From an uncultured Collinsella sp. (GTDB lineage Bacteria; Actinomycetota; Coriobacteriia; Coriobacteriales; Coriobacteriaceae): a DNA stretch of 64,000 nucleotides. Positions 1-64,000 of the stretch are shown piece by piece. A model generated the notes under the pieces. The model was not told the DNA's origin, searched no databases, and saw only the letters and a program-made list of their open reading frames with translations. The DNA is taken from assembly GCA_947507155.1 (NCBI GenBank), contig CANNOC010000016.1, forward strand, positions 1 through 64,000, given 5' to 3'. Made by a program: the position numbers and the translations under genes. Each line of letters starts with the position of its first letter. Within the stretch, counting starts at the first letter, position 1.

Positions 1-16
1 AACAACTAGTCATTTA

Positions 17-35
17 AGAACGTCCCCAATGACTA
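17..35. repeat. Partial copy of the GGGAC-core intergenic palindrome
   Basis: The 19 bases match the right arm of the perfect palindrome at 19503-19560 (AGAACGTCCCCAATGACTA). CTAGTCATT at 6-14 resembles the start of its left arm. The copy looks truncated or internally deleted, and the window edge hides what lies upstream. Confidence 0.5.
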
Positions 36-50
36 CCCCTGCAAAAAAAC

Positions 51-105
51 TGTACACCAGCATCCAAAGATGTCGAAAAATGTCGATTTTGGATGCTGGT
101 GTACA
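51..105 (-). terminator. Long hairpin with T-run on the minus strand, after the glutaredoxin gene
   Basis: Perfect 18-bp arms at 51-68 and 88-105 enclose a 19-nt loop that holds ATGTCGA twice. The run of A at 43-49 becomes a T-run directly after the stem on the minus strand, so the hairpin suits an intrinsic terminator for the glutaredoxin gene that ends at 150. The stem is long for a plain terminator and may be a repeat element used as one. Confidence 0.6.
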
Positions 106-149
106 TGTTTGGGTCGTATGGGTTGGGGCCAGCCGACCGCAATAGAACG

Positions 150-395
150 CTAGAGCAGGTTCTCCTGCGCCCACGCGATGATGTCGCTCGATTCGTAGAG
201 CGGCTTGCCGTCGATGAACAGGCAGGGAACCTGGCGTTTTCCGCCGACGGCGATGAGTGTCTGCTCGGCATCGGTATCGGTCGAGATATTGCGCTCGGGA
301 ATGGTCACGCCGTTATCGGCAAGGAAACGCTTGACCTTTATGCAATACGGGCAGCCGGTCATAACGTAGAGCGCGAGCTCATGATTAGTAGCCAT
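150..395 (-). CDS. Glutaredoxin-like thiol-disulfide oxidoreductase
   Basis: An 81-residue glutaredoxin-fold protein. The active site CPYC lies at residues 15-18 after a hydrophobic beta strand, and the cis-proline motif QVPCLFIDG is present further on, as expected for the thioredoxin fold. Glutaredoxins reduce protein disulfides or mixed disulfides in the cytoplasm. I chose the ATG at 395 because GGAG sits just upstream; an in-frame start at 440 would add 15 residues unlike the family. It is followed by the hairpin at 51-105. Partner reductases are not visible nearby, so the electron donor is unknown. Confidence 0.85.
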   Translation of the reverse strand: MATNHELALYVMTGCPYCIKVKRFLADNGVTIPERNISTDTDAEQTLIAVGGKRQVPCLFIDGKPLYESSDIIAWAQENLL

Positions 396-446
396 AGGTC
401 TCCAATCGGTTGCGGTTTTGATTGAAATACCCAAAGCCACCGCGGT

Positions 447-1274
447 CTATGCGCGCGTCAACGACGACTCGATCGCCTGGACCAGAAACGCCGTGGCTCC
501 GGTGCCGCAGGGCTTGTCGTAGTAGTCAACAAAGCGCTGGTCGGCAAGATAGCCGTGGGCGAGACCCAGGTACGCTTCGTTCTGGGGTTCGCGCCCCCAG
601 TTGAGACCAATCCAACGACGATGCATCGCGACGAGCTTGCGAGCCTCGCTTCCATCCGCATCGCCGTCGCCCATGGCAATCGAGAGCTGACCCAGAATAG
701 CGCGTTCAAGTTCCTTCATGTCGTTCCATGTCTGAGGATCCATGTCCAGCAGCGCCTCGTTTGCCGCATCGATAGCCTCATCGCCATAGCGCGCCCGCGC
801 CTCGGCACCGTAGCGCTCCTCGTTTTCTTGCACGGCGCGCCAGCGCTCCAGTTGCGGCAGGACGGCGCCCATGAGCGAGACGGCTTCGTCGAGCGACATG
901 CCGGTGTTTTGTGCCAGCCGCGGGGCACAGTCCTCGATCATCGTCTCCATGGTGGTCTCGTAGGTGTACTGGCCGTGGTCGTAGCACCACTTGCAGTAAT
1001 GATCGGTCGCGGCGCCCGCAGCATCGGTACCGCAGTCGTCGGGCGTGAGTATCATGCCGCAGCTCTGGCAATAGTGCTCGGGCATTTCGAGCAGGTGAGA
1101 CAGGGGCTCGTCGGTTACGGCGGCGATGAGCTTCATCATGTCGATGCCCGGTGTGACCTCGCCGCGTTCCCAACGGCTGACGGCTTGGCGTGTGACGAAG
1201 AGCTTGGTGGCGAGCTGCTCCTGGGTAAGGTGATGGGCGCGACGGACAGCAATGAGCTTTTCTGCAAAGGCCAT
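447..1274 (-). CDS. XRE-family regulator with zinc ribbon and TipAS-like C-terminal domain
   Basis: Residues 1-60 form an XRE helix-turn-helix (LTQEQLATKLFVTRQAVSRW). Residues about 68-100 carry two cysteine pairs (CQSC, CKWC) typical of a small zinc ribbon. The rest, with WNDMKELERAI, HRRWIGLNW and FVDYYDKPCG, resembles the TipAS domain, which in TipA-type regulators binds thiopeptide antibiotics. The combination suggests a ligand-sensing transcription factor, though the ligand is unknown. The start has GAAAGGAGC just upstream. The gene is divergent from trmO, so it could act on the shared region 1275-1414. Function beyond DNA binding is inferred. Confidence 0.8.
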   Translation of the reverse strand: MAFAEKLIAVRRAHHLTQEQLATKLFVTRQAVSRWERGEVTPGIDMMKLIAAVTDEPLSHLLEMPEHYCQSCGMILTPDDCGTDAAGAATDHYCKWCYDHGQYTYETTMETMIEDCAPRLAQNTGMSLDEAVSLMGAVLPQLERWRAVQENEERYGAEARARYGDEAIDAANEALLDMDPQTWNDMKELERAILGQLSIAMGDGDADGSEARKLVAMHRRWIGLNWGREPQNEAYLGLAHGYLADQRFVDYYDKPCGTGATAFLVQAIESSLTRA

Positions 1275-1401
1275 AGCGGCTCCTTTCTGCTGGTTGATGG
1301 CTTAAGCATACGCGGCAGCAGGTGCCCTTCCAAGCAACCGTTGGTTGCACGACGGGGACCGCGGCGAAGAATTGCGCGCAACGTCCCACACCTCCATGCC
1401 G

Positions 1402-1407
1402 TACAAT
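1402..1407 (+). promoter_or_regulatory. Candidate -10 box for a leaderless trmO transcript
   Basis: TACAAT ends seven bases before the ATG at 1415. That places the expected transcription start on or next to the start codon, and no Shine-Dalgarno sequence is visible between them. No convincing -35 hexamer is visible at 17-bp spacing. Confidence 0.4.
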
Positions 1408-1414
1408 GACCGGC

Positions 1415-2152
1415 ATGGAACCTATCGCACACATACATACCGACCTGCCGCAGAAGTTCGGCATTCCGCGCAACAGCTTTTTGGCGCCTCATCTGCAGGG
1501 ACGCATCGTGTTTGAGCCGGAATTTGCCTCCAATGCAGCGGTTGAGGGTCTAGACTCCTTCTCTCACCTGTGGCTGCTGTGGCGCTTCGAAAACGGAACG
1601 CCCGGCGGCACGGCTAAGGACATAGCTACCGATGCCAAGACGCAGGACAGGTCCGGCACCAATGCCAAGTGGTCGAAAACTGTGCGCCCGCCGCGTCTGG
1701 GTGGAGCCGAGCGCGTGGGCGTGTTTGCCACGCGCAGTCCGTTTCGCCCTAATCCCATCGGTCTTACCTGCGTCAAGCTCGATCGCGTCGAGCTCACCGA
1801 CAATGGTCCCATCATCCATGTGCTGGGGGCCGACCTGCGTGACGGCACGCCCATCTACGACATTAAGCCCTACATTCCGTTTGCGGACTGTCACCCGGAT
1901 GCGACCGGCGGCTGGATTGAGGGTACTCCGTGGCAAGAGCTCGACGCCGAGTTCCCACAAGCGCTGCAAGACAAGGTCCCGCCCGCAAAGCTCCCTGGTT
2001 TGGTCGAGGTCCTTCGCCAAGATCCGCGCCGCGCGGGCAGCAAACACGAGCCAAACCGCGTTTACCATTTGGCTTACGCCGGGCTTGACATATCGTTTAC
2101 GGTCGACGGCGCCAGGTTGACGGTAACCGCCATCAACGACGCGCGGGACTAA
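1415..2152 (+). CDS. trmO: tRNA (N6-threonylcarbamoyladenosine37-N6)-methyltransferase TrmO
   Basis: About 245 residues of the TrmO/TsaA (UPF0066) family, which uses S-adenosylmethionine to methylate t6A37 in certain tRNAs. The N-terminal beta-barrel is recognisable from the start MEPIAHIHTD and the signature RSPFRPNPIGLT, which forms part of the cofactor site. DIKPYIPFAD follows, and the C-terminal extension is typical of bacterial TrmO. Two ATGs compete (1406 and 1415). I prefer 1415 because TACAAT at 1402-1407 would otherwise overlap the coding region. The 108-base gap to the lyase gene downstream shows no clear terminator. Confidence 0.88.
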   Translation: MEPIAHIHTDLPQKFGIPRNSFLAPHLQGRIVFEPEFASNAAVEGLDSFSHLWLLWRFENGTPGGTAKDIATDAKTQDRSGTNAKWSKTVRPPRLGGAERVGVFATRSPFRPNPIGLTCVKLDRVELTDNGPIIHVLGADLRDGTPIYDIKPYIPFADCHPDATGGWIEGTPWQELDAEFPQALQDKVPPAKLPGLVEVLRQDPRRAGSKHEPNRVYHLAYAGLDISFTVDGARLTVTAINDARD

Positions 2153-2259
2153 CCATCCGTCCGTATCCGTCAAAAACAACGCCTAACCCCGCTCCAAAAC
2201 CGCCCGTGCTGGTGGACAATAACGCCTACCAAAACAATCACTTTGCACGGGAGCTCAGC

Positions 2260-3474
2260 ATGAAATACGACTTTAGCTCGCTTATCGACCGCCACGGCAT
2301 GGACGCCATCGCCGTTGACTCTTGGGGTGAAATCCCCGGTATGGCTCCGAACGCACCCGACGAGGGCTTCGACCGCATTCCCATGTGGGTGGCGGACATG
2401 AACTTCGCCACGGTACCCACGGTCCAGGAGCACATCATTCAGCGTGTCCAGCACCCCATGTTCGGCTATTTCAATCCGCGCCCCGAATATTTCGACCGCA
2501 TCATCGAATGGCAGAGCCGCCGCAATGACGTCGAGGGCCTGCGCCCTGAGCATATCGGCTACGAAAATGGCGTGCTGGGCGGTGTCGTGTCGACGCTGCG
2601 TGCGTATGTTCAGCCGGGCGATGCGGTGCTGGTCCACAGCCCCACCTACATCGGCTTTACCAAGTCTATCGAAGCCGCGGGCTATCGTATTGTCCACAGC
2701 CCGCTTAAACTCGACAACCAGGGCGTGTGGCGCATGGACTTTGAGGACATGGAGCACAAGCTCGCCCAAAACCACATTCATGCTGCGGTGTTCTGCTCTC
2801 CGCACAATCCCTGCGGCCGCGTATGGGAGCGTGACGAGATAGAGCGCGCCATGGACATTTATCGCCAGCACGATTGCGTGGTGATCTCGGACGAGATTTG
2901 GTCCGATATCATCCTGCCGGGACACAGGCATATCCCGACGCAGTCGGTGAGCGAGGATGCTCGCATGCGCACGGTTGCCCTCTACGCGCCCAGCAAGACG
3001 TTCAACCTGGCGGGTCTGGTCGGCAGCTACCACATCATCTACAACGAGACGCTGCGCGACCGCGTGTGCGCCGTGTCCAACAAGACCCACTACAACGAGA
3101 TGAATGTCCTCTCCATGCATGCGCTTATCGGTGCCTACCAGCCGCAGGGCTACGAGTGGGTGGACGAGCTCAACCAGGTGCTTGCCGGCAATATCGAGTA
3201 CTTCTGCAATTACGTGGACGAGCATTTTGAGGGCGTGGGCTATTCACGTCCGCAGGGCACGTACATGGTGTTTCTGGACTGCACCGAGTGGTGCCGCGAG
3301 CATGGCTGCGATATTCAGTGGTTGCTCGACGAGGGGGCGCGCGTGGGCGTGGGGTATCAGGACGGCCGTCCGTTTCACGGACCCTGCCACATTCGCGTGA
3401 ATCTGGCGCTGCCGCTTTCGCGCGTAAAGGAAGCGTGCGACCGCCTGGACCGCTACGTTTTTAATGCACGGTAA
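2260..3474 (+). CDS. MalY/PatB-family PLP-dependent aminotransferase / C-S beta-lyase
   Basis: A 404-residue fold-type I PLP enzyme of the MalY/PatB group, which usually cleaves cystathionine or other cysteine S-conjugates and can modulate regulators. The opening (YDFSSLIDRHGMDAIAVDSW) and the early PMWVADMNF are hallmarks of the group. SPTYIGF, CSPHNPCGRVW, SDEIWSDI and the PLP lysine in SKTFNLAG follow in order. The start at 2260 has GGGAG at a good distance; an in-frame start at 2206 lies before that site. Substrate cannot be decided from sequence. It converges with the PPOX-fold gene at 3570. Confidence 0.87.
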   Translation: MKYDFSSLIDRHGMDAIAVDSWGEIPGMAPNAPDEGFDRIPMWVADMNFATVPTVQEHIIQRVQHPMFGYFNPRPEYFDRIIEWQSRRNDVEGLRPEHIGYENGVLGGVVSTLRAYVQPGDAVLVHSPTYIGFTKSIEAAGYRIVHSPLKLDNQGVWRMDFEDMEHKLAQNHIHAAVFCSPHNPCGRVWERDEIERAMDIYRQHDCVVISDEIWSDIILPGHRHIPTQSVSEDARMRTVALYAPSKTFNLAGLVGSYHIIYNETLRDRVCAVSNKTHYNEMNVLSMHALIGAYQPQGYEWVDELNQVLAGNIEYFCNYVDEHFEGVGYSRPQGTYMVFLDCTEWCREHGCDIQWLLDEGARVGVGYQDGRPFHGPCHIRVNLALPLSRVKEACDRLDRYVFNAR

Positions 3475-3484
3475 GTGAGCACTG

Positions 3485-3526
3485 CATGCGGGGCCTTCTG
3501 CCAGGCCGGCTGGAAGGTTCCGCATG
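3485..3526. other. Hairpin between convergent genes
   Basis: CATGCGG at 3485-3491 pairs with CCGCATG at 3520-3526, and the interior CCTTC/GAAGG and CCAG/CTGG can extend the stem. It lies between two converging genes, where a shared terminator would be expected, but there is no T-run on either side. Its role as a terminator is uncertain. Confidence 0.4.
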
Positions 3527-3569
3527 GTAAAACGTCTGTAACCATTGGGCGCAGACCTGCTTTTGGAGC

Positions 3570-4049
3570 TTACTTTTCTTGAATCTGCTTACCGCAGAGA
3601 TGCTCAATCGTAATCTCGTAGAGTTGGACGCCCTTGATGTCTTTGGCGATTTCCTCTTCGACTTCCTCGGCAGAAGGGTAGTACTTAAGCGCGAGCTGGC
3701 GGACTTTATCCTCGATAAACGCGGGAGTGTCATTTGCCAGGCGACAGCGGCCAAAGACCACGGTACTCATAACGTAGGGAGCCCAGTCACCGTCCTGGTA
3801 CCACTCGTTGCCGTAAACGGTAAAGCAGACCTTGTCATCGCGCTTGAGTGCGTCGACCTTGTGGCCGGCTTTGGCACCATGGAAATAAATCTTGTCGTGC
3901 TCGGCGTCGAAGAAGTAGTTGACGGGAATGGCATAAGGGTAGCCATCGTCGCCGTTGACGGCAAAGACGCCGCGCTTGCAGGTGGCGAGCAACTCGCGCG
4001 CTTCCTCGTCAGTGATGGCACGTTTCTTTCGACGTAAGGGCCTAAACAT
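3570..4049 (-). CDS. Pyridoxamine 5'-phosphate oxidase-fold flavoprotein (NimA-like)
   Basis: A 159-residue split-barrel flavin-binding protein. The order CKRGVFAVNGDDGYPYAIPVNY, then IYFHGAKAGHKVDALKRDDKVCFTVYG, matches the small PPOX family that includes NimA nitroimidazole reductases. Such proteins bind FMN or a related flavin and reduce small substrates or act in redox stress, but the substrate here is unknown. AAAGGAAG precedes the start. It is transcribed away from the hybrid kinase start and may be co-transcribed downstream of it, since that gene lies 41 bases upstream on the same strand. Confidence 0.8.
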   Translation of the reverse strand: MFRPLRRKKRAITDEEARELLATCKRGVFAVNGDDGYPYAIPVNYFFDAEHDKIYFHGAKAGHKVDALKRDDKVCFTVYGNEWYQDGDWAPYVMSTVVFGRCRLANDTPAFIEDKVRQLALKYYPSAEEVEEEIAKDIKGVQLYEITIEHLCGKQIQEK

Positions 4050-4090
4050 CGTTGGCTTCCTTTCTGCTGCGTATGGTTGTTGAGCACAAA

Positions 4091-6895
4091 CTATAGCGAA
4101 ACGGATCCGTTTGTCTTGATGCGAGCGAGCATGTTTTTGAGCTTGTTAAAGTCGAGCGGTTTGGGCAGATGGGCGTTCATACCGGCATCGTGTGCCGCTT
4201 GGGCGTCCTCGGCAAAGGCGTTGGCGGTGAGCGCGATGATGGGGATATCGGCTGCATCGACCTTCTCGCTCAGACGAATCGCGCGGGTTGCCTCGTAGCC
4301 GTCCATGCCCGGCATCATGATGTCCATTAGAATCGCATCGAAGCTACCCGCGGGACGGCCAACGTATAGGTCGACCGCTTCGTTGCCGTCGGCGGCGCGA
4401 GTTACGACGATGCCCTCGCTTTCGAGCAGCGCCTGGGCAATCTCGGCATTGAGCTCGTTATCTTCTGCCAAAAGGACGTTCATGTCGGCAAGCGAGCAGC
4501 TGTTTGCCTGGCCGTCCGCACGCTCTCTTGCCCGAGGGTTCTTGTCGATATCGAGCGGAATCTGGACGTTGAACGTACTCCCCACGCCAACTTCACTCGA
4601 AATCTCAATCGTACCGCCCATCAGTTCAATTAGTGACTTGACGATTGGCATGCCCATGCCGGTTCCTTGGAACTTGCTGCGCGCATCGTTACCTTCTTGG
4701 GCAAACGGCTCATAGATATGCTTTAAAAACTCGGGAGCCATGCCAATGCCGGTATCCGAAACGCTAAAGCAAAAGAGCGCGCGCCCATCATCGAGTGGCT
4801 TGGTCTTTGAGCTAAAAGTGACGGAGCCGCCGTGCTTGTTGTACTTAATGCTGTTGTCTAACAGGTTGATCATGATCTGTCGGATATGGGTGGGACTGCC
4901 GATCATGTATGGCCCCGTGGCGTACGGCAGACTATCGTCCTGCATTGTGATGCCGTTATCGGATGCGCGGAGCTTGCACAGCACCAGCGTATCGTCACAG
5001 AGCTCTTTGAGGTTAAAAGGCGCATGTTCCAGTGTTATCTTGCGGTCTTCGATTTTGCCCATCTCGAGGATGTCGTTAATCAGCGAGAGCAGGTGATTGG
5101 CGGCAACACGAGCCTTGGCGCGGCTTTCGCGGGCGACCTGGATATCGCCTTCCTTCAATTCCTCGATCTCGATAAGACCCAGGATGCCGTTGAGTGGCGT
5201 GCGGATGTCGTGGCTCATACGCGTGAGGAATGCCGTCTTGGCGGCGTTGGCGGCGTCGGCTTTCTGCTGTTCTTTCTGCGCACGTTGAAGCGACCAGACA
5301 AGGATGACGATGCCGGTGAGCAAAATGCAGATGACGACTGCCACAATGACGATGCGGTTGCGGTAGAGAAGTCGGAACGCATCCGATTCTTGCGCCGAGT
5401 ACGATGTGGGGGAATAACTGCTTGCAGAGAGCGATTCGCCAGCATTGACGATGCCCTTATTAATGATTCCCAACAGCACGGGCTTGCCGCGCGGAATCAA
5501 ACACGATAGCTGTGCCGTGTCGGTGAGCTCCTGTGTTTTGAAATCCTCGATGTCGTAGGTGTCGCGGATGGTTTCCAGACGCGTACTGGGGACAATGATG
5601 CAACGTGCCTTCCCATTATTGAAGGCTTCGAGCGCCTCGTTGTCATTCGGATATTCGGTTACCTTTGCGTCGGGGAATAGGTTTTCGAGCTCAAGACGGT
5701 TGACGATCGCGTTTGCTGTGCAAGCGATGTTCTTAAGGTCACTGTTCAGGTTGCTGCTGCTGTGAATGGCGGTTAGGGAAACCGTTCCCATCGGGTTTGA
5801 CAGGATGACCCCTGCCTGCTCGGCAAGCCAGTAGTCGCGAAACAACGGTAGGGCGACATCGATGGTCCCTTTGGAAAGGGCTTTGGTCATTTGCTTATTG
5901 TCCGAGAACGCTACTGTTGCAACCGTAATGCCAAACTTGTCGTGCAACGTCGTTGCAAGCGAGGCGAGCGATCCTTCCATTTCGCCGTCGTCATTTTGCG
6001 TGCAGTAGGGGAGTTTGTTTTTAAGATAGCCGATCGTGATGGTGTTGTCGTTTGCTTTGAGCCAGGAGCGCTCGGGGCCGGTGAGCGATGATGAGCCGCT
6101 GTTTTGGGTCGAGTAGCTAGATTTGACTTCGTCGTTATAGCGTGGGTTGACGCGGGCGATTGCCGTCATGGCGGCATTGATGTCGTTCATCAGATCGGGG
6201 CGGCTTTTGGGAACGGCAAAATAGTAGTCACTCGAGCCAACGTAGAACATGGGCGACGCATCGGGCGACGAGATAGTGTCGTTCATAATGACGGCGTCGA
6301 CCTCGCCGTCTGCAAGCGCCTCAAAGAGGGCGCCGCCGGTGCTGATTTCTTTATAGGTACAGGTGATGCCTTCGTTGGCGAGCCACTGCTGGCCGACGAA
6401 GGTTTGCATAGCGCCGGGGTTGTAGCCGATGGTAAGGCCTTGGAGCGCTTGGGGGTCACCCTTGGCCAGGTCGTCGCGATTGGGCTTGGCGTAGATGTAG
6501 TAGCGCTCGGTGCCCTCGGGGTTCGAGGAAAAGAGCAACTTTTGGGCGCGTTCCTCGGAGTAGGAGATGTTGGGCATGAGGTCGATGTCGCCCACCTCGA
6601 GCATGTCCATAAGCTCGGTGAAAGTGCCGGAGACGTATTCGTACTGCCAGCCCGGCGTGTAGTATGACAGCGTCTGCAGGTAGTCATAACCCCAGCCCGA
6701 AAGGCGCTCGCCCGGCGTGCCCTCCTGGAAGCCTTTGTTGTTGACGAGCCAGCCAACGCGGACCGTCTTGACCTGTTGGTCGGTGTTGGCGGCATAGGCC
6801 TGGACAGGCGCGATGGAATTCAGCACGGTAAGTGCGGCAAGCACAATGGCCAGAGCGCGATATATAACTGAACGAAGGGCGACGGCAGCTCTCAC
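4091..6895 (-). CDS. BvgS-type hybrid sensor histidine kinase with two solute-binding domains
   Basis: About 934 residues. Residue numbers here count from an upstream in-frame ATG at 6928. A signal segment ends near 46. Two tandem periplasmic solute-binding-3 domains follow (about 52-275 and 290-500), then a membrane helix at about 524-546. HisKA carries the phospho-His in SHDIRTPLNG (His 573). The HATPase domain contains DTGIGM and GTGMGMPIV, and a receiver domain carries the phospho-Asp in LMDIMMPGMDG (Asp 869). No Hpt or DNA-binding domain is present, so the phosphate must pass to a partner encoded elsewhere. I chose the GTG at 6895 because AGGA precedes it and it gives a normal signal peptide. 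Amino acids or related solutes are the likely ligands. Confidence 0.85.
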   Translation of the reverse strand: MRAAVALRSVIYRALAIVLAALTVLNSIAPVQAYAANTDQQVKTVRVGWLVNNKGFQEGTPGERLSGWGYDYLQTLSYYTPGWQYEYVSGTFTELMDMLEVGDIDLMPNISYSEERAQKLLFSSNPEGTERYYIYAKPNRDDLAKGDPQALQGLTIGYNPGAMQTFVGQQWLANEGITCTYKEISTGGALFEALADGEVDAVIMNDTISSPDASPMFYVGSSDYYFAVPKSRPDLMNDINAAMTAIARVNPRYNDEVKSSYSTQNSGSSSLTGPERSWLKANDNTITIGYLKNKLPYCTQNDDGEMEGSLASLATTLHDKFGITVATVAFSDNKQMTKALSKGTIDVALPLFRDYWLAEQAGVILSNPMGTVSLTAIHSSSNLNSDLKNIACTANAIVNRLELENLFPDAKVTEYPNDNEALEAFNNGKARCIIVPSTRLETIRDTYDIEDFKTQELTDTAQLSCLIPRGKPVLLGIINKGIVNAGESLSASSYSPTSYSAQESDAFRLLYRNRIVIVAVVICILLTGIVILVWSLQRAQKEQQKADAANAAKTAFLTRMSHDIRTPLNGILGLIEIEELKEGDIQVARESRAKARVAANHLLSLINDILEMGKIEDRKITLEHAPFNLKELCDDTLVLCKLRASDNGITMQDDSLPYATGPYMIGSPTHIRQIMINLLDNSIKYNKHGGSVTFSSKTKPLDDGRALFCFSVSDTGIGMAPEFLKHIYEPFAQEGNDARSKFQGTGMGMPIVKSLIELMGGTIEISSEVGVGSTFNVQIPLDIDKNPRARERADGQANSCSLADMNVLLAEDNELNAEIAQALLESEGIVVTRAADGNEAVDLYVGRPAGSFDAILMDIMMPGMDGYEATRAIRLSEKVDAADIPIIALTANAFAEDAQAAHDAGMNAHLPKPLDFNKLKNMLARIKTNGSVSL

Positions 6896-6982
6896 GTGCA
6901 ATCCTAACGAATCGAGACAATACCGCATAAGGATACCAGCTCAGCCTGCCCAGTCGGCAGCTGTACCGCTAAACGCTCCCGC

Positions 6983-7041
6983 CCGGCAGTTGGGGACAGT
7001 CCCTTTCTGCCGGCACAAAAGGGAACGTCCCTAACTGCCGG
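6983..7041. repeat. 59-nt palindrome with GGGAC/GTCCC core
   Basis: Outer arms CCGGCAGTT (6983-6991) and AACTGCCGG (7033-7041) continue inward through GGGAC/GTCCC and a second inner stem CCCTTT/AAAGGG. One long hairpin fills most of the gap between the kinase and the K+ channel gene. It belongs to the same family as those at 19503, 20434, 28991, 34495 and 45240. Confidence 0.65.
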
Positions 7042-7093
7042 TTGTGGGACAATACCGAGCGAACGTGATTGGGCGTCTGGAAAAGGGGTCGCG

Positions 7094-7519
7094 ATGAACA
7101 GGTTAAGGACGCTTGCCGACGTGTTGCGCCAGGCTGGCTTTGCGCGCATCACGGGCCTGTTTCTTATCTTTTACCTGCTGTGCTCGACGGCCGTCTGGCT
7201 GTCCGAGCCCACGACCCTTACGTTTGGCGATGGCCTGTGGTTTAGCTTTGAGACGGTCTCGACGATCGGCTTTGGCGATATCCCAGCCGAAACGCCGGTT
7301 GCCCGCGCTATTACCGTCGTCTTGAGCGTTATCAGCATTTTCTACATCGCCATGCTCACGGGCGTGGCGGTGAACTACTGCAATACGCTCATCAAGCTGC
7401 GCCAAAAGGACACTATGGCGCGCTTTATGGATGATCTGGAGCATTTGGAAGAGCTCGATCGCGACGAGCTCGCCGATCTTTCGCGTCGCGTGCGCGAGTA
7501 TCGTCGACGCCAGCGCTAG
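7094..7519 (+). CDS. Two-helix potassium channel family protein
   Basis: A 141-residue membrane protein with the KcsA-like plan: a first helix at about 18-38, a pore loop, the selectivity filter TIGFGD near residues 56-61, and a second helix at about 74-96. A charged cytoplasmic tail (MDDLEHLEELDRDELADLSRR) follows and could be helical. Such proteins form tetrameric K+ pores in the cytoplasmic membrane. There is no RCK/TrkA-N domain, so gating is unclear. AAAGGGG precedes the ATG. The LOG-family gene starts 36 bases downstream on the same strand and may be co-transcribed. Confidence 0.85.
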   Translation: MNRLRTLADVLRQAGFARITGLFLIFYLLCSTAVWLSEPTTLTFGDGLWFSFETVSTIGFGDIPAETPVARAITVVLSVISIFYIAMLTGVAVNYCNTLIKLRQKDTMARFMDDLEHLEELDRDELADLSRRVREYRRRQR

Positions 7520-7555
7520 AACGGGCGCCGTGCGTCACGATGAGGGGGACTGAAT

Positions 7556-8089
7556 ATGAATATCACCGTGTATCTGGGTGCCAGCGTCGGTAATGACCCG
7601 GCGTTTCTGCCCGCGGTGCAGGAGCTGGGCAACTGGATTGGCGCCAACGGACACGCGCTGGTATACGGCGGGTCCAAGTCAGGCCTGATGGGTGCACTCG
7701 CCGATAGCGTACTCGAGGCGGGTGGACACGTGACGGGTGTTGAGCCGAGTTTTTTTATCGAGGCCGAGTTTCAACATGACGGTATCGACGACCTCATCGT
7801 GACGAGTGATATGGCGGAGCGCAAGGCCAAGATGATTGAGCTCGGCGATGCGTTCGTCGCCTTTCCCGGTGGGACGGGCACGCTCGAGGAGATTGCCGAG
7901 GTCATGTCCGCGGTGTCGTTGGGGCACCTGAGTGCTCCGTGCATCCTGTATAACCTGGACGGTTACTACAACGACCTCAAGGCGCTGCTCGGGCACATGA
8001 TTGATAAGGGGCTTTCGAGCCCGAGGCGCCAGCACGGCATCTACTTTGCCGACGATTTGCGCGAGATTGCGTCAATTATCGGCAGCTAA
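7556..8089 (+). CDS. LOG-family (TIGR00730-type) Rossmann-fold protein
   Basis: A 177-residue member of the lysine-decarboxylase-like / LONELY GUY family. The family motif PGGTGTLEE is intact (FPGGTGTLEEIAEV), and the N-terminal GGSKSGLMG nucleotide-binding loop and the ERKAKMIELGDAFV stretch are present. Characterised members hydrolyse nucleoside 5'-monophosphates to base plus ribose-5-phosphate. In bacteria the physiological substrate is often unclear. GAGGGGG precedes the start. It probably shares a transcript with the K+ channel gene upstream, but no functional link is obvious. Confidence 0.87.
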   Translation: MNITVYLGASVGNDPAFLPAVQELGNWIGANGHALVYGGSKSGLMGALADSVLEAGGHVTGVEPSFFIEAEFQHDGIDDLIVTSDMAERKAKMIELGDAFVAFPGGTGTLEEIAEVMSAVSLGHLSAPCILYNLDGYYNDLKALLGHMIDKGLSSPRRQHGIYFADDLREIASIIGS

Positions 8090-8212
8090 GCCTTGGACTT
8101 ACACGTGCGGCGCTCAACGGTGCCGTTCGCGGCGTGGATGGTTGGCCCGTCCGCGCTGTGCCCGTCTTACAATAAAACGTATCTATGTTGACTTTGACCG
8201 CGGGAGGACCCG

Positions 8213-9496
8213 ATGGATAACCTTGCCAAACCCACAAACCGCGCGCTGTTTTTAGTTAGCGTTGCCGTGACCGGTGCGTTCGCAGGTGCCGCGGTCTGGC
8301 TGTTCTTTTTTGCGATGGAGCACGGTATCGACTATCTATGGACCGAGATTCCGCACGCGCTGGGCGTCGCTTCGCCCGAGCTTGCCAGCGGTCCGTTTGG
8401 CTTTCTGCCGTACCCGTTTTTTGTCTGCCTGCTGGGCGGCCTGTTAATCGGTCTGTACGAAAAGATGACGGGCACCAAGACCGATGACCTCAACCAGGTG
8501 ATGGCTAAGGTTAAGCAAGACGGGCGCTACCCGTACGACAACCTGGGCAAGCTTTCGCTCGCGGCATTGCTGCCGCTGCTGTTTGGCGGAAGCATTGGAC
8601 CGGAGGCCGGCCTGACCGGCGTTATCGCTGGTCTGTGCAGCTGGGTCGGCGACCGCATGCGTCGCTTTGGCGCCGAGTTTAGAGAGCTTACGTTGCTGGG
8701 CACCCAGGCTGCCCTGACGGCGCTCTTTACCGCGCCCGTCTTTGGCTTTGTGGCGCCGCTTGCCGGCAGCGCCGACGATGAGTCCGCGTCCGGCGAGATC
8801 ACCATCAAGCTGCCCAAGGCGCAAAAGACGGTGGTCTACGGCATTGCGATTGCCGGCGGTCTGGGCACCTACCTGCTGCTTGGCCAGCTTGTGGGCGGCG
8901 GCATGGGCATGCCCAGGTTCGAGTCCTCCCAGGTGGGCAACCTGGAGCTTACCTGGCTCATTCCGCTGGCGTTGGTCGGCACCGTATGCGGTTGGCTGTA
9001 CTTTGTCTCCGAGCATGCAAGCGAGGCACTGTCCCATGCAATAGGGGAGCGTCCTGTCGTCAAGGCCATGCTAGCCGGTCTGGCGCTCGCCATCTGTGGC
9101 ACGGTCCTGCCCTACACCATGTTTGCCGGCGAGACCCAGGCCGATGTGCTCATGGAAACCTATCTGACCATTTCCGCCGGTGTGCTTATCGCGACCGGTC
9201 TTGTTAAGGCCATGCTGACCCCCGCCCTCATCAACCTTGGTTGGCGCGGCGGCCACTTCTTCCCGGTTATCTTCTCGGGTGTGAGCCTGGGCTACGGCTT
9301 GGCCATTCTTACCGGTGCCGATCCGGTCTTTTGCGTCGCCGTCTGCACGGCATCGACGATGGGCGCCGTTATGCGTCAGCCGGTCATGGTCGTGGGCCTG
9401 CTGCTCATGTGCTTCCCGCTCAAAGGCATCGTCTGTATGATCATCGCCGCCGTTATCGCCGCCGGCATTCCGCTGCCCAAGCCGCTGCGCAAGTAG
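8213..9496 (+). CDS. ClC-family chloride channel / transporter
   Basis: A 427-residue polytopic membrane protein of the ClC family. FGGSIGPEAGLTGV matches the conserved GxxxGPE anion-path motif and retains the glutamate that gates ClC exchangers. The later TMGAVMRQPVM segment corresponds to the second conserved half. It may be a Cl-/H+ exchanger or a channel; the second proton glutamate cannot be placed by eye. GGGAGG lies just before the ATG, and a TACAAT box sits near 8168. A palindromic stretch with the GGGAC core follows the stop at about 9501-9532. Confidence 0.83.
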   Translation: MDNLAKPTNRALFLVSVAVTGAFAGAAVWLFFFAMEHGIDYLWTEIPHALGVASPELASGPFGFLPYPFFVCLLGGLLIGLYEKMTGTKTDDLNQVMAKVKQDGRYPYDNLGKLSLAALLPLLFGGSIGPEAGLTGVIAGLCSWVGDRMRRFGAEFRELTLLGTQAALTALFTAPVFGFVAPLAGSADDESASGEITIKLPKAQKTVVYGIAIAGGLGTYLLLGQLVGGGMGMPRFESSQVGNLELTWLIPLALVGTVCGWLYFVSEHASEALSHAIGERPVVKAMLAGLALAICGTVLPYTMFAGETQADVLMETYLTISAGVLIATGLVKAMLTPALINLGWRGGHFFPVIFSGVSLGYGLAILTGADPVFCVAVCTASTMGAVMRQPVMVVGLLLMCFPLKGIVCMIIAAVIAAGIPLPKPLRK

Positions 9497-9500
9497 CACG

Positions 9501-9532
9501 GTGGCACACGCCGGGGACATGCCGTTTGCCAC
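9501..9532. repeat. Weak GGGAC-core palindrome after the ClC gene
   Basis: GTGGCA (9501-9506) pairs with TGCCAC (9527-9532) around CCGGGGACATGCC. The position just after a stop codon and the GGGGAC core match the better palindromes elsewhere in the window, but the arms are short. Confidence 0.35.
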
Positions 9533-9586
9533 GGATTTGCGGGGAGGAGCGGCGATCGCGTTCTTCGTTGATCGAGACTCGCGTGG

Positions 9587-10285
9587 CTACAGGTCGCGTG
9601 CCCGATAGACCTTGGTGCTGACGGCGCAGCTGATTGCGCATAGCACGAGGGTCAGTACGGCAATTCCTGCGCACAAACAGCCCAGAACGGCAGGATCGGG
9701 ATTCGCTCCGGCAATCGACATGAGCCAGTTGCTGATGGGGTTGGAAGAGCTCAGCATTGCCATGGTACCGCAGCCCATCAGGGCAAACAGGCCGACGGAA
9801 AGGCGCAGCGCCTCCATGTGTCCAAATCGAAAGAACAGCGGCTGTGCCAAAAACACCATCATGAGGGAGATGAGCATCGATGCGGCGGAGGCTATTGTGA
9901 TCTCAAAGACGGTCTGTCCCGTCGAGGGAATGCCCGTGTGATCGAAGAACGGAAGGGCGATGATGTTCAAAAGCACGGCGGCGCATGCCATGACGGCCGA
10001 GAAAGCAATAATGCACAGGTAGCGTGCGCAGATGATGTCTTTGCGCGAGAACGGCAGCGTTGCCCGATAGCGCTCCCAGCCGTTTTGGTTATCGTAGCCA
10101 GCCAGTGAGTTCATGATTATGATGGGCGACATGGCGCTGACCGCGCAGGCGCCGGCGCTCATGCCGGAATCGCCGTCCGATGCGTTGGCAAGGGTTAGCA
10201 CGACGAAGATGAACAGGCCGACGCCCGCAATGCTCGGGATGAGCGTGCGAGCGATGGCGAGCTCGGACATAAAGGCGCGTTTCAT
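9587..10285 (-). CDS. ABC-2 type transporter permease
   Basis: A 232-residue protein with about six hydrophobic segments and the ABC-2 motif pattern seen in YtrC/BcrB-like permeases (SLAGYDNQNGWERYRATLPFS-type loop after the second helix region). Its start overlaps the stop of the ATPase gene by four bases (ATGA), so the two are translationally coupled. With the ATPase it should form an exporter, probably for a peptide or lipid-linked compound. The substrate is unknown. AAAGGGGC precedes the start. Confidence 0.78.
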   Translation of the reverse strand: MKRAFMSELAIARTLIPSIAGVGLFIFVVLTLANASDGDSGMSAGACAVSAMSPIIIMNSLAGYDNQNGWERYRATLPFSRKDIICARYLCIIAFSAVMACAAVLLNIIALPFFDHTGIPSTGQTVFEITIASAASMLISLMMVFLAQPLFFRFGHMEALRLSVGLFALMGCGTMAMLSSSNPISNWLMSIAGANPDPAVLGCLCAGIAVLTLVLCAISCAVSTKVYRARDL

Positions 10286-11163
10286 TTCGAAGCCCCTTTC
10301 AGCGTGAGGCGAAGATAGTCGTCAATGGTTGCCCGATCGCAGGGAATCTCGGGAAAGGCCTCGAGCGTTTCGCGACGGTTGGGCACGAGCACGTCCACGC
10401 TATAGGCGTGGTGGGCGGCACGGGCGCCTTCGACGCAAGCCATAAGCTCGACGGCCTGCGCTTGGGTGCAGTGGGCGATGCCGGCTCGGTCGGTAATGTC
10501 CTCGCGCGGCAGGTCAAACACAATCGAGCCGTTATCGATGCAGATGACGCGGTCGGCGGCGCGATCGAGGTCGGACGTAATGTGGCTCGAGAGCAGCACG
10601 CTGTGCTGACCGTCGGCGACAAAAGCAAGCAGCTCATCGAGCAATTCCTCGCGCGCCATGGGATCGAGGCCCGCGGTGGCTTCGTCCAAAAGGAGTAGCT
10701 TGGCATTATAGCTGAGTGCACAGGCAAGCTGCAGTTTCATGCCCATGCCGCGGGAGAGGTCCTTGACCTTTGTCTTGGGATCGAGGCCAAATCGGTCGAT
10801 GAATCCGGCGAACGTTTTGCGGTCCCACGTGGGGTACGCCGGGCCTACGAGTGCCTCGATCTGGCCCACCTTGAGCGTTGAAGGGAAGGGGCATGTGTCC
10901 AGGACGAGACCGACGCGGGAGCGCAGGCAGCGCTGCGTCTCATCGGGCGCGTCGGCGCCACAGCGCTGCCCAAACAGGCGCACCTCGCCGGCATCGAGCT
11001 TGATAAGCCCGAGCGCGGCGCGAATGGTCGTTGTCTTGCCGGCACCGTTAGCGCCCACAAAGCCAACAATCTGGCCGGGCTCCACGGCGAACGTGACATC
11101 ACGCAGCGAAAAACGGTCGCTCACGCGGCGTGAGACGCCTTTGAGTTCTAACAAGTTTTGCAT
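10282..11163 (-). CDS. ABC transporter ATP-binding protein
   Basis: A 293-residue single nucleotide-binding domain. Walker A is GANGAGKTTT, the signature appears as LSRGMGMKLQLACAL, Walker B is LLLLDEATAGLD, and the switch histidine sits in LLSSHITSDLDR. The C-terminal region after about residue 215 is typical of BcrA/YtrB-like exporter ATPases. The gene lies between a GntR regulator 23 bases upstream and its own permease. This is the standard layout for regulator-controlled cell-envelope-stress or antibiotic exporters. Confidence 0.9.
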   Translation of the reverse strand: MQNLLELKGVSRRVSDRFSLRDVTFAVEPGQIVGFVGANGAGKTTTIRAALGLIKLDAGEVRLFGQRCGADAPDETQRCLRSRVGLVLDTCPFPSTLKVGQIEALVGPAYPTWDRKTFAGFIDRFGLDPKTKVKDLSRGMGMKLQLACALSYNAKLLLLDEATAGLDPMAREELLDELLAFVADGQHSVLLSSHITSDLDRAADRVICIDNGSIVFDLPREDITDRAGIAHCTQAQAVELMACVEGARAAHHAYSVDVLVPNRRETLEAFPEIPCDRATIDDYLRLTLKGASK

Positions 11164-11186
11164 GGTATAGCCTTTCTTGCAGATGG

Positions 11187-11567
11187 CTACTGCATGGTTT
11201 CGGGGGCTACCAGGTCGAGCATCTCGTGCAGTTTGTCGCGCGTGACGCCCAGGGCTTCGGCTTGTTCTGCCGCCTGCGTAAGCAGCTCTTCGATATGGCA
11301 GAGCTGGTTTTCACGCAAGAGTTCTTGGTTGCCGTCGGCAACAAAGCAGCCCTTGCCCTGCACGGTACAGATAAACCCGAGCTGCTCCAGATCGGCGTAG
11401 GCGCGCTTGGTGGTGATGACGCTCACGCCCAGGTCGCTCGCGAGTGCGCGGATGCTGGGGAGTTTGGCTCCCGCGGCGAGCGTGCCCGAAAGGATTTGAG
11501 CTTTGACCTGCGAGGATATCTGCTCGTAGATGGGCTTGTCGCTCGAATTGGATAGGATAATGTCCAC
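11187..11567 (-). CDS. GntR-family regulator, YtrA type
   Basis: A 126-residue protein with an N-terminal winged helix (PIYEQISSQVKAQILSGTL, then LGVSVITTKRAYADLEQLGF) and only a short C-terminal dimerisation tail, which is the YtrA subfamily. These repress their own ABC transporter operon and respond to cell-wall-active antibiotics in known cases. Translation starts at a GTG with AAGGAG just upstream. The inverted repeat at 11595-11628 lies upstream of the start and is the natural operator candidate. Confidence 0.87.
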   Translation of the reverse strand: MDIILSNSSDKPIYEQISSQVKAQILSGTLAAGAKLPSIRALASDLGVSVITTKRAYADLEQLGFICTVQGKGCFVADGNQELLRENQLCHIEELLTQAAEQAEALGVTRDKLHEMLDLVAPETMQ

Positions 11568-11594
11568 AGCGGCTCCTTAGCTGTTGGGCTACAC

Positions 11595-11628
11595 GTGTAT
11601 ATAACCGGTAAGCACAGTATATATACAC
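11595..11628. promoter_or_regulatory. Candidate GntR operator
   Basis: GTGTATATA (11595-11603) and its complement TATATACAC (11620-11628) form a 9-bp inverted repeat with a 16-base gap. GTATATATAC at 11617-11626 is itself a perfect palindrome. It lies 28-61 bases upstream of the GntR start. Autoregulation is inferred from position. Confidence 0.5.
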
Positions 11629-11693
11629 TATGCACAGTTATGCAAGAGGCAAATGTGGAATAGCCCGCCGGCGCTGCGCTTGCTCCGAAACAA

Positions 11694-11908
11694 TCTCAAT
11701 CTGTAACACCTGGGTCCGTTTTGGGTCGCCTGCTGTTACAGATCGAGATGTTATTTGCTCGCCTGCCTATTTGTCTCAATCTGTAACAGTAAGAGTCGAT
11801 TTGCGCGACCAGATGTTACAGATTGAGATTGTGCCGGCGGGCCTGTCCGTTTGTCTCAATCTGTAACAGGTGGAGGCTCGAAACCCGTCTTACCGTTACA
11901 GATTGAGA
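11694..11908. repeat. Array of six alternating 15-bp repeats with exact 40-bp period
   Basis: TCTCAATCTGTAACA occurs at 11694, 11774 and 11854. Its reverse complement occurs at 11734, 11814 and 11894, with single mismatches in the copies at 11734 and 11894. Every repeat is 15 bp and every spacer exactly 25 bp, so any neighbouring pair can form a hairpin. The five spacers differ, though the second and fourth resemble each other. The array fills most of the 486-base gap between the divergent GntR and prfC genes. No cas-like gene is present in the window. Function is unknown; an operator array or a repetitive palindromic element are the main options. Confidence 0.9.
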
Positions 11909-12053
11909 CAATCTGCCGTAGAACGCCGCCGGCAACCATCTGCCTAGACCTCAACTGATGAATTTGTCCTGATAGGCGCCCAAGAGCGAGATTTCGCGGC
12001 TACAATAGTGCGGTTACAACGACGTAATGCACTCAATGCAAGAAAGGATCCGC

Positions 12054-13667
12054 ATGGCAAGCCTGTCGGATGAAATCTCGTCGCGCCGCACATTCGCGAT
12101 CATCAGCCACCCGGATGCCGGTAAGACCACGCTTACCGAGAAGCTGCTGCTCTATACCGGCAGCATTCAGACCGCCGGCTCGGTCAAGGGCAAGAGCTCG
12201 GCCAAGCATGCCGTCTCGGACTGGATGGACATCGAGAAGGAGCGCGGTATTTCCGTTACCTCCTCGGTCCTGCAGTTCACCTATAACGGCGCCTGCGTCA
12301 ACATCCTCGATACCCCCGGCCACCAGGACTTCTCGGAGGATACCTACCGTACGCTTATGGCCGCCGACGCCGCGGTCATGGTCATCGACGGCGCCAAGGG
12401 CGTCGAGGCCCAGACCAAAAAGCTCTTTAAGGTCTGTACGCTGCGCCATATTCCCATCTTCACCTTTGTGAACAAGCTCGACCACGAGGCTCGCGATCCG
12501 TTTGAGCTCATGGAAGAGATCGAGAATGTCCTGGGCATCAATACGTATCCCATGAACTGGCCGATCGGCAGCGGTCGCAACTTCCGTGGCGTGTTCGATC
12601 GTCAAACTCGTCGCGTCATTGCCTTTGAGGGCGACGGCCACGCCAACGCCACCAAGAAAGTCGCCGAGGTCGAGGCCGAGCTGGGCGATCCTTCCATGGA
12701 CGAGCTCATCGGCGAGGAGAACCATAAGAACCTGATGGACGACATCGAGCTGCTCGATGGTGCCGGCGACGAGCTCGATTTGGATGCCGTGGCCTGCGGC
12801 AAGCTGAGCCCGGCGTTCTTTGGCTCGGCGCTTACCAACTTTGGCGTGGAGCCCTTCCTCAAGGAGTTCCTGCGTCTGGCCCCGACGCCGCGCGCCTATA
12901 CCGATACGCTCACCAGCGAGCCAGTCGATCCCTGCCGCGACGACTTTAGCGGCTTTGTGTTTAAGATCCAGGCCAACATGGACAAGAACCACCGCGACCG
13001 CATCGCCTTTGTGCGCATTTGCTCGGGCAAGTTCGAGCGCGGCATGGACGCCTTCCACGTGCAGGGCAACCGCAAGCTCAAGCTTGCCACGGGCACGTCG
13101 ATGATGGCCGATGACCGCGCCATCGTGGACGAGGCGTATGCGGGCGATATCGTGGGCCTGTTCGATCCGGGTATCTTTAGCATCGGCGACACCGTGTGCT
13201 CCGGCAAGCGCCACGTGCAGTATCCGCAGATCCCGACGTTTGCCCCCGAGATGTTCGCTCGCATTACGCAGGTCGACACGCTCAAGCGCAAGCAGTTCGT
13301 CAAGGGCATGGAGGAGCTTGCCCAGGAGGGCGCCATCCAGATCTTCCGCGAGCTGGGTGCCGGCATGGAGAGCGTCATCGTGGGCGTGGTCGGCGTGCTG
13401 CAGTTTGAGGTGCTCGAGCGCCGTCTCAAGGCCGAGTACCGTGTTGAGGTTCGTCGCCAGCCGCTGCCCTATACGGACATCCGCTGGATCCAGAACGACC
13501 CCGATACCATCGATATCCCGGGCCTTTCGCTCACGCGCGACACCCTGCGCGTCGAGGATATGCGCGGCGGCAAGCTGCTGCTGTTCACGAGCCCGTGGAA
13601 CGTGGACTGGGCAACCGACCACAACCCCGACCTTATCCTGTCGGAGTTTGGCAACGTAGCCTTTTAA
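12054..13667 (+). CDS. prfC: Peptide chain release factor 3
   Basis: A 537-residue translational GTPase that recycles RF1/RF2 after termination. G1 is HPDAGKTT, switch I contains KERGISVTSS, G3 is DTPGHQDF and G4 is NKLD. The domains after the G domain match RF3 (EPFLKEFLRLAPTPR, then LQFEVLERRLKAEY). RF3 is distinguished from EF-G by this length and by the lack of EF-G domains IV and V. The start at 12054 has AGAAAGGATCC upstream; an in-frame ATG at 12027 has none. TACAAT at 12001-12006 is a plausible -10. A hairpin terminator follows. Confidence 0.95.
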   Translation: MASLSDEISSRRTFAIISHPDAGKTTLTEKLLLYTGSIQTAGSVKGKSSAKHAVSDWMDIEKERGISVTSSVLQFTYNGACVNILDTPGHQDFSEDTYRTLMAADAAVMVIDGAKGVEAQTKKLFKVCTLRHIPIFTFVNKLDHEARDPFELMEEIENVLGINTYPMNWPIGSGRNFRGVFDRQTRRVIAFEGDGHANATKKVAEVEAELGDPSMDELIGEENHKNLMDDIELLDGAGDELDLDAVACGKLSPAFFGSALTNFGVEPFLKEFLRLAPTPRAYTDTLTSEPVDPCRDDFSGFVFKIQANMDKNHRDRIAFVRICSGKFERGMDAFHVQGNRKLKLATGTSMMADDRAIVDEAYAGDIVGLFDPGIFSIGDTVCSGKRHVQYPQIPTFAPEMFARITQVDTLKRKQFVKGMEELAQEGAIQIFRELGAGMESVIVGVVGVLQFEVLERRLKAEYRVEVRRQPLPYTDIRWIQNDPDTIDIPGLSLTRDTLRVEDMRGGKLLLFTSPWNVDWATDHNPDLILSEFGNVAF

Positions 13668-13672
13668 CGCAT

Positions 13673-13708
13673 CGGCGCGGTGGCCCTGCGGGGCTGCCGC
13701 GCCGTTTG
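13673..13708 (+). terminator. Terminator after prfC
   Basis: CGGCGCGG (13673-13680) pairs with CCGCGCCG (13697-13704), with additional internal G-C pairing. It is followed by the short T-rich tail TTTGCTTG. It lies just after the prfC stop. Confidence 0.6.
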
Positions 13709-13732
13709 CTTGCCTTATGCCGTGTGAGCGGC

Positions 13733-13823
13733 TATTATACCCACCGTCGTCTCAAGACCGGGGCGTCCGAGCAGTTCGGGTCCGATATCCTGCTCGTTAA
13801 ACCTAAAACCAAAGGAGTACATA
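13733..13823 (+). promoter_or_regulatory. Promoter and leader of the VUT transporter gene
   Basis: A TATTAT box at 13733-13738 precedes an untranslated leader of roughly 80 bases with a hairpin GAGCAG/CTGCTC at about 13770-13797. Queuosine transporter genes often carry preQ1 riboswitches, so I looked for one, but no known preQ1 class matches by eye. AAAGGAG is the ribosome binding site. Confidence 0.4.
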
Positions 13824-14546
13824 ATGATCAAGAAGGTCATGGAGGACTACAAGGTCCTGTTGCGGAGCATTCCCGCGGCAACGGTTTCGCTGTTTTTCGT
13901 GAGCGTCATCATGATGAACCTGCTGGCCAACAAAGAGCTTATCAGCCTGCCGTATCTGGCACTCGATTGCGGCTTTGTGGTGAGCTGGGTCTCGTTTTTG
14001 TGCCAGGACATGATCTGCAAGCGCTTTGGCGCCAAGGCATCCATCAAAATCTCTATCCTCGCGCTGCTGGTCAACCTGGCCGTGAGCCTGTGCTTTTGGG
14101 CATGCTCGCTCACGCCCGGTATGTGGGGCGCCTACTACGACACCGGCATGATCGAGGTCAACACTGCCCTTAACGCTACCATCGGTGGCACCTGGTACGT
14201 GGTGCTGGGCTCTTCGCTGGCAATGCTCGTCTCTGCCGTGGTTAACTCCACGCTCAACCAGTCGCTCGGCCGCATGCTCAAAAAGAATAATTTTGCGAGC
14301 TTCGCCTTCCGCTCCTATGTGTCCACGGGTGTTGGCCAGTTTATCGACAACCTGGTCTTTGCCATTGTGGTGAGCCACACGTTCTTTGGTTGGACCTGGG
14401 TGCAGGTCCTTATGTGCTCGCTGACCGGCGCTGTCGCCGAGCTGCTGTGCGAGGTCTTCCTGAGCCCCGTGGGCTACAAGGTCGTGCGCGGCTGGGAGCG
14501 CGAGAATGTGGGTTCCGAGTACCTCGAGCGCCACGCAACCGCCTAA
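13824..14546 (+). CDS. VUT-family (YhhQ-like) queuosine precursor transporter
   Basis: A 240-residue membrane protein with six predicted helices. It shows the VUT/YhhQ pattern: an early NLLANKELISLP segment, the cytoplasmic motif DMICKRFGAKAS, and a late RSYVSTGVGQFIDNLVF. Family members import preQ0/preQ1 or queuine for tRNA modification. No queuosine biosynthesis gene is in the window, which fits a salvage role. AAAGGAG lies at the right distance. The SDR gene follows after nine bases and is probably co-transcribed. Confidence 0.85.
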   Translation: MIKKVMEDYKVLLRSIPAATVSLFFVSVIMMNLLANKELISLPYLALDCGFVVSWVSFLCQDMICKRFGAKASIKISILALLVNLAVSLCFWACSLTPGMWGAYYDTGMIEVNTALNATIGGTWYVVLGSSLAMLVSAVVNSTLNQSLGRMLKKNNFASFAFRSYVSTGVGQFIDNLVFAIVVSHTFFGWTWVQVLMCSLTGAVAELLCEVFLSPVGYKVVRGWERENVGSEYLERHATA

Positions 14547-14555
14547 AGAGCAAGT

Positions 14556-15236
14556 ATGCGGGTTTTGATCACAGGCGCTTCGGGCGGTATCGGAGCCGCG
14601 TGCGTGCAGCGCTTTTTGGACGAGGGCCACGAGGTTGTGGGCTTTGATCTGCTGCCGGCGGCGATCGAACACGAGCGCTACCGCCATCTGATCGTTGATG
14701 TACGCGAGCCGGACTCGTTTCCAGGCGATCTTGAACCCCAGGTAATCGTGAACGTTGCCGGTACGCAGGATTCGGCCGACGATATTGCTGCCAACCTGCG
14801 TGGCACCATCAACGTGACCGAGCACTACGCCTTTGTGGGGGAGGGGCTTGCCGCCAAGCCGACACTGGCTATCAAATCCGTGGTCAATGTGGGGTCGGCG
14901 AGCGGACATACGGGATCGGAGTTTCCCGCCTATGCTGCCAGCAAGGGCGGCGTTATCGCCTACACCAAGAACCTTGCAAACCGCCTGGCACCGCAGGCCA
15001 TCGCCAACAGTGTGGACCCGGGCGGCGTTATCACGCCGCTCAACCGTTGCGTGATGGAAGACGAACACCTGTGGAACCAGATTATGGAGCTCACGCCGCT
15101 TAAACGCTGGGCCACCGCCCAAGAGATCGCCGAGTGGATCTACTTTGTGGGCGTGACCAACCGGTTTATGACCGGGCAGAGCCTGCTGATCGATGGCGGC
15201 GAGGCCGGCCGCACACAATTTATTTGGCCCGAATAG
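14556..15236 (+). CDS. Short-chain dehydrogenase/reductase
   Basis: A 226-residue SDR enzyme. The nucleotide-binding glycine motif is TGASGGIG at residues 6-13, and the catalytic pair is YAASK, with a serine upstream in VGSASGHTG. GQSLLIDGG near the C-terminus is the usual SDR ending. After the first beta strand, an acidic residue (VGFDLL) suggests NAD(H) preference. The substrate is unknown. It follows the VUT transporter with a nine-base gap and ends at a clear terminator. Confidence 0.85.
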   Translation: MRVLITGASGGIGAACVQRFLDEGHEVVGFDLLPAAIEHERYRHLIVDVREPDSFPGDLEPQVIVNVAGTQDSADDIAANLRGTINVTEHYAFVGEGLAAKPTLAIKSVVNVGSASGHTGSEFPAYAASKGGVIAYTKNLANRLAPQAIANSVDPGGVITPLNRCVMEDEHLWNQIMELTPLKRWATAQEIAEWIYFVGVTNRFMTGQSLLIDGGEAGRTQFIWPE

Positions 15237-15238
15237 GA

Positions 15239-15273
15239 AACGCGCCCGATGGAAAGCCGTCGGGCGCGTTTTT
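15239..15273 (+). terminator. Intrinsic terminator after the SDR gene
   Basis: AACGCGCCCGA (15239-15249) pairs with TCGGGCGCGTT (15260-15270) and is followed by further T. A perfect 11-bp stem. Confidence 0.85.
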
Positions 15274-15286
15274 GATGTATCGATTT

Positions 15287-16012
15287 TTAGCTGAGGCAAG
15301 TCCAGTTGACGGGGGTCGAGCCGTGCTGTTCGAGTAGCCGATTGGCAGCGGAGAAGGGGCGCGACCCCATAAAAGCGGGGAGTTCTGCCGTGGCACGGTT
15401 GGCCGAAAGCGGCGAGGGGTGCGTAGAGGCCAGGCAGAACTTGCCGGTTGCCTTGCCCGCGCCGATTGCGGCGAGCTTGCCTTCGACCATCTGCTGGGCA
15501 AAGCGGCCCCATGCCAAAAAGACGACCGGCTGGGGCAGCTGGCAGCAGCGTTCGATAACGTAGTCGGTGAGCGTGCTCCAGCCCAGCTTGGCGTGCGAGT
15601 TCGCGGCATGCTCGCGCACGGTGAGCGTAGTGTTGAGGAGCAGGACGCCCTGTTGTGCCCATGGGGTTAGGTCTCCCGTGGCGGGAATGGGGCAGCCCAA
15701 ATCGGCTTTGAGCTCCTTATAGATGTTGCGCAGGCTCGGCGGCAACTTGGTTTGCGTCGCGGGGACCGAGAACGACAGCCCCATTGCCTGGTTGGGTCCG
15801 TGATAGGGGTCTTGACCCAAGATGACAACCTTGACCTGGTCGGCCGGCGTGTAGGCGAGGGCATTGAGGATGTCGTCTTGTGCCGGGTAGATGGTTTGCT
15901 CGGCACGCAAAAGGGCGATGCGCTCGAGCAGCTGGTTCGTAGTGTCATGTACCGGCTGCGGCGCATCGCCCAACCAAGTTGCTATGTTGCGGTCGCGGGT
16001 TGCGGTGTCCAT
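15287..16012 (-). CDS. ung: Uracil-DNA glycosylase, family 1
   Basis: A 241-residue Ung that removes uracil from DNA to start base excision repair. The water-activating motif GQDPYHGPNQAMGLSFSV and the leucine-loop motif HPSPLSANR are both intact. LNTTLTVREH and VFLAWGRFAQ are also family-typical. AAAGGAG precedes the start. It converges with the SDR gene and lies 88 bases downstream of an EamA transporter start region on the same strand. Confidence 0.95.
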   Translation of the reverse strand: MDTATRDRNIATWLGDAPQPVHDTTNQLLERIALLRAEQTIYPAQDDILNALAYTPADQVKVVILGQDPYHGPNQAMGLSFSVPATQTKLPPSLRNIYKELKADLGCPIPATGDLTPWAQQGVLLLNTTLTVREHAANSHAKLGWSTLTDYVIERCCQLPQPVVFLAWGRFAQQMVEGKLAAIGAGKATGKFCLASTHPSPLSANRATAELPAFMGSRPFSAANRLLEQHGSTPVNWTCLS

Positions 16013-16100
16013 GGGGCTCCTTTATGGCAGATGCTCTGTTGGCATCTATTGTAAAGGCGCACCGGTTGCCTTTATGCCGCGGCTGCATAAGGAGTGGGGA

Positions 16101-17003
16101 TTACGAGACGCGCTCGGGCGCTCCTGCCATACGAGCCTGTCCATGCGCGCGAAGGCGCGGAAGCTCGACGGTTGCCACCATGACGCCGGTGAGGATGAGG
16201 GCGGCGCCAAAGAAGGCGATGGGGCTCAGGACCTCGCCGACCAGGAAGAACGAGAAGACGGCAGAGCAGACCGGCTCGAGTGAGAAAGCGAAGCCGGTGG
16301 TCTCGGCGGGCACGTGGGGCTGCACGAGCGTCTGGGTGATAAAGCCATAGGCAGAGCAGATGAGTGCGAGTGCGACGACGACCGCGACCTCGCCCGGCGT
16401 GCCGGGAAGCGTGAAACCGCCAAAGGTGAATGCGGCGATGCCCGAGAATAAGCCGCCGAAGCCCAGCTGCCAAACGCCCAGGGCCAGCGGGTCGACATCT
16501 TCGACAAAGCGCTTCGCCACAATGATATGGCCGGCATAGATAAAGGCCGAGAGCAGCATGATGATCGCGCCGGGATTCAGGCTAGTAAAGTCGGCGCCCG
16601 AGAGCAGCAGCATGCCGCAGGTGACGATGGCGGTGCCGACGAGCACTTTGCGTTCGGGGGCGCGACGCAGCAGGGCGGCGTTGGCAAACGGCACGATCAC
16701 GACCGTCAGGCTCTGCAAAAAGCCGGCGGTGGAGGCAGAGGTGAGGCTGGAGCCCAGGCACATGCAGGTGAGCTCGGTTGCCATAATGGCGCCGATGATG
16801 GCGGCGCGGACCATAAGATCGCGGTTGATACGGAACGCGCGCCTGTGGAAGAGCAGTAGGCAGGCCGCAAAGGCGATGATGCAGCGCAGCGCAACGATGC
16901 TCGTGGCGTTCATGCTGTCCATGCCGATCTTCATGAGGGGATACGAAAAGCCCCATGCGACGGGAACGGAAAATGAGAGCGCAATTGCTTTTTTGCGATC
17001 CAT
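16101..17003 (-). CDS. EamA/DMT-family transporter
   Basis: A 300-residue inner-membrane protein with about ten hydrophobic helices in two EamA repeats. WGFSYPLMKIGMDSMNATSIVALRCIIAF opens the first, and GHIIVAKRFVEDVDPLALGVWQL opens the second. Family members export amino acids, nucleosides or other metabolites. The gene is divergent from a LysR regulator at 17162, which probably controls it. A second EamA/LysR pair of the same layout lies at 60331-62218. AAAAGGAG precedes the start. Confidence 0.85.
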   Translation of the reverse strand: MDRKKAIALSFSVPVAWGFSYPLMKIGMDSMNATSIVALRCIIAFAACLLLFHRRAFRINRDLMVRAAIIGAIMATELTCMCLGSSLTSASTAGFLQSLTVVIVPFANAALLRRAPERKVLVGTAIVTCGMLLLSGADFTSLNPGAIIMLLSAFIYAGHIIVAKRFVEDVDPLALGVWQLGFGGLFSGIAAFTFGGFTLPGTPGEVAVVVALALICSAYGFITQTLVQPHVPAETTGFAFSLEPVCSAVFSFFLVGEVLSPIAFFGAALILTGVMVATVELPRLRAHGQARMAGAPERVS

Positions 17004-17126
17004 GGGACTCCTTTTGTTGCAGAACGGTTTCGTAAAAAGGATTCTGCTCCCAGATGTAGATGTAGTAAAGCGAATGTATCTTCAGTATGATTAAGAAATG
17101 CTAATGTTGGCAGAAAAAGCCCTGGC

Positions 17127-17152
17127 AAAACGTTTTACGCCTACATCGATGT
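17127..17152. promoter_or_regulatory. Palindromes in the EamA/LysR divergent promoter
   Basis: AAAACGTTTT near 17127-17136 and ACATCGATGT at 17143-17152 are perfect palindromes just upstream of the LysR start. The second touches its ribosome binding site. A GATGTAGATGTAG direct repeat also lies near 17054. Any of these could be the regulator's site; none is proven. Confidence 0.3.
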
Positions 17153-17161
17153 GGAGGCACG

Positions 17162-18028
17162 ATGACATCGCGGTATCAGATTGTTTGTATGGTGGTCGAT
17201 CGCGGAAGTCTTAAGGGCGCGGCCGATGAGCTGGGCTATACGCAAAGTGCGGTGAGCCAGGCCGTCAAGGCGCTCGAGCGCGAGTTAGGCACCACGCTTA
17301 TCGAGCGCGGAAAGCAGGGTGTGTCGCTTACACGCGACGGTAAACAATATCTGCCATACCTGCGCCAGATCGTGACCGCCGAGGCCGAGCTCGAGGGCAA
17401 GCGTCAGGAGCTGCTGGGGCTCTCCTCGACTGATATTCGCATCGCGACGTTTACCAACGTGAGCCGAACCGTGTTGCCGCGTGTGATCCGCGACTTTGGG
17501 GCGCTGCACCCGGGCGTACGCTTTACCCTCAAGCAGGGCGATTACACGCGCAACGCCCAGTGGGTGCACGATGGCGTGGTTGATTTTTGCTTTACGGCAC
17601 GCGGGTTTACCGCTGGGCTCGAGAAGCGCGTGGTCTATCACGACGAGTTGGTGGCATTGTTGCCGGCCGCGCATCCGCTGACGGCAAAGGAAAAGGTGAC
17701 ACTTGCCGACCTGGCGTCCGAGCCGTTTGTGCTGCTGGATGAGGGCGAACAGAGTCTGGTGCTCGATGCATTTGCGGCGCATGGGTTGTCGCCGCATGTG
17801 ACGAGTGAGGTGACCGACGACTACACCATCATGGCGATGGTGGAGGAGGGCCTAGGCGTGAGCATGCTGTATCGCCGTACCGTCGAGGGCATGCAGACCG
17901 ATATTCGCGTGCGTCCCATCGTGCATGCCCCCTCGCGCGACGTGGTGGCCGCCTGGCGCAGCTGGGACACCATGCCCATCGCCACGAGGCGCTTTATCGA
18001 CTATATGAGCTCGCATATTGTCAATTAA
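17162..18028 (+). CDS. LysR-family transcriptional regulator
   Basis: A 288-residue LysR protein. The N-terminal helix-turn-helix is GSLKGAADELGYTQSAVSQAVKALE, and the rest is the periplasmic-binding-like effector domain, with DDYTIMAMVEEGLGVSML near the end. It is divergent from the EamA transporter at 16101-17003, so that transporter is its likely target. It shares the DDYxIMAMVExGLGVS motif with the LysR at 61361. GTGGAGG precedes the start. Confidence 0.9.
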   Translation: MTSRYQIVCMVVDRGSLKGAADELGYTQSAVSQAVKALERELGTTLIERGKQGVSLTRDGKQYLPYLRQIVTAEAELEGKRQELLGLSSTDIRIATFTNVSRTVLPRVIRDFGALHPGVRFTLKQGDYTRNAQWVHDGVVDFCFTARGFTAGLEKRVVYHDELVALLPAAHPLTAKEKVTLADLASEPFVLLDEGEQSLVLDAFAAHGLSPHVTSEVTDDYTIMAMVEEGLGVSMLYRRTVEGMQTDIRVRPIVHAPSRDVVAAWRSWDTMPIATRRFIDYMSSHIVN

Positions 18029-18055
18029 TGACTGGCGTGGCGTTGAGCGCGGTGT

Positions 18056-19438
18056 TTAGCGGGCTGTCGCTTTGGCTTGGGTGGCGCGATAGGTGCGTGC
18101 CGGGTGGCAAAGTAGTACCGCCACGACCATAAAGAACGCCGTGGTGCCCAGGCTGATGGGGTAGACCATCATGATGTTCGCAAAGGTGCGGAAGTGCGGG
18201 AACACGCAGAACACCCAATAGAAGCGGATGCCGCAGACGCAGATCATGGTGATGAGGGCGGGCGTGAGCGAGATACCAAAGCCGCGTAGGTAGCCGGACA
18301 TGTTTTCGTAGAACATGCTAAAGGCGTACGCCGGGAAGATCGAACACACGCGGATATAGCCGATCGAGACGATGTTGGGATCGCTGTTGAACAGCGACAA
18401 GATCTCGCGCCCCAGGCCGACAATAACGATGATCGTGGTGAGTGCAACGATACCGCCTTCGACCAGGCAGACCTTGAGCGTTTTGGTGCAGCGGTCGATC
18501 TGGCGGGCACCGTGGTTTTGTCCCACAAAGGTGGTGCAAGCCTGGCTAAAGCTGTTGAGCAGGTTGTAGCATACGTACTCCAAGCTCATAGCGGCGCTCG
18601 ATGCCGCCATGACCTCGGTGCCCAGGCTGTTGATAGCAGACTGGATGATGATGTTGGCGACGGCAAAGACGGCGCTCTGGATGCCGGCGGGCAGGCCGAT
18701 CTTGACGATGCGCTTGAGGGCGACGGGGTCGATAGCCAGGTCGCGCGGGGTGACGCGGACGACGGAGTCGGTCTTGAGCAGGCGGATAAAGAGCGTAGCG
18801 GCGCTGACGGTGTAGGCGATGGCGGTGGCGATGGCGACGCCCGCGACGCCCCAGTGGAGTACGGGGACAAAGATGAGGTCCAGGCCAATGTTGAGGACGG
18901 TGGACACGGCAAGCGCCTGCAGCGGCATGCGGGTGATGCCGACGGAGCGGAAGATCGCGGCCTCAAAGTTGTAAAGCAAGATCGAGGGCATGCTGAGCAA
19001 AAAGACGCGTAGGTAGAGCGAAGCGAGCGGCATGGTTTCGGCGGGAACGTTGAGCGCGGCGAGCATGGGCTCGGCAAAGATCTCGCCCAGTGCGATGACG
19101 ACAAAGCCCACAAGTGCCATAAGAATCGAGGTATGGACGGCGCGTTTGACCATGTTCTGATCGTTGCGGCCGATAGCGTTGGCGATGACCACGTTGGAGC
19201 CAAGCGACATGCCAATAAACAGGTTGAGCATAAGACTGGTAAGCGGAACATTGGAGCCGACCGCCGCCATGGCGAGGGTTCCCTGGTCGCCCGAGAAGTT
19301 ACCGATGATGACCGTGGCGATGAGGTTCGACAGTTGCTCCAAGATGCTCGTGGCGGCCACAGGGAAGGCGAACAGGGGAACATTGCGCCACAGCGATCCG
19401 GTGGTCATGTCAATGTGCTTAGATACGGTGTCAGCCAT
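18056..19438 (-). CDS. MATE-family efflux transporter
   Basis: A 460-residue protein with about twelve membrane helices in two homologous halves of the MATE family (VAATSILEQLSNLIATVIIGNF in the first; CYNLLNSFSQACTTFVGQNHGA in the second). MATE proteins expel drugs or metabolites using Na+ or H+. The substrate is unknown. The start lies next to GAGAG. The gap upstream holds one near-match (19443-19457) to the 15-bp array repeat and the perfect palindrome at 19503-19560. Confidence 0.9.
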   Translation of the reverse strand: MADTVSKHIDMTTGSLWRNVPLFAFPVAATSILEQLSNLIATVIIGNFSGDQGTLAMAAVGSNVPLTSLMLNLFIGMSLGSNVVIANAIGRNDQNMVKRAVHTSILMALVGFVVIALGEIFAEPMLAALNVPAETMPLASLYLRVFLLSMPSILLYNFEAAIFRSVGITRMPLQALAVSTVLNIGLDLIFVPVLHWGVAGVAIATAIAYTVSAATLFIRLLKTDSVVRVTPRDLAIDPVALKRIVKIGLPAGIQSAVFAVANIIIQSAINSLGTEVMAASSAAMSLEYVCYNLLNSFSQACTTFVGQNHGARQIDRCTKTLKVCLVEGGIVALTTIIVIVGLGREILSLFNSDPNIVSIGYIRVCSIFPAYAFSMFYENMSGYLRGFGISLTPALITMICVCGIRFYWVFCVFPHFRTFANIMMVYPISLGTTAFFMVVAVLLCHPARTYRATQAKATAR

Positions 19439-19502
19439 ACGCTCTCAATCTCTAACATGCTCTTTTGTGCTTATTTGCGCAGACGATGATACCCCTAATC
19501 GC

Positions 19503-19560
19503 CTAGTCATTGGGGACGTTCTAAAACGATTACTCATTCAAGAACGTCCCCAATGACTAG
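19503..19560. repeat. Perfect 20-bp inverted repeat with GGGGACGTTCT core
   Basis: Arms at 19503-19522 and 19541-19560 match perfectly across an 18-base loop, between the divergent MATE and rlmA-type genes. The right arm recurs at 17-35. The GGGGAC/GTCCCC core links it to the other intergenic palindromes in the window. Confidence 0.8.
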
Positions 19561-19616
19561 GCGGGGAAGGCGTGCGACAATGGTGGGCGTTGTGTTGTTC
19601 GCGCTAAGGAGTTGCC

Positions 19617-20432
19617 ATGTTGTTGTGTCCCGTTTGCCATGAGCCGCTGGTGGATGACGAACGCGGTGCTGCATGCGCGGGTGGGCACCGGTTTGACCGT
19701 GCGCGCGAGGGCTATCTATATCTCCTGCGCTCGTCCAAGAGCGGCGACTCCATGGGCGATCCCAAGTCGCAGGCACGCAGCCGTCGCGACTTTCTGAACC
19801 GCGGTTACTATGCGCCGTTGCGCGATGCGATGGTCGAGCTGGTGCGCGAGCGGGTGTCTGGACGTGCCGCGTCTACGAACTGCCCCATGACGTTGCTCGA
19901 TATTTGCTGTGGCGAGGGCTACTACACCAGCGCCATGGGTGCGGTGCCGGGCGTGGATGCTTACGGCTTTGACCTGGGCAAAGAGATGGTGCGCCTTGCC
20001 GCCAAGCGCGGCGATGCGACCTACTTCGTGGCCAACATGAAGGACATCCCCGTGGCCGATGGCACCTTCGATATGGTGACCGAGCTCTTCGCTCCCTTTA
20101 ACGAGCGCGAATTTGCCCGCGTGCTGGCTCCAGAGGGCTCACTCTATACCGTGGTGCCGGGTGCCCGTCATCTCTTTGGGCTCAAGGAGGTGCTCTACGA
20201 TACGCCGTACCTTAACGATGAGAAGCTGCCGAAGACCACCGAGCTCGAGTTGGTCGGAACGCAGCGGGTGTCTGCGAACATTACGCTCCAGACCCAGGCA
20301 GACATCGAGGCGGTGTTCCAGATGACGCCGTACTACTACCGCACACGCCCTGCCGACAAAGAGCGCCTGGCAAACCTGGATACCCTTCAAACCGACATCG
20401 ACTTCATCATCGCCGAGTACCGCCACAGCTAA
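19617..20432 (+). CDS. RlmA-family 23S rRNA (guanine-N1)-methyltransferase
   Basis: A 271-residue SAM-dependent methyltransferase with the RlmA plan. An N-terminal zinc-binding module has CPVC at residues 4-7 and C19/H23 in AACAGGHRFD. The linker GDSMGDPKSQARSRRDFLNRGYY follows, then the Rossmann motif LDICCGEGYYT. Gram-negative RlmA(I) methylates G745 and Gram-positive RlmA(II)/TlrB methylates G748 of 23S rRNA. In an actinobacterium G748 is the likelier target, but this is inference. CTAAGGAG precedes the start. A palindrome begins two bases after the stop. Confidence 0.87.
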   Translation: MLLCPVCHEPLVDDERGAACAGGHRFDRAREGYLYLLRSSKSGDSMGDPKSQARSRRDFLNRGYYAPLRDAMVELVRERVSGRAASTNCPMTLLDICCGEGYYTSAMGAVPGVDAYGFDLGKEMVRLAAKRGDATYFVANMKDIPVADGTFDMVTELFAPFNEREFARVLAPEGSLYTVVPGARHLFGLKEVLYDTPYLNDEKLPKTTELELVGTQRVSANITLQTQADIEAVFQMTPYYYRTRPADKERLANLDTLQTDIDFIIAEYRHS

Positions 20433-20433
20433 C

Positions 20434-20470
20434 AACCTGCCAAAAAGGGACAGGTTTGTTTTGGCAGGTT
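20434..20470. repeat. Palindrome with AAAAAGGGACAGG core after the rlmA-type gene
   Basis: AACCTGCCAAAA (20434-20445) and TTTTGGCAGGTT (20459-20470) are perfect arms. The core is nearly identical to the element at 45240-45274. It begins two bases after a stop codon. Confidence 0.75.
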
Positions 20471-20486
20471 TTATCTGGGCAAACGT

Positions 20487-20524
20487 AAAGGGCCGACCGC
20501 GGAGATGCGCGATCGGCCCTTTTT
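20487..20524 (+). terminator. Intrinsic terminator
   Basis: AAAGGGCCGA (20487-20496) pairs with TCGGCCCTTT (20513-20522), followed by TTAG. It lies between the rlmA-type gene and the converging membrane-protein gene and could serve both. Confidence 0.8.
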
Positions 20525-20560
20525 AGTTGCTTGGCTGCAGAGGTTATGAGAAACGGGCGC

Positions 20561-20962
20561 TTACAGGCGGTCCTTGTTCTCGGCCTTAACGGCGTGCGCC
20601 TGCTGAACAAAGAACAGGTCGTACACCACGATGACAAAGGCGCCAAAGTTGATGGCGTCGCCGCCAAACGCGGGAAGTGTGAGCGCCGCTTGGGCAAGCG
20701 TGGCGACCGCGGCAACAATACCGAGCTTAAACGCGCCGTCCACCTGCGAAGGCTTGTTGGCGCCCTTGATACCGGCGACGCCTGCGGCAAGGTCGACGAG
20801 ACCCTTGGCGATAAGCACGACCGCTGTGAGCGTGGCGTACGAACCGTACGTGGAATCGAGACCGCCCGTGGCGATACCGACGCCGGCGGTGACGAGGCTG
20901 GCGATGCCCAAAACAAAGTAGATGAGAGCAAGGATTTTGAGAGTCTTGCGAGTGAAGCTCAT
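20561..20962 (-). CDS. Small four-helix membrane protein of unknown function
   Basis: 133 residues with four hydrophobic helices (starting ILALIYFVLGIASLV, then YATLTAVVLIAKGLVDLAAG). A short GIKGANKPSQ loop and a charged tail ending AVKAENKDRL complete it. I do not recognise a characterised family; it resembles generic DUF membrane proteins of gut actinobacteria. The start at 20962 has AAAGGACC upstream; an in-frame start at 21031 lies further out without such a site. Confidence 0.6.
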   Translation of the reverse strand: MSFTRKTLKILALIYFVLGIASLVTAGVGIATGGLDSTYGSYATLTAVVLIAKGLVDLAAGVAGIKGANKPSQVDGAFKLGIVAAVATLAQAALTLPAFGGDAINFGAFVIVVYDLFFVQQAHAVKAENKDRL

Positions 20963-21195
20963 GGCTGGTCCTTTCGATACGAGTACGCCAACTTGGCGCA
21001 CCCAATGTACTGCACATATGGTGAAGCACATTGTAGTTCAACGCAGCGATGCATGCGCCTGAAAGCGCTTTGAGCCCGCGCGGCCCAACCCAACCTTTCA
21101 AAAAGGAAAGCTGGACGTAAGCCAAATCGATGGCAGCTCATGTGCAGCGCTGCGATGATGAGGCCGTAACAAGGAGCTGGTCTCAAGGAGGAGTC

Positions 21196-21339
21196 ATGAT
21201 GTACGGAGCAGAGCAAGTACGAGAGCCGCGGTCGCTGGGAAGGCGCATGAGCGATTCTGTGATCGCTGCCGTGTGCACGGGGTTGATGGCGGTGCTTTGC
21301 ATTGGGATGCTGTGGGCCATGTCGCATGTGGGACAATAG
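21196..21339 (+). CDS. Short single-helix membrane protein
   Basis: A 47-residue ORF starting MMYGAEQVREPRSLGRRMSD, followed by one hydrophobic helix (VIAAVCTGLMAVLCIGMLW). The strong AAGGAGGAG site at 21185-21193 directly precedes the ATG, which is the main reason to believe it is translated. Function is unknown. It lies 63 bases upstream of rsmJ on the same strand. Confidence 0.5.
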   Translation: MMYGAEQVREPRSLGRRMSDSVIAAVCTGLMAVLCIGMLWAMSHVGQ

Positions 21340-21402
21340 CGGACGGTTGGGTGCTGGCATAAACGGCGCCCCGCGTATTCGTTTGTTTATTAAGGAGTGT
21401 CC

Positions 21403-22107
21403 ATGGGCGTCGTCGATCCCTTTTCTGTTGCTCGGGCCGCGGGGCTTGAGCTGACCGGGAAGCCCGAGGGCCTCACGCTCACCGACGGCTCGATGGAGCT
21501 GCGAGCCGATTTTGCCCGCATGCTGCCACGACTCAAGCAAGGCCGTCTGCAGCAAGAGCTGCTGGTAAAGGCTGCGCGCGCAAAAGGCATCGAGAGCCCA
21601 TGGGCGATTGACGCCACGGCAGGCTTTGGCGAGGATTCGCTGCTGCTGGCGGCCGCGGGCTTTGCCGTCGACCTGTATGAGCAGGATTGCGTGATCGCGG
21701 CGCTCCTCAAGGATGCCCTGGATCGCGCGGCAGATGATCCGGCGCTTGCGGCTGCCGTGTTACGCATGCGCTTACATGCGGGCGAGGACAGCATTGCCGG
21801 CCTTCGCCATGTAGCTGAGCTGATCGGTCAGGGCGAGCTTGCCGCTCCCGACGTGGTGTATCTGGACCCCATGTTTCCCGGGCGCACCAAGAGCGCGGCG
21901 GTCAAAAAGAAGTTCCAACTCTTGCACCATCTGGAACAGCCGTGCGCCGATGAGGAGTCGCTGGTCGAAGCTGCGCTTGCGGTGCACCCGCGCAAGGTGG
22001 TTATCAAGCGGCCGGTGAAGGGGCCACTGCTTGCCGGCGTTAAGCCGAGCTATCAACTTGCGGGCAAGGCCGTTCGTTACGATGTGTTGGTGCCGCCGCG
22101 CCCGTAG
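21403..22107 (+). CDS. rsmJ: 16S rRNA (guanine1516-N2)-methyltransferase RsmJ-like
   Basis: About 234 residues of the RsmJ (YhiQ) family, a SAM-dependent methyltransferase acting on G1516 of 16S rRNA in Escherichia coli. DATAGFGEDSLLLAAAG is motif I, YLDPMFPGRTKSA contains the catalytic DPMFP motif, and KRPVKGPLLAG follows as in the family. TAAGGAG five bases before the ATG at 21403 sets the start; a GTG at 21397 overlaps that site. The N-terminal part is shorter than in proteobacterial RsmJ. Confidence 0.85.
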   Translation: MGVVDPFSVARAAGLELTGKPEGLTLTDGSMELRADFARMLPRLKQGRLQQELLVKAARAKGIESPWAIDATAGFGEDSLLLAAAGFAVDLYEQDCVIAALLKDALDRAADDPALAAAVLRMRLHAGEDSIAGLRHVAELIGQGELAAPDVVYLDPMFPGRTKSAAVKKKFQLLHHLEQPCADEESLVEAALAVHPRKVVIKRPVKGPLLAGVKPSYQLAGKAVRYDVLVPPRP

Positions 22108-22155
22108 CTTGCGTGCGATGGTTGGCGCTCCGTCAGTGCCGTGCCGATGCGGGGT

Positions 22156-22452
22156 CTATTTCCAAGGGTGCGACGTCAGGTGCCAGCCGCCGCAGTATTC
22201 GCATTTGTAGCAGGCCAAACCGCGCCGCCCGCGGTTTTCGCAGTCGGCCATAACGGCCTCGGCCTCGGCGCGCGTGTCGTAACGGTTTTTGCGCTCGCAC
22301 GACTTGTAGCGCCAGGCTTCATCGCGCTCGGCATCCAGGGCGTCGCGGCGCTCATCCTCGCGCGCAAACAGGTCGCTCATATCGCCGCCGGTGGCAGCGC
22401 CCAAAAACTCGCTTTTGGCCTTTGACCAGGCGGCTCGCTTTTTGCTCCCCAT
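22156..22452 (-). CDS. Small zinc-finger-like protein of unknown function
   Basis: 98 residues, highly charged, with repeated alanine and basic residues in the first half. The C-terminal motif CYKCEYCGGWHLTS provides three cysteines and a histidine for metal binding, and further cysteines lie at KSCERK and ADCENR. A nucleic-acid role is possible but not shown. I chose the ATG at 22452, with GGAGAGAGG about ten bases upstream. It converges with rsmJ. Confidence 0.6.
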   Translation of the reverse strand: MGSKKRAAWSKAKSEFLGAATGGDMSDLFAREDERRDALDAERDEAWRYKSCERKNRYDTRAEAEAVMADCENRGRRGLACYKCEYCGGWHLTSHPWK

Positions 22453-22529
22453 CTGCTTCGCGCCTCTCTCCAAACGTTGGTATCATTGCTCAATCAAAGT
22501 GATACCAATAAACGTGAGGTCGCCGCGTG

Positions 22530-23018
22530 ATGATCAGAAAAACCCTCGATACCGACATTCCCGCCGTCATGGCTATCTATGACGCCGCCCGCGCCTTTAT
22601 GCGCGCGCATGGCAACGCCACGCAGTGGCCCGAGGGCACGCCTTCGGCCGAGCAACTGGCTGCCGATATTGCCGCTGGCGGCAGTTACGTGTGCGAAGTC
22701 GACGGTCGCGTGGTGGCGACGTTTGCCTTTCTGCCGGGGCCGGACAGTTCCTACGATGTGATCGAGGGCGGCCAGTGGCGCAGCGACGCCCCGTATGCTG
22801 TGCTGCACCGTGTGGCGTCCGATGGCACCGCGCACGGTATCGCGGCTGCGATGTTTGCCTTTGCCAAGGAACGCGCCGATCACCTGCGCATCGACACGCA
22901 TCAGGACAACCTGCCCATGCAGGGAGCCATCGCCAAGGCCGGGTTTAAGCGCGCCGGTATCGTATATGTGTCGGACGGTACGCCGCGCGTCGCGTTTGAT
23001 TGGCTGCGCGAGGCATAA
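22530..23018 (+). CDS. GNAT-family N-acetyltransferase
   Basis: 162 residues of the GNAT fold, which transfers acetyl from acetyl-CoA to an amine. The beta-strand VAYV-like core appears as YAVLHRVASDGTAHGIAAAMF. The acetyl-CoA loop is less canonical than Q/RxxGxG/A. RIDTHQDNLPMQGAIAKAGF is the usual late GNAT motif. Substrate is unknown. A GTG at 22527 is an alternative start; GAGG at 22516-22519 fits either. A perfect terminator follows. Confidence 0.8.
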   Translation: MIRKTLDTDIPAVMAIYDAARAFMRAHGNATQWPEGTPSAEQLAADIAAGGSYVCEVDGRVVATFAFLPGPDSSYDVIEGGQWRSDAPYAVLHRVASDGTAHGIAAAMFAFAKERADHLRIDTHQDNLPMQGAIAKAGFKRAGIVYVSDGTPRVAFDWLREA

Positions 23019-23047
23019 AGGCCGAGCCACATACCAGCGTTTTACCA

Positions 23048-23073
23048 AAAATGGCCCCGGGTGGGGCCATTTT
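23048..23073 (+). terminator. Intrinsic terminator after the GNAT gene
   Basis: AAAATGGCCCC (23048-23058) pairs perfectly with GGGGCCATTTT (23063-23073) around a GGGT loop. With A and T on opposite sides it could work in both directions. Confidence 0.8.
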
Positions 23074-23267
23074 CGATTACTACGCTGTTTTGAAAGCCGG
23101 CTTTCGCAAGGCGCGAACCTACGAAAATCGCTGCGCGGCAACGCGGGGCGATGAGCTCGGTCGGGGGATAGGGCTCGCTTCGCCCGCCGGCCCGTACATT
23201 GTATCATCCAGTGTGGAACGAGGATGCCCGTTGCCGCGTGCGATGGGCTTGCAATAAGAGGAGAGCC

Positions 23268-25271
23268 ATGTCGAAGCAAGCGGTCGTTGGAATCTTGGCG
23301 CATGTCGATGCCGGCAAGACCACGCTGGCCGAGGCCATGTTGTTCAACGCGGGTCGCATTCGCAAGCGCGGCCGCGTGGACGATGGCGATTCGCATCTGG
23401 ACACGAACGCGATCGAGCGTGAGCGTGGCATTACGATCTTCTCGTCGCAGGCCGTGCTCGACCATGGCGATACCCACGTCATGCTCGTGGATGCGCCGGG
23501 GCATGTCGATTTTTCTGCCGAGGCGGAGCGCACGCTGCGCGCGCTCGACTACGCGATTTTGGTTGTGGGTGCCAACGATGGCGTACAGGGTCATACCGAA
23601 ACCCTGTGGCGCCTGCTTGCGCGCTATGACATCCCGACGTTCATCTATGTCAATAAAATCGATTTGGAGAATCCCGGCCGCGATGTTTTGCTGGCACAAC
23701 TTGGGCAACGTCTCTCCGAGGGCTGCTTGGATGCCAGCGAACTGCTGGCGGGCGGGGCCGTTCAGGAGGACGCTGCCGCGTTAGACGAAGAAGCGCTCGA
23801 GGAGTTTCTTGAGGCGGGCGAGCTTTCTGTCGCAACGCTGTCGCGCATGGTTGCCGAGCGCAAACTCTTTCCCTGCTTTGCCGGGTCGGCGCTCAAGGAC
23901 CAAGGCGTGGACGAGCTGCTGGACGGCATATGCGCGCTGATGCGTGAACAGGCATGGCTTCCGGAGTTTGCCGCGCGCGTCTATCGTGTCAGCCGCGGGG
24001 ATCGCGGCGAGCGCTTGGCTTGGGTTAAAGTGACCGGCGGCACGCTGCATGCCAAGCAGATGATTGACGGACGTTCCGGCGCCGAGGCATGGGAGCAGAA
24101 GGTCGATCAGGTACGCATCTATAACGGCGAAAAGTATGAGCTTGCCCAAGAAGTTGCTGCTGGCGGTATTTGTGCTGTGACGGGTCTTGCGCATGTTCGC
24201 CCAGGGGACGCCCTGGGCGCGGAGCCCGCGGGCGATGCGCCCGTCATTGCGCCGGTCCTCACCTATACGGTGCTTCCGGGCGAACACGATGTCCATGCGG
24301 TGTTCAAAGCGTTGACTGAGCTGGCGGACGAAGATCCCATGCTCGGCGTAAGCTGGAATACGCATCTAGAGCAGATTCATTTGCAGTTGATGGGCGCTGT
24401 GCAACTCGAGGTCGTGCAGCGGGTGTTGGCCGATCGTTTTGGCCTTTCGGTTGCGTTTGAGTCTGGCGGCATTCTCTATAAGGAGACTATTTCGCAGCCG
24501 GTCGAGGGCGTGGGCCACTTTGAGCCACTGCGCCACTATGCCGAGGTGCATTTGCGCCTGGAGCCGTTGCCAGCGGGTTCGGGCGTGCAGTTTGGCACCG
24601 TGACCTCGACCGACGAGCTCGATCTTAACTGGCAGCGTTTGGCACTCACCAACGCCATGGAGCGCGATCATCTGGGCGTGCTGACCGGCTCGCCCATCAC
24701 CGATGTGCGCATTACACTCACGGGTGGCCGCGCGCATGCCAAACACACCGAGGGCGGCGATTTTCGCCAGGCCACGTACCGCGCGATTCGCCAGGGACTC
24801 ATGCAGGCGCGTGAGGCCGGCGCGGCGGTGCTGTTGGAGCCGTGGTATCGCTTTGAGCTCGAGGTACCGGGGGAGTGCGTGGGCCGGGCGCTCTCGGATG
24901 CCACGCGCATGGGTGCCGAGTACGAGCCACCGGCGATGGCGGGAGACCGGGCAAAGCTTGTGGGTCGCGTGCCGGCATCCGAAGTGCAGGATTATGCGCT
25001 GGAGGTGGCTGCCTACACGAGCGGTCGCGGGCATCTGTACCTGGAGTTCGCCGGTTATGCGGCTTGCCATGATGCCGAGCGCGTAATCGAGACGGCCGCC
25101 TATGAGCCCGAGGCCGATCTGCCCAACACGCCCGATTCGGTCTTTTGCTCTCACGGCGCCGGTTACACGGTCAAATGGTACGACGTACCCGCCGCGGCGC
25201 ACGTAAAGATCGATCCCGACACCTTTCGCCCCTGGCGAGCAGCAGACGCCGAGTTTTTCGGCCATAGGTGA
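23268..25271 (+). CDS. EF-G / TetM-like translational GTPase
   Basis: A 667-residue translation factor GTPase related to ribosomal protection proteins. G1 is AHVDAGKTT, switch I has ERERGITIFSS, G3 is DAPGHVDF and G4 is NKID. The later domains follow the TetM/EF-G order, with a domain IV-like YKETISQPVEGVGHFEP and a C-terminal REVQ-like region. It is the same length class as TetM (about 640). However, the domain IV tip and overall sequence differ, so I do not call it a tetracycline resistance gene. AAGAGGAG precedes the ATG at 23268; an upstream in-frame start at 23199 has no site. It may protect or rescue ribosomes. Confidence 0.8.
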   Translation: MSKQAVVGILAHVDAGKTTLAEAMLFNAGRIRKRGRVDDGDSHLDTNAIERERGITIFSSQAVLDHGDTHVMLVDAPGHVDFSAEAERTLRALDYAILVVGANDGVQGHTETLWRLLARYDIPTFIYVNKIDLENPGRDVLLAQLGQRLSEGCLDASELLAGGAVQEDAAALDEEALEEFLEAGELSVATLSRMVAERKLFPCFAGSALKDQGVDELLDGICALMREQAWLPEFAARVYRVSRGDRGERLAWVKVTGGTLHAKQMIDGRSGAEAWEQKVDQVRIYNGEKYELAQEVAAGGICAVTGLAHVRPGDALGAEPAGDAPVIAPVLTYTVLPGEHDVHAVFKALTELADEDPMLGVSWNTHLEQIHLQLMGAVQLEVVQRVLADRFGLSVAFESGGILYKETISQPVEGVGHFEPLRHYAEVHLRLEPLPAGSGVQFGTVTSTDELDLNWQRLALTNAMERDHLGVLTGSPITDVRITLTGGRAHAKHTEGGDFRQATYRAIRQGLMQAREAGAAVLLEPWYRFELEVPGECVGRALSDATRMGAEYEPPAMAGDRAKLVGRVPASEVQDYALEVAAYTSGRGHLYLEFAGYAACHDAERVIETAAYEPEADLPNTPDSVFCSHGAGYTVKWYDVPAAAHVKIDPDTFRPWRAADAEFFGHR

Positions 25272-25292
25272 TAGAGGGTCAGTTCCTTTGTC
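25270..25292. repeat. Decayed GGGTCAG-core palindrome after the GTPase gene
   Basis: GATAGAGGGTCAGTTCCTTTG closely follows the palindrome at 34495-34529 (GACAAAGGGTCAGTCCCTTT) but has lost arm pairing. It overlaps the stop codon, matching the usual position of this family. Confidence 0.4.
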
Positions 25293-25300
25293 GTATGCTA

Positions 25301-25331
25301 TTGGTGTAACTCGGTGCAAGTTGGTATAACT
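25301..25331 (+). promoter_or_regulatory. Two direct repeats 20 bp apart upstream of the first ATPase gene
   Basis: TTGGTGTAACT (25301-25311) and TTGGTATAACT (25321-25331) are spaced by exactly 20 bp, two helical turns, in the promoter region of the ATPase at 25365. A copy of this stretch survives at 34207-34230. They may be regulator sites. Confidence 0.45.
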
Positions 25332-25364
25332 ATTACCAGGGTTTGCCAATCCGAGGAGGCCGAC

Positions 25365-26483
25365 ATGAATCCAAATCCCTTTAAGCCCACGGCTGGTAAG
25401 CGGCCTCCGATACTCATCGGTCGCGAGTCGGTCATCGAAGATTTCGAGGAAGGGCTCGATAACGGCGCTGGAGCGCCGGGCAGGCTCATGCTTATTACGG
25501 GAAACCGCGGCTGCGGCAAGACGGTTCTCCTGCGGGAGCTGCAACGTCTGGCCAGCGAGCGCGGATGGGCGGTTGTCTCCGATTCCGCTTCGCTTGGCTT
25601 ATGCGACCGCTTGGCCGACGCGCTTCGCTCGAATAGGCCCGTTGTGACGTCAATGGAATTCGGTCCGTCGTTTGGCCGGATGTCGGTCGAGGCGGCGCGA
25701 GCAAAGGGCGAAACGTTACGAGGGCTGGTCAACGAGCGCCTCAAGAAGCTCGGTCCAGGCAAGGGCATACTGTTTGCGATTGACGAGGCACAGTCTGCGT
25801 CAATCGAGGAACTGGCGGCTCTTGCCGTTCTCTATCAGCAGGTGCTCGGAGACCAGGATGCCACGGGCTTGTCCGATAGCGACCAGCGCGGTCTTGCGCT
25901 TGTTTTTGCCGGCTTACCCAGTATGGTTGACGATCTGCTCGAAGAGCCGAGCGTGACGTTTTTGCGGCGTGCCCAGCAGCGTACATTGGGGGCGATCTCT
26001 TTGCCCAGGGTGCGCGATTCATATATCCAGACGGTCGAGAGTGCCGGTCTTTGCATCGATGTGGAGACGGCGGACCTTGCGGCGCATAAGAGTATGGGTC
26101 ACCCTTATATGATCCAGCTGGTGGGCTATTACATGTGGCGGTCTGCTGTCCGGCGTAGCTCGCAGGTCATTGAAGTGTGCGATGTCGAGGCTGGCTACGC
26201 CGATGCCGTCTCCGAGTTCTATGAAGCGGTTGACGCGCCCCTGTATTACGGGCTGCGCAGTCCGCAGCGCCTTTTTATCGAGGCCATGGCGGCTGACGGG
26301 GGCAAGCCGGCGCGCATGGCGGACATCATTGAGCGTTGCGACCGCACCCAAAGCTGGGCGAGTAAATATCGCACAAGCCTGATTCGCGAGCGCGTTATCG
26401 AGGCTGCCGGATACGGTCTCGTCCGGTTTACCGTGCCCATGCTGGGCGAGTACATCCGCGATCGAGTTTTATGGCATGAGTAG
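25365..26483 (+). CDS. AAA-type ATPase with C-terminal winged helix
   Basis: A 372-residue ATP-binding protein. The opening NPNPFKPTAGKRPPILIGRE is shared in pattern with the ATPase at 29030. Walker A is GNRGCGKT and Walker B is LFAIDEAQSA. The C-terminal part (ADIIERCDRTQSWASKYRTSLIRE) looks like a winged helix. Such Orc/AAA_16-like ATPases are common in actinobacteria and their roles are mostly unknown. CGAGGAGG sets the start at 25365. It overlaps the UvrA-like gene by eight bases, so the two are likely translationally coupled and may act together. Two TGGGCGAGTA repeats (26354, 26443) mark where the paralogue at 34206 lost sequence. Confidence 0.8.
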   Translation: MNPNPFKPTAGKRPPILIGRESVIEDFEEGLDNGAGAPGRLMLITGNRGCGKTVLLRELQRLASERGWAVVSDSASLGLCDRLADALRSNRPVVTSMEFGPSFGRMSVEAARAKGETLRGLVNERLKKLGPGKGILFAIDEAQSASIEELAALAVLYQQVLGDQDATGLSDSDQRGLALVFAGLPSMVDDLLEEPSVTFLRRAQQRTLGAISLPRVRDSYIQTVESAGLCIDVETADLAAHKSMGHPYMIQLVGYYMWRSAVRRSSQVIEVCDVEAGYADAVSEFYEAVDAPLYYGLRSPQRLFIEAMAADGGKPARMADIIERCDRTQSWASKYRTSLIRERVIEAAGYGLVRFTVPMLGEYIRDRVLWHE

Positions 26484-28989
26484 GGTGATAAAGGTGACGG
26501 AACAGAAGATGAGCCCGCAGGCTATCGAGGTACGTGGCGCGCGCGTCCATAACCTCAAGGACATCGATATCGATATTCCGCTGGGAAAGCTGGTGGGTAT
26601 TGCCGGCGTGTCGGGTTCGGGTAAGAGTTCGCTGGCGCTGGGAGTTCTTTATGCCGAGGGCTCGCGCCGCTACCTGGAGGCGCTCAGCACTTATACCCGC
26701 CGCCGTCTGACGCAGGCCGAACACGCCCAGGTGGACGAGGTACTGCACGTGCCGGCCGCGCTCGCATTGCATCAGCGCCCCAGCGTGCCGGGCGTGCGGT
26801 CCACTTTTGGCACCATGACCGAGCTCAACAACAGCCTGCGTCTGCTCTTTAGCCGTTGCGCCCATCACGTGTGCCCGCATTGCGGGGCACGCGTGGAGCC
26901 GAGCCTTAACGTGGCTGCGGGCCTGTCGCTCACGTGTTCGACATGCGGTCGCGAGTTCTATGCGCCGAGTGCCGAGGATTTGGCTTTCAATAGCGGCGGT
27001 GCATGCCCCACCTGTGGCGGCACTGGTGTCATGCGCGAGGTGGACGAAGCGAGCCTGGTGCCCGACGAGTCAAAGACTATCAACGAGGGCGCGGTGCTTC
27101 CCTGGGGTACGCTCATGTGGGATCTGATGAAGCAGGTGGCAGGTGAGATGGGCGTGCGCACCGACGTGCCGTTTAACCAGCTCACGCCTCAAGAGCGCGA
27201 CATCGTGTTCCACGGCCCGGCGGTTAAAAAGCACATTCTCTACGTTCCCAAAAACGGCGAGGGCGCCACGCCGCTCGACTTTACCTATTACAACGCCGTC
27301 TATACCGTCGAGAATGCGCTCGCCAAGGTTAAGGACGATAAGGGGCTCAAGCGTGTTGCGCGCTTTCTGCGCGAGGGGCCATGCCATGACTGTGGCGGTA
27401 CGCGTCTCTCCGAGGCCGCACGCCAGCCCCAGGTATGCGGTATCAATCTGGCACAGGCGGCGGCCATGACATTGGGCGAGGCGATTGAGTGGGTGCGCGG
27501 GGTGCCCGCATCCTTGCCGGCCGAGATGCAGCCCATGGCGACGGATATCTGCGATTCGTTTTTGAGCGCGGCCCGTCGTCTGGTCGACCTGGGTCTCGAT
27601 TACCTTTCACTCGATCGCGCCGGTGCCACGCTCTCTACGGGCGAGCGTCAGCGTGTGCAGCTCGCCCGCGTGGTGCGCAATCGATCGACGGGCGTGCTTT
27701 ATGTGCTGGACGAGCCTTCGATCGGCTTGCATCCTGCCAATGTCGACGGCTTGGTAGGCGTGATGCGCGATCTGGTGGATGACGGCAACACCGTGGTTGT
27801 TGTCGACCACGACACGCGCGTGCTGGCGGAGGCTGATTATCTGGTCGAGATGGGCCCCGTTGCCGGAGCGGGCGGCGGTAATGTGATTGCCGCTGGCACG
27901 GTGGACGAGGTCGAACAATCGCAGGGCAGCCGCATCGCTCCGTTTTTGCGTGCAGAGTCCAAGCGCTTGCGTCCGCAGGTGACTGAAGACGAAATGTTCG
28001 ATCAGGGCCACATCCGCATGGCAACCGAGGCCATCCATACCGTCAAACCGCTCGAAGTCGATATTCCGCGCGGCCGTCTCGTTGCGGTGACGGGCGTTTC
28101 GGGTTCGGGCAAGACGACGTTGGTGCTCGAGACGCTTATCCCGGCGCTTAAGGCGCAGGCAGCTGGCGAGCGCCTGCCAAAACATGTGCGCTGGGTCGAT
28201 GCCGAGGGTATCGCACGCGCAAACCTGATTGACGCTACGCCTATCGGCGCCAACGTGCGCTCGACGGTAGCGACCTATGCCGACATCCATGATGAGCTGC
28301 GCCGCGCCTTCGCCCGTACGCCTGAGGCCAAGGCAGCCGGCTACAAGGCGGGCGCCTTTAGCTACAACACCGGCGCCTTGCGCTGCCCTACGTGTGACGG
28401 CACGGGCTCGATATCGCTCGACGTGCAGTTTTTGCCCGATGTCGAGATCGTCTGCCCAGCATGCCGTGGCTCACGTTATGCAGACGCGGCCTCGCTTATC
28501 CATCGCGAGGGCAAGGACGGGAGCCTACTTACGTTGCCGCAGCTCATGGACATGAGTGTGGATGAGGCGCTCGACGCCACGGTGGGGCTCAAGAAAGTTC
28601 AGGTGCGTTTACAGACCTTGCACGACCTGGGCTTGGGCTATCTCACGCTTGGTGAGCCCACGCCGGCGCTCTCGGGCGGCGAGGCTCAACGTCTTAAGCT
28701 CGCGAGCGAGATGGGTCGCGTGCAGGATGATGCCGTATTCGTATTTGACGAGCCCACGATTGGCCTGCATCCGCTCGATGTTCAGGTGTTGCTGAGTGTG
28801 TTTGATGGCCTTGTTGCCAAGGGCGCCACGGTTATCGTGATCGAACACGATCTCGACCTTATCCGCAATGCCGATTACGCGATCGACATGGGTCCGGGCG
28901 GTGGCGACGCGGGCGGGCAAATCGTCTGCGCCGGTACGCCGGGCGACATCGCGGCCTGCTCCAAGAGCATTACCGGTTGCTACCTATAG
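26476..28989 (+). CDS. UvrA2-like excinuclease ATPase lacking the UvrB-binding insert
   Basis: 837 residues, about 100 shorter than housekeeping UvrA. Two ABC domains are present. Walker A motifs are GVSGSGKSS and GVSGSGKTT, and signatures are LSTGERQRVQLA and LSGGEAQRLKLA, with Walker B VLDEPSIGLH and VFDEPTIGLH. Zinc modules contain CPHCG/CSTC/CPTCGG and CPTCDG/CPACRG. The missing stretch and length fit the UvrA2/DrrC class, linked to drug or DNA-adduct tolerance, often without UvrB. The ATG at 26476 overlaps the ATPase stop; a GTG at 26494 or ATG at 26509 are possible starts. A palindrome follows the stop directly. Confidence 0.87.
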   Translation: MSRVIKVTEQKMSPQAIEVRGARVHNLKDIDIDIPLGKLVGIAGVSGSGKSSLALGVLYAEGSRRYLEALSTYTRRRLTQAEHAQVDEVLHVPAALALHQRPSVPGVRSTFGTMTELNNSLRLLFSRCAHHVCPHCGARVEPSLNVAAGLSLTCSTCGREFYAPSAEDLAFNSGGACPTCGGTGVMREVDEASLVPDESKTINEGAVLPWGTLMWDLMKQVAGEMGVRTDVPFNQLTPQERDIVFHGPAVKKHILYVPKNGEGATPLDFTYYNAVYTVENALAKVKDDKGLKRVARFLREGPCHDCGGTRLSEAARQPQVCGINLAQAAAMTLGEAIEWVRGVPASLPAEMQPMATDICDSFLSAARRLVDLGLDYLSLDRAGATLSTGERQRVQLARVVRNRSTGVLYVLDEPSIGLHPANVDGLVGVMRDLVDDGNTVVVVDHDTRVLAEADYLVEMGPVAGAGGGNVIAAGTVDEVEQSQGSRIAPFLRAESKRLRPQVTEDEMFDQGHIRMATEAIHTVKPLEVDIPRGRLVAVTGVSGSGKTTLVLETLIPALKAQAAGERLPKHVRWVDAEGIARANLIDATPIGANVRSTVATYADIHDELRRAFARTPEAKAAGYKAGAFSYNTGALRCPTCDGTGSISLDVQFLPDVEIVCPACRGSRYADAASLIHREGKDGSLLTLPQLMDMSVDEALDATVGLKKVQVRLQTLHDLGLGYLTLGEPTPALSGGEAQRLKLASEMGRVQDDAVFVFDEPTIGLHPLDVQVLLSVFDGLVAKGATVIVIEHDLDLIRNADYAIDMGPGGGDAGGQIVCAGTPGDIAACSKSITGCYL

Positions 28990-28990
28990 A

Positions 28991-29025
28991 CAATGAGGCA
29001 AAGGGACAGCCCCTTTGCCTCATTG
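28991..29025. repeat. Perfect palindrome with AAAGGGACAG core after the UvrA-like gene
   Basis: CAATGAGGCAAAGGG (28991-29005) and CCCTTTGCCTCATTG (29011-29025) pair perfectly. It starts two bases after the UvrA-like stop and may terminate both that gene and the converging ATPase gene. The paralogue remnant carries a similar hairpin at the same relative place (34495). Confidence 0.8.
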
Positions 29026-29029
29026 ATGC

Positions 29030-30130
29030 CTATTTCACGCACTGAGCGGCGAGATAGTCGCGGAAAAACGGCAATTCAAAAGCGACGATACCGCGCCCGC
29101 GTTCTCCGATGACGCCGGCGTCTATCATGCGGCGTCGGTAGCGGGAGACCTGCTGCGGCGAACGCTTAAGGCGCTCGACAAGGTCAGCGGTGGTGGACTC
29201 TTCCTCGTCATCGAGCATGGCGATGAGGAATCGCTTGTCCTCTGCAGTGAGTTCCCGATAGGTTGCCGCGAGGATTCGGTCGTCCATCTCGTCGCGCGCG
29301 ATTTTGATTCCCAGGTCAAAGTCGCGTGACGAGATTTCCTTCGAATCGCTTGTGAGATCCCAGGCACGGTAGCCTACGAGCTGCAATAGGAAGGGAAAAC
29401 CAGAGATCGAGTGAACGGCTCTATCGATTCCCTCAGCATCTGCCAGGCGATCGTTTTCCTGAATTGTGCGAATCAAGGCCTCGCGCACGTCATAGTCGGC
29501 AATGCGACCCAGATGATATTGTTGGGCGCGGCGAAGGAATGAGACCGTCTTGTGGTTCAGCAACGTCGAGACGTTGTTGGGAAGTCCCGCCATGAGCAGC
29601 GCGACGCGTTTTCCATCGGTCACAAAGTGCTGATACGTCGCTACGAGTTGAATCATCTCGTCGAGTGTCGGGTCCGCCTCGTCAACCGTGACGAGCAGAC
29701 CGGTGCCCGCCTCGTTGAGCTGGTCGATGATGTCGCTCATGCGATAACGCCAGGTTGAGGCATCGTGAACGCGATTGACTTCGATGCTGCCGAGCGGTGC
29801 AATTCCGAGACCGGTGACTTCGAAGTGGTTGGACGAGTCGATGAGATGGGCTGCGGCACGTTTCGTCCCGAACTCGATTTCCTCAAGCATTCCCGGGAGC
29901 GCGGTCGTCTTTACGGCTATCCAGCCGTGGGATTCCGCCCTTGTCGCGAGCGACGACATGAGAGCGGTTTTACCGGTTCCACGCGCGCCTGAGAAGATAG
30001 AGGTCAATTCTGGGCGCCTGCGCTGGCTCAAGAAGGCACGGTCCAAATCCCGAATAATCTGTTGTCTGCCAGCGAGATGGGCAGGAACCTCACCAAAACT
30101 GGGGGTAAACGGGTTCTCGAGATATTTCAC
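29030..30130 (-). CDS. AAA-type ATPase (second copy) with C-terminal winged helix
   Basis: 366 residues. The start ENPFTPSFGEVPAHLAGRQQ follows the same NPFxPxxGxxPxxLxGR pattern as the ATPase at 25365. Walker A is GARGTGKT and Walker B is LLVTVDEADP. FLRRAQQYHLG and FPFLLQLVGYRAW also match that protein. The C-terminal winged helix reads TTADLVERLKRSPQQVSRYRRRM. It is more AT-rich than the ATPase at 25365 and diverges from the serine recombinase gene. The function is unknown; it is homologous to, but clearly not a recent copy of, the first ATPase. Tn7-type TniB was considered and not supported. Confidence 0.8.
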   Translation of the reverse strand: MKYLENPFTPSFGEVPAHLAGRQQIIRDLDRAFLSQRRRPELTSIFSGARGTGKTALMSSLATRAESHGWIAVKTTALPGMLEEIEFGTKRAAAHLIDSSNHFEVTGLGIAPLGSIEVNRVHDASTWRYRMSDIIDQLNEAGTGLLVTVDEADPTLDEMIQLVATYQHFVTDGKRVALLMAGLPNNVSTLLNHKTVSFLRRAQQYHLGRIADYDVREALIRTIQENDRLADAEGIDRAVHSISGFPFLLQLVGYRAWDLTSDSKEISSRDFDLGIKIARDEMDDRILAATYRELTAEDKRFLIAMLDDEEESTTADLVERLKRSPQQVSRYRRRMIDAGVIGERGRGIVAFELPFFRDYLAAQCVK

Positions 30131-30176
30131 AATGCCCTCCTTTAGCGTCTCGGGTTAACTTCATTTTATTCTAGTT

Positions 30177-30289
30177 AATTTCAGTTAAAAGTGATTATTT
30201 TCAGTTCAAAGCATCTGGTTGGCATCGCGCGTTATCGAAGTGATGCTTGAATAACTTACGTTGTAGCTCGAAAATGGGTTCAACCCATT
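30177..30289. promoter_or_regulatory. Dyad-rich region between ATPase and serine recombinase
   Basis: The 237-base gap between these divergent genes holds TTTCAGTT at 30179 and again at 30199, 20 bp apart. A 25-bp imperfect dyad lies at 30231-30255 (GTTAT..AAG..CTT..ATAAC), and the palindrome AATGGGTT-C-AACCCATT at 30273-30289. Serine resolvases recognise clustered dyads in just such divergent gaps, so this is a candidate recombination site and operator. Confidence 0.4.
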
Positions 30290-30367
30290 CGCGAAATTTG
30301 CACGCCCTATTGTGAGTGGGCTCTCAAATGAGCTGATGCTGCCATCGTGCGGCTGATAGGGGCAATC

Positions 30368-31003
30368 ATGAAAAACAGTATCTATGGGTATGCTCGAGTT
30401 TCGTCAGCAGATCAGAACCTGGATCGCCAACTGGATGCGCTGGAGCGGTTTCCGGTCCAAACGAATTTGATCTACGCTGACAAAGCGAGCGGAAAGGACT
30501 TCAGACGTCCTCAGTACCAGCGTCTTCTTCGTCGTCTGCGCGAAGGGGACGTTCTGGTGATTAAGAGTATCGACCGATTAGGCCGCGACTACCGTGAAGT
30601 TCTCGATGAATGGCGTCGCATAACGATGGGCAAACGCGTTGCCATCGTGGTGCTCGATATGCCATTACTTGATACACGCGAACAGCCCAATGGGATTACG
30701 GGGACTTTTATTGCCGACCTAGTGCTTCAGGTTTTGAGCTACGTGGCTCAGGTGGAGCGCGAAAACATAAAGCAGCGCCAGGCGGAGGGTATCGCGTCGG
30801 CGCGTCTGCGGGGTGTGAGATTTGGGAGACCGACGCTCGAACGTCCGGATAGCTACCGCGATGTCATCAAATCATTCGAAGGAGGTGAGGTTACGAGGCA
30901 AGAGGCCGCAATGCTTTTGAACGTTAGCGCATCGACGTTTGATCGTTGGAGACGGGCGGACGCGAACGGATATGACCGTTCGCCGTCTGCCCGTCCTCTT
31001 TAG
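30368..31003 (+). CDS. Serine recombinase of the resolvase/invertase family
   Basis: 211 residues. The catalytic serine is in YARVSSADQNLDRQL near the N-terminus, and the resolvase helix region KSIDRLGRDYREVLDEWRRI follows. The C-terminal helix-turn-helix reads TRQEAAMLLNVSASTFDRW. Size and layout fit small resolvases and invertases, which recombine two copies of a dyad site. They do not normally integrate DNA alone. The ATG at 30368 has AGGGG upstream; an in-frame start at 30347 adds eight unlikely residues. Its last codons form a terminator hairpin. The second recombination site was not found. Confidence 0.85.
   Translation: MKNSIYGYARVSSADQNLDRQLDALERFPVQTNLIYADKASGKDFRRPQYQRLLRRLREGDVLVIKSIDRLGRDYREVLDEWRRITMGKRVAIVVLDMPLLDTREQPNGITGTFIADLVLQVLSYVAQVERENIKQRQAEGIASARLRGVRFGRPTLERPDSYRDVIKSFEGGEVTRQEAAMLLNVSASTFDRWRRADANGYDRSPSARPL
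30951..31000 (+). terminator. Terminator hairpin overlapping the recombinase 3' end
   Basis: GACGGGC and CGAACGG on the left side (30951-30969) pair with CCGTTCG and GCCCGTC on the right (30976-30995), followed by CTCTTTAG. The hairpin lies inside the final codons of the gene. Confidence 0.6.
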
Positions 31004-31079
31004 CTAGACATTTTGATGAGGGAATTTATTGCACAGGGCCCACTCCTTCCCTCGATGCTTATCCAGTTCACGCCCTTGA

Positions 31080-31122
31080 GTCAAATAGTGCCACCGCGTC
31101 GCCAATTCGTCTGCTATTTGAC
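31080..31122. other. Nine-base inverted repeat upstream of the lipoprotein gene
   Basis: GTCAAATAG (31080-31088) and CTATTTGAC (31114-31122) are perfect arms around a GC-richer 25-base loop, between recombinase and lipoprotein genes. It could be an operator, an attenuator or a recombination site. The rest of the gap from 31004 to 31165 shows nothing else recognisable. Confidence 0.35.
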
Positions 31123-31165
31123 GAGGGGGGCTAGATATCGTGTTTTGTATTTAAAGGAGGACAAG

Positions 31166-31978
31166 ATGAAAAGGCATTATGGGATGGCTGTGGCGATCTC
31201 GCTATTTGCGACGGTGTTCTGTGGGGCACTTCTGCTGAGCGGCTGTTCACAGGTTGAGAAGAAAAACGATGGGCCTGATTATGCCGATGAACGCGCAATG
31301 GCCGTGATTGCTCAAGGCTATCAAAAGCGGTCGGATTACCTTGAATCACTGGGAGAGGATGCTGATCTGGGCTCTAATAAAGTTCGAAAAGAGGCAATTA
31401 AAACCGAGATCGATAACGACAAAGAACTCAAAAAGGCGTCATTTAAAGACACTAAGATGCAAGAAGACGTCATTGCCTATCTCAATCTGCTTGATAATCA
31501 GCTTGATGTTGTCAAGAAGTATGCGGAATCGGATCCCAAGTACTACGACGAATGGGAAAAGGCCTATGACGCACGATCTGCACAGCTTAAGAAACTGGTT
31601 GATCGGTATGACTTGACGGTCGATGACGAGTATCGAGATGCGTTTGACGAGCTAATCAAGAACGGTAGGACCGTGGAGGAGAAGACGCATAATGATGAAG
31701 CTATCAACGGCCTGCTCTCATCGGCGACCTTTGAGAAAAGTGATGACGGCTACGGCCTCTATACGTACACTGCAATCGTCGAAAACACCTCTGACATATC
31801 GTTCGAAAACGTTTTTCTAAATGTTGCCCTTTACGATGCCGATGGTGTAAGGGCGGAAGAATGCTACGCAGATACATCCGCCTGGGCGCCTGGCGAGAAG
31901 GTGAAGTTTGAGGTAATGAGTGAGGTTGACGCTTCAAGGGTTGCACCAACTGTATCGAGCTACAGCGTCAAGGAATAA
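31166..31978 (+). CDS. Lipoprotein with C-terminal FxLYD-like domain
   Basis: 270 residues. A signal sequence ends at the lipobox LLLSGC, so the protein should be lipid-anchored on the outer face of the membrane. Residues about 40-180 are strongly charged and probably helical (KKASFKDTKMQEDVIAYLNL). The C-terminal part, YTAIVENTSDISFENVFLNV then ALYDADG and APGEKVKF, fits the FxLYD domain, an extracellular beta-sandwich. AAAGGAGG sets the ATG at 31166. Hand-counted GC at 31381-31440 is 24 of 60, much lower than the flanking chromosome. It heads a three-gene cassette; a terminator at 32001 separates it from the next gene. Confidence 0.75.
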   Translation: MKRHYGMAVAISLFATVFCGALLLSGCSQVEKKNDGPDYADERAMAVIAQGYQKRSDYLESLGEDADLGSNKVRKEAIKTEIDNDKELKKASFKDTKMQEDVIAYLNLLDNQLDVVKKYAESDPKYYDEWEKAYDARSAQLKKLVDRYDLTVDDEYRDAFDELIKNGRTVEEKTHNDEAINGLLSSATFEKSDDGYGLYTYTAIVENTSDISFENVFLNVALYDADGVRAEECYADTSAWAPGEKVKFEVMSEVDASRVAPTVSSYSVKE

Positions 31979-32000
31979 TTCGCGGGAATTGGAAAGAATG

Positions 32001-32031
32001 CGCGACCGTTTTCTCCGAACGGTCGCGTTTT
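32001..32031 (+). terminator. Intrinsic terminator after the lipoprotein gene
   Basis: CGCGACCGTT (32001-32010) pairs perfectly with AACGGTCGCG (32018-32027) and runs into TTTT. Confidence 0.85.
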
Positions 32032-32122
32032 GCATTAAGCCGTTGACAGAATGATCCGTGCCGTCATGTACACGATGGAAGATGATGGAGAAGTCAGGCC
32101 CATAAAAGAAAGGCGAAGCAGG

Positions 32123-32767
32123 ATGACAAAAACAAACTTGTTTACAACAATAACGCAAAAGCTAATCTTTGGCGGTTTGCTGGCTGTTACGGCCGTGGCG
32201 ACTGCCGGGTGTATCTGGATGTATTTGACACGTAATCCTACAACGATCACCGATGATTCGATTCGCGAGGAGATCGCGCCGGTCGTAAAGCTTGTGACGT
32301 ACGAATATAACTTCACGCAGCTGCTCTCAATCGATGAAGCGGGGAATCCGCTTGGATGGGAAAACCCCTTTACGTCTAAGCGATATGTCGCAACGATTGA
32401 CGGCAAGGCTGACATCGGGATCGATGCCGATAAAATGAAGATTGAAATCAAGCGGGTTGATATGAACGACGAGAACTCAGAGGTCAAGAGCGTAAAGGTT
32501 ACATTGCCTCACTCGGAAATTACCTCTTTCTCAACAGACCCCAATACACTGAAGAAATATGTTGAGGACAATGGTTTTCTGAACTGGAATCAAGTAAGTA
32601 CGGACGATCTGAACGGTTTGTTGAAACAGGCGAAGAAAGAGCAGACCAAGAAGGTTGAAGAGAGCGATATGCTCAAAGAATCTGATGATAGAGCCAGCGG
32701 ATTGATCGAAAAGCAGGTCAAAGCCCTATGCGGTGACGATGTCGATATTAACGTTACGTTTAAGTAA
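32123..32767 (+). CDS. DUF4230-like membrane-anchored protein
   Basis: 214 residues. One N-terminal membrane helix (KLIFGGLLAVTAVATAGCIWMYL) is followed by an extracellular domain whose pattern fits DUF4230: KLVTYEYNFTQL, then YVATIDGKADIGIDADKMKI, then VKVTLPHSEI. A charged helical stretch (LLKQAKKEQTKKVEESDMLKE) follows. Function of the family is unknown. AAGAAAGG lies nine bases before the ATG at 32123. AT-rich like its neighbours. The EcsC gene starts 11 bases after its stop, so the two are probably co-transcribed. Confidence 0.65.
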   Translation: MTKTNLFTTITQKLIFGGLLAVTAVATAGCIWMYLTRNPTTITDDSIREEIAPVVKLVTYEYNFTQLLSIDEAGNPLGWENPFTSKRYVATIDGKADIGIDADKMKIEIKRVDMNDENSEVKSVKVTLPHSEITSFSTDPNTLKKYVEDNGFLNWNQVSTDDLNGLLKQAKKEQTKKVEESDMLKESDDRASGLIEKQVKALCGDDVDINVTFK

Positions 32768-32778
32768 GGGTGAATAGT

Positions 32779-34167
32779 GTGTCTGATAAACGACAACAGT
32801 TTGGTGAGGCAGAGCCCGAAAAGCAGCGGAAGCCGGGTGTCGGTTCTTCTTCGCTGGAGAACATAATGTTTGGAGCATTAAATGGCGCGCAAAACGCCAT
32901 TATGGATGTGGTCAAGGAGACCCAAAAGAGATCGAGTGAATTGGCGGACGCCGCTAGCCCGTTGGCGGATAATGCGCTTAAAGGTATTACTGACTTTGCA
33001 AATGGGATTGCTTCTGCAACTGCAGCCGCGGCGAATGAACGCTACAGTGCAAAGCGACAAGAGCAACTCGGCCTGTCATCGACGCTCGTTGACGATAACG
33101 GTGATTGGGTGTTGCCCGATCCGTTACTGACCAATCGAGAGCTTGCCGAGCTTGAGGTATTGACCGAGCAATACGAAAAGATGGTGGCGCCTTCAAAGCT
33201 TAAACAGCTGACCGATATGGCTGGGTTAAAGATACCTGAGAATCTTCGCACCGCCGTTGGAGATGCGGTCGATGAGCTTACAAGTGAGATTCAACAACAA
33301 GAGCTATATGCACAGGTTATGAAGCAGGTTGTCGATGGTTTCAAGGCTATCGAGGAGCAGGCTGCCAAGTACAGCGTTACTGAGGCGCAGATTGTTGAGG
33401 CCGCAAACACCACTCTTGAAGACGTTACTATCCGTTCGATTGACGAGTTATTCATGCTTCGCAGTTTTGACGTCGCGAGGATTGCGGCAGGTGAGAACGG
33501 TAGACACTTGCTGCTTGCGGCGACCGAGGGTGCGGTGACGGGTGCTCCGGGGTTTGCCGGCCTGCCCTTCAATATCGTATTCAGCATGTTTCTCTATTAT
33601 CGCGCTGTGCAGTCGGTTGCCATGATGTACGGATTTAACGTTAAAGAGGATCCGGCTGAAATGGTCATTGCGGGCGATGTGTTTTCAAACGCGATGGCTC
33701 CGTCTGCAGGCTCTGCTGATGGCATGGCTGTCGCAATCGGTAAAGTGATGCTTGTAGCCGAGATGGAGGGTGTGAAGCAGACGGTCAAGAAAGGCTGGAC
33801 GGCAATGGCGGCACGGGGCGGTGCGGCTATGCTTGTCACGCAGATTCGCGCCCTTGCTAATGTCGCTGCGCGTAAGGCACTCGAGAATGCCGGCAAGAAG
33901 TCGCTCGAGAATAGTGTTTTCAAAAACGTACTCGAACAAATTGGCAGGAATATCACTCAAAAATCTCTCGGCAAGGCCATTCCCGTGTTTGGCGGCGTTG
34001 TTGACGCCTTGTTTGATGTCTCACAGATGAATCGTGTTTTGCAATATGCCAACATCTTCTACCATAAGCGGTTCATCATTGAAAAACAGGAGCGTATTGC
34101 AAGACTTGTCGGTGTGGAGACTGCCTCCGTGAGCGGTGGGGTTGAGATTTGCTCCGCAGAAGGATAG
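32779..34167 (+). CDS. EcsC-family protein
   Basis: 462 residues. After a polar N-terminal 150 residues, the core carries the EcsC pattern: AATEGAVTGAPGFAGLPFNI, FSMFLYYRAVQSVAMMYGF, then a glycine/alanine-rich stretch and SLGKAIPVFGGVVDALFDV near the end. EcsC was first named in Bacillus subtilis from the ecs operon, but its biochemical role is unknown. Translation likely starts at the GTG at 32779, eight bases after TAAGGG; a GTG at 32770 overlaps that site. Sequence is AT-rich. It is the last gene before the collapsed paralogue at 34206. Confidence 0.75.
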   Translation: MSDKRQQFGEAEPEKQRKPGVGSSSLENIMFGALNGAQNAIMDVVKETQKRSSELADAASPLADNALKGITDFANGIASATAAAANERYSAKRQEQLGLSSTLVDDNGDWVLPDPLLTNRELAELEVLTEQYEKMVAPSKLKQLTDMAGLKIPENLRTAVGDAVDELTSEIQQQELYAQVMKQVVDGFKAIEEQAAKYSVTEAQIVEAANTTLEDVTIRSIDELFMLRSFDVARIAAGENGRHLLLAATEGAVTGAPGFAGLPFNIVFSMFLYYRAVQSVAMMYGFNVKEDPAEMVIAGDVFSNAMAPSAGSADGMAVAIGKVMLVAEMEGVKQTVKKGWTAMAARGGAAMLVTQIRALANVAARKALENAGKKSLENSVFKNVLEQIGRNITQKSLGKAIPVFGGVVDALFDVSQMNRVLQYANIFYHKRFIIEKQERIARLVGVETASVSGGVEICSAEG

Positions 34168-34205
34168 CCGGCCGCGTTCTTTGGTGACTGAGGGCCTTGG
34201 CGGCG

Positions 34206-34492
34206 TTTGGTGTAAATCGGTGTAGGTCGGGCGCGGACGTCATTGAACGTTGCGACCACACTCGGGGTTGGGCGAGTGCCTTCGCGATCGCGTGCTGTGG
34301 CACGGATATGACCTTGTTGCCAAGGGCGTCACAGTTATCGTGATCGAGCATGACCTCGACCTTATCCGTAACGCCGATTACGTGATCGATATGGGCCCGG
34401 GCGGTGGCGATGCCGGCGGGCAAATCGTCTGCGCCGGTACGCCGGCGGATATCGCTGCTTGCTCCGCAAGCATCACCGGCCGCTACCTATAA
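34206..34492 (+). pseudogene. Collapsed paralogue of the ATPase-UvrA locus
   Basis: Four pieces of the locus at 25301-28989 are joined here. 34207-34230 matches the ATPase promoter (20 of 24 bases). 34236-34278 matches ATPase 26321-26363. 34279-34306 matches the ATPase 3' end. 34308-34492 matches the last 61 codons of the UvrA-like gene (about 160 of 185 bases by hand count, no gaps). The join at TGGGCGAGTG (34269-34278) sits exactly where the intact ATPase has two TGGGCGAGTA repeats 89 bp apart. Most changes in the UvrA tail are silent, so the copy was functional until recently. An 80-codon ORF remains but cannot make a working enzyme. Confidence 0.85.
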
Positions 34493-34494
34493 CC

Positions 34495-34529
34495 GAATGT
34501 GACAAAGGGTCAGTCCCTTTGTCACATTC
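34495..34529. repeat. Perfect palindrome with AAAGGGTCAG core
   Basis: GAATGTGACAAAGGG (34495-34509) and CCCTTTGTCACATTC (34515-34529) pair perfectly. It follows the remnant UvrA stop by two bases and also contains the stop codon of trmL on the other strand, so it may terminate trmL. Confidence 0.8.
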
Positions 34530-35121
34530 CCGGAAAGCCTGTTTGGCGCAGGGCCTCGTAGAGGACGATGGCGGCGCTGTTGGAGAGGTTGAGTGCGCTG
34601 ATGCGGTAGTCCTCCGGGTTGACGAAGTTGCCGCAGATATCCTGCTGAAGGATGGCCTCGTGGCTGTCCTCGGTATGCCCGAGCGATTCCTCGTGAGCTT
34701 CCCAAGCCTCGGCGTTATCGAGTGAGTCGCAATCGCGCAGCATCGGGATGCGCTCGCAGCGCTCGGGCGCCGCGGCAAGCAGTGGCTCGGGAATGCCCGA
34801 GCTCTCGCTGCCAAAGACCAAATAGTCACCGTCGCGGTAGGTGCTTTGCGCATAGGTGCGGCGTGCCTTTTTGGTCAGCAGATGCAGGCGGCCATCGGCG
34901 GGGGAGAGGCCGTTGCGCGCAAGGAAATCCTCCCAGTCGGCATAGGTCGTCACATCCAAGTTTTGCCAGTAGCCCAGGCCGGCGCGACGTACCGTCTTGT
35001 CGTCGAGCGAAAAGCCCAGCGGCTCCACCAGATGCAGGCGGGCGCCGGTGACCACGCAGGTACGGCCGATATTGCCCGTATTGGCCGGAATCTCGGGCGC
35101 ATACAGCACGATATTGAACAT
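34522..35121 (-). CDS. trmL: tRNA (cytidine(34)-2'-O)-methyltransferase TrmL
   Basis: 199 residues of the SPOUT class. MFNIVLYAPEIPANTGNIGR is the start of TrmL, and VFGSESSGIPEPLL and LNLSNSAAIVLYEALRQ complete the trefoil knot with the SAM site. TrmL methylates the wobble base 34 of certain leucine tRNAs. A short low-similarity insert (WEAHEESLGHTEDSHEAILQQ) extends the knot region. AGGAG precedes the ATG at 35121; upstream in-frame starts run into the terminator at 35143 and are rejected. Confidence 0.88.
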   Translation of the reverse strand: MFNIVLYAPEIPANTGNIGRTCVVTGARLHLVEPLGFSLDDKTVRRAGLGYWQNLDVTTYADWEDFLARNGLSPADGRLHLLTKKARRTYAQSTYRDGDYLVFGSESSGIPEPLLAAAPERCERIPMLRDCDSLDNAEAWEAHEESLGHTEDSHEAILQQDICGNFVNPEDYRISALNLSNSAAIVLYEALRQTGFPGM

Positions 35122-35142
35122 GAATCTCCTTGGCTCAGAACG

Positions 35143-35176
35143 AAAAACCACCACGAAGGGCACCTTCGTGGTGGTT
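35143..35176 (-). terminator. Terminator after the CobW-family gene
   Basis: A 14-bp perfect stem at 35146-35159 and 35163-35176, with TTTTT on the minus strand at 35143-35147. It closes the CobW-family gene that ends at 35217 and separates it from trmL. Confidence 0.85.
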
Positions 35177-35216
35177 TGGCGGTTACGTAGGCGGAAAAAT
35201 GCCCGCTTGGATAAAC

Positions 35217-36347
35217 CTAGGCGCGGTGCCAGTCGGTCAGGCAGGCATCGAGGGAGGCGATGAGTGCATCCTTGTCCATGTGACGGCCGATGATGCACAG
35301 GCTCGTCATGCGGTCGCCCGTCTCGTCGTCCCAAATCTGCATGATCTCGGGGTTCTCGTCGATAATCTTCTGCTTCTCACCCTCGGGCGCCGAGTCGACA
35401 AACAGGCCGTTCTCCATCAGGCGCATCTGGTGGCCGGCCTGCTCAAACATGTAGCACATGTCCGGATTGCCGGTCTGCCACAGCGGACCCTTGACGCGGA
35501 TGACCTCGTCGGGCCACTCCTGCTCAACAAAATCGGTGAACTTCTGCAGGTCAAACGGCTTGCGGCGCGAGTACACAAAGGTCTCGATGTCGTACTCGAG
35601 CACCTCGGGGTCGTCGTGCTCCTCGGGATGCTCCATGGCCTCGATCCAGGCGGCGGAGTTGTAGGCGCGCATAAAGTCGAAGCGGTCGGTGTCGAGCAGC
35701 TCCTCCATGGGGACCTCGCCGTTTTGAGCCTCGACGATCACGGCGTCCTTCTGCAGGCTGCGCACGATGGCCTTAAGCTCGGCGATCTGCTCGGGCGTCA
35801 CGGTATCGGTCTTGTTGAGGATCAGCGTGGAGCAGAACTCGATCTGCTGGATGAGCAGGCTCTCGATGTCGTCCTCGTCGATATCCTCGGCCAGTAGGTC
35901 GCGACCGCCGTTGAACTCGTCGTACATGCGGGCACAGTCGACCACGGCCACGATGTTGTCGAGCGCGAGCTTGGGCTCGCCGCCCACCTTGGCCTCGTCG
36001 CAGAAGCTCGAGATGGTGTAGGCGATGGGGATAGGCTCGCAAATACCCGATGCCTCGATGATGATGTAGTCGAAGTCGCCCGAATCGGCGATGCCCTGCA
36101 GCTGGTTGGCCAGGTCATCCGAAAGCGTGCAGCAGATGCAGCCGTTGGTGAGCGGGATGAGGTCGTCGGTCTCGGAAAGGCCGCCGTCGGCGATAAGGCT
36201 GGCGTCGACGTTGATCTCGCCGATATCGTTGACGATCACGGCGGCGCGGATGCCGCCGTCGTTAGCGAGGATGTGGTTGAGCAGCGTGGTCTTGCCGGCA
36301 CCGAGGTATCCGGTAAGCATGATGATCTTCACGGGTTTGTTGGGCAT
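35217..36347 (-). CDS. CobW/COG0523-family GTP-binding protein
   Basis: 376 residues of the G3E GTPase family. The P-loop is GYLGAGKTT, the family metal site is CICC in NGCICCTLSDDL, and NKTD is the G4-like motif. The CobW C-terminal domain follows (FVYSRRKPFDLQKFTDFVEQEWP). Members deliver metals such as zinc or cobalt to client enzymes. No metal-regulator site or client gene is evident here, so the metal is open. AAAGGAGGG sets the ATG at 36347; the in-frame ATG at 36368 is upstream of that site. Confidence 0.88.
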   Translation of the reverse strand: MPNKPVKIIMLTGYLGAGKTTLLNHILANDGGIRAAVIVNDIGEINVDASLIADGGLSETDDLIPLTNGCICCTLSDDLANQLQGIADSGDFDYIIIEASGICEPIPIAYTISSFCDEAKVGGEPKLALDNIVAVVDCARMYDEFNGGRDLLAEDIDEDDIESLLIQQIEFCSTLILNKTDTVTPEQIAELKAIVRSLQKDAVIVEAQNGEVPMEELLDTDRFDFMRAYNSAAWIEAMEHPEEHDDPEVLEYDIETFVYSRRKPFDLQKFTDFVEQEWPDEVIRVKGPLWQTGNPDMCYMFEQAGHQMRLMENGLFVDSAPEGEKQKIIDENPEIMQIWDDETGDRMTSLCIIGRHMDKDALIASLDACLTDWHRA

Positions 36348-36433
36348 GTGCCCTCCTTTGTTAGACATGGCTTACAGTTGAATCTTATGCCAAACGCCTG
36401 CTCTTATACCCATGCGCCGGCAAATAACACAAG

Positions 36434-36775
36434 CTACTCCCAGGCTCCCCATACATCGGGGCAATAACCGACGGTGGCCTTTTTGCCGTTGCGCACGATG
36501 GGCTCGGCTAGAACCTGCTGGTTCTCGAGCAGCTTGTCGAAGCGCTGGCTAGGGGTGAGGTGCTGGATGAGCGCGAGCGTCTCCTCGTTCTTGGCTTTGG
36601 GGTTGAGCAGTTTGTCGATACCGCCGACCGCCTGCATCACGCTCGTGAGCTCGCCCTTGCTCATCTCCTTTTCCTTAAGGTCAATAAACTGCACCTTAAT
36701 GCGGCGCTCCTTAAAATAGCGCTGCGCCTTCTTGGTATCGAAGGACTTCTTAGTCCCGAAGATTTGAATATTCAT
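36434..36775 (-). CDS. ArsC/Spx-family protein lacking the usual catalytic cysteine
   Basis: 113 residues of the ArsC/Spx/YffB thioredoxin-like family (FGTKKSFDTKKAQRYFKERR, then PKAKNEETLALI and LAEPIVRNGKKATVGY). In related proteins the fifth residue of the GxxxC motif is cysteine; here the codon is TCC (serine) at GTKKS. The only cysteine is near the C-terminus (VGYCPDVW). It therefore cannot use standard ArsC chemistry and may be a regulator or binding protein. It lies 12 bases downstream of the flavodoxin gene on the same strand. Confidence 0.82.
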   Translation of the reverse strand: MNIQIFGTKKSFDTKKAQRYFKERRIKVQFIDLKEKEMSKGELTSVMQAVGGIDKLLNPKAKNEETLALIQHLTPSQRFDKLLENQQVLAEPIVRNGKKATVGYCPDVWGAWE

Positions 36776-36787
36776 GGCCCCGCCGCT

Positions 36788-37411
36788 CTATCGAATGAAG
36801 TTGGTCGTTGCGCGATCAGCTTCGGGTGCGTTGATACCGGCGGCCTGTCCTGCCTCGATGCAACGTAGGAGCCAGGCCATGTTTTTGCCGATGTTTCGCA
36901 TGGTGGCAAGGCCCTCGGCATCCCCATCGGCGTCGCCGGGCACGCGGCCAAACACGTTGTTCCAGTAGGTTGAGGCAACTACGGGCATTTGCTTAATGGT
37001 GAAGTACTTGTTGAGCACATCGAACGTGGTCGACGTGCCGCCACGACGGGCGACGGCGACCGCGGCGCCGGGCTTGTGTTCAAAGGCGTGCCCGCCTGCA
37101 TAGAAGGCGCGATCGAGGGCCGAAAGGATACGTCCGCTGGGGTGCGCATAGTAGACGGGTGAGCCAAAGACAAAGCCATCTGCCTGCTCGGCGGCAGCGA
37201 TGAGCTCGTTCACCACGTCGTCGTCAAAGATGCAGCGACCGCCAAGTTTGCCACACTGGCCGCAACCGATGCAATCGCGAATGGGCTTGGCGCCCAGCTG
37301 AAACACCTCGGTATCAATGCCTTCCGCATTAAGTTGCTCTGCGACCTCGGCGAGTGCGCGGGCGGTGTTGCCGTTCGCCTTGGGGCTGCCATTGACCAAA
37401 AGAACCTTCAT
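36788..37411 (-). CDS. Flavodoxin-family protein (NADPH-dependent FMN reductase type)
   Basis: 207 residues. LVNGSPKANGNTARAL is the FMN-phosphate loop of the flavodoxin/WrbA fold, and FGSPVYYAHPSGRI is the isoalloxazine loop. A cysteine cluster CIGCGQCGKLGGRC is typical of iron-sulfur flavoprotein-like members and could bind a 4Fe-4S cluster. It is a likely electron-transfer or quinone/metal-reducing flavoprotein. I chose the ATG at 37411, six bases after GGGAG; GTG at 37414 is nearly equivalent. Likely co-transcribed with the ArsC/Spx-like gene. Confidence 0.83.
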   Translation of the reverse strand: MKVLLVNGSPKANGNTARALAEVAEQLNAEGIDTEVFQLGAKPIRDCIGCGQCGKLGGRCIFDDDVVNELIAAAEQADGFVFGSPVYYAHPSGRILSALDRAFYAGGHAFEHKPGAAVAVARRGGTSTTFDVLNKYFTIKQMPVVASTYWNNVFGRVPGDADGDAEGLATMRNIGKNMAWLLRCIEAGQAAGINAPEADRATTNFIR

Positions 37412-37485
37412 CACAAACTCCCTCTGCTTTTGGTGACTTCTGCAGAGGATTATCGCACGATGGGGGAGGCGGCGCGGGCGCGGCG

Positions 37486-39015
37486 CTAATCCAGTTTGGT
37501 ACCTGGCACCTGCACGGCTTTCCCGAGCAACGCTTTGAGCTCGTTCAAAATGGAAACGGGCTGACGGTCGACGCCGTCCAGATGGAGCGTGGCCACGCGA
37601 ATGGGCGGCTGATATTCAAGCGAGCCGATGAGCACGGGAGTACCCAGGAACCGTTCGATGTCGCTTGCGATCTCGTCGATTGCCTCGGGGCCGAGCTCAT
37701 CGAAGAGTGCCACGAACATCGGCCCCGTTGAGCGGAACAGGCGGCCCTTGCCGCGCGAACAATCCATGAGGCAGGCGGCGCTTTCGGCGAGCACGCGGTC
37801 GCCTGCATCGAATCCAAAGCGGGCATTGACTTCGGCGATATCGTCGACCTTAATGGCAATAAAACCTGCCTCGTGCGGCACGTGGCGCATCTCTCCAATA
37901 GCGTTGACCAGTGCGTGGACATCGCCCAGGCCCGTTACTGAGTCGGTCGTATCTGCCAAGCTTCGGTTGATGATAATGCCCACATACATGCTGGGCTCGG
38001 TATCGGTTCCATCCAAGCGGTAGCCCGTGCAGTCGCAAAGCACGTATTTTCCGGTGGCATCCATTACGCGATACTGCATGTAGTGGAAGTGCCACGTGCC
38101 GTTTATCACCATGTCGAGCTCGGCGCGTACGTTGTCGCGGTCCTCGGGATGAACGCGGGCGAGCCACATGTCGAGTGAGTTAAAAGGGTGCTGGGAGGGC
38201 AGGTCAAAATCGCGCACGGCGTTGACCGACCATTGCGATTCGCCCGTATCGAGATTGAGGATAAACGGATAGCGCGTCTCGGAGCTCATAGAGATCGCTT
38301 GGAATACGCGGTCGTTGCACGGAAGCTGCTCGGCAATTGGGTGCTGCGGCGCGTCATTGTCTTTCGGCTGCTGCACGCGATGCATAAGCTTATAGCGATA
38401 CATCTTGCGATCGGCATCCATCGTCATCTGGCGACGCGTGTCGCCAGCAAGTGGATCGACGTGCGAGCAGCCAAAGCTAAAGCTGCCGATCATGGGCGCC
38501 TTGCCGCCCGAGCTCGCCTCGATCAGCCCGGAACGTACCTGCTCCAAGCGCTGCTCGAGTTCAGTCTCGTTTGCGGAGGGCGAGATAAGCACAAACTCGT
38601 CTCCACCGATACGGAACAGCATCTCATCGTGTTCCATGGTTTCGGAGAGCGTGCGGCAGATGCTCAGAATATAGCGATTGCCTTCGGCGTGGCCGAACCT
38701 ATCATTGCAATGCTTGAGATGGTCGATGTCAATATAGGCGCAGGTGAAGGGGTCGCCTTTGTGCCAGAGTTGCTCGACGTGACGGTCGAATCCGTTGCGG
38801 TTGCCCAAGTTGGTGAGAGGATCGATATAGGCGTTGCGCTCAAGCAGCTGGCGCTCTTGTTGCAGGATGGCATGCGTCTTTTGCAGCTGCTCACCAACGG
38901 CGCGTAGCTCAGCAGGCAGCGCGGCAACATCGAGTTCGGCGGTCGATACGCCATTCGCAAGTCGCTGAAGATAGGCAATAATCGATTGTTCGCCCATGCG
39001 GTATGACTCGTTCAT
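37486..39015 (-). CDS. Diguanylate cyclase with PAS and a degenerate second GGDEF domain
   Basis: 509 residues. An N-terminal coiled segment (KTHAILQQERQLLERNAY) leads to a GGDEF domain with an intact RIGGDEF motif and DIDHLKHCNDRFGHAEGN. A PAS/PAC-like region follows (MWLARVHPEDRDNVRAEL). A last module looks like GGDEF but has FRSTGPMFV at the signature position, so it is probably inactive. No RxxD inhibitory site is visible. The active domain should make c-di-GMP. It is homologous over its whole length to the front half of the next gene, with which it forms a tandem pair. AAGGAGG precedes the start. Confidence 0.87.
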   Translation of the reverse strand: MNESYRMGEQSIIAYLQRLANGVSTAELDVAALPAELRAVGEQLQKTHAILQQERQLLERNAYIDPLTNLGNRNGFDRHVEQLWHKGDPFTCAYIDIDHLKHCNDRFGHAEGNRYILSICRTLSETMEHDEMLFRIGGDEFVLISPSANETELEQRLEQVRSGLIEASSGGKAPMIGSFSFGCSHVDPLAGDTRRQMTMDADRKMYRYKLMHRVQQPKDNDAPQHPIAEQLPCNDRVFQAISMSSETRYPFILNLDTGESQWSVNAVRDFDLPSQHPFNSLDMWLARVHPEDRDNVRAELDMVINGTWHFHYMQYRVMDATGKYVLCDCTGYRLDGTDTEPSMYVGIIINRSLADTTDSVTGLGDVHALVNAIGEMRHVPHEAGFIAIKVDDIAEVNARFGFDAGDRVLAESAACLMDCSRGKGRLFRSTGPMFVALFDELGPEAIDEIASDIERFLGTPVLIGSLEYQPPIRVATLHLDGVDRQPVSILNELKALLGKAVQVPGTKLD

Positions 39016-39142
39016 GATGGATAACCTCCTTGGGCGGAACGACGGTTTGTATCATATCCCCAATTTGGTTTGAATTGGGGATATAAGTTAGCTAATGGAG
39101 ACAGATACCCCCTTCGACGGTGGCGTTTTGCGCGCGAGCGTA

Positions 39143-41860
39143 TCAGTTGTTATTGCCGCCATCGAGCAATGCCTCAAAATCCTTCGCCTGCATGGGGCGG
39201 TAGTAGAGGAAGCCCTGAGCGTAGCGGGCGCCCATGTGGCGTAGCATGTTCGCCTGCTCATCTGTCTCGACGCCTTCGATTACAATGGGCAGATGGAGCG
39301 ACTGCGCCATCTCGAGCATCGATGACACGATCTGCGCGCTGCGGCCTTGATCGCGGTCGGTGGGCACAAAGGTGCGGTCGAGCTTGATGACGTCGACGTT
39401 GACGTTCTTGAGCATCGCGAGCGTGGACTGACCGGTGCCAAAATCGTCCATATAGGTCGAGAAGCCGCGGGTGTGCAAGTCGGCTGTCAGTTTGTCCACG
39501 GCTTCGGACTCTCCCGTATAAGCCGTCTCGGTGATCTCGATGCGCATGAGCTCGGGCGGCAGGTTGTATTGGGCGGCGAGCGATCCCATATGCTCGGCAA
39601 CGTCGCAGGCAAGAATGTCCACGCGAGACACATTAAGCGAGACCGGAACCACGCGAAGACCGCGATCGAGACACTCGCGAAGCCATATGGCGACACCCTG
39701 CCAAATGTACTTGTCGAGCGTCACCACAAAGCCGCTTTCCTCGAGTGCGGGAATAAACGTTGCGGGCGAAATGAGAGAGCCGTCCTTGTCAATCCAGCGC
39801 GTAAGTGCCTCGGCGCCAATGATCTCGCCGGTTTCCATATCGACCTGGGGCTGCAGGTAGTACGTGATGCGGCCATTTGAGAGCGCGTACTGGAACTCGG
39901 TCAGCGTGCGGTGGAACGCAATCTCGTGTTCATATTCTTCGGGGCGGAAAATAGCAATGCGCTCCTTGAAGTCGTTTTTGGCGCGTCGATTGGTAAACAT
40001 GGCCTTTGCCTGCGCATCGATGGTGATCTCCTCATTGGAGTCGATGGGGTAAATGCCCATGGACGGCCAAAAACCTACGCCGTCATCATGCCTGGCTACT
40101 GCCTCGCGAACGCGGTTGTAGATTTGATGGACGGTGATGTGCTTAAAGGGGATGAGTACGCAAAAGTCATCTTGGCCCCAGTACCCTGCGACGCCCATAT
40201 CGGCATTCTCGATGTCCTTGAGGACCGTGCCCACATCGGCGAGTACGCGGTCGCCCTCGGCCTGGCCGTGCCATTCATTAAACAGGCGCATGTGACCCAT
40301 GTCGACGGTGGCGATGCACCAGGTGTCGTCGCGCCTTGCCTCGAGAAATGCGTTGGCGCGCCGCATAAACTCGCTGGGTCGATAGAGGCCCGTGAGCGAG
40401 TCGATACGTTCGGCGATGGCGCTTTTGCGCTCCGCCTCGGGTATGGGGAGGCTGTCGTTGGGAACAAGCCCGCCGGCCGTGCGAAGGCGACGGTCGAGTT
40501 CGCCTAAAACGGCGGTCGCTTGATGGGTTAACTGCTCGTAAAAGGCCGGGACGACAAGGCAGACGGGAGTAATGGTGTCGCCCGCGATTTGAACAGGAGC
40601 GAAAACAGCCTCTTTAAGGTGGCGGGTCAGTTGCTCGAATGCCTCATGGTCCAAATCGTTGCTGAGCGCGACGAACTGGACGCTTCGTGAACGGAAGACC
40701 CGGCTTCTGCCGCGGGTGATCGACAGCATGCGGCCTGCGTATTCGGCAAGCATGTTGTCGACAGCCTCGGCCCCGTAGAGCTCGTTGAGATTCGCCGTGC
40801 CACGAATGCGCACCGCTATAAGCCCCGTCTCGCAGCGGTCGCGACGGCAGGCATCGATAGCGTTGACCAGCATGCGCTGCGTTCCGAGGCCTGTGGCGGC
40901 GTCGACGGTTTCGGCAAGCGAGTGGTTGACGAGTTCGCCGACATAGAGCGAGGGGACATTTCCGTCGCCGTCGATGCGAAACCCGCGAGCACGGCAGAGA
41001 ACGTAGTCACCCGCGGCATTGCGCATGCGGTACTGCATGACGCGGCGGTGTTTGGAGCCGTTAAAGATCTGGTTGATGTCGTTGGCGTAGGCCTCGAGGT
41101 CATCGGGATGGACGCGCGTCTTCCAGAAATCGCGGCAGCTGTCTATGTGCTCCGAAGGAAGACCGAGATCGCGCAAGGCACCTTGCGACCAAAGGGTGCG
41201 GTCCTTGTCCAAGTTCTCGATAAAGAAATAACGGCCCTCGTTGAGCATCGAAAAGGCGTCAAAAATGCGATCGCTTATTTCGAAGTCGTCGGCGTGGACT
41301 TGCGTGATATTGCGCCGATCGAGGTGCATAGCATGACGTAGCTTGTAGTCGTACATGCGATGGTCGGCATCGAGTGTCATGCGATTGGAGGCTTCGCCCA
41401 GGGCGGGGTCGGCGTGTGCCACTCCGTAGCTAAACGAGTGGGGCATCTCGGAATCGTTGTTTTTGAGCAGGATCGTTCGGCAGTGTTCCAGACGTTCGGC
41501 GAGGTCGTCCTCGGTCGCAATCGTAGATAGGATGGCAAACTCGTCGCCTCCCAGACGAAATGCCGCCTCGTCTACCTTCATATACAGCTTGAGATAAAGG
41601 CTTACCTGCAAGATATAGCGGTTGCCCTCGTCATGCCCAAAGACGTCGTTGCAGTGCTTGAGATTGTCGATATCGATGAACGCCATGGTAACGGGGGTGT
41701 CCTGCTCCCAGAGCTCCTCGAGGGAACGGGCAAAGCCGCCACGGTTGCCAAGCCCGGTAAGCTGGTCGGTAAAGGCGGTCCTGATCAGATCCTCCTGACG
41801 CTCGAGAAGGTCACGGACGGTCTTTTCGAGCGTTTCGGTGTAATTGCTGACAGTATCCAT
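39143..41860 (-). CDS. Multi-domain GGDEF-EAL protein
   Basis: 905 residues. An intact GGDEF motif lies at residues 104-108. A PAS-like segment (FWKTRVHPDDLEAYANDI) follows, then a degenerate GGDEF module (FRSRSVQFVAL), a third with GQDDF in place of GGDEF, and an EAL domain. The EAL motif is at residue 684, with DDFGTG, VIKLDRTF and EGVET also kept. The protein could both make and hydrolyse c-di-GMP. The start has only a weak ribosome site (AGAAAG, eleven bases away). It is upstream of and paralogous to the GGDEF protein at 37486. Confidence 0.87.
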   Translation of the reverse strand: MDTVSNYTETLEKTVRDLLERQEDLIRTAFTDQLTGLGNRGGFARSLEELWEQDTPVTMAFIDIDNLKHCNDVFGHDEGNRYILQVSLYLKLYMKVDEAAFRLGGDEFAILSTIATEDDLAERLEHCRTILLKNNDSEMPHSFSYGVAHADPALGEASNRMTLDADHRMYDYKLRHAMHLDRRNITQVHADDFEISDRIFDAFSMLNEGRYFFIENLDKDRTLWSQGALRDLGLPSEHIDSCRDFWKTRVHPDDLEAYANDINQIFNGSKHRRVMQYRMRNAAGDYVLCRARGFRIDGDGNVPSLYVGELVNHSLAETVDAATGLGTQRMLVNAIDACRRDRCETGLIAVRIRGTANLNELYGAEAVDNMLAEYAGRMLSITRGRSRVFRSRSVQFVALSNDLDHEAFEQLTRHLKEAVFAPVQIAGDTITPVCLVVPAFYEQLTHQATAVLGELDRRLRTAGGLVPNDSLPIPEAERKSAIAERIDSLTGLYRPSEFMRRANAFLEARRDDTWCIATVDMGHMRLFNEWHGQAEGDRVLADVGTVLKDIENADMGVAGYWGQDDFCVLIPFKHITVHQIYNRVREAVARHDDGVGFWPSMGIYPIDSNEEITIDAQAKAMFTNRRAKNDFKERIAIFRPEEYEHEIAFHRTLTEFQYALSNGRITYYLQPQVDMETGEIIGAEALTRWIDKDGSLISPATFIPALEESGFVVTLDKYIWQGVAIWLRECLDRGLRVVPVSLNVSRVDILACDVAEHMGSLAAQYNLPPELMRIEITETAYTGESEAVDKLTADLHTRGFSTYMDDFGTGQSTLAMLKNVNVDVIKLDRTFVPTDRDQGRSAQIVSSMLEMAQSLHLPIVIEGVETDEQANMLRHMGARYAQGFLYYRPMQAKDFEALLDGGNNN

Positions 41861-42197
41861 GTTCTAAGCGGCTTTCTGAAGTCGGGGCGGATTGCGTCGG
41901 GCGAGCTCGTCGTGTACACGCGTCGTTGCTCAGCGTTTTGCGTGTATCCAGGCCCCCGCCTTGCTGCGTTGTTGGGTTACTTTGCCGGCTAATGTTCGCT
42001 GTTGATAACTGCTGAGTAGTATAAACAACAGTAATAAACAACAGTACAAAATTATATAGGGGTGCACATGCTGTGGGTGGCTATTATTCGACAAACGGCA
42101 GCGCGATGATGCGATGTTCGATAAAAATGCGACTGGGGCGGTATATGTTGACGGGTATACTTGTTCCGTTTGAATTTGTGGGGATGGAGATGGTCGC
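41861..42197. other. Divergent intergenic region with a 13-bp tandem repeat
   Basis: The gap between the GGDEF-EAL and patatin genes holds ATAAACAACAGTA twice in direct tandem (42021-42033 and 42034-42046) in an AT-rich stretch. TTGACG at 42148-42153 is a possible -35 for patatin. Nothing else is recognisable. Confidence 0.4.
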
Positions 42198-43067
42198 ATG
42201 GCACAGCCAACTATGACGCGCACGGTGGGGCTCGCGCTCGAGGGAGGCGGCTACCGCGGTATGTATACGGCGGGCGTGCTCGACGTTTGGATGGAGCACG
42301 GTTTGACCTGCGACCATATGGTGGGCGTCTCGGCGGGCGCGGCGTTTGGCTACAATTTTAAATCGCGCCAGATCGGCCGTGCCATTCGCTATAACAAGGC
42401 CTATTGTGCCGATAAGCGCTATGCGGGTGTAGCAAGCTGGCTGCGGACCGGCGATATGTTCAATGCCGATTTTGCCTATCACGAGGTGCCTATCGAGCGC
42501 GATCCCATTGACTTGGAGGCGTATCGCGCCTGTCCCATGCGGTTTACGTGCGTGTGCACCGATATCGAGACGGGCAAGGCCGTCTACCATGACCTGCCTT
42601 ATGGCGACGAGCGGGATATCGAGTGGATCCGGGCATCGTCGGCGATTCCCGTGGCGACGCGTCCCGTTGCTATTGACGGGCATAAGTATCTGGATGGTGG
42701 CGTGGCTGATTCTATTCCCAGTGCATGGCTGTTTGCGCAGGGGTATGACCGCAATATCGTGGTGCTCACGCAGCCGGCGGGCTTTGTGAAGCAGCCCAAC
42801 AGCGTGATGCCCATGCTGCGTCGCGCGTTCCGTCACTATCCGGAGTTTGTCGCAGCGCTTGAGCATCGGCATGAGGTCTACAATGCCACGCTCGATGACT
42901 TGGCACGTCGTGAGGCTGCCGGCGAAATCTTTGTGGTGCGGCCGAGCGAATCGGTGAAAGTGCCGTCGCTGTGCCGCGAGCCCGATGAACTCGAACGCAT
43001 CTATCAGATCGGCCGCCGCGATGCGGAGGCAACCTTGCCGGCACTGGAGACATATCTGGCAGGGTAG
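42198..43067 (+). CDS. Patatin-like phospholipase
   Basis: 289 residues of the bacterial patatin family. The oxyanion glycine motif is ALEGGGYRGMYTAG, the nucleophile is in GVSAG, and the catalytic Asp is in DGGVADSIP, which together make the Ser-Asp dyad. The lack of a signal peptide suggests a cytoplasmic or secreted-by-other-means lipase. GGAG precedes the start. It stands alone between the GGDEF-EAL gene and the thiamine operon, which is on the other strand. Confidence 0.88.
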   Translation: MAQPTMTRTVGLALEGGGYRGMYTAGVLDVWMEHGLTCDHMVGVSAGAAFGYNFKSRQIGRAIRYNKAYCADKRYAGVASWLRTGDMFNADFAYHEVPIERDPIDLEAYRACPMRFTCVCTDIETGKAVYHDLPYGDERDIEWIRASSAIPVATRPVAIDGHKYLDGGVADSIPSAWLFAQGYDRNIVVLTQPAGFVKQPNSVMPMLRRAFRHYPEFVAALEHRHEVYNATLDDLARREAAGEIFVVRPSESVKVPSLCREPDELERIYQIGRRDAEATLPALETYLAG

Positions 43068-43179
43068 AGGCTGCTGCCGCCATCTCGGCGGGAAGCGCAT
43101 CCCGGAATGGAGGTCCAAACTGGGATGCGCTTTCCATCGCTGAAGATATGAGGCCGCGAATCGGCTGCTCGGCTTATGC

Positions 43180-43875
43180 CTATGCCTGCCGCCAGGTATC
43201 GACGAGCTCCTTGGCCGCGGCGTAGGGGTCGTCGGCACTGCAGACGGCGCTCACCACAAAGAAGCCATCGACGCCGGTGGCCTTGAGCTGCGGCAAGTCG
43301 GCCGTCTTGACGCCGCCGCCCACCACGATGGGCACGGGGCTTGCCGCGTGGAGTGCGGCCAGGTCCTCAAAGCTCTTGGTGATGATAGAGCCGTCGGCCG
43401 CGCGTCCGCAGTCGCGCTTGGTCTCGGTCTCGTGGAGCGGGCCGATGCCCAGGTAGTCGACTAGGCTCATGTCGGCGGTTTTGACGTACTCGAGCATCTC
43501 CTCGCAGCGGGCCGAAAGGCCCACGATGGCGTCGGGGCCCAAAAGTTTGCGGCAGACCTCGACGGGAATATCGCTCTGGCCTACATGCACGCCGTCGACA
43601 GCGATGCCCTGTTCGCGCGCGGCGAGTACGCAGTCCAGGCGGTCGTCGATCAGCAGGGCGACCTGACCGGTCTTGCCGGCCTGTGCGATTGCCTGCGCGG
43701 CGTCGCCAGTCAGCGCGATGATCTCGCGGGCACTTGCCACCTTGGAGCGCACCTGGATGCAGGTAAAGCCTGCGTCGAGTGCCTGGGCCACTACATCGCC
43801 CACGGGGCGACCGAGCGTATTTTCGGGGCCGAGTACCAGATAGGCCGAGATATCAAGGTTGTCGCGGATGCTCAT
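43180..43875 (-). CDS. thiE: Thiamine-phosphate synthase
   Basis: 231 residues. ThiE joins HMP-pyrophosphate and thiazole phosphate to form thiamine phosphate. The beta-alpha barrel shows IQVRSKVASAREI, LIDDRLDCVLA, GVHVGQSD and the phosphate-binding PIVVGGGVKTADL, all ThiE motifs. AGGAGGAAG precedes the start, which overlaps the stop of the preceding gene by four bases (ATGA). It is last in the riboswitch-controlled thiM operon. Confidence 0.92.
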   Translation of the reverse strand: MSIRDNLDISAYLVLGPENTLGRPVGDVVAQALDAGFTCIQVRSKVASAREIIALTGDAAQAIAQAGKTGQVALLIDDRLDCVLAAREQGIAVDGVHVGQSDIPVEVCRKLLGPDAIVGLSARCEEMLEYVKTADMSLVDYLGIGPLHETETKRDCGRAADGSIITKSFEDLAALHAASPVPIVVGGGVKTADLPQLKATGVDGFFVVSAVCSADDPYAAAKELVDTWRQA

Positions 43876-44213
43876 CGTGCTTCCTCCTGTTTCTTGATCT
43901 GTGCTTCCATGCGCTCGAGTTTGCCGGTCATGGTGTCGGTAAATCCGGGTCGAATATCGGCCTTGAGCACGACTTCGGTGCGGATGCCCTTGCTCGCCAA
44001 CACAAAGGTTGCGTCGCGCACGACCTGCATGACCTCGTCCCAGTCGCCCTCGATCTCGGTGAACATCGAGGTGGTGCGGTTGGGAAGGCCGCTCTCGCGA
44101 ATAACACGCACGACCTCGGCGACCTCGGCGGAGAGTTCATCGCCGGTGCCGCACGGGGCGATGGCCACGGCGACGAGCGTGTTCATGCCGGTATTGGTTG
44201 CAGGCTCGGACAT
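43872..44213 (-). CDS. Thiamine-binding MTH1187/YkoF-type protein
   Basis: 113 residues of the MTH1187 (DUF77) family. LVAVAIAPCGTGDELSAEVA and MFTEIEGDWDEVMQVVRDAT fit its ferredoxin-like fold, and members bind thiamine or its pyrimidine. Its place between thiM (three-base gap) and thiE (four-base overlap) supports a role in thiamine or HMP salvage. GAGGAGGC lies at the end of thiM. The exact ligand is inferred. Confidence 0.85.
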   Translation of the reverse strand: MSEPATNTGMNTLVAVAIAPCGTGDELSAEVAEVVRVIRESGLPNRTTSMFTEIEGDWDEVMQVVRDATFVLASKGIRTEVVLKADIRPGFTDTMTGKLERMEAQIKKQEEAR

Positions 44214-44216
44214 GGC

Positions 44217-45056
44217 CTATGCCTCCTCGAGCTCGAGCTGGTTGTCGGCAATATCCTGGGCGGTTGCGCGGTAGAGCTCGTCGATAAAGGCGACCTTAAA
44301 GCTTGCCGGGGCATCGGCGACGGCGGCGGCACGCGTGCCGGCAACGTTGTAGACGGCGGTGCCGCAGACGGCTGCCGTAAACGGGTCGGCGGCGCAGGCG
44401 TACACGGCCAGCACGCCGCCCTGCGAGCAGCCGCAGCCGGTGATCTTGGACATGAGCGGGCTGCCGCCGTGGGACTTGGCCACGGTCGTGCCGTCGGTAA
44501 TCAGGTCGACTTCGCCCGAGACGACCACGGCGCCGCCGGTGTAGCGGGCGAGCGCCACGGCGGCATCGCGGGCGGCGTCGACCGTGTCGGTGGTATCGAC
44601 GCCGCGTACGCGGCTCAGATCGGCCGCCTCGCCCTCAAGACCCCACAGGCCGGCGAGCGCAATGATCTCGGAGGCATTGCCGCGCACGATGGCGGGCTTG
44701 TACTGCTTGAGCTCGTTTACCAACTGGGTGCGCAGGCTACCGATGCCCAGGCCCACCGGATCGAGCACCCAGGGCTTGCCGGCGTCGTGTGCCGCCTTGG
44801 CCGCGCGGGGAATCGTCTGCTCGTAGATGGGGAAGAGCGTGCCCATATTGAGATAGATGGCGCCGCCGCCGGCAACGAGTGCCTCGCCCTCGTCGGGCAG
44901 ATAGACCATGGCGGCCGAACCGCCCACGGCGAGCTGCGCATTGGCGACAAAGTCGATCGTCACCGTGTTGGTGATGGAGCCGGCCATCGGATTGGTGGCG
45001 CGAATCTCCTCCACGGCCTTGACCATATGTTGCTTAAGCTGTTCCGAATCAATCAC
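44217..45056 (-). CDS. thiM: Hydroxyethylthiazole kinase
   Basis: 279 residues of ThiM, which phosphorylates the thiazole alcohol in thiamine salvage. SITNTVTIDFVANAQLAVGG is the substrate region, GNASEI the nucleotide site, and GCGCSQGGVLA the anion hole/catalytic motif. Translation starts at the GTG at 45056, with AAGGAGG upstream; longer forms would read through the riboswitch terminator. It heads the thiM / MTH1187 / thiE operon, controlled by the TPP element at 45113-45216. No thiC or thiD is in the window, so this looks like salvage plus coupling. Confidence 0.92.
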   Translation of the reverse strand: MIDSEQLKQHMVKAVEEIRATNPMAGSITNTVTIDFVANAQLAVGGSAAMVYLPDEGEALVAGGGAIYLNMGTLFPIYEQTIPRAAKAAHDAGKPWVLDPVGLGIGSLRTQLVNELKQYKPAIVRGNASEIIALAGLWGLEGEAADLSRVRGVDTTDTVDAARDAAVALARYTGGAVVVSGEVDLITDGTTVAKSHGGSPLMSKITGCGCSQGGVLAVYACAADPFTAAVCGTAVYNVAGTRAAAVADAPASFKVAFIDELYRATAQDIADNQLELEEA

Positions 45057-45077
45057 TGCACATGCCTCCTTGGCATA

Positions 45078-45108
45078 GAAAAGGGGCGCTGTGCATAGAC
45101 AGCGCCCC
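45078..45108 (-). terminator. Regulated terminator of the TPP riboswitch
   Basis: On the minus strand, GGGGCGCTGT and ACAGCGCCCC (arms 45083-45092 and 45099-45108) form a 10-bp stem with T just after it. It lies between the riboswitch aptamer and the thiM start, the usual place for a transcription-attenuation platform. Confidence 0.85.
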
Positions 45109-45112
45109 TGTA

Positions 45113-45216
45113 AAGGCGGCATGCTCCCTACGCCAGCATTAACTGACAGGTTCAAAGGATTGGGCCCCATGCCCTCTCAGCCTTGTGGTTTGCACCGCCG
45201 GCACTCCCGCATCGAA
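45113..45216 (-). ncRNA. TPP riboswitch (THI element)
   Basis: The minus strand shows the conserved aptamer segments in order: GCGGGAGTGCC, CTGAGAGGG (45172-45180), TGAACCTG (45147-45154), then GTAGGGA before the terminator. These are the strongly conserved parts of the thiamine pyrophosphate riboswitch, which shuts off transcription when TPP is bound. It lies directly upstream of thiM. Confidence 0.93.
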
Positions 45217-45229
45217 TCTGTTGTTCCCT

Positions 45230-45235
45230 ATACTA
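45230..45235 (-). promoter_or_regulatory. Candidate -10 box for the thiamine operon
   Basis: TAGTAT on the minus strand lies about 15 bases before the riboswitch aptamer. A clear -35 was not seen at 17-bp spacing. Confidence 0.45.
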
Positions 45236-45239
45236 GCGC

Positions 45240-45274
45240 ACCTGCCAAAAAGGGACAGGTTTATTTTGGCAGGT
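45240..45274. repeat. Palindrome with AAAAAGGGACAGG core
   Basis: ACCTGCCAAAA (45240-45250) pairs with TTTTGGCAGGT (45264-45274). The element is nearly identical to 20434-20470. It sits between the thiamine promoter and the HAD gene, not after a stop codon. Confidence 0.75.
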
Positions 45275-45311
45275 CGTTACAATAGGTAGGACCGATACGA
45301 ATGGGGGCCTT

Positions 45312-46220
45312 ATGATTAAACTTGTGCTGACCGATATGGACGATACGCTGATTCCAGCCGGGCATGACGGCGCCAGCGACTACGCCATCGAGGGCATTCA
45401 TGCCATGCAGGCGGCGGGTCTGCACTTTGGCCCGGTTTCGGGTCGCCAGCCGTCCGCGATGGGTTGGATGTTCAAAAATCGTTCCGAGTGCTTTTCGACT
45501 GGCGCGTTCTGTAACGGACAGGTCGTGTTTGTGGACGGCGAGGCGGTAGCCTCGCATGCGACCGGCAACGCCGCCCTTATGCGTTTGGCTGACTACTTGG
45601 AGCAAGAGACCGACGATACGTACCTGAAGGTCTACAGCCTGGGTGATGATTTTTGGGACAACGATGCCTATTGCGTGACGAGCGATCCCGAGCGCGTGCG
45701 TCGCACCATGGAGTCGGGCGGCAACGCGTGGCTCAAAGGCGAAGAGGCCCCGTGCCGTCCCGTCGTCGATGAGACGCCGGTGTTTAAGGCGAATATCTGG
45801 AGTGCCCGTTCACGTGAGGAGCTCGCGGAGCTACGCGAGCGCGTTGCTGCTGAGGTGCCGGAACTCTCGCTTGTGTTTCCCAACAACCGTGTGCGCCTGT
45901 TTGACATCCTTCCGGCCGGTTGGGACAAGGGCTGCGCTGCGCTGGAGCTGGCGCGCGCTTTGGGCCTGACGCCCGATGAGGTGGCCGTATTTGGCGATTC
46001 CGATAACGATTTGCCCATGATCGATGCCGTTCCCAACTCCGTTGCAGTCGCCAATGCCAACGAGGCCGTCACGGCTGCCGCGCGCTGGCATATCGGCGCT
46101 GCGGCAGACGATGCGGTCGCCGGGGCTCTGCATCAGATTGCCGCCTGTGCCGCGACGGGGGAGATGCCGCCGTTTATGCGTCAGATGGACGCGGCGGGTC
46201 TTGGCATCACGAACGTCTAG
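45312..46220 (+). CDS. Cof-type HAD-IIB hydrolase
   Basis: 302 residues of the haloacid-dehalogenase superfamily. Motif I is DMDDTL, motif II is near FGPVSGRQ, the cap follows, and motif IV GDSDNDLPMIDAV is intact. Cof-type enzymes dephosphorylate sugar phosphates, HMP-PP or flavin intermediates. Its proximity to the thiamine operon makes an HMP-related role possible but unproven. GGGGG precedes the start. The LysR gene follows after ten bases and is probably co-transcribed. Confidence 0.88.
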   Translation: MIKLVLTDMDDTLIPAGHDGASDYAIEGIHAMQAAGLHFGPVSGRQPSAMGWMFKNRSECFSTGAFCNGQVVFVDGEAVASHATGNAALMRLADYLEQETDDTYLKVYSLGDDFWDNDAYCVTSDPERVRRTMESGGNAWLKGEEAPCRPVVDETPVFKANIWSARSREELAELRERVAAEVPELSLVFPNNRVRLFDILPAGWDKGCAALELARALGLTPDEVAVFGDSDNDLPMIDAVPNSVAVANANEAVTAAARWHIGAAADDAVAGALHQIAACAATGEMPPFMRQMDAAGLGITNV

Positions 46221-46230
46221 GGAGAAAGCC

Positions 46231-47127
46231 ATGAAGCTTCAGCAGCTCAGGTATGTCGTCAAAGTTGCCGAATGCGGCAGCATCACCGAGGCCTCGCGCC
46301 GGCTCTTTGTGTCGCAGCCTTCGATTACCGCATCGATTCGCGATCTCGAAAACGAGATGGGTGTGCACATCTTTGAGCGCACCAACAAGGGCGTCATTGT
46401 GTCCGAGGAGGGCGAGACCTTCTTGGGCTACGCGCGACAGGTGCTCGACCAGGCCGATCTGCTCGAAGGCAAGTACAAGGGCGCGTCCGAGCAGGTGCCG
46501 CACTTTAGTGTGAGCTGCCAGCATTATTCCTTTGCCGTTAATGCGTTTGTCGATGTGATCCGTGAGTTCGATGCCGCGCGCTACGACTTTACCCTGCGCG
46601 AGGAGCAAACCCACGAGATTATCGAGGACGTCGCACATATGAAAAGCGAACTGGGCATCCTGTACTTATCCGAGCATAACCGCGAGGTTATCGAGCGCAT
46701 GCTCGCCGCCAACGAGCTCGTATTCGAGGGACTCTTCTGCGCCACGCCACATGTCTTTGTATGCGCCGACCATCCACTGGCGGACCGTGCCAGCGTGACG
46801 CTCGAGGACTTGGAAGACTACCCGTTCCTGTCCTATGAGCAGGGCAGCTATAACTCGTTCTACTATTCCGAGGAACTGACCTCGACGTTTGAGCGCCGCA
46901 AGAATATCCGCGTGCGCGACCGTGCGACGCTGTTCAACCTGGCTATGGGCCTTAACGGTTACACGGTGTGTTCGGGTGTGATCAGCCATGAACTTAACGG
47001 CCCCGGTATTATCTCGATTCCGCTCGATGTGGACGAGTACATGGAGATCGGCATCATTACGCGCAAGAACACGACGCTCACACGCTACGGCCAAGCCTAT
47101 ATCGACGCGATTCGTCAGCATATCTAG
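46231..47127 (+). CDS. LysR-family regulator, likely controlling the methionine synthase gene
   Basis: 298 residues. The helix-turn-helix reads GSITEASRRLFVSQPSITASIRDLE, followed by the LysR effector domain. Its sequence (KLQQLRYVVKVAE) resembles the CysB/MetR-like group. It lies just upstream of the MetE-like gene at 47283, and a GATATAG-N7-CTATATC palindrome (47175-47195) lies in the gap. A methionine-pathway role is inferred from that. GGGAG precedes the start. Confidence 0.88.
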   Translation: MKLQQLRYVVKVAECGSITEASRRLFVSQPSITASIRDLENEMGVHIFERTNKGVIVSEEGETFLGYARQVLDQADLLEGKYKGASEQVPHFSVSCQHYSFAVNAFVDVIREFDAARYDFTLREEQTHEIIEDVAHMKSELGILYLSEHNREVIERMLAANELVFEGLFCATPHVFVCADHPLADRASVTLEDLEDYPFLSYEQGSYNSFYYSEELTSTFERRKNIRVRDRATLFNLAMGLNGYTVCSGVISHELNGPGIISIPLDVDEYMEIGIITRKNTTLTRYGQAYIDAIRQHI

Positions 47128-47174
47128 GCTGCTACATTCTGCACGGGTCAAATCTCTTTATGGCAGTCCAGGCT

Positions 47175-47195
47175 GATATAGGAAACATCTATATC
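47175..47195. promoter_or_regulatory. Candidate LysR operator upstream of the methionine synthase gene
   Basis: GATATAG and CTATATC form perfect 7-bp arms around seven bases, containing the T-N11-A pattern of LysR sites. It lies between the LysR gene and the MetE-like gene. Confidence 0.5.
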
Positions 47196-47282
47196 AAACT
47201 GTTATAAACGTATATTTTACGATGGCCATATGAGCGCTCATACTCTGTCCCAGTAAAGCAACCAATGCAAAGGGAGATATCT

Positions 47283-48416
47283 ATGAGCACTTTGATTCAA
47301 CCGAACGCGCCGTTTCGCGCCGATATCGTCGGCAGCTTTCTTCGTCCGCAGGCTGTAAAGGACGCCCGTGCCGCCTATGCCGCGGGTACGCTCGATGACG
47401 ACGGCCTTAAGGCCGTCGAGGATGAGGCCATTCGCGACCTGGTGGCAAAGCAAAAGGCCGCTGGTCTGCAGGTGATTACCGACGGCGAGTTCCGCCGCAG
47501 CTACTGGCACCTCGACTTTATGTGGGGGCTCAACGGCATTGAACGCCGTACCTCGCGTACGGGCTATATGTTCCATGACGAGGAGACCACGGCCGATACC
47601 GCCGTGGTGACCGGCCCCATCAGCGGCGAGAACCACCCCTTCGTCGAGCACTTTAAGTTTGTCAAGGCACTTGAGGGCGAGGGCCACGTTGCACGCCAGA
47701 CCATCCCGGCGCCTATCCAGACGTTCTCTGAGGTCACGCTCGATCGCTGCGACGGCCAGCAGGAGAGCCTGCGCGCTGTCTATAAGACCGATGAGGAACT
47801 TGTCGACGCCATTGCAGCCGCTTATCGCACGGTAATTGCCGACCTGTATGCCGCGGGCTGCCGCAACATCCAGTTTGATGACTGCACCTGGGGCATCTAC
47901 TGCGATGCCGATTTTGTCGCCAAAACCGACATGAGCCCGGTCGATCTGCAAAAGGTAAGCGAGCTGGGTGTGGCACTCAACAATGCCGCCATCGCGGGCA
48001 AGCCCGACGATTTGGTTATCAACACGCACGTATGCCGCGGCAACTACCACTCCACCTATGCTTTTGAGGGTGGCTACGACCCCATCGCGCCGTACCTGTT
48101 TATGCGCGAGGACGTCGATGCGTTCTATCTGGAGTTCGATACGCCGCGCGCCGGTGGTTTTGAGCCGCTCAAGTACGTTGCTCCCGGCAAGAAGGTCGTG
48201 TTGGGCCTGGTGACCACCAAGGCCGCTGAGCTTGAGGACGAGGATGCCATCGTCGAGCGTATTCACGAGGCTGCAAAGTATGTTCCGCTCGAGAACCTGT
48301 ATCTGTCGCCCCAGTGCGGCTTTGCCAGCTGCGAGATTGGCAACAAGCTGACCGAGGACGAGCAATGGGCAAAGATCGCGCTGGTCAAGCGTATTGCCGA
48401 GCGCGTTTGGAAATAG
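47283..48416 (+). CDS. Cobalamin-independent methionine synthase II family (YxjG/YxjH-like)
   Basis: 377 residues, the length of the C-terminal half of MetE. ADIVGSFLRP opens the barrel, HVCRGNY supplies a zinc-type His/Cys pair, and SPQCGFAS supplies the final cysteine. Members transfer a methyl group from a folate donor to homocysteine or an analogue. The N-terminal MetE domain is absent, so the folate form used is uncertain. AGGGAGAT precedes the ATG at 47283; the in-frame ATG at 47265 overlaps that site. The LysR gene upstream is the probable regulator. Confidence 0.87.
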   Translation: MSTLIQPNAPFRADIVGSFLRPQAVKDARAAYAAGTLDDDGLKAVEDEAIRDLVAKQKAAGLQVITDGEFRRSYWHLDFMWGLNGIERRTSRTGYMFHDEETTADTAVVTGPISGENHPFVEHFKFVKALEGEGHVARQTIPAPIQTFSEVTLDRCDGQQESLRAVYKTDEELVDAIAAAYRTVIADLYAAGCRNIQFDDCTWGIYCDADFVAKTDMSPVDLQKVSELGVALNNAAIAGKPDDLVINTHVCRGNYHSTYAFEGGYDPIAPYLFMREDVDAFYLEFDTPRAGGFEPLKYVAPGKKVVLGLVTTKAAELEDEDAIVERIHEAAKYVPLENLYLSPQCGFASCEIGNKLTEDEQWAKIALVKRIAERVWK

Positions 48417-48538
48417 CGGTAACGTTCGCAGGTGACGGCGCGTGCGAGACATAGCGTATCGCGTACAATGGTTCGGATCGTATCGTTCGGGCAGGTTATC
48501 CGATATGCTCGATCGCCCTTCCATTCGAAAGGACATCC

Positions 48539-49873
48539 ATGCCCCAATCCTCGACGCCCGCCGTCACCGATGCCATCTACGATGCATCGTCGCTCGGCCG
48601 CCCGCGCATGTTCCTGCTCGGCCTGCAGCACCTGTTTGCCATGTTTGGCGCCGCCGTGCTGGTACCCGTGCTCACCGGTCTCTCGGTTTCGGCGACGCTT
48701 TTGTTTGCCGGCTTGGGCACGCTGCTGTTTCACTTCCTGTCGCGCGGTAAGGTGCCGGCATTTTTGGGCTCATCGTTTGCCTTTATTGCCGGTTATGCCG
48801 CCATCGCGCCCAACGGCGAGGCCGAGTTATTGCCTTACGCTTGTCTGGGCGTTGCCTGCGCCGGATTGCTCTACCCGGTGCTGGCGGCGCTCTTCCGTGC
48901 GTTTGGTGCCAAGCGCGTCATGCGCTTCTTCCCGCCGGTGGTGACGGGCCCCATCGTCATTTCCATCGGTCTGATCCTGGCAAGCTCCGCCATTGCCAAC
49001 TGCCAGACCAATTGGCTCGTCGCCGTTATCGCCGTGGCAGTGATCGTCATCTGCAACATCTGGGGCCGCGGCATGGTCAAGATTGTGCCGATCCTGCTGG
49101 GCGTTGCGGTGAGCTATGTCGTTGCCGCCGCGCTCGGTGAGGTCGACTTTTCTGGCGTCGCAACCGCTCCCTGGGTTGGTTTGCCCATCGTGTGGGATAA
49201 CACCGTGTTTGCGCTCTTTGGGCCGCAGTTCGATAGCGGTCTTGCCACGACGGCCATCATCACCATCATGCCGCTGGCCTTCGCGACCATGATCGAGCAT
49301 ATCGGCGATATCTCTGCTATCGGTTCGACTTGCGAGCGCAACTACATTGCCGATCCCGGTCTGCATCGCACGCTGCTCGGCGACGGCCTTGCCACGATTC
49401 TGGCTTCGCTCTTTGGCGCTCCGGCCAACACTACGTATGGTGAGAACACCGGCGTGCTCGCCCTGACGCGCGTGTTCGACCCGCGCGTAATTCGAATTGC
49501 CGCGTGTTGCGCCATCGTGCTTTCGTTCTGCCCCAAGTTCGCGGCTGTCATTGCGGCCATGCCGGCGTGTGTGATCGGCGGTGTGTCGCTCGTGCTCTAC
49601 GGCATGATCAGCGCTGTGGGCGTCCGCAACCTCATCGAGAACCAGGTCGATTTCCAGAACAACCGCAACGTGCTGGTTGCCGCGCTGGTGCTCGTGCTTT
49701 CGCTCGGCATCGCGTACAGCACCGCCGGCGCCATCGTGTTGGAGCTGGGCGGCGTGACCATTTCGCTGTCCGGCATTGCCGTGGGCTCACTGGTGGGCAT
49801 TGTGCTCAACGCCATCCTGCCGGGTAACGACTTTGAGTTTGATGTCTCCGAGCTTGAGGAGGCTGCTGAGTAG
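48539..49873 (+). CDS. uraA: Uracil permease (NCS2 family)
   Basis: 444 residues with about fourteen membrane helices. LGLQHLFAMFGAAVLVPVLTGL at the start, then TIMPLAFATMIEHIGDI with the conserved Glu and His, and PANTTYGENTGVLALTR, are diagnostic of UraA/PyrP rather than xanthine members. It should import uracil by proton symport. A TACAAT box at 48464-48469 is a possible -10, and AAAGGA lies before the start. A clear terminator follows. Confidence 0.9.
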   Translation: MPQSSTPAVTDAIYDASSLGRPRMFLLGLQHLFAMFGAAVLVPVLTGLSVSATLLFAGLGTLLFHFLSRGKVPAFLGSSFAFIAGYAAIAPNGEAELLPYACLGVACAGLLYPVLAALFRAFGAKRVMRFFPPVVTGPIVISIGLILASSAIANCQTNWLVAVIAVAVIVICNIWGRGMVKIVPILLGVAVSYVVAAALGEVDFSGVATAPWVGLPIVWDNTVFALFGPQFDSGLATTAIITIMPLAFATMIEHIGDISAIGSTCERNYIADPGLHRTLLGDGLATILASLFGAPANTTYGENTGVLALTRVFDPRVIRIAACCAIVLSFCPKFAAVIAAMPACVIGGVSLVLYGMISAVGVRNLIENQVDFQNNRNVLVAALVLVLSLGIAYSTAGAIVLELGGVTISLSGIAVGSLVGIVLNAILPGNDFEFDVSELEEAAE

Positions 49874-49898
49874 CAGCTGCGTTCAGCTAAAACAAGAT

Positions 49899-49936
49899 AT
49901 GGTGCCCATGCGTATATGCGTGTGGGCACCATTTTT
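49899..49936 (+). terminator. Terminator after the uracil permease gene
   Basis: ATGGTGCCCA (49899-49908) pairs with TGGGCACCAT (49923-49932) and is followed by TTTT. The esterase gene on the other strand ends inside the tail. Confidence 0.8.
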
Positions 49937-50600
49937 AATGTGTCAGTATCCAGTGGATGCCGCGGGCCATGCGTAAGTCGGTTTGGGCAAAGTGATTGCC
50001 GGGGTTGAGCTCCAGCGTTGTTGGAATGCCGCGCTCGACGAGCAACGCTTCCATCGCGCGTGTGTCGTCGAGTACATGCCGCATCATGCGGTTGGGCGTC
50101 TTGGTTTCCTTTTTGCCGAGTGACAGGTAGACGGCTTGCGGGCTGCCGGCAAAAGGGGCCGTGCTGGCACGGTCGACAAAGTCGGGAAACCATAGCGACC
50201 CCGATGCGCTCGCGGCGCGGTCAAAGGCGTCGGTTTGCCAGAGGGACCAGAGTGCGAAGAGGCCCGCGAGCGAGTAACCGGCAATGCCGCGCCAGGTGGG
50301 CGGCTGAGGAAGCGACGACTCGACCTGGGGGATTATCTGATTCAGCAGCTCATCAAGAAAATCGGCAGCTTGGCCGCCGAAAGGCTCGGCATCGCGTACG
50401 GTCCCGTCGCATGCCCAGGGGCTCAGCTCGCGATTCCAATCGAGCCCGCCAATGGTGACGAGGGCGAATGGCGGACAGTCGAGCTCTCGGCAACGGTCAT
50501 AGACCTCGCCGCCGTTGCCCATGACTACGGGGAGGTAGATGGCAGGTGCGCTTTCCGCATGATTCGAATAGACGGTTATCTGCTTTTGATGCGCTTCCAT
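49935..50600 (-). CDS. Alpha/beta hydrolase, putative esterase family
   Basis: 221 residues of the Fes/esterase-D-like family. The nucleophile serine is in GIAGYSLAG, and the catalytic histidine is probably in NPGNHFAQTD near the C-terminus. The Asp is less clear (ETKTPNRMM region). Members hydrolyse siderophore or acyl esters. Substrate is unknown. GAGAAG precedes the start. Confidence 0.8.
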   Translation of the reverse strand: MEAHQKQITVYSNHAESAPAIYLPVVMGNGGEVYDRCRELDCPPFALVTIGGLDWNRELSPWACDGTVRDAEPFGGQAADFLDELLNQIIPQVESSLPQPPTWRGIAGYSLAGLFALWSLWQTDAFDRAASASGSLWFPDFVDRASTAPFAGSPQAVYLSLGKKETKTPNRMMRHVLDDTRAMEALLVERGIPTTLELNPGNHFAQTDLRMARGIHWILTH

Positions 50601-50714
50601 GACGGGCTTCTCTCAGTGTTGTGATATCGGCAGCCCCAATTGTCGCACGCCAGCGTATGCCGGTTGGGCTAGACCAAAGACAATCTCGTGCATCCCCTGC
50701 GGACGCATATGGAA

Positions 50715-50750
50715 AACGCCACCGCCGGAGGGGAGCTCGGCGGTGGCGTT
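50715..50750 (-). terminator. Terminator after the first surface protein gene
   Basis: AACGCCACCGCC (50715-50726) pairs with GGCGGTGGCGTT (50739-50750). On the minus strand a T-run follows. It ends transcription of the surface protein gene that stops at 50808. Confidence 0.8.
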
Positions 50751-50807
50751 GTTAAACGGTGCTGGGGCTCGGGGCCTTCGCGAGAGCTGCCATGTGCGCA
50801 GAGGCGT

Positions 50808-52592
50808 CTAAGAACGCTTACGGCTCGCCATGGTGCCTGCGGCGATAGCGGCTGTTCCCGCAAGAACGGTTGCCACGATGGCCGCACCCGAGGTGTCGCC
50901 GGTTGCCGCGAGCACGCCGGTAGTCTTGGCTTTCGTGGTTGAAGCCGCAACGGCCTTGGTCGGCTTTGAGCCCTCAGGCTTGGGGTTCTGCTTGGACTCC
51001 GCGGGCTTGCTTTCTGCGGGCTTGGTCTCGTCGGGCTTGGGGTCTTCCGGCTTGGCTACCTCGGGAGGTGCGATGGTCGTACTTTTGGCGACTGCTTTGA
51101 TATAGAGGGAGTCGACCGTGGCGTCGCCCGTGCCGATGGCTTGGCCTGCCTCGTAGATGCCGTCACGGAGCTTGCGATAGTCAATGACCTTGCCGCCTTC
51201 GGGCGTCTGGATAGCGGCGTTCTCAATCTTGATGGTGCCGATTGTCTTGCCGTCAGCGCTCATGGCACGGGCAAAGATTGCCGCTGTATCTCCTTCGGCC
51301 GTTACCTTGCTGCGGATGATCGAGATGACTGCGGGTGTGACGCCCTCGCTGGTCTGGGCGATGATGCCGATGTTCTCGCCTTGGGGTTCGCGCCTCGTCT
51401 CGCCATCTTGGTTTTCGCTGTAGGGGATGGGGCCGTCGCCGTTCTCGACATAGCGGGCTATGGCCTTGACAACGGAGTCGCTGATGTAGATGTGGCCGCC
51501 CTTCTCGTTGGGCCGATCGTTTCTGGTGGAGAATGCAGCCGAAACCTCGCCTTCCGCAAACGCGTCCACGGTGGAGCCGTTCTTGACGACGATGTCGTCC
51601 TGGTAGGTGAAGAGGGCGTTGGCGCCACCGTATCTGCCTTTACTTGCACGGACCGTCACGTTTGCATGATCGAGGGTGATGCCCTTGTGGGCATAGACGC
51701 CATATTCAACACCGTTTACGTTGAGGGAGACGTTTGTGGCTGCGAGGCTGCCCTTGGCCTCGACGACAGCGTCTTTCTCGGAGCTTGCCTTGACCTGGCT
51801 GCCGTCCGAGATGTTGATATTGCCGCCGCTCCAAAGGGCCTCACCATCGGCTGAGCTTGCCTCGACCGTCCCGCCACCCTTGATGGTGAGGTTCTTGTCG
51901 GCTCCAATACCCTTGTCCTTGGTAGCCCTGGCGGTGACGGCTCCGCTGTCGTCAATCGTGATATTGCCGTTTGCCCTGATGCCATCCGATGCACCTGTGG
52001 CGTTGACGTTGCCCGAACCTTTGATAGCGAGATCACCTCCGGCATTGATGGCATCAAACCCAGTGCTCGTGGCGTTGACGGATCCGGCTCCGTCGATGTT
52101 GATATTACCCGTGGTGAGGATAGCGTCCTCAGTAGATGTCACGCTGAGCGTGCCGCCCTCGTCGCCTTGGATATTGAGCTCGGCATTCTCGTTAGTGCCA
52201 TGAGAAACGTTGATGCTTTCGATCCATTCGGCAGTGGCGATGTTGGTTCCCGAGTAATTCACGTTGAGCTTGCCTGCGGCCTGGATCTCGCCGCCGTTAT
52301 AGTTGTTGAGCTTCAAGTCGTCGGCGCCGTCCCACGACCAGGTACCGGCCTCGTCGCTCGCCGCGGTGTTGTACTTGTTGCCGCCGACCTTGACCCATTC
52401 CGCTGCGAGCGAGACGCTCGGCATGAGCAGCGAGCTCACCGTGAGCGCGCACACGGCGCCCGCGACGATGCGGCGCGTCACGCGGCGCCAGCTGCCGTGC
52501 GCGAGTCCTATGCGACGGCGAACGTCGGGTTCGGCAACATGGGTTCCGGCGGTAGTGTCATTGCGTTTGGGGGTCGTGAACAAGGCTGCCAT
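50808..52592 (-). CDS. LAATG-anchored beta-helix surface protein (first copy)
   Basis: 594 residues. A long, arginine-rich leader ends in a hydrophobic signal (VAGAVCALTVSSLLMPSVSLA). A right-handed beta-helix-type region of repeated 20-22-residue units follows, for example GNINIDGAGSVNATS and KNLTIKGGGTVEASS, resembling carbohydrate-binding surface proteins. A Pro/Lys/Glu-rich stalk leads to the wall-sorting signal VLAATGDTSG, a hydrophobic helix and RKRS. LAxTG signals are linked to class E sortases in actinobacteria. GGGAG precedes the start at 52592. It is a tandem duplicate of the gene at 52864. Confidence 0.82.
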   Translation of the reverse strand: MAALFTTPKRNDTTAGTHVAEPDVRRRIGLAHGSWRRVTRRIVAGAVCALTVSSLLMPSVSLAAEWVKVGGNKYNTAASDEAGTWSWDGADDLKLNNYNGGEIQAAGKLNVNYSGTNIATAEWIESINVSHGTNENAELNIQGDEGGTLSVTSTEDAILTTGNINIDGAGSVNATSTGFDAINAGGDLAIKGSGNVNATGASDGIRANGNITIDDSGAVTARATKDKGIGADKNLTIKGGGTVEASSADGEALWSGGNINISDGSQVKASSEKDAVVEAKGSLAATNVSLNVNGVEYGVYAHKGITLDHANVTVRASKGRYGGANALFTYQDDIVVKNGSTVDAFAEGEVSAAFSTRNDRPNEKGGHIYISDSVVKAIARYVENGDGPIPYSENQDGETRREPQGENIGIIAQTSEGVTPAVISIIRSKVTAEGDTAAIFARAMSADGKTIGTIKIENAAIQTPEGGKVIDYRKLRDGIYEAGQAIGTGDATVDSLYIKAVAKSTTIAPPEVAKPEDPKPDETKPAESKPAESKQNPKPEGSKPTKAVAASTTKAKTTGVLAATGDTSGAAIVATVLAGTAAIAAGTMASRKRS

Positions 52593-52737
52593 GGTTGCTC
52601 CCGTTCTCATAGGGCCTATACGACTAGATTCAGCGTATCTGCTGGATGTTGCCGGCGGTAGTGCCGTTTGGAGGGCAAAATGGCCAAAATGGGGGAGAAA
52701 TAGGCCGCACGCCGGCGCAGGGACCGGCGCTAAAAGA

Positions 52738-52770
52738 AAAGCGCGGGGCCGCATGGCGACTCCGCGCTTT
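52738..52770 (-). terminator. Duplicated terminator, after the second surface protein gene
   Basis: AAAGCGCGG (52738-52746) pairs with CCGCGCTTT (52762-52770). It is a slightly altered copy of the permease terminator at 54777-54811 and is preceded by the copied end of the permease gene. On the minus strand a T-rich tail follows. Confidence 0.7.
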
Positions 52771-52796
52771 ATTGTTCAGCTTTTGCAGCCTTGCCC

Positions 52797-52841
52797 TTAC
52801 GCTACGAAGAAGTAGACGAGGAAGGCAAGGGCCGCGATCCA
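52797..52841 (-). pseudogene. Copied tail of the NCS2 permease gene
   Basis: These 45 bases still encode WIAALAFLVYFFVA and a stop, identical to the last 14 codons of the permease at 54838. Homology ends abruptly at 52842, which marks one end of the tandem duplication that produced two surface protein genes. Confidence 0.85.
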
Positions 52842-52863
52842 CCCGTCCCGTGCGAAAAAGTGT

Positions 52864-54630
52864 TTACGAGCGCTTGCGGCTCACCACGGCGCCCGCGGCG
52901 ATGGCGGCTGTTCCCGCAAGGGCGGCTGCCACGATGGCTGCGCTCGAGGCGTCGCCGGTTGCTGCGAGTTTGCCGGCGATCTTGGCTCCCGTGGCTGCAA
53001 CTGCAACGGTCTTGGTCGTCTTCGTGCCCTCGGACTTGGAACCCTCGGGCTTGGTCTCGCCTGGCTTCTCCTCGGGTTTGATCTCCTCGGGAGGCGCGAT
53101 GACCGTGCTCTTGGCGACAGCTTCGTTATAGGGGGAGTCGATCACAGCGTCGCCCGTGCCGATGGTTTGACCCACCACGTAGAAGATGCCGTCATCGAGT
53201 TCTTCCTTGTTGCGATAGCCAATGATCTTGCCGCCTGTGGGCGTCTGGATGGGAGCGCCTTCGATCTCGATGGTGCCGATTGTCTCGCCGTCCGCGCTCA
53301 CGGCAAGGGCGAAGATTGCCGCCGTGTCTCCCTCAGCTGTGACCTTACTGCGGACAATCGAGATGGTCGCGGGCGTGATGCCCTCCTTGGTCCGGGCAAA
53401 GATGCCGATGTTCACGCCCCTATGCTCGGGAATGACCGCGCCGCTTTGGTCGTTGCTGTAGTGATCGGGGCCGTCGCTACCGGACTCGACATAGCGGGCT
53501 ATAGCCTTGACAACGGAGTCACTAATGTAGATGTGACCACCCGCTTCGTTGGGGTAGTAGTTTCTGGTGGAGATTGCGGTCGAGAACTGGCCTTCTGCGA
53601 ACGCATCCACGATCGAGCCGTTCTTGATGACGATGTCGTCCTCGTCGGTGAAGAGGGCGCTGGCTTCATCGTTCCCTGCACTTGCACGGACCGTTACGGT
53701 TGCGCCATCGAACGTGATGCCCTTGTAGACATAGATGCCATACCCAACGCCACTTGCGTTGAGGGAAGCGTTCGTGACCGTGAGGCTGTTTTTACCGTCG
53801 ATGGCGGCGTCTTCCTCGGAGCTTGCCTTGACCTGGCTGCCACCCGAGATCTCGATGTTGCCGTCGGCCCAAATCGCATTGTCTTTGATAGAGCTTGCCT
53901 CTACCTTGCCGCCGCCCTTTATGATGAGGTTCTCGTTAGCATCGATACCCTGATCCTCGGTGGCCTTGGCGGTGACGGTTCCGCTGTTGTCGATCGTGAT
54001 GTTGCCGTCGGCCCTGATGCCATCCGAATCGCCCGTGGCGTTAACGTTTCCCGAGCCCTTGATGGTGACATCGCCCCCGGCATCGATGGCATCGTGCTCG
54101 GTGCTCGTGGCGTTGACAGTGCCAGCGCCGTCGATGTTGATGCTGCCGACGGAAGTGATGGCGTCACGAAAAGATGTCACGTTGAGCGTGCTGGACGCGT
54201 CGCCCTGAATATTAAGCTCGGCGTTCTCGTTCGCGCCATCCTTAACCTTGATGCCGCGGCCATCGCCGTTAGTGACGATGTTGTTGCCCTCGTAGCTCAC
54301 GTTGAGCTTGCCCGCTGCCTCGATCGCGCCGGCGTTATAGCCGTTGAGCTTCATGTCGTCGGCGCCGTCCCAGGCCCAGGTGCCGGCCTCGTCGCCTGCT
54401 GCAGTGTTGTACTGAGTGCCGCCGACGTTGACCCACTTGGCCGCGAGCGAGACGCTCGGCATGAGCAGCGAGCTCACCGTAAGCGCGCAGGCCAGGCCGC
54501 AGACGATGCGGCGCGTCACGCGGCGCCAGCTGCCGTGTGTGAGCAGCGTGCGACGGCGCACGTCGGGCTCGACAAAATGGGCTCCAGAGGTTTTGTCATT
54601 GCGCTTGGGGGTCGTGAACAAGGCGGCCAT
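52864..54630 (-). CDS. LAATG-anchored beta-helix surface protein (second copy)
   Basis: 588 residues, paralogous to the gene at 50808. The leader and signal (VCGLACALTVSSLLMPSVSLA) and the LAATGDASSAAIVA sorting signal are nearly the same. The repeats have diverged more (GNITIDNSGTVTAKAT, SGGSQVKASSEED). The stalk is shorter. Upstream it has the original permease tail and terminator, so this is likely the parental locus. GGGAG precedes the start at 54630. Probably exposed on the cell wall, with carbohydrate binding inferred only from the fold type. Confidence 0.82.
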   Translation of the reverse strand: MAALFTTPKRNDKTSGAHFVEPDVRRRTLLTHGSWRRVTRRIVCGLACALTVSSLLMPSVSLAAKWVNVGGTQYNTAAGDEAGTWAWDGADDMKLNGYNAGAIEAAGKLNVSYEGNNIVTNGDGRGIKVKDGANENAELNIQGDASSTLNVTSFRDAITSVGSINIDGAGTVNATSTEHDAIDAGGDVTIKGSGNVNATGDSDGIRADGNITIDNSGTVTAKATEDQGIDANENLIIKGGGKVEASSIKDNAIWADGNIEISGGSQVKASSEEDAAIDGKNSLTVTNASLNASGVGYGIYVYKGITFDGATVTVRASAGNDEASALFTDEDDIVIKNGSIVDAFAEGQFSTAISTRNYYPNEAGGHIYISDSVVKAIARYVESGSDGPDHYSNDQSGAVIPEHRGVNIGIFARTKEGITPATISIVRSKVTAEGDTAAIFALAVSADGETIGTIEIEGAPIQTPTGGKIIGYRNKEELDDGIFYVVGQTIGTGDAVIDSPYNEAVAKSTVIAPPEEIKPEEKPGETKPEGSKSEGTKTTKTVAVAATGAKIAGKLAATGDASSAAIVAAALAGTAAIAAGAVVSRKRS

Positions 54631-54776
54631 GGTTGCTCCCATCCTCATAGGGCCTATGCGATTACGCCCAGCATATCTGCAGGATGTAGCCGGTGGTAGT
54701 GCCGTTTGGAGGGCAAAATGTCCAAAACTTGGGAAGCAATACATCGCGCGTCTGTGCGTTGCCTGGCTTTAAAAGC

Positions 54777-54811
54777 AAAGCGCGGAGCCGCTCGATGCGA
54801 CTCCGCGCTTT
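54777..54811 (-). terminator. Terminator after the NCS2 purine permease gene
   Basis: AAAGCGCGGAG (54777-54787) pairs perfectly with CTCCGCGCTTT (54801-54811), with a T-run on the minus strand. It ends the permease transcript before the surface protein promoter. Confidence 0.8.
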
Positions 54812-54837
54812 GGTGTTCTGCTTTGGCAGCTTTGCCG

Positions 54838-56148
54838 TTACGCTACAAAGAAGTAGACGAGGAAGGCAAGGGCTGCGATCCACATGAGCGGCTTGATCTT
54901 GGAGGCCTCGCCCTTAAAGAGCGCGACGATCACGTAGGCGATAAAGCCCAGGCCGATTCCGGCAGAGATGGAGTAGGTGAAGGGCACGCCGGCGACAATC
55001 ATGAACGCCGGGAAACCCTGCGACACGTCGGACCAGTCGATCTCGGAGGCCTCACTCATCATGAGGTAGCCGACGTAGACCAGAGCACCGCAGGTGGCGG
55101 CGCTGGAAACGATGGTGACGATGGGGGAGAAGAACGCGGCGAGAATGAACAGCACGCCGGTGGTGACGGAGGTGAGACCCGTGCGGCCACCGTCGGCGGC
55201 GCCGGAAGTGGACTCGACGAAGGTGGTGATGGAGGAGACACCCATGAAACCGCCCACAGCGGCGGCGGCGGAGTCGACGATTAGGATCTCCTTGATATTC
55301 TCGACGTTGCCGTCGTCGGTGAGGAACTCGCCCTGCTTGGCCACGGCCATCGCGGTGCCCATGGTGTCGAAGAAGTCACTCATGAGCAGCGAGAACGAGA
55401 TGACGAGGAGCGCGGGGTCGGTAAGGACCTTGACGATGGCGGGCACGCCGCCGGCGTCGGCGATGGGGCCACCGATGCTCGAGAAGTCGAGCGGGGCGAT
55501 AATACCGGTCGGAGCCTGGGTCACACCTAGGGGGATACCGGCGATGACGGCGACGACGATGCCGATGAGCAGCGAGCCGGGGACGTTGCGGCAGGCGAGG
55601 GCGACCGTCACGACGATGGAGATGATGCCGACGATAAAGGTGGGGGAGGTGATGTCGCCCAGACCGACGAGTGTACCGGCGCCAGCGGTGATAATGCCGG
55701 CATCGCACAGGCCAATCATGGCGATGAACAGGCCCAGACCCACCGAGATGGCGTGACGCAGGACAACCGGGATGGCGTCCATGATGGCCTCGCGTAGGCC
55801 ACAAAGCACGAGCAGCAAGATGACGACGCCCTCAAGGAAGATGACGCTCATGGCCACGTGCCAGTCACCGCCGCAGACGGTGGTGGTGATTCCAGCAATC
55901 ATCGCGTTGACGCCTAAGCCCGACGCGCAGGCGAGCGGGCGGTTGGCGAAGATGCCCATGCAGATGGTCATGATGCCGGCGCCCAGGCAGGTGGCGCAGG
56001 CGAGCGCTCCCGCATCGATGCCGGCGCCCGAGAGCACCGCAGGGTTGACGGCGATGATGTAGGCCATCGCCAGGAATGTTGTCAGTCCAGCGCGGAGTTC
56101 GGTCCCGATTGTGGACTTGCGCTCGCTGACGTGAAATAGTTCGTCCAT
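54838..56148 (-). CDS. NCS2 purine permease (AzgA/PbuG type)
   Basis: 436 residues with about twelve membrane helices. It starts with the AzgA/PbuG pattern ELRAGLTTFLAMAYIIAVNP. SLLMSDFFDTMGTAMAVAKQ, with the conserved substrate-binding Asp, and STTFVESTSGAADGGRTGLT, with the conserved Glu, fit hypoxanthine/guanine or adenine transport. AAAGGG sets the ATG at 56148; longer forms lack a ribosome site. TATAGT on the minus strand near 56215 is a plausible -10. No purine riboswitch core was seen. Its last 14 codons are copied at 52797. Confidence 0.9.
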   Translation of the reverse strand: MDELFHVSERKSTIGTELRAGLTTFLAMAYIIAVNPAVLSGAGIDAGALACATCLGAGIMTICMGIFANRPLACASGLGVNAMIAGITTTVCGGDWHVAMSVIFLEGVVILLLVLCGLREAIMDAIPVVLRHAISVGLGLFIAMIGLCDAGIITAGAGTLVGLGDITSPTFIVGIISIVVTVALACRNVPGSLLIGIVVAVIAGIPLGVTQAPTGIIAPLDFSSIGGPIADAGGVPAIVKVLTDPALLVISFSLLMSDFFDTMGTAMAVAKQGEFLTDDGNVENIKEILIVDSAAAAVGGFMGVSSITTFVESTSGAADGGRTGLTSVTTGVLFILAAFFSPIVTIVSSAATCGALVYVGYLMMSEASEIDWSDVSQGFPAFMIVAGVPFTYSISAGIGLGFIAYVIVALFKGEASKIKPLMWIAALAFLVYFFVA

Positions 56149-56341
56149 GCATACCCTTTCCTTGTTCGGCCCCGAGTTTAGGCCGATTGACACGAACGCT
56201 CCCACTATAGCCCCTTTACGACGCTGTTGTTCCTCGCATGTTGATGTTCGGCGCTTCGTAGCAGACGGACGGTATTTTTCGCATGAAAATGTGTGGGTAC
56301 CGTATACTTAAGCGGTTACAACGACCCCTATGGAGGAACGT

Positions 56342-56761
56342 ATGATTAAAGAGCTTTGCCACGACGAGGCTATCCTGTCCCAGCGTTGCGAGGTTGCGAC
56401 CGTCGAGGACGAGTCGGTCGCACAGGACCTGATCGATACCATCAAGTCGCTCGACGATGCCGGCTGCCTTGCCGCTAACCAGATTGGCGTTACCAAGAAG
56501 GTTTGCGTCTATCTGGACGACGCCGGCGAGCCCCACGTGCTCTACAACCCCCGTCTGGTGTTTGGCCTGGGCGCCAGCAAGATGGAGGAGAGTTGCCTGA
56601 CGCACGAGGAGGTCACCAAGTCCACGCGCTATATCAAGTGCAAGGTTGCCTTTGACCAGATCGTCGACGGCAAGATGAAGGAGTGCCGCCGCGACTACGC
56701 GGGCTTTGAGGCACAGATGATCCAGCATATGATCGACCACTGCCAAGGTAAACTTGTCTAG
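56342..56761 (+). CDS. Peptide deformylase-like protein with altered active site
   Basis: 139 residues of the PDF fold, shorter than most active enzymes. Motif I is GCLAANQIG (GxGxAAxQ). Motif II reads ESCLT instead of EGCLS but keeps the metal-binding cysteine. Motif III is QHMIDH instead of QHExDH: both histidines remain but the catalytic Glu is Met. The metal site is thus present and classical hydrolysis is doubtful. I prefer the ATG at 56342, with GGAGG at 56333-56337. A terminator follows. A functional deformylase is presumably elsewhere in the genome. Confidence 0.85.
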   Translation: MIKELCHDEAILSQRCEVATVEDESVAQDLIDTIKSLDDAGCLAANQIGVTKKVCVYLDDAGEPHVLYNPRLVFGLGASKMEESCLTHEEVTKSTRYIKCKVAFDQIVDGKMKECRRDYAGFEAQMIQHMIDHCQGKLV

Positions 56762-56793
56762 GGTGACTACAGCACCGCACTTCGTCTCTTTTG

Positions 56794-56829
56794 GCCCGGG
56801 CATGACGTTGTTGTCATGTCCGGGCTTTT
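56794..56829 (+). terminator. Terminator after the deformylase-like gene
   Basis: GCCCGGGCATGAC (56794-56806) pairs with GTCATGTCCGGGC (56813-56825), with one G.T pair, followed by TTTTG. Confidence 0.8.
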
Positions 56830-56896
56830 GTGTTTAGCGCCTCTTTGATTGGTGACAATAAGCTTAGAAAGAAAGAACGTAAAGCTAGGAGGCGCC

Positions 56897-57862
56897 ATGT
56901 GCACGAGCATTCGATTTACCGATAATTCTGGCCACATGTATCTGGGCCGCAATCTCGACTGGAGCTTTGACTACGGCCAACAGGTTCGCGTGATGCCGCG
57001 CGGGTTTCACATTCCGTATTCGTTTATCGACGACGCGACAGCGGCGCACGCGGTGATCGGTATGTGCATCGATTACAGGAACTACCCTATGTTCTTCGAT
57101 TGCGGCAACGATGCGGGCCTCGCCGTGGCGGGTCTCAATTTCCCGGGTTATGCCGAGTATGCCGAGGACCCTGTCGACGGCAAGACCAATATCGCGGCCT
57201 ATGAGTTTCCCCTGTGGGTGGCAGCGACGTTCTCGACGGTCGACGAGGTCGAGGCCGCGCTGCGCGATACGGTGATTGTCGCCAAATCTGCCGGAGAGGG
57301 GCTGGGCGTGTCGCTGCTCCATTGGATTATCGGCGACAGCCAGCGCAGCATCGTGGTCGAGATGATGGCTGACGGCCTTCATGTATACGACGATCCGGTC
57401 GACACCCTTGCCAACCAGCCGACCTTCCCGTGGCACATGGAAAACCTGCGCACCTATATCACCGCCACAAGCGATTTTCCGCAAACGGCGACGTGGCGTG
57501 GCGCCGAGCTTAAGCCCTATGGAGCCGGTGCCGGCATGCGCGGCATTCCGGGCGATTGCTATTCGCCGAGCCGTTTTGTAAAGGCGGCGTACCTCAATGC
57601 CAATTACCCGCAAAAGGAGAGCGAGACCGAAAACGTCGTTCGCATGTTCCGCTCGCTCGAGGGCGTGGTGATGATTGAGGGGGCGTCCAGGATGGGCGAT
57701 GGCAAGTTCGAGAAGACTATCTACACCGGATGCTTTAGCGCGCGCACGGGCAATTATTACTACGCGATGTATGGGGATCCGTCGATTCGCTACGTGAGCC
57801 TGATGGATGCCGAGGGCGCGAGCCCCGATAGGCTCGTGGTTCCCGAGCCGCGCCGTTCGTAG
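56897..57862 (+). CDS. Choloylglycine hydrolase family enzyme (bile salt hydrolase / penicillin V acylase)
   Basis: 321 residues of the Ntn-hydrolase family. The nucleophile is Cys2 (MCTSIRF), exposed after Met removal. Arg18 and Asp21 (GRNLDW), Asn81 (GLNFPGY), Asn173 (ANQPTF) and Arg226 (SPSRF) match the catalytic set of bile salt hydrolases. These enzymes deconjugate taurine/glycine bile acids in gut bacteria; penicillin V acylases are close relatives, so the substrate is not certain. The AGGAGG site at 56887-56892 sets the ATG at 56897. No signal peptide is present, so it is cytoplasmic. Confidence 0.88.
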   Translation: MCTSIRFTDNSGHMYLGRNLDWSFDYGQQVRVMPRGFHIPYSFIDDATAAHAVIGMCIDYRNYPMFFDCGNDAGLAVAGLNFPGYAEYAEDPVDGKTNIAAYEFPLWVAATFSTVDEVEAALRDTVIVAKSAGEGLGVSLLHWIIGDSQRSIVVEMMADGLHVYDDPVDTLANQPTFPWHMENLRTYITATSDFPQTATWRGAELKPYGAGAGMRGIPGDCYSPSRFVKAAYLNANYPQKESETENVVRMFRSLEGVVMIEGASRMGDGKFEKTIYTGCFSARTGNYYYAMYGDPSIRYVSLMDAEGASPDRLVVPEPRRS

Positions 57863-57886
57863 CCGATAGCTTTACTGCAATGCAAA

Positions 57887-57920
57887 GCGGCCCTGCGTCT
57901 CTCGTGAGGTGCAGGGCCGC
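57887..57920. other. Hairpin between convergent genes
   Basis: GCGGCCCTGC (57887-57896) pairs perfectly with GCAGGGCCGC (57911-57920) between the bile salt hydrolase and kup, which converge. No T-run follows on either strand, but it could still slow both transcripts. Confidence 0.5.
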
Positions 57921-57941
57921 TGTCGTTGATTTGTGACGTCG

Positions 57942-60191
57942 CTAGAAGTTGGCGTCGTTGAGTTGTTCGTTCTCGAGGCCGTCGAGCTGTTGCTGTTCGG
58001 GCGTATCGGCGACGCTCTCGAGCAGCTCGGTGGGATCGACGTTCATGTCCCTACCGGCCTCGTTGCCGTTGACCAAGTCGTCCGAGAAGATATCGACTTC
58101 CATTTCCTCGGCTTCTTCGATCTGAACCTCGAGCGGCACCTGGGCACGCACGAGCTTAACGGCCGGGCGCATGCGGGCAAACAGCGGCACGTACTCGATG
58201 ATGATGGCCGAGTTCTCGAGACCGTACCAACGTGCCGGGCTTCCGCAGGCGCGGCGGACGGCGTACTTGATGGCCATGACGCGATGGTCGTTGCGGTTGA
58301 TGTCCGTCTCGGGAGCAAGCATCTTGCGCAGCATGCAAAAACGGAAGTCGCCTACGTTGCCGCGTGTCTCGTAGATGGAATAGGTGTGATGTTGCGGCGG
58401 CAACTCACCCGATGCCATCAGGTCGCCAACGATTTGGCGCAGGTAGGCGTTGATGCGCTGATTGACCTTAAAGCCCAGGTCCAAGCGCACGCGGAACAGG
58501 AAGTCCGTGCCAAAGGTCTCAACGGAATACTCGTGCGTATAGGGCTCGTCGGTAACGTGTACGTTGATGAACCAATATGCCTTGGCGCGCTTGGGATGCT
58601 TATCCAAGATGGAGTAGAGCACGTCGCGGTCGAGCGTGAGCGGGTCGGGGCTGTTGGTAAGGAACACCAGATTGTCGGCGAGCACGGGGTAGGTCTCGTC
58701 ATTGCGCAGGCGATTGAGCTGGTCGATGTACTTGGAGACGGGCAGCAGTATCGTCTGCGTGCGCTCGATGGCGGTGCCGCGGCGCCACACGTACATAAGG
58801 CCGAACAGCAATGCGGCCAGGAAGATCATGACGTAGCCGCCGTCAAAGAACATGGTGAGGCACGAAGCGAAGAAGCACAGCTCAATGGCACCAAAGAGCA
58901 GGGCGAAGACGCAGGCGCCCAGCTTGTGCTTGAGGATGCCGGCGATGTAGCTCGTCAAAAGCGTCGTGGTCATGAGCATGGTCACGGTAATGGCGAGGCC
59001 GTAGGCGCTCTCCATGCGCTCGGAGTTTTGGAACAGCAGCACGATGAAGATGCAGCCGACCAACATGATGTTGTTGACGAGCGGAATATAGAGCTGGCCC
59101 TTGGTGTCGCTGGGGTAGTGGATGCGCAGGTGCGGCATAAGGTTGAGGCGCGTTGCCTCGGATACCAGCGAGAACGAGCCGGTGATGAGCGCCTGCGAGG
59201 CGATGATGGCCGCCACGGCCGAAAGCACGATGGCAAAGGGGCGCAGGGGTTCGGGGAGCATCATATAGAACGGGTTGACGATATCCATCGCGAGCATCTG
59301 GGGATTGGAGTTGTTGGCGAGCAGCCAAGCGCCCTGACCCAGATAGTTAAGGATGAGGGCCGCCTTTACGAACGGCCAGGATGCGTAAATGTTAGCCTTG
59401 CCCACGTGACCCATGTCCGAATAGAGCGCCTCGGCGCCGGTCGTCGAAAGGAAGACGAAGCCAAGCACCATGATGCCTGAGTGGTTGATGGGCGAGAACA
59501 AGAACAGGATGCCGCGGATGGGGTTGAGCGCGCGTAGGATGGACAGGTTGCCGAGCATGTTGAACAGGCCGGCGCCCGCCAGGAACAGGAACCATAGCGT
59601 CATAAGCGGGCCGAACAGCTTGCCGATTGACGAGGTGCCGGCGCGCTGCATGGCAAACAGACCGCAGACAATGATGATGGTAATAATGATGACGTTGGTT
59701 TGCCCGTCGCCCAAAAGCGCGTGGCCCCACTCGATGGTGCGCAAGCCCTCGATGGCCGTGGTAACCGTGACGGCGGGGGTGAGGATGCCGTCGGCGAGCA
59801 GCGCCGCGCCGCCGATCATGGCGGGCAGAATCAGCCATGGCGCCACCTTGCGCACGAGGCTGAACAGGGCGAAGATGCCGCCTTCGTTGTGGTTGTCGGC
59901 CTTCATGGCGATAACCACGTACTTGACCGTGGTCACGAGCGTCATGGTCCAGATGACGAGCGAAAGCGCGCCAAGGATCATATCTTCGCTGACGGTGCCG
60001 ATGCCGCCGTTGTTGGCGACGATTGATTTCATGGTGTACATGGGGCTCGTGCCGATGTCACCGTAGACGACGCCGAGCGTTACGAGCAGCATGCCAGCGG
60101 AGAGGGGAATGGCTCCATGCCCGCCTTGACTACGCTGGTCTTGGAGGCTTGCCTCCAGCTTGTTCTGTGCCACGTTGACTCCCTTGGACAT
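57942..60191 (-). CDS. kup: KUP/HAK-family potassium uptake protein
   Basis: 749 residues, longer than Escherichia coli Kup (622). About twelve helices lie in the first 460 residues, starting with the family motif LGVVYGDIGTSPMYTMKS and including ADGILTPAVTVTTAIEGL. A C-terminal cytoplasmic domain follows, ending in an acidic tail (EDEAE-like, EIEEAEEMEVDIF). Kup imports K+ with protons. No c-di-AMP riboswitch core was seen upstream. The start lies after GGGAGTCAACG-type sequence. Its gap from the EamA gene holds a terminator and an AT-rich promoter region (60192-60272). Confidence 0.9.
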   Translation of the reverse strand: MSKGVNVAQNKLEASLQDQRSQGGHGAIPLSAGMLLVTLGVVYGDIGTSPMYTMKSIVANNGGIGTVSEDMILGALSLVIWTMTLVTTVKYVVIAMKADNHNEGGIFALFSLVRKVAPWLILPAMIGGAALLADGILTPAVTVTTAIEGLRTIEWGHALLGDGQTNVIIITIIIVCGLFAMQRAGTSSIGKLFGPLMTLWFLFLAGAGLFNMLGNLSILRALNPIRGILFLFSPINHSGIMVLGFVFLSTTGAEALYSDMGHVGKANIYASWPFVKAALILNYLGQGAWLLANNSNPQMLAMDIVNPFYMMLPEPLRPFAIVLSAVAAIIASQALITGSFSLVSEATRLNLMPHLRIHYPSDTKGQLYIPLVNNIMLVGCIFIVLLFQNSERMESAYGLAITVTMLMTTTLLTSYIAGILKHKLGACVFALLFGAIELCFFASCLTMFFDGGYVMIFLAALLFGLMYVWRRGTAIERTQTILLPVSKYIDQLNRLRNDETYPVLADNLVFLTNSPDPLTLDRDVLYSILDKHPKRAKAYWFINVHVTDEPYTHEYSVETFGTDFLFRVRLDLGFKVNQRINAYLRQIVGDLMASGELPPQHHTYSIYETRGNVGDFRFCMLRKMLAPETDINRNDHRVMAIKYAVRRACGSPARWYGLENSAIIIEYVPLFARMRPAVKLVRAQVPLEVQIEEAEEMEVDIFSDDLVNGNEAGRDMNVDPTELLESVADTPEQQQLDGLENEQLNDANF

Positions 60192-60272
60192 CTGGCCTCT
60201 GCAAAGAGCGGTAGACCTTTATGCCATCTTTATACATATAAGAGCAGTTTGGCACATCGGGGTGTTTTAGAC

Positions 60273-60296
60273 AATAATCCCCATCTGGGGATTATT
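60273..60296 (-). terminator. Terminator after the EamA gene
   Basis: AATAATCCCC (60273-60282) pairs perfectly with GGGGATTATT (60287-60296) around ATCT. The A-T-rich outer stem gives some T on both sides. It separates the EamA gene from kup. Confidence 0.6.
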
Positions 60297-60330
60297 CATA
60301 TACGCAGGTGGTATTTCAGAGCAGGGGCTA

Positions 60331-61242
60331 TTAAGCACGTGCTGTCTGGGCGATGCCAGCCTTGGTGTTTGCGCGTTTGCCGGCGACTTCGCAAAAGATC
60401 GCGCCGCCGATGATCAGCGCGGCGCCCATCAGGCGGACCGGTGTTATGGCTTCGCCCAAAAGGACGGCCGAGAACACGACGGCCGAAAGCGGCTCAAGGT
60501 AGCCGACGACCGCGACGGTCTGGACGGGCAGCTTGGCGACAGCACTAAAGTAGAGTAGGCAACCGATACCGGTGTTGACAATGCCGAGCATGGCGACGGC
60601 GTGCCAATCAATACTGGCGGCGACGCCGGCGGACAGGAATGAGGGGGCGCCCTGCGTGATGAGCGTGAGGACCAGCGCGGTCACAAAGGCGGCACTCACC
60701 TGGAGCGTGGAGTTTTCGAGGCCTTCGATGTGTGGCGCACCCTTGCTAGCGATGACCATCAGCGCATAGCAAAATGCCGAGGCGATGCCGCAGACGATAC
60801 CCGCAATGGGCATATTGCCGCCTAGACCTTGCGCTGCAATGAGAAAGGCACCGCAAGCAACGGCGATAAAGCCGGCGATTTTGCCGCCGGTCAGCTTTTC
60901 GCCAAAGATGAGCGGGGAGAGCGCCATGACAATGATGGGGCCGCAGTAGTACAGCAGCGAGGATGCGCCGACGCCGATCGTCTGGTAGGCGCGGAACAGA
61001 AAAATCCAGCTGGCGCCCAGCGCGGCTCCCGAGAGGAGGAGGGCTGCGGTTTCGCGGGGGCGAGATGGCGCCTGCAACTTATGGCGTTGGGTGATGGCGA
61101 GGACGGTGACAAGCGAGAGGGCGCCCAAAAACGTGCGCAGCAGCACGATATCGGAGCTCGGTAGCGCGATGGCAGCGGCGATGATGCCGTTGGAGCCAAA
61201 CAATAGCAATGCTGCTAGGTACGTAAACAGTCCGTTGTTCAT
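60331..61242 (-). CDS. EamA/DMT-family transporter (second)
   Basis: 303 residues with ten hydrophobic helices in two EamA repeats. LLLFGSNGIIAAAIALPSSDIVLLRTFL opens the first and SAFCYALMVIASKGAPHIEGLENSTLQVSAAF opens the second. Export substrate is unknown. AGGGGATG precedes the start. It is divergent from a LysR gene at 61361 and probably controlled by it, in the same layout as 16101-18028. Confidence 0.85.
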   Translation of the reverse strand: MNNGLFTYLAALLLFGSNGIIAAAIALPSSDIVLLRTFLGALSLVTVLAITQRHKLQAPSRPRETAALLLSGAALGASWIFLFRAYQTIGVGASSLLYYCGPIIVMALSPLIFGEKLTGGKIAGFIAVACGAFLIAAQGLGGNMPIAGIVCGIASAFCYALMVIASKGAPHIEGLENSTLQVSAAFVTALVLTLITQGAPSFLSAGVAASIDWHAVAMLGIVNTGIGCLLYFSAVAKLPVQTVAVVGYLEPLSAVVFSAVLLGEAITPVRLMGAALIIGGAIFCEVAGKRANTKAGIAQTARA

Positions 61243-61271
61243 GCGCTGACATCCCCTCTATATCCGAGCAT

Positions 61272-61288
61272 GTTCACTATGGGTGAAC
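61272..61288. promoter_or_regulatory. Candidate LysR operator
   Basis: GTTCAC and GTGAAC (arms 61272-61277 and 61283-61288) flank TATGG and contain a T-N11-A spacing. It lies between the divergent EamA and LysR genes; TATAAT at 61310-61315 is the likely -10 for LysR. Confidence 0.5.
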
Positions 61289-61360
61289 TGGCTTTAGAAG
61301 AAAAGCGAATATAATGCATGGCAAACATGACAAAAACTCATGCAAAGGTGGAGGCGTGTC

Positions 61361-62218
61361 GTGGAAACGAATATTCAAAAGATGCAGGTGCTGCTGGAGA
61401 CCGTGCGCGCCGGAAGCTTTACGCGTGCTGCCGAGCGCCTGAGCTACTCGCAGTCGGGCGTGAGCCGCATGGTGGGCGACCTTGAGGCAGACTGGGGTTT
61501 TAAGGTGCTTGATCGCAGCCGCGAGGGCGTGGTGCTTTCTGCCGACGGGCGGCAGGTTATGCCGGCGGTCGAGGCGCTCTGTGAGGAATTCACTCGCTTG
61601 CAGCGACGGGTGGATGAGATGCGTGGGCTCATGCGCGGCAAAATCTGCATCGGTACGTTTTCGAGTGTGGCGACCCACGTGCTGCCGCCGGTGATTGCGC
61701 ACTTTCGCGCCGATCACCCGGACGTCGATTACGAGTTGCTGATGGGTGATTACTCCGAGATTGAGCAATGGGTGGCGGAAGGCCGCTGCGACCTGGGCTT
61801 TATTCCGCGCGAACCACGCGGCGCCGGCATAGCGTCGCGGCCGTTGGTGCAAGACGAGCTGATGGCCGTGGTGCCAGCGGACTCCTCGCTTGCCACCGCG
61901 GAGGTCGTTTCCCTTGCCGATTTGGCCAACGAGCAGTTTATTCTGCTGGAACGCGGCACCGATGACGAGATTACGCCGCTGTTTCGTCGCGCGGGCCTGA
62001 CGGTGCGTTCTAAGCTGTCGACCTGGGATGACTATGCGATTATGGCTATGGTCGAGGACGGCCTGGGCGTGAGCATTCTTCCGGCGCTCATCTTGCGCCG
62101 CTGCCAGTTCGATGTTGCCGTGCGCCCACTCGAGGGACATCCTCATCGGCAGATCAACGCAATATACCGCACCGCTGACGTTTCGCTTGCCGCTGCTCGA
62201 CTCCTTGAATATCTATAA
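61361..62218 (+). CDS. LysR-family transcriptional regulator
   Basis: 285 residues. The helix-turn-helix reads GSFTRAAERLSYSQSGVSRMVGDLE, and the effector domain follows with DDYAIMAMVEDGLGVSIL, also found in the LysR at 17162. Translation starts at the GTG at 61361, after AGGTGGAGG; an ATG at 61340 lies upstream of that site. It is divergent from the EamA gene and most likely regulates it. The motif sharing suggests both EamA/LysR pairs had a common origin. Confidence 0.88.
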   Translation: METNIQKMQVLLETVRAGSFTRAAERLSYSQSGVSRMVGDLEADWGFKVLDRSREGVVLSADGRQVMPAVEALCEEFTRLQRRVDEMRGLMRGKICIGTFSSVATHVLPPVIAHFRADHPDVDYELLMGDYSEIEQWVAEGRCDLGFIPREPRGAGIASRPLVQDELMAVVPADSSLATAEVVSLADLANEQFILLERGTDDEITPLFRRAGLTVRSKLSTWDDYAIMAMVEDGLGVSILPALILRRCQFDVAVRPLEGHPHRQINAIYRTADVSLAAARLLEYL

Positions 62219-62277
62219 AAGCGCGTATCCGTTGTCCACTTTGGGACAATCCTCGGGGTTCGGTACATTTTATTGTG

Positions 62278-62362
62278 AAATTGAACTTTCGGATAATGCG
62301 CCGCGTTATACTGCTGCCTAAATTGAACTCTGGTTCAATTCGTGTTCTATAAATTGAACTTT
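62278..62362. promoter_or_regulatory. Operator region with palindrome and half-sites before the XRE-aminotransferase
   Basis: AATTGAACTCTGGTTCAATT (62321-62340) is a perfect palindrome with a 4-base centre. AAATTGAACTTT half-sites recur at 62278-62289 and 62351-62362. TATACT at 62307-62312 is a likely -10. The sites overlap or follow the promoter, so binding by the protein's own helix-turn-helix would repress it. Confidence 0.65.
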
Positions 62363-62380
62363 GCCAGCAAGGAGGTTCTA

Positions 62381-63901
62381 GTGGCCCAAGAGACGTTTAG
62401 CGATCGCCTGCGACAGACTATGTCCGATCGCGACGTTCGCCAGTCGGACGTAATCCGCGCATCGGAGATGCTCGGCAAAAAACTCGGCAAGAGTCAGATG
62501 AGCCAATATGTGAGCGGCAAGACGATTCCGCGGCGCGATGTGGCAGAGCTGCTCGCCTGCATTTTGGAGGTCGATGTTACCTGGCTGCTTGCCGGTGACG
62601 CCGATCAAGGCGAGGCATCATCGCCCCGTAACGTTTCCAAGCCCGAACCCCATCCCTCAGCTCAAATTCCAAGGAGCACCACCATGCGTACTTTTTCTAA
62701 ATCCACCAAGCTTGATAACGTCCTGTATGATGTGCGCGGTCCCGTCGTCGACGAGGCCGCCCGTATGGAGGACGAGGGCGAGCGCATCCTCAAGCTCAAT
62801 ATCGGCAACCCGGCGCCCTTCGGTTTCCGCACGCCCGACGAGGTCATCAAGGACATGCGCCAGCAGCTGCCCGACTGCGAAGGCTATTCCAACTCGCGCG
62901 GTCTGTTCTCTGCGCGCAAGGCGATTATGCAGTACTCGCAGATCAAGGGCCTGCCCAACGTTCAGATGGAGCACATCTACACGGGCAACGGCGTGTCCGA
63001 GCTCATTCAGCTTTCGATGAACGCGCTGCTCGACAATGGCGACGAGATTCTGATCCCCAGCCCCGACTATCCGCTTTGGACGGCGTGCGCAACCCTTGCC
63101 GGCGGCCATCCCGTGCACTATCTGTGCGATGAGCAGGCCGATTGGTATCCCGATCTGCAGGATATGGAGTCCAAGATCACGAGCGCGACCAAGGCCCTCG
63201 TCATCATCAACCCCAACAACCCCACGGGCTCGGTCTACCCGCGCGAGGTGCTCGAGGGCATCGTCGAGGTTGCGCGCAGGCACCAGCTCATGATCTTTGC
63301 CGATGAGATCTACGACCGTCTGTGCATGGACGGCTACGAGCACGTCTCGATTGCCTCGCTCGCTCCCGATCTGCCCTGCGTCACCTTTAGCGGCCTTTCC
63401 AAGTCGCACATGATTGCGGGCTATCGTATTGGCTGGATGGTGCTTTCGGGCAACCAGCGCTGTATGAGCGATTTCATCATGGGCATCAACATGCTCTCTA
63501 ACATGCGCCTGTGCTCCAACGTGCCGGCTCAGTCGATCGTCCAGACGGCACTCGGTGGCCATCAGTCCGTTAACGACTACATCCGTCCCGGCGGCCGTGT
63601 CTACGAGCAGCGCAACTTTGTGTATGAGGCGCTCAACAAGATTGACGGCATCTCGGTGGTTAAGCCGCGTGCGGCGTTCTACATCTTCCCCAAGATGGAT
63701 GTGAAGAAGTTCAACATCACCGATGACGAGCAGTTCGCCCTCGACCTGCTGCACGAGAAGAAGATCCTGATCACGCGCGGCGGCGGCTTCAACTGGGCTG
63801 AGCCCGACCACTTCCGCATCGTGTACCTGCCGCGCATGGAAGTGCTCAAAGAGTCGCTCGAAGACCTCGCCGACTTCTTCGATCATTACCGTCAAAGCTA
63901 A
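62381..63901 (+). CDS. XRE helix-turn-helix fused to class I/II aminotransferase
   Basis: 506 residues. Residues 1-80 are an XRE-type DNA-binding domain (DVRQSDVIRASEMLGKKLGK, then SQMSQYVSGKTIP). A linker follows, then a fold-type I aminotransferase with NPNNPTGSVYP, ADEIYDRLCMDG, the PLP lysine in SGLSKSHMIAGYRIGW, and FRIVYLP near the end. The enzyme half resembles alanine/aspartate aminotransferases. Starting at the GTG at 62381 is favoured by AAGGAGG; the ATG at 62342 lies within the operator. This layout suggests a metabolite-sensing or self-repressed aminotransferase, but MocR-type regulators use a GntR domain instead. Confidence 0.88.
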   Translation: MAQETFSDRLRQTMSDRDVRQSDVIRASEMLGKKLGKSQMSQYVSGKTIPRRDVAELLACILEVDVTWLLAGDADQGEASSPRNVSKPEPHPSAQIPRSTTMRTFSKSTKLDNVLYDVRGPVVDEAARMEDEGERILKLNIGNPAPFGFRTPDEVIKDMRQQLPDCEGYSNSRGLFSARKAIMQYSQIKGLPNVQMEHIYTGNGVSELIQLSMNALLDNGDEILIPSPDYPLWTACATLAGGHPVHYLCDEQADWYPDLQDMESKITSATKALVIINPNNPTGSVYPREVLEGIVEVARRHQLMIFADEIYDRLCMDGYEHVSIASLAPDLPCVTFSGLSKSHMIAGYRIGWMVLSGNQRCMSDFIMGINMLSNMRLCSNVPAQSIVQTALGGHQSVNDYIRPGGRVYEQRNFVYEALNKIDGISVVKPRAAFYIFPKMDVKKFNITDDEQFALDLLHEKKILITRGGGFNWAEPDHFRIVYLPRMEVLKESLEDLADFFDHYRQS

Positions 63902-63924
63902 GGGATAGAGGCTCTATACAATCG

Positions 63925-63960
63925 AAAGCTCCCTGCAGTTGCTTGGCTGCAGGGAGCTTT
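63925..63960. terminator. Terminator after the XRE-aminotransferase gene
   Basis: AAAGCTCCCTGCAG (63925-63938) pairs perfectly with CTGCAGGGAGCTTT (63947-63960) around an 8-base loop. It can act in both directions. Nothing recognisable lies in the last 40 bases. Confidence 0.75.
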
Positions 63961-64000
63961 CTTGAATCAGTGGAACTAAATAACAATTCCGTTGCAGTGG

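Follow-up and report, generated by a model that had tools for sequence, protein, structure and literature searches.

The intergenic array at positions 11694 to 11908 of the window, by which we mean the whole analysed stretch of 64,000 nucleotides from an uncultured Collinsella sp., is one member of a system of paired, inverted 15-mers that is found throughout the genome. Each unit consists of TCTCRATCTGTAACA, 25 bp of spacer and the inverse of TCTCRATCTGTAACA, 55 bp in total, and the units recur at 80–81 bp. We propose, with a probability of roughly 0.6, that the array represents tandem binding elements for a putative sequence-specific DNA-binding protein, a reading drawn from the layout of the sites and from the way in which the DNA between them varies.

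Results

The array in the window and its repeat unit

Six 15-mers of alternating orientation make up the array, at positions 11694–11708 (+, TCTCAATCTGTAACA), 11734–11748 (−, TCTCGATCTGTAACA), 11774–11788 (+), 11814–11828 (−), 11854–11868 (+) and 11894–11908 (−, TCTCAATCTGTAACG). Four of them are exact copies; the second and the last have one mismatch each, that of the second at the A/G-variable position 5. All start-to-start distances amount to 40 bp and all spacers to 25 bp, just as the initial annotation had described, but the true unit, which it overlooked, is the pair and not the alternating single 15-mer. The three pairs (11694–11748, 11774–11828 and 11854–11908) enclose inner spacers at 11709–11733 (CCTGGGTCCGTTTTGGGTCGCCTGC, with a central TTTT), 11789–11813 (GTAAGAGTCGATTTGCGCGACCAGA) and 11869–11893, and are joined by two linkers of 25 bp (11749–11773 and 11829–11853). 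The array was also correctly placed between two divergent genes, one for a GntR-family regulator (11187–11567, − strand, PF00392) and prfC for peptide chain release factor 3 (12054–13667, + strand, RF3_C and GTP_EFTU), the start codons of which are 126 bp and 145 bp away from the array, respectively.

This constant layout is not a product of chance. With up to three mismatches, the 15-mer was matched eight times in the window, compared to a mean of 0.68 and a maximum of 3 in dinucleotide shuffles, and the host assembly of 2.22 Mb contains the exact 15-mer 42 times (25 forward, 17 reverse) and a reversed control pattern not once. At most two mismatches were present in 116 matches, and the host genome harbours about 23 intergenic arrays with more than 100 sites; these and the other genome-wide statements rest on pattern searches and sequence stretches. 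By our own estimate, chance alone would give about 0.2 matches with one mismatch across the genome. A near-match at 19443–19457, formerly taken for a half copy, has no partner 40 bp away and is probably a chance occurrence, unrelated to the arrays. Elsewhere in the window, at 19498–19563, a long near-perfect hairpin (CGCCTAGTCATTGGGGACGTTCT...AGAACGTCCCCAATGACTAGGCG) lies immediately upstream of a methyltransferase-like gene (at 19617) and has the appearance of a further REP-like element.

The whole genome and its relatives were searched for the 15-mer and the spacing between copies was measured, as had been suggested with the first description. The copies are not randomly spaced, array length does not vary without a fixed period, and the finding survived this comparison. 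Among 154 distinct complete arrays, taken from many strains and clear of contig ends, 150 open with a ‘+’ site and close with a ‘−’ site, and the number of sites ranges from 2 to 16 and is almost always even. Arrays of a single pair are rare (14 of 154) and there are almost no solitary sites. The inner distance from ‘+’ to ‘−’ equals 40 bp in 408 of 412 pairs. Since part of the multi-strain set had been fetched with a 40-bp-pair pattern, the unbiased figure is that of the host genome alone, where sites were chosen regardless of spacing and 58 of 59 pairs show the 40-bp distance. The distance from one pair to the next is 40 bp (148 cases), 41 bp (107), 39 bp (6) or 38 bp (1), and the linkers, at 25 or 26 bp, are looser than the inner 25 bp. 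The logo of the 15-mer reaches about 1.7 bits or more at 12 of the 15 positions, and the constrained motif exceeds 15 bp, with A/T at positions −4 and −3, NCTRG after the 15-mer and an A/T centre. Base-specific 15-mers of this kind would need a sequence-specific protein.

Distribution within the genus Collinsella

The host appears to belong to the C. aerofaciens group of Collinsella. The paired motif was present in 23 of 43 Collinsella genomes, with 16–43 pairs each except for one genome with a single pair. Array-bearing genomes encode a prfC N-terminus 99–100% identical to that of the host, where it was found, and species in which this identity is 85–95% are without the array system. Those public-genome matches that bear names are, among the matches listed, all Collinsella and mostly C. 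aerofaciens. The exact 15-mer is absent from 12 genomes that represent other families of the same order (11 of them listed as other genera), and no array-like structure with a different motif was found in 400 kb of the nearest array-less species. Our search of open-access papers yielded no description of the arrays, although one may exist elsewhere.

A single pair occurs in a few array-less species; it sits beside clpB or a PTS/bgl cluster, or else close to a tRNA gene where the contig ends. These pairs look like fragments acquired by horizontal transfer. In two such species, an almost identical oleate-hydratase-like gene and a regulator adjoin the single pair upstream of clpB, suggesting horizontal transfer out of the array-bearing clade. 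Given these neighbours (clpB, PTS/bgl, contig end/tRNA), we rejected the idea that a cognate binder gene adjoins the single arrays of array-less species. Presence/absence profiling is powerless for finding the binder, because the arrays arose in one clade and thus in a single event.

A stretch of about 24 kb around glutamate synthase (G000:C9:55845-79489) has at least seven arrays and is denser than anywhere else in that genome. One complete chromosome (G029) is array-free from 0.47 to 1.05 Mb, terminus region included, a figure for which orthology weakens the ter/ori test. NZ_OY725717.1, recorded as a circular ‘plasmid’ of 899,693 bp from C. aerofaciens TSDC17.2-1.1, has dxs and at least 27 array places and appears to be a part of the chromosome that was wrongly labelled.

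A comparison with phages and plasmids had been proposed as well. For the array, the best phage match had an E value of 0.8 and the sole match in the plasmid collection was an array-bearing Collinsella record. A CRISPR-like array was discarded on account of the alternating repeat orientation and of the missing match to phages or plasmids. A phage origin was likewise dismissed, the sole IMG/VR match being host flank beside a prophage and outside the array. In that record (IMGVR_UViG_2857861838_000001) the prophage is integrated at the 3′ end of thiD, adjoining an array, and the viral contig includes host array DNA.

Placement relative to genes

Arrays avoid promoters and favour convergent gene ends. 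We examined 41 approximately grouped loci, with gene calls of our own that rest on a codon-usage model. None of the arrays there overlaps a called gene; the distance to the nearest start codon is never below 100 bp (median 199 bp), and that to a stop codon can be as short as 9 bp (median 95 bp). The flanking genes are convergent at 19 loci, in tandem at 13 and divergent at 9, compared to 11, 22 and 7 expected from the available space (p 0.007). In the annotated C. aerofaciens record NZ_OY725717, no feature lies beneath the dxs array.

These data bear on the assumption that the arrays are operators, by which an ordinary transcription regulator controls the adjacent genes. Inverted, sequence-specific sites would suit such a function, as would the position of the window array between two divergent promoters. 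However, operators would hardly keep a distance of 100 bp or more from every start codon and be enriched between convergent genes, the neighbours are functionally mixed (ClpB, DXS, prfC, glutamate synthase, PTS/6-phospho-beta-glucosidase), and the same locus has an array in some strains and none in others. We regard this as the least probable of the explanations considered here.

Arms and spacers of the pairs

Whether inverted repeats are kept as hairpins can be read from the covariation of their arms. In a set thinned for relatedness, the arms of a pair differed at 1.568 positions compared to 1.576 in shuffled pairs (p 0.48); in the unthinned set of all unique pairs, the arms resembled each other very slightly more than after shuffling (1.20 versus 1.25, p 0.04). 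In the thinned set the arms of a pair are no more alike than random, and each site is therefore kept as an independent double-strand site. Among mirrored spacer positions that vary within clusters, one stayed complementary throughout and 165 lost or gained complementarity, and spacer halves were even less complementary than expected by chance (3.76 versus 4.77). Since the arms do not covary and the mirrored bases are not compensated, hairpin pairing is not under selection, and the earlier suggestion of serial hairpins in RNA finds no support on either count. Transcribed arrays that stabilise 3′ ends or terminate transcription as serial hairpins are thus hardly plausible, even though the predicted RNA fold of the window array is strong (z −11.35) and arrays sit near stop codons. 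Inverted repeats of any kind fold well, and the inverted 15-mers alone produce the strong fold; moreover, the exact spacer length and positions that change only between A and T would have no reason in RNA, nine of the 41 loci are divergent intergenic regions, and a search of Rfam returned only microRNA models at noise level, far below the gathering scores.

The spacers have a code of a different kind. In 91 non-redundant inner spacers, positions 2, 12 and 22 are A/T in 98–99% and the sequence between them is G/C-rich; CTRG-like letters continue each 15-mer inward into the spacer, and the central A-tract is asymmetric. At period 10, the A/T signal of the spacers has a power of 0.69, compared to 0.26 after shuffling of the spacers and 0.22 for flanks. 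Linkers are rich in G/C at their centre, and the phased 10-bp pattern is therefore strong only inside the pairs and weak in the linkers. Spacers had been described as different in sequence, which is true of their letters; they are nevertheless not unrelated, as they have this position-specific A/T–G/C pattern in common.

In 57 clusters of near-identical, mostly orthologous spacers, 23 of 33 variable columns at positions 2, 11 and 12 from either end changed between A and T only, versus 9 of 298 elsewhere (Fisher p 1e-20). At the phased positions the exchange of A for T is thus free and a change to G/C is rare. An A/T and a T/A base pair look alike in the minor groove, and the A-to-T-only change fits minor-groove or shape readout, unlike neutral drift. 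The fixed 40-bp spacing, the 10-bp A/T–G/C pattern and these restricted changes lend support to protein binding on one face of the DNA, one of the options named at the outset.

Evolution of the arrays

At the prfC locus, the allele is short and empty in 10 of 21 clade genomes; the other 11 have an array with 2, 3 or 4 pairs, of which there are at least four divergent versions, scattered across the tree of the adjacent genes. Because about half of the clade genomes are without a prfC array, no single array is essential. Of the 21 clade genomes in which the dxs locus is intact, 19–20 keep an array of 2 or 3 pairs there; its 40/41-bp spacings are conserved, and there are slots with alternative spacers between conserved linkers. 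In one array, strains differ by exactly one 81-bp unit, and array length varies among strains in whole 80-bp units. Comparison of the same loci revealed 10 distinct spacer replacements versus 666 unchanged comparisons, and up to 15 linker replacements (paralogous loci included) versus 454 unchanged comparisons, all bounded by 15-mers; of 768 context-matched spacers 666 were alike. Nine pairs of loci share near-identical spacers at different places and with different neighbours. Shuffling of the array is slow and leaves a mosaic that retains its 15-mers, its spacing and its A/T phase but not its sequence. A copying mechanism that keeps length, also considered at first, is supported in part, namely by the differences of whole 80-bp units and by 25-bp modules swapped at 15-mer boundaries.

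Swapping of slots and gain or loss of units also fit a mobile or recombinogenic element. If a site-specific recombinase shuffled 25-bp modules by acting on the 15-mers or the A/T core, the exchange of same-locus blocks between 15-mer boundaries would follow; some 12-bp half-spacers recur beside other partners, at only about threefold over a simple null (1.2e-3 versus 3.9e-4 expected), and might have been exchanged at the A/T core, one dxs linker is present in both orientations, and the A-tract is asymmetric. The exchange is slow, however, linkers are swapped too, as they would be under general recombination or template switching between repeats, a spacer inverted in the same slot was not found and no recombinase is linked to the arrays, so that we consider this explanation very improbable.

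A mobile origin would make the 55-bp inverted pair a non-autonomous element similar to REPINs or BIMEs, with the transposase acting in trans, arrays as insertion clusters and a structure kept for transposase recognition. The known REPINs are REP doublets that form hairpins and keep compensatory changes (PMC3116915), whereas arms and spacers of the Collinsella pairs are without covariation and the spacer halves less complementary than chance. The 15-mer core was near none of 12 Y1-transposase loci in a sample of loci, single pairs and solitary sites have the rarity given above, and the empty prfC site has neither a target duplication nor clean element ends. Against these points stand the inverted doublet as an extragenic unit in arrays of alternating orientation, the presence/absence polymorphism at loci, the near-identical spacers at nine pairs of loci and the 10 replacements within a fixed slot. 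Genes of IS200/RAYT type are present in the genus, although array-less species carry them too. On balance, a mobile element appears rather unlikely to us.

Hairpins around GTGCCTGTCCC, for instance CCACAAAGGGGACAGGCACCTTTGTGG, form another repeat family, which occurs within 150 bp of 32 of 159 arrays and, at one locus (L067), on both sides of a Y1-transposase gene. It may be the RAYT-type REP of the genus.

Discussion

Comparison with BIMEs, REPINs and gyrase sites

The arrays resemble BIMEs and REPINs yet fail their defining features. With BIME-2 of E. coli they share an extragenic position and short repeats that are regularly spaced, alternate in orientation, number up to about a dozen and vary among strains. 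The REPs of BIMEs, however, have an imperfect palindrome of their own and TCTCRATCTGTAACA is without an internal stem; the segments between REPs recur in BIMEs, whereas the spacers described here share a helical A/T–G/C code and not a sequence, and their inner distance is fixed at 40 bp. REP superfamilies have a terminal GTAG or CGTC tag beside the palindrome (PMC3733652), and neither tag is present in the 15-mer logo. An inverted doublet of a 15/16-mer at fixed distance with a less conserved spacer is also the layout of a REPIN, but REPINs are mostly single, hairpin-compensated and RAYT-linked, and none of these features was found for the Collinsella arrays, RAYT linkage being judged from the 12 Y1-transposase loci above.

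BIME-2 elements bind DNA gyrase (PMC2817692, PMC6379681) and have been described as strong gyrase sites irrespective of transcription (PMC6379681). The gyrase motif of 130 bp shows phased 10-bp A/T–G/C variation, which has been read as wrapping with the A/T minor groove towards the protein (PMC6379681). The Collinsella arrays show such variation strongly inside pairs and weakly in the linkers, which may amount to a partial likeness to the gyrase pattern over about 130 bp, and enrichment at gene ends is common to both systems; the gyrase motif is degenerate, in contrast to a sharply conserved 15-mer that requires a sequence-specific reader.

A possible mode of protein binding

The pair rule suggests a putative dimer, the phased A/T positions with their tolerance of A-to-T exchange suggest bending or wrapping, and the linkers of 25 or 26 bp suggest stacking of dimers. 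In this model each half-site of about 24 bp would be read by one protein subunit and two subunits on a pair would form the dimer. The intervening DNA would bend round this dimer with the A/T minor grooves inward, about 60 bp being wrapped in six turns at 10 bp, and adjacent dimers would be stacked along the array via the linkers. Judged from sequence features, it is possible, and we advance it tentatively, that putative sequence-specific dimers form positioned, nucleosome-like wraps of about 60 bp each in 80-bp repeats at gene ends chromosome-wide. With the same reserve, the arrays might constitute a lineage-specific chromosome-architecture system with a readable helical code in its spacers. 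By likeness to what is thought of BIME-2 in E. coli, and with less confidence, the nucleoprotein block at gene ends could perhaps serve as an architectural or insulating element, either a supercoil barrier or a transcription roadblock.

Pairs that do not covary show a way to tell protein-binding inverted repeats from hairpin elements. More than 100 sites in one genome and alleles of the same locus with and without arrays provide a clean natural test set for asking whether arrays between genes act as insulators of transcription or supercoiling, a question open for BIMEs too. Should the arrays be positioned wraps, the DNA sequence alone would place a bacterial nucleoprotein array, and would do so by an explicit code of 15-mer pairs and phased A/T, in a bacterium abundant in the human gut.
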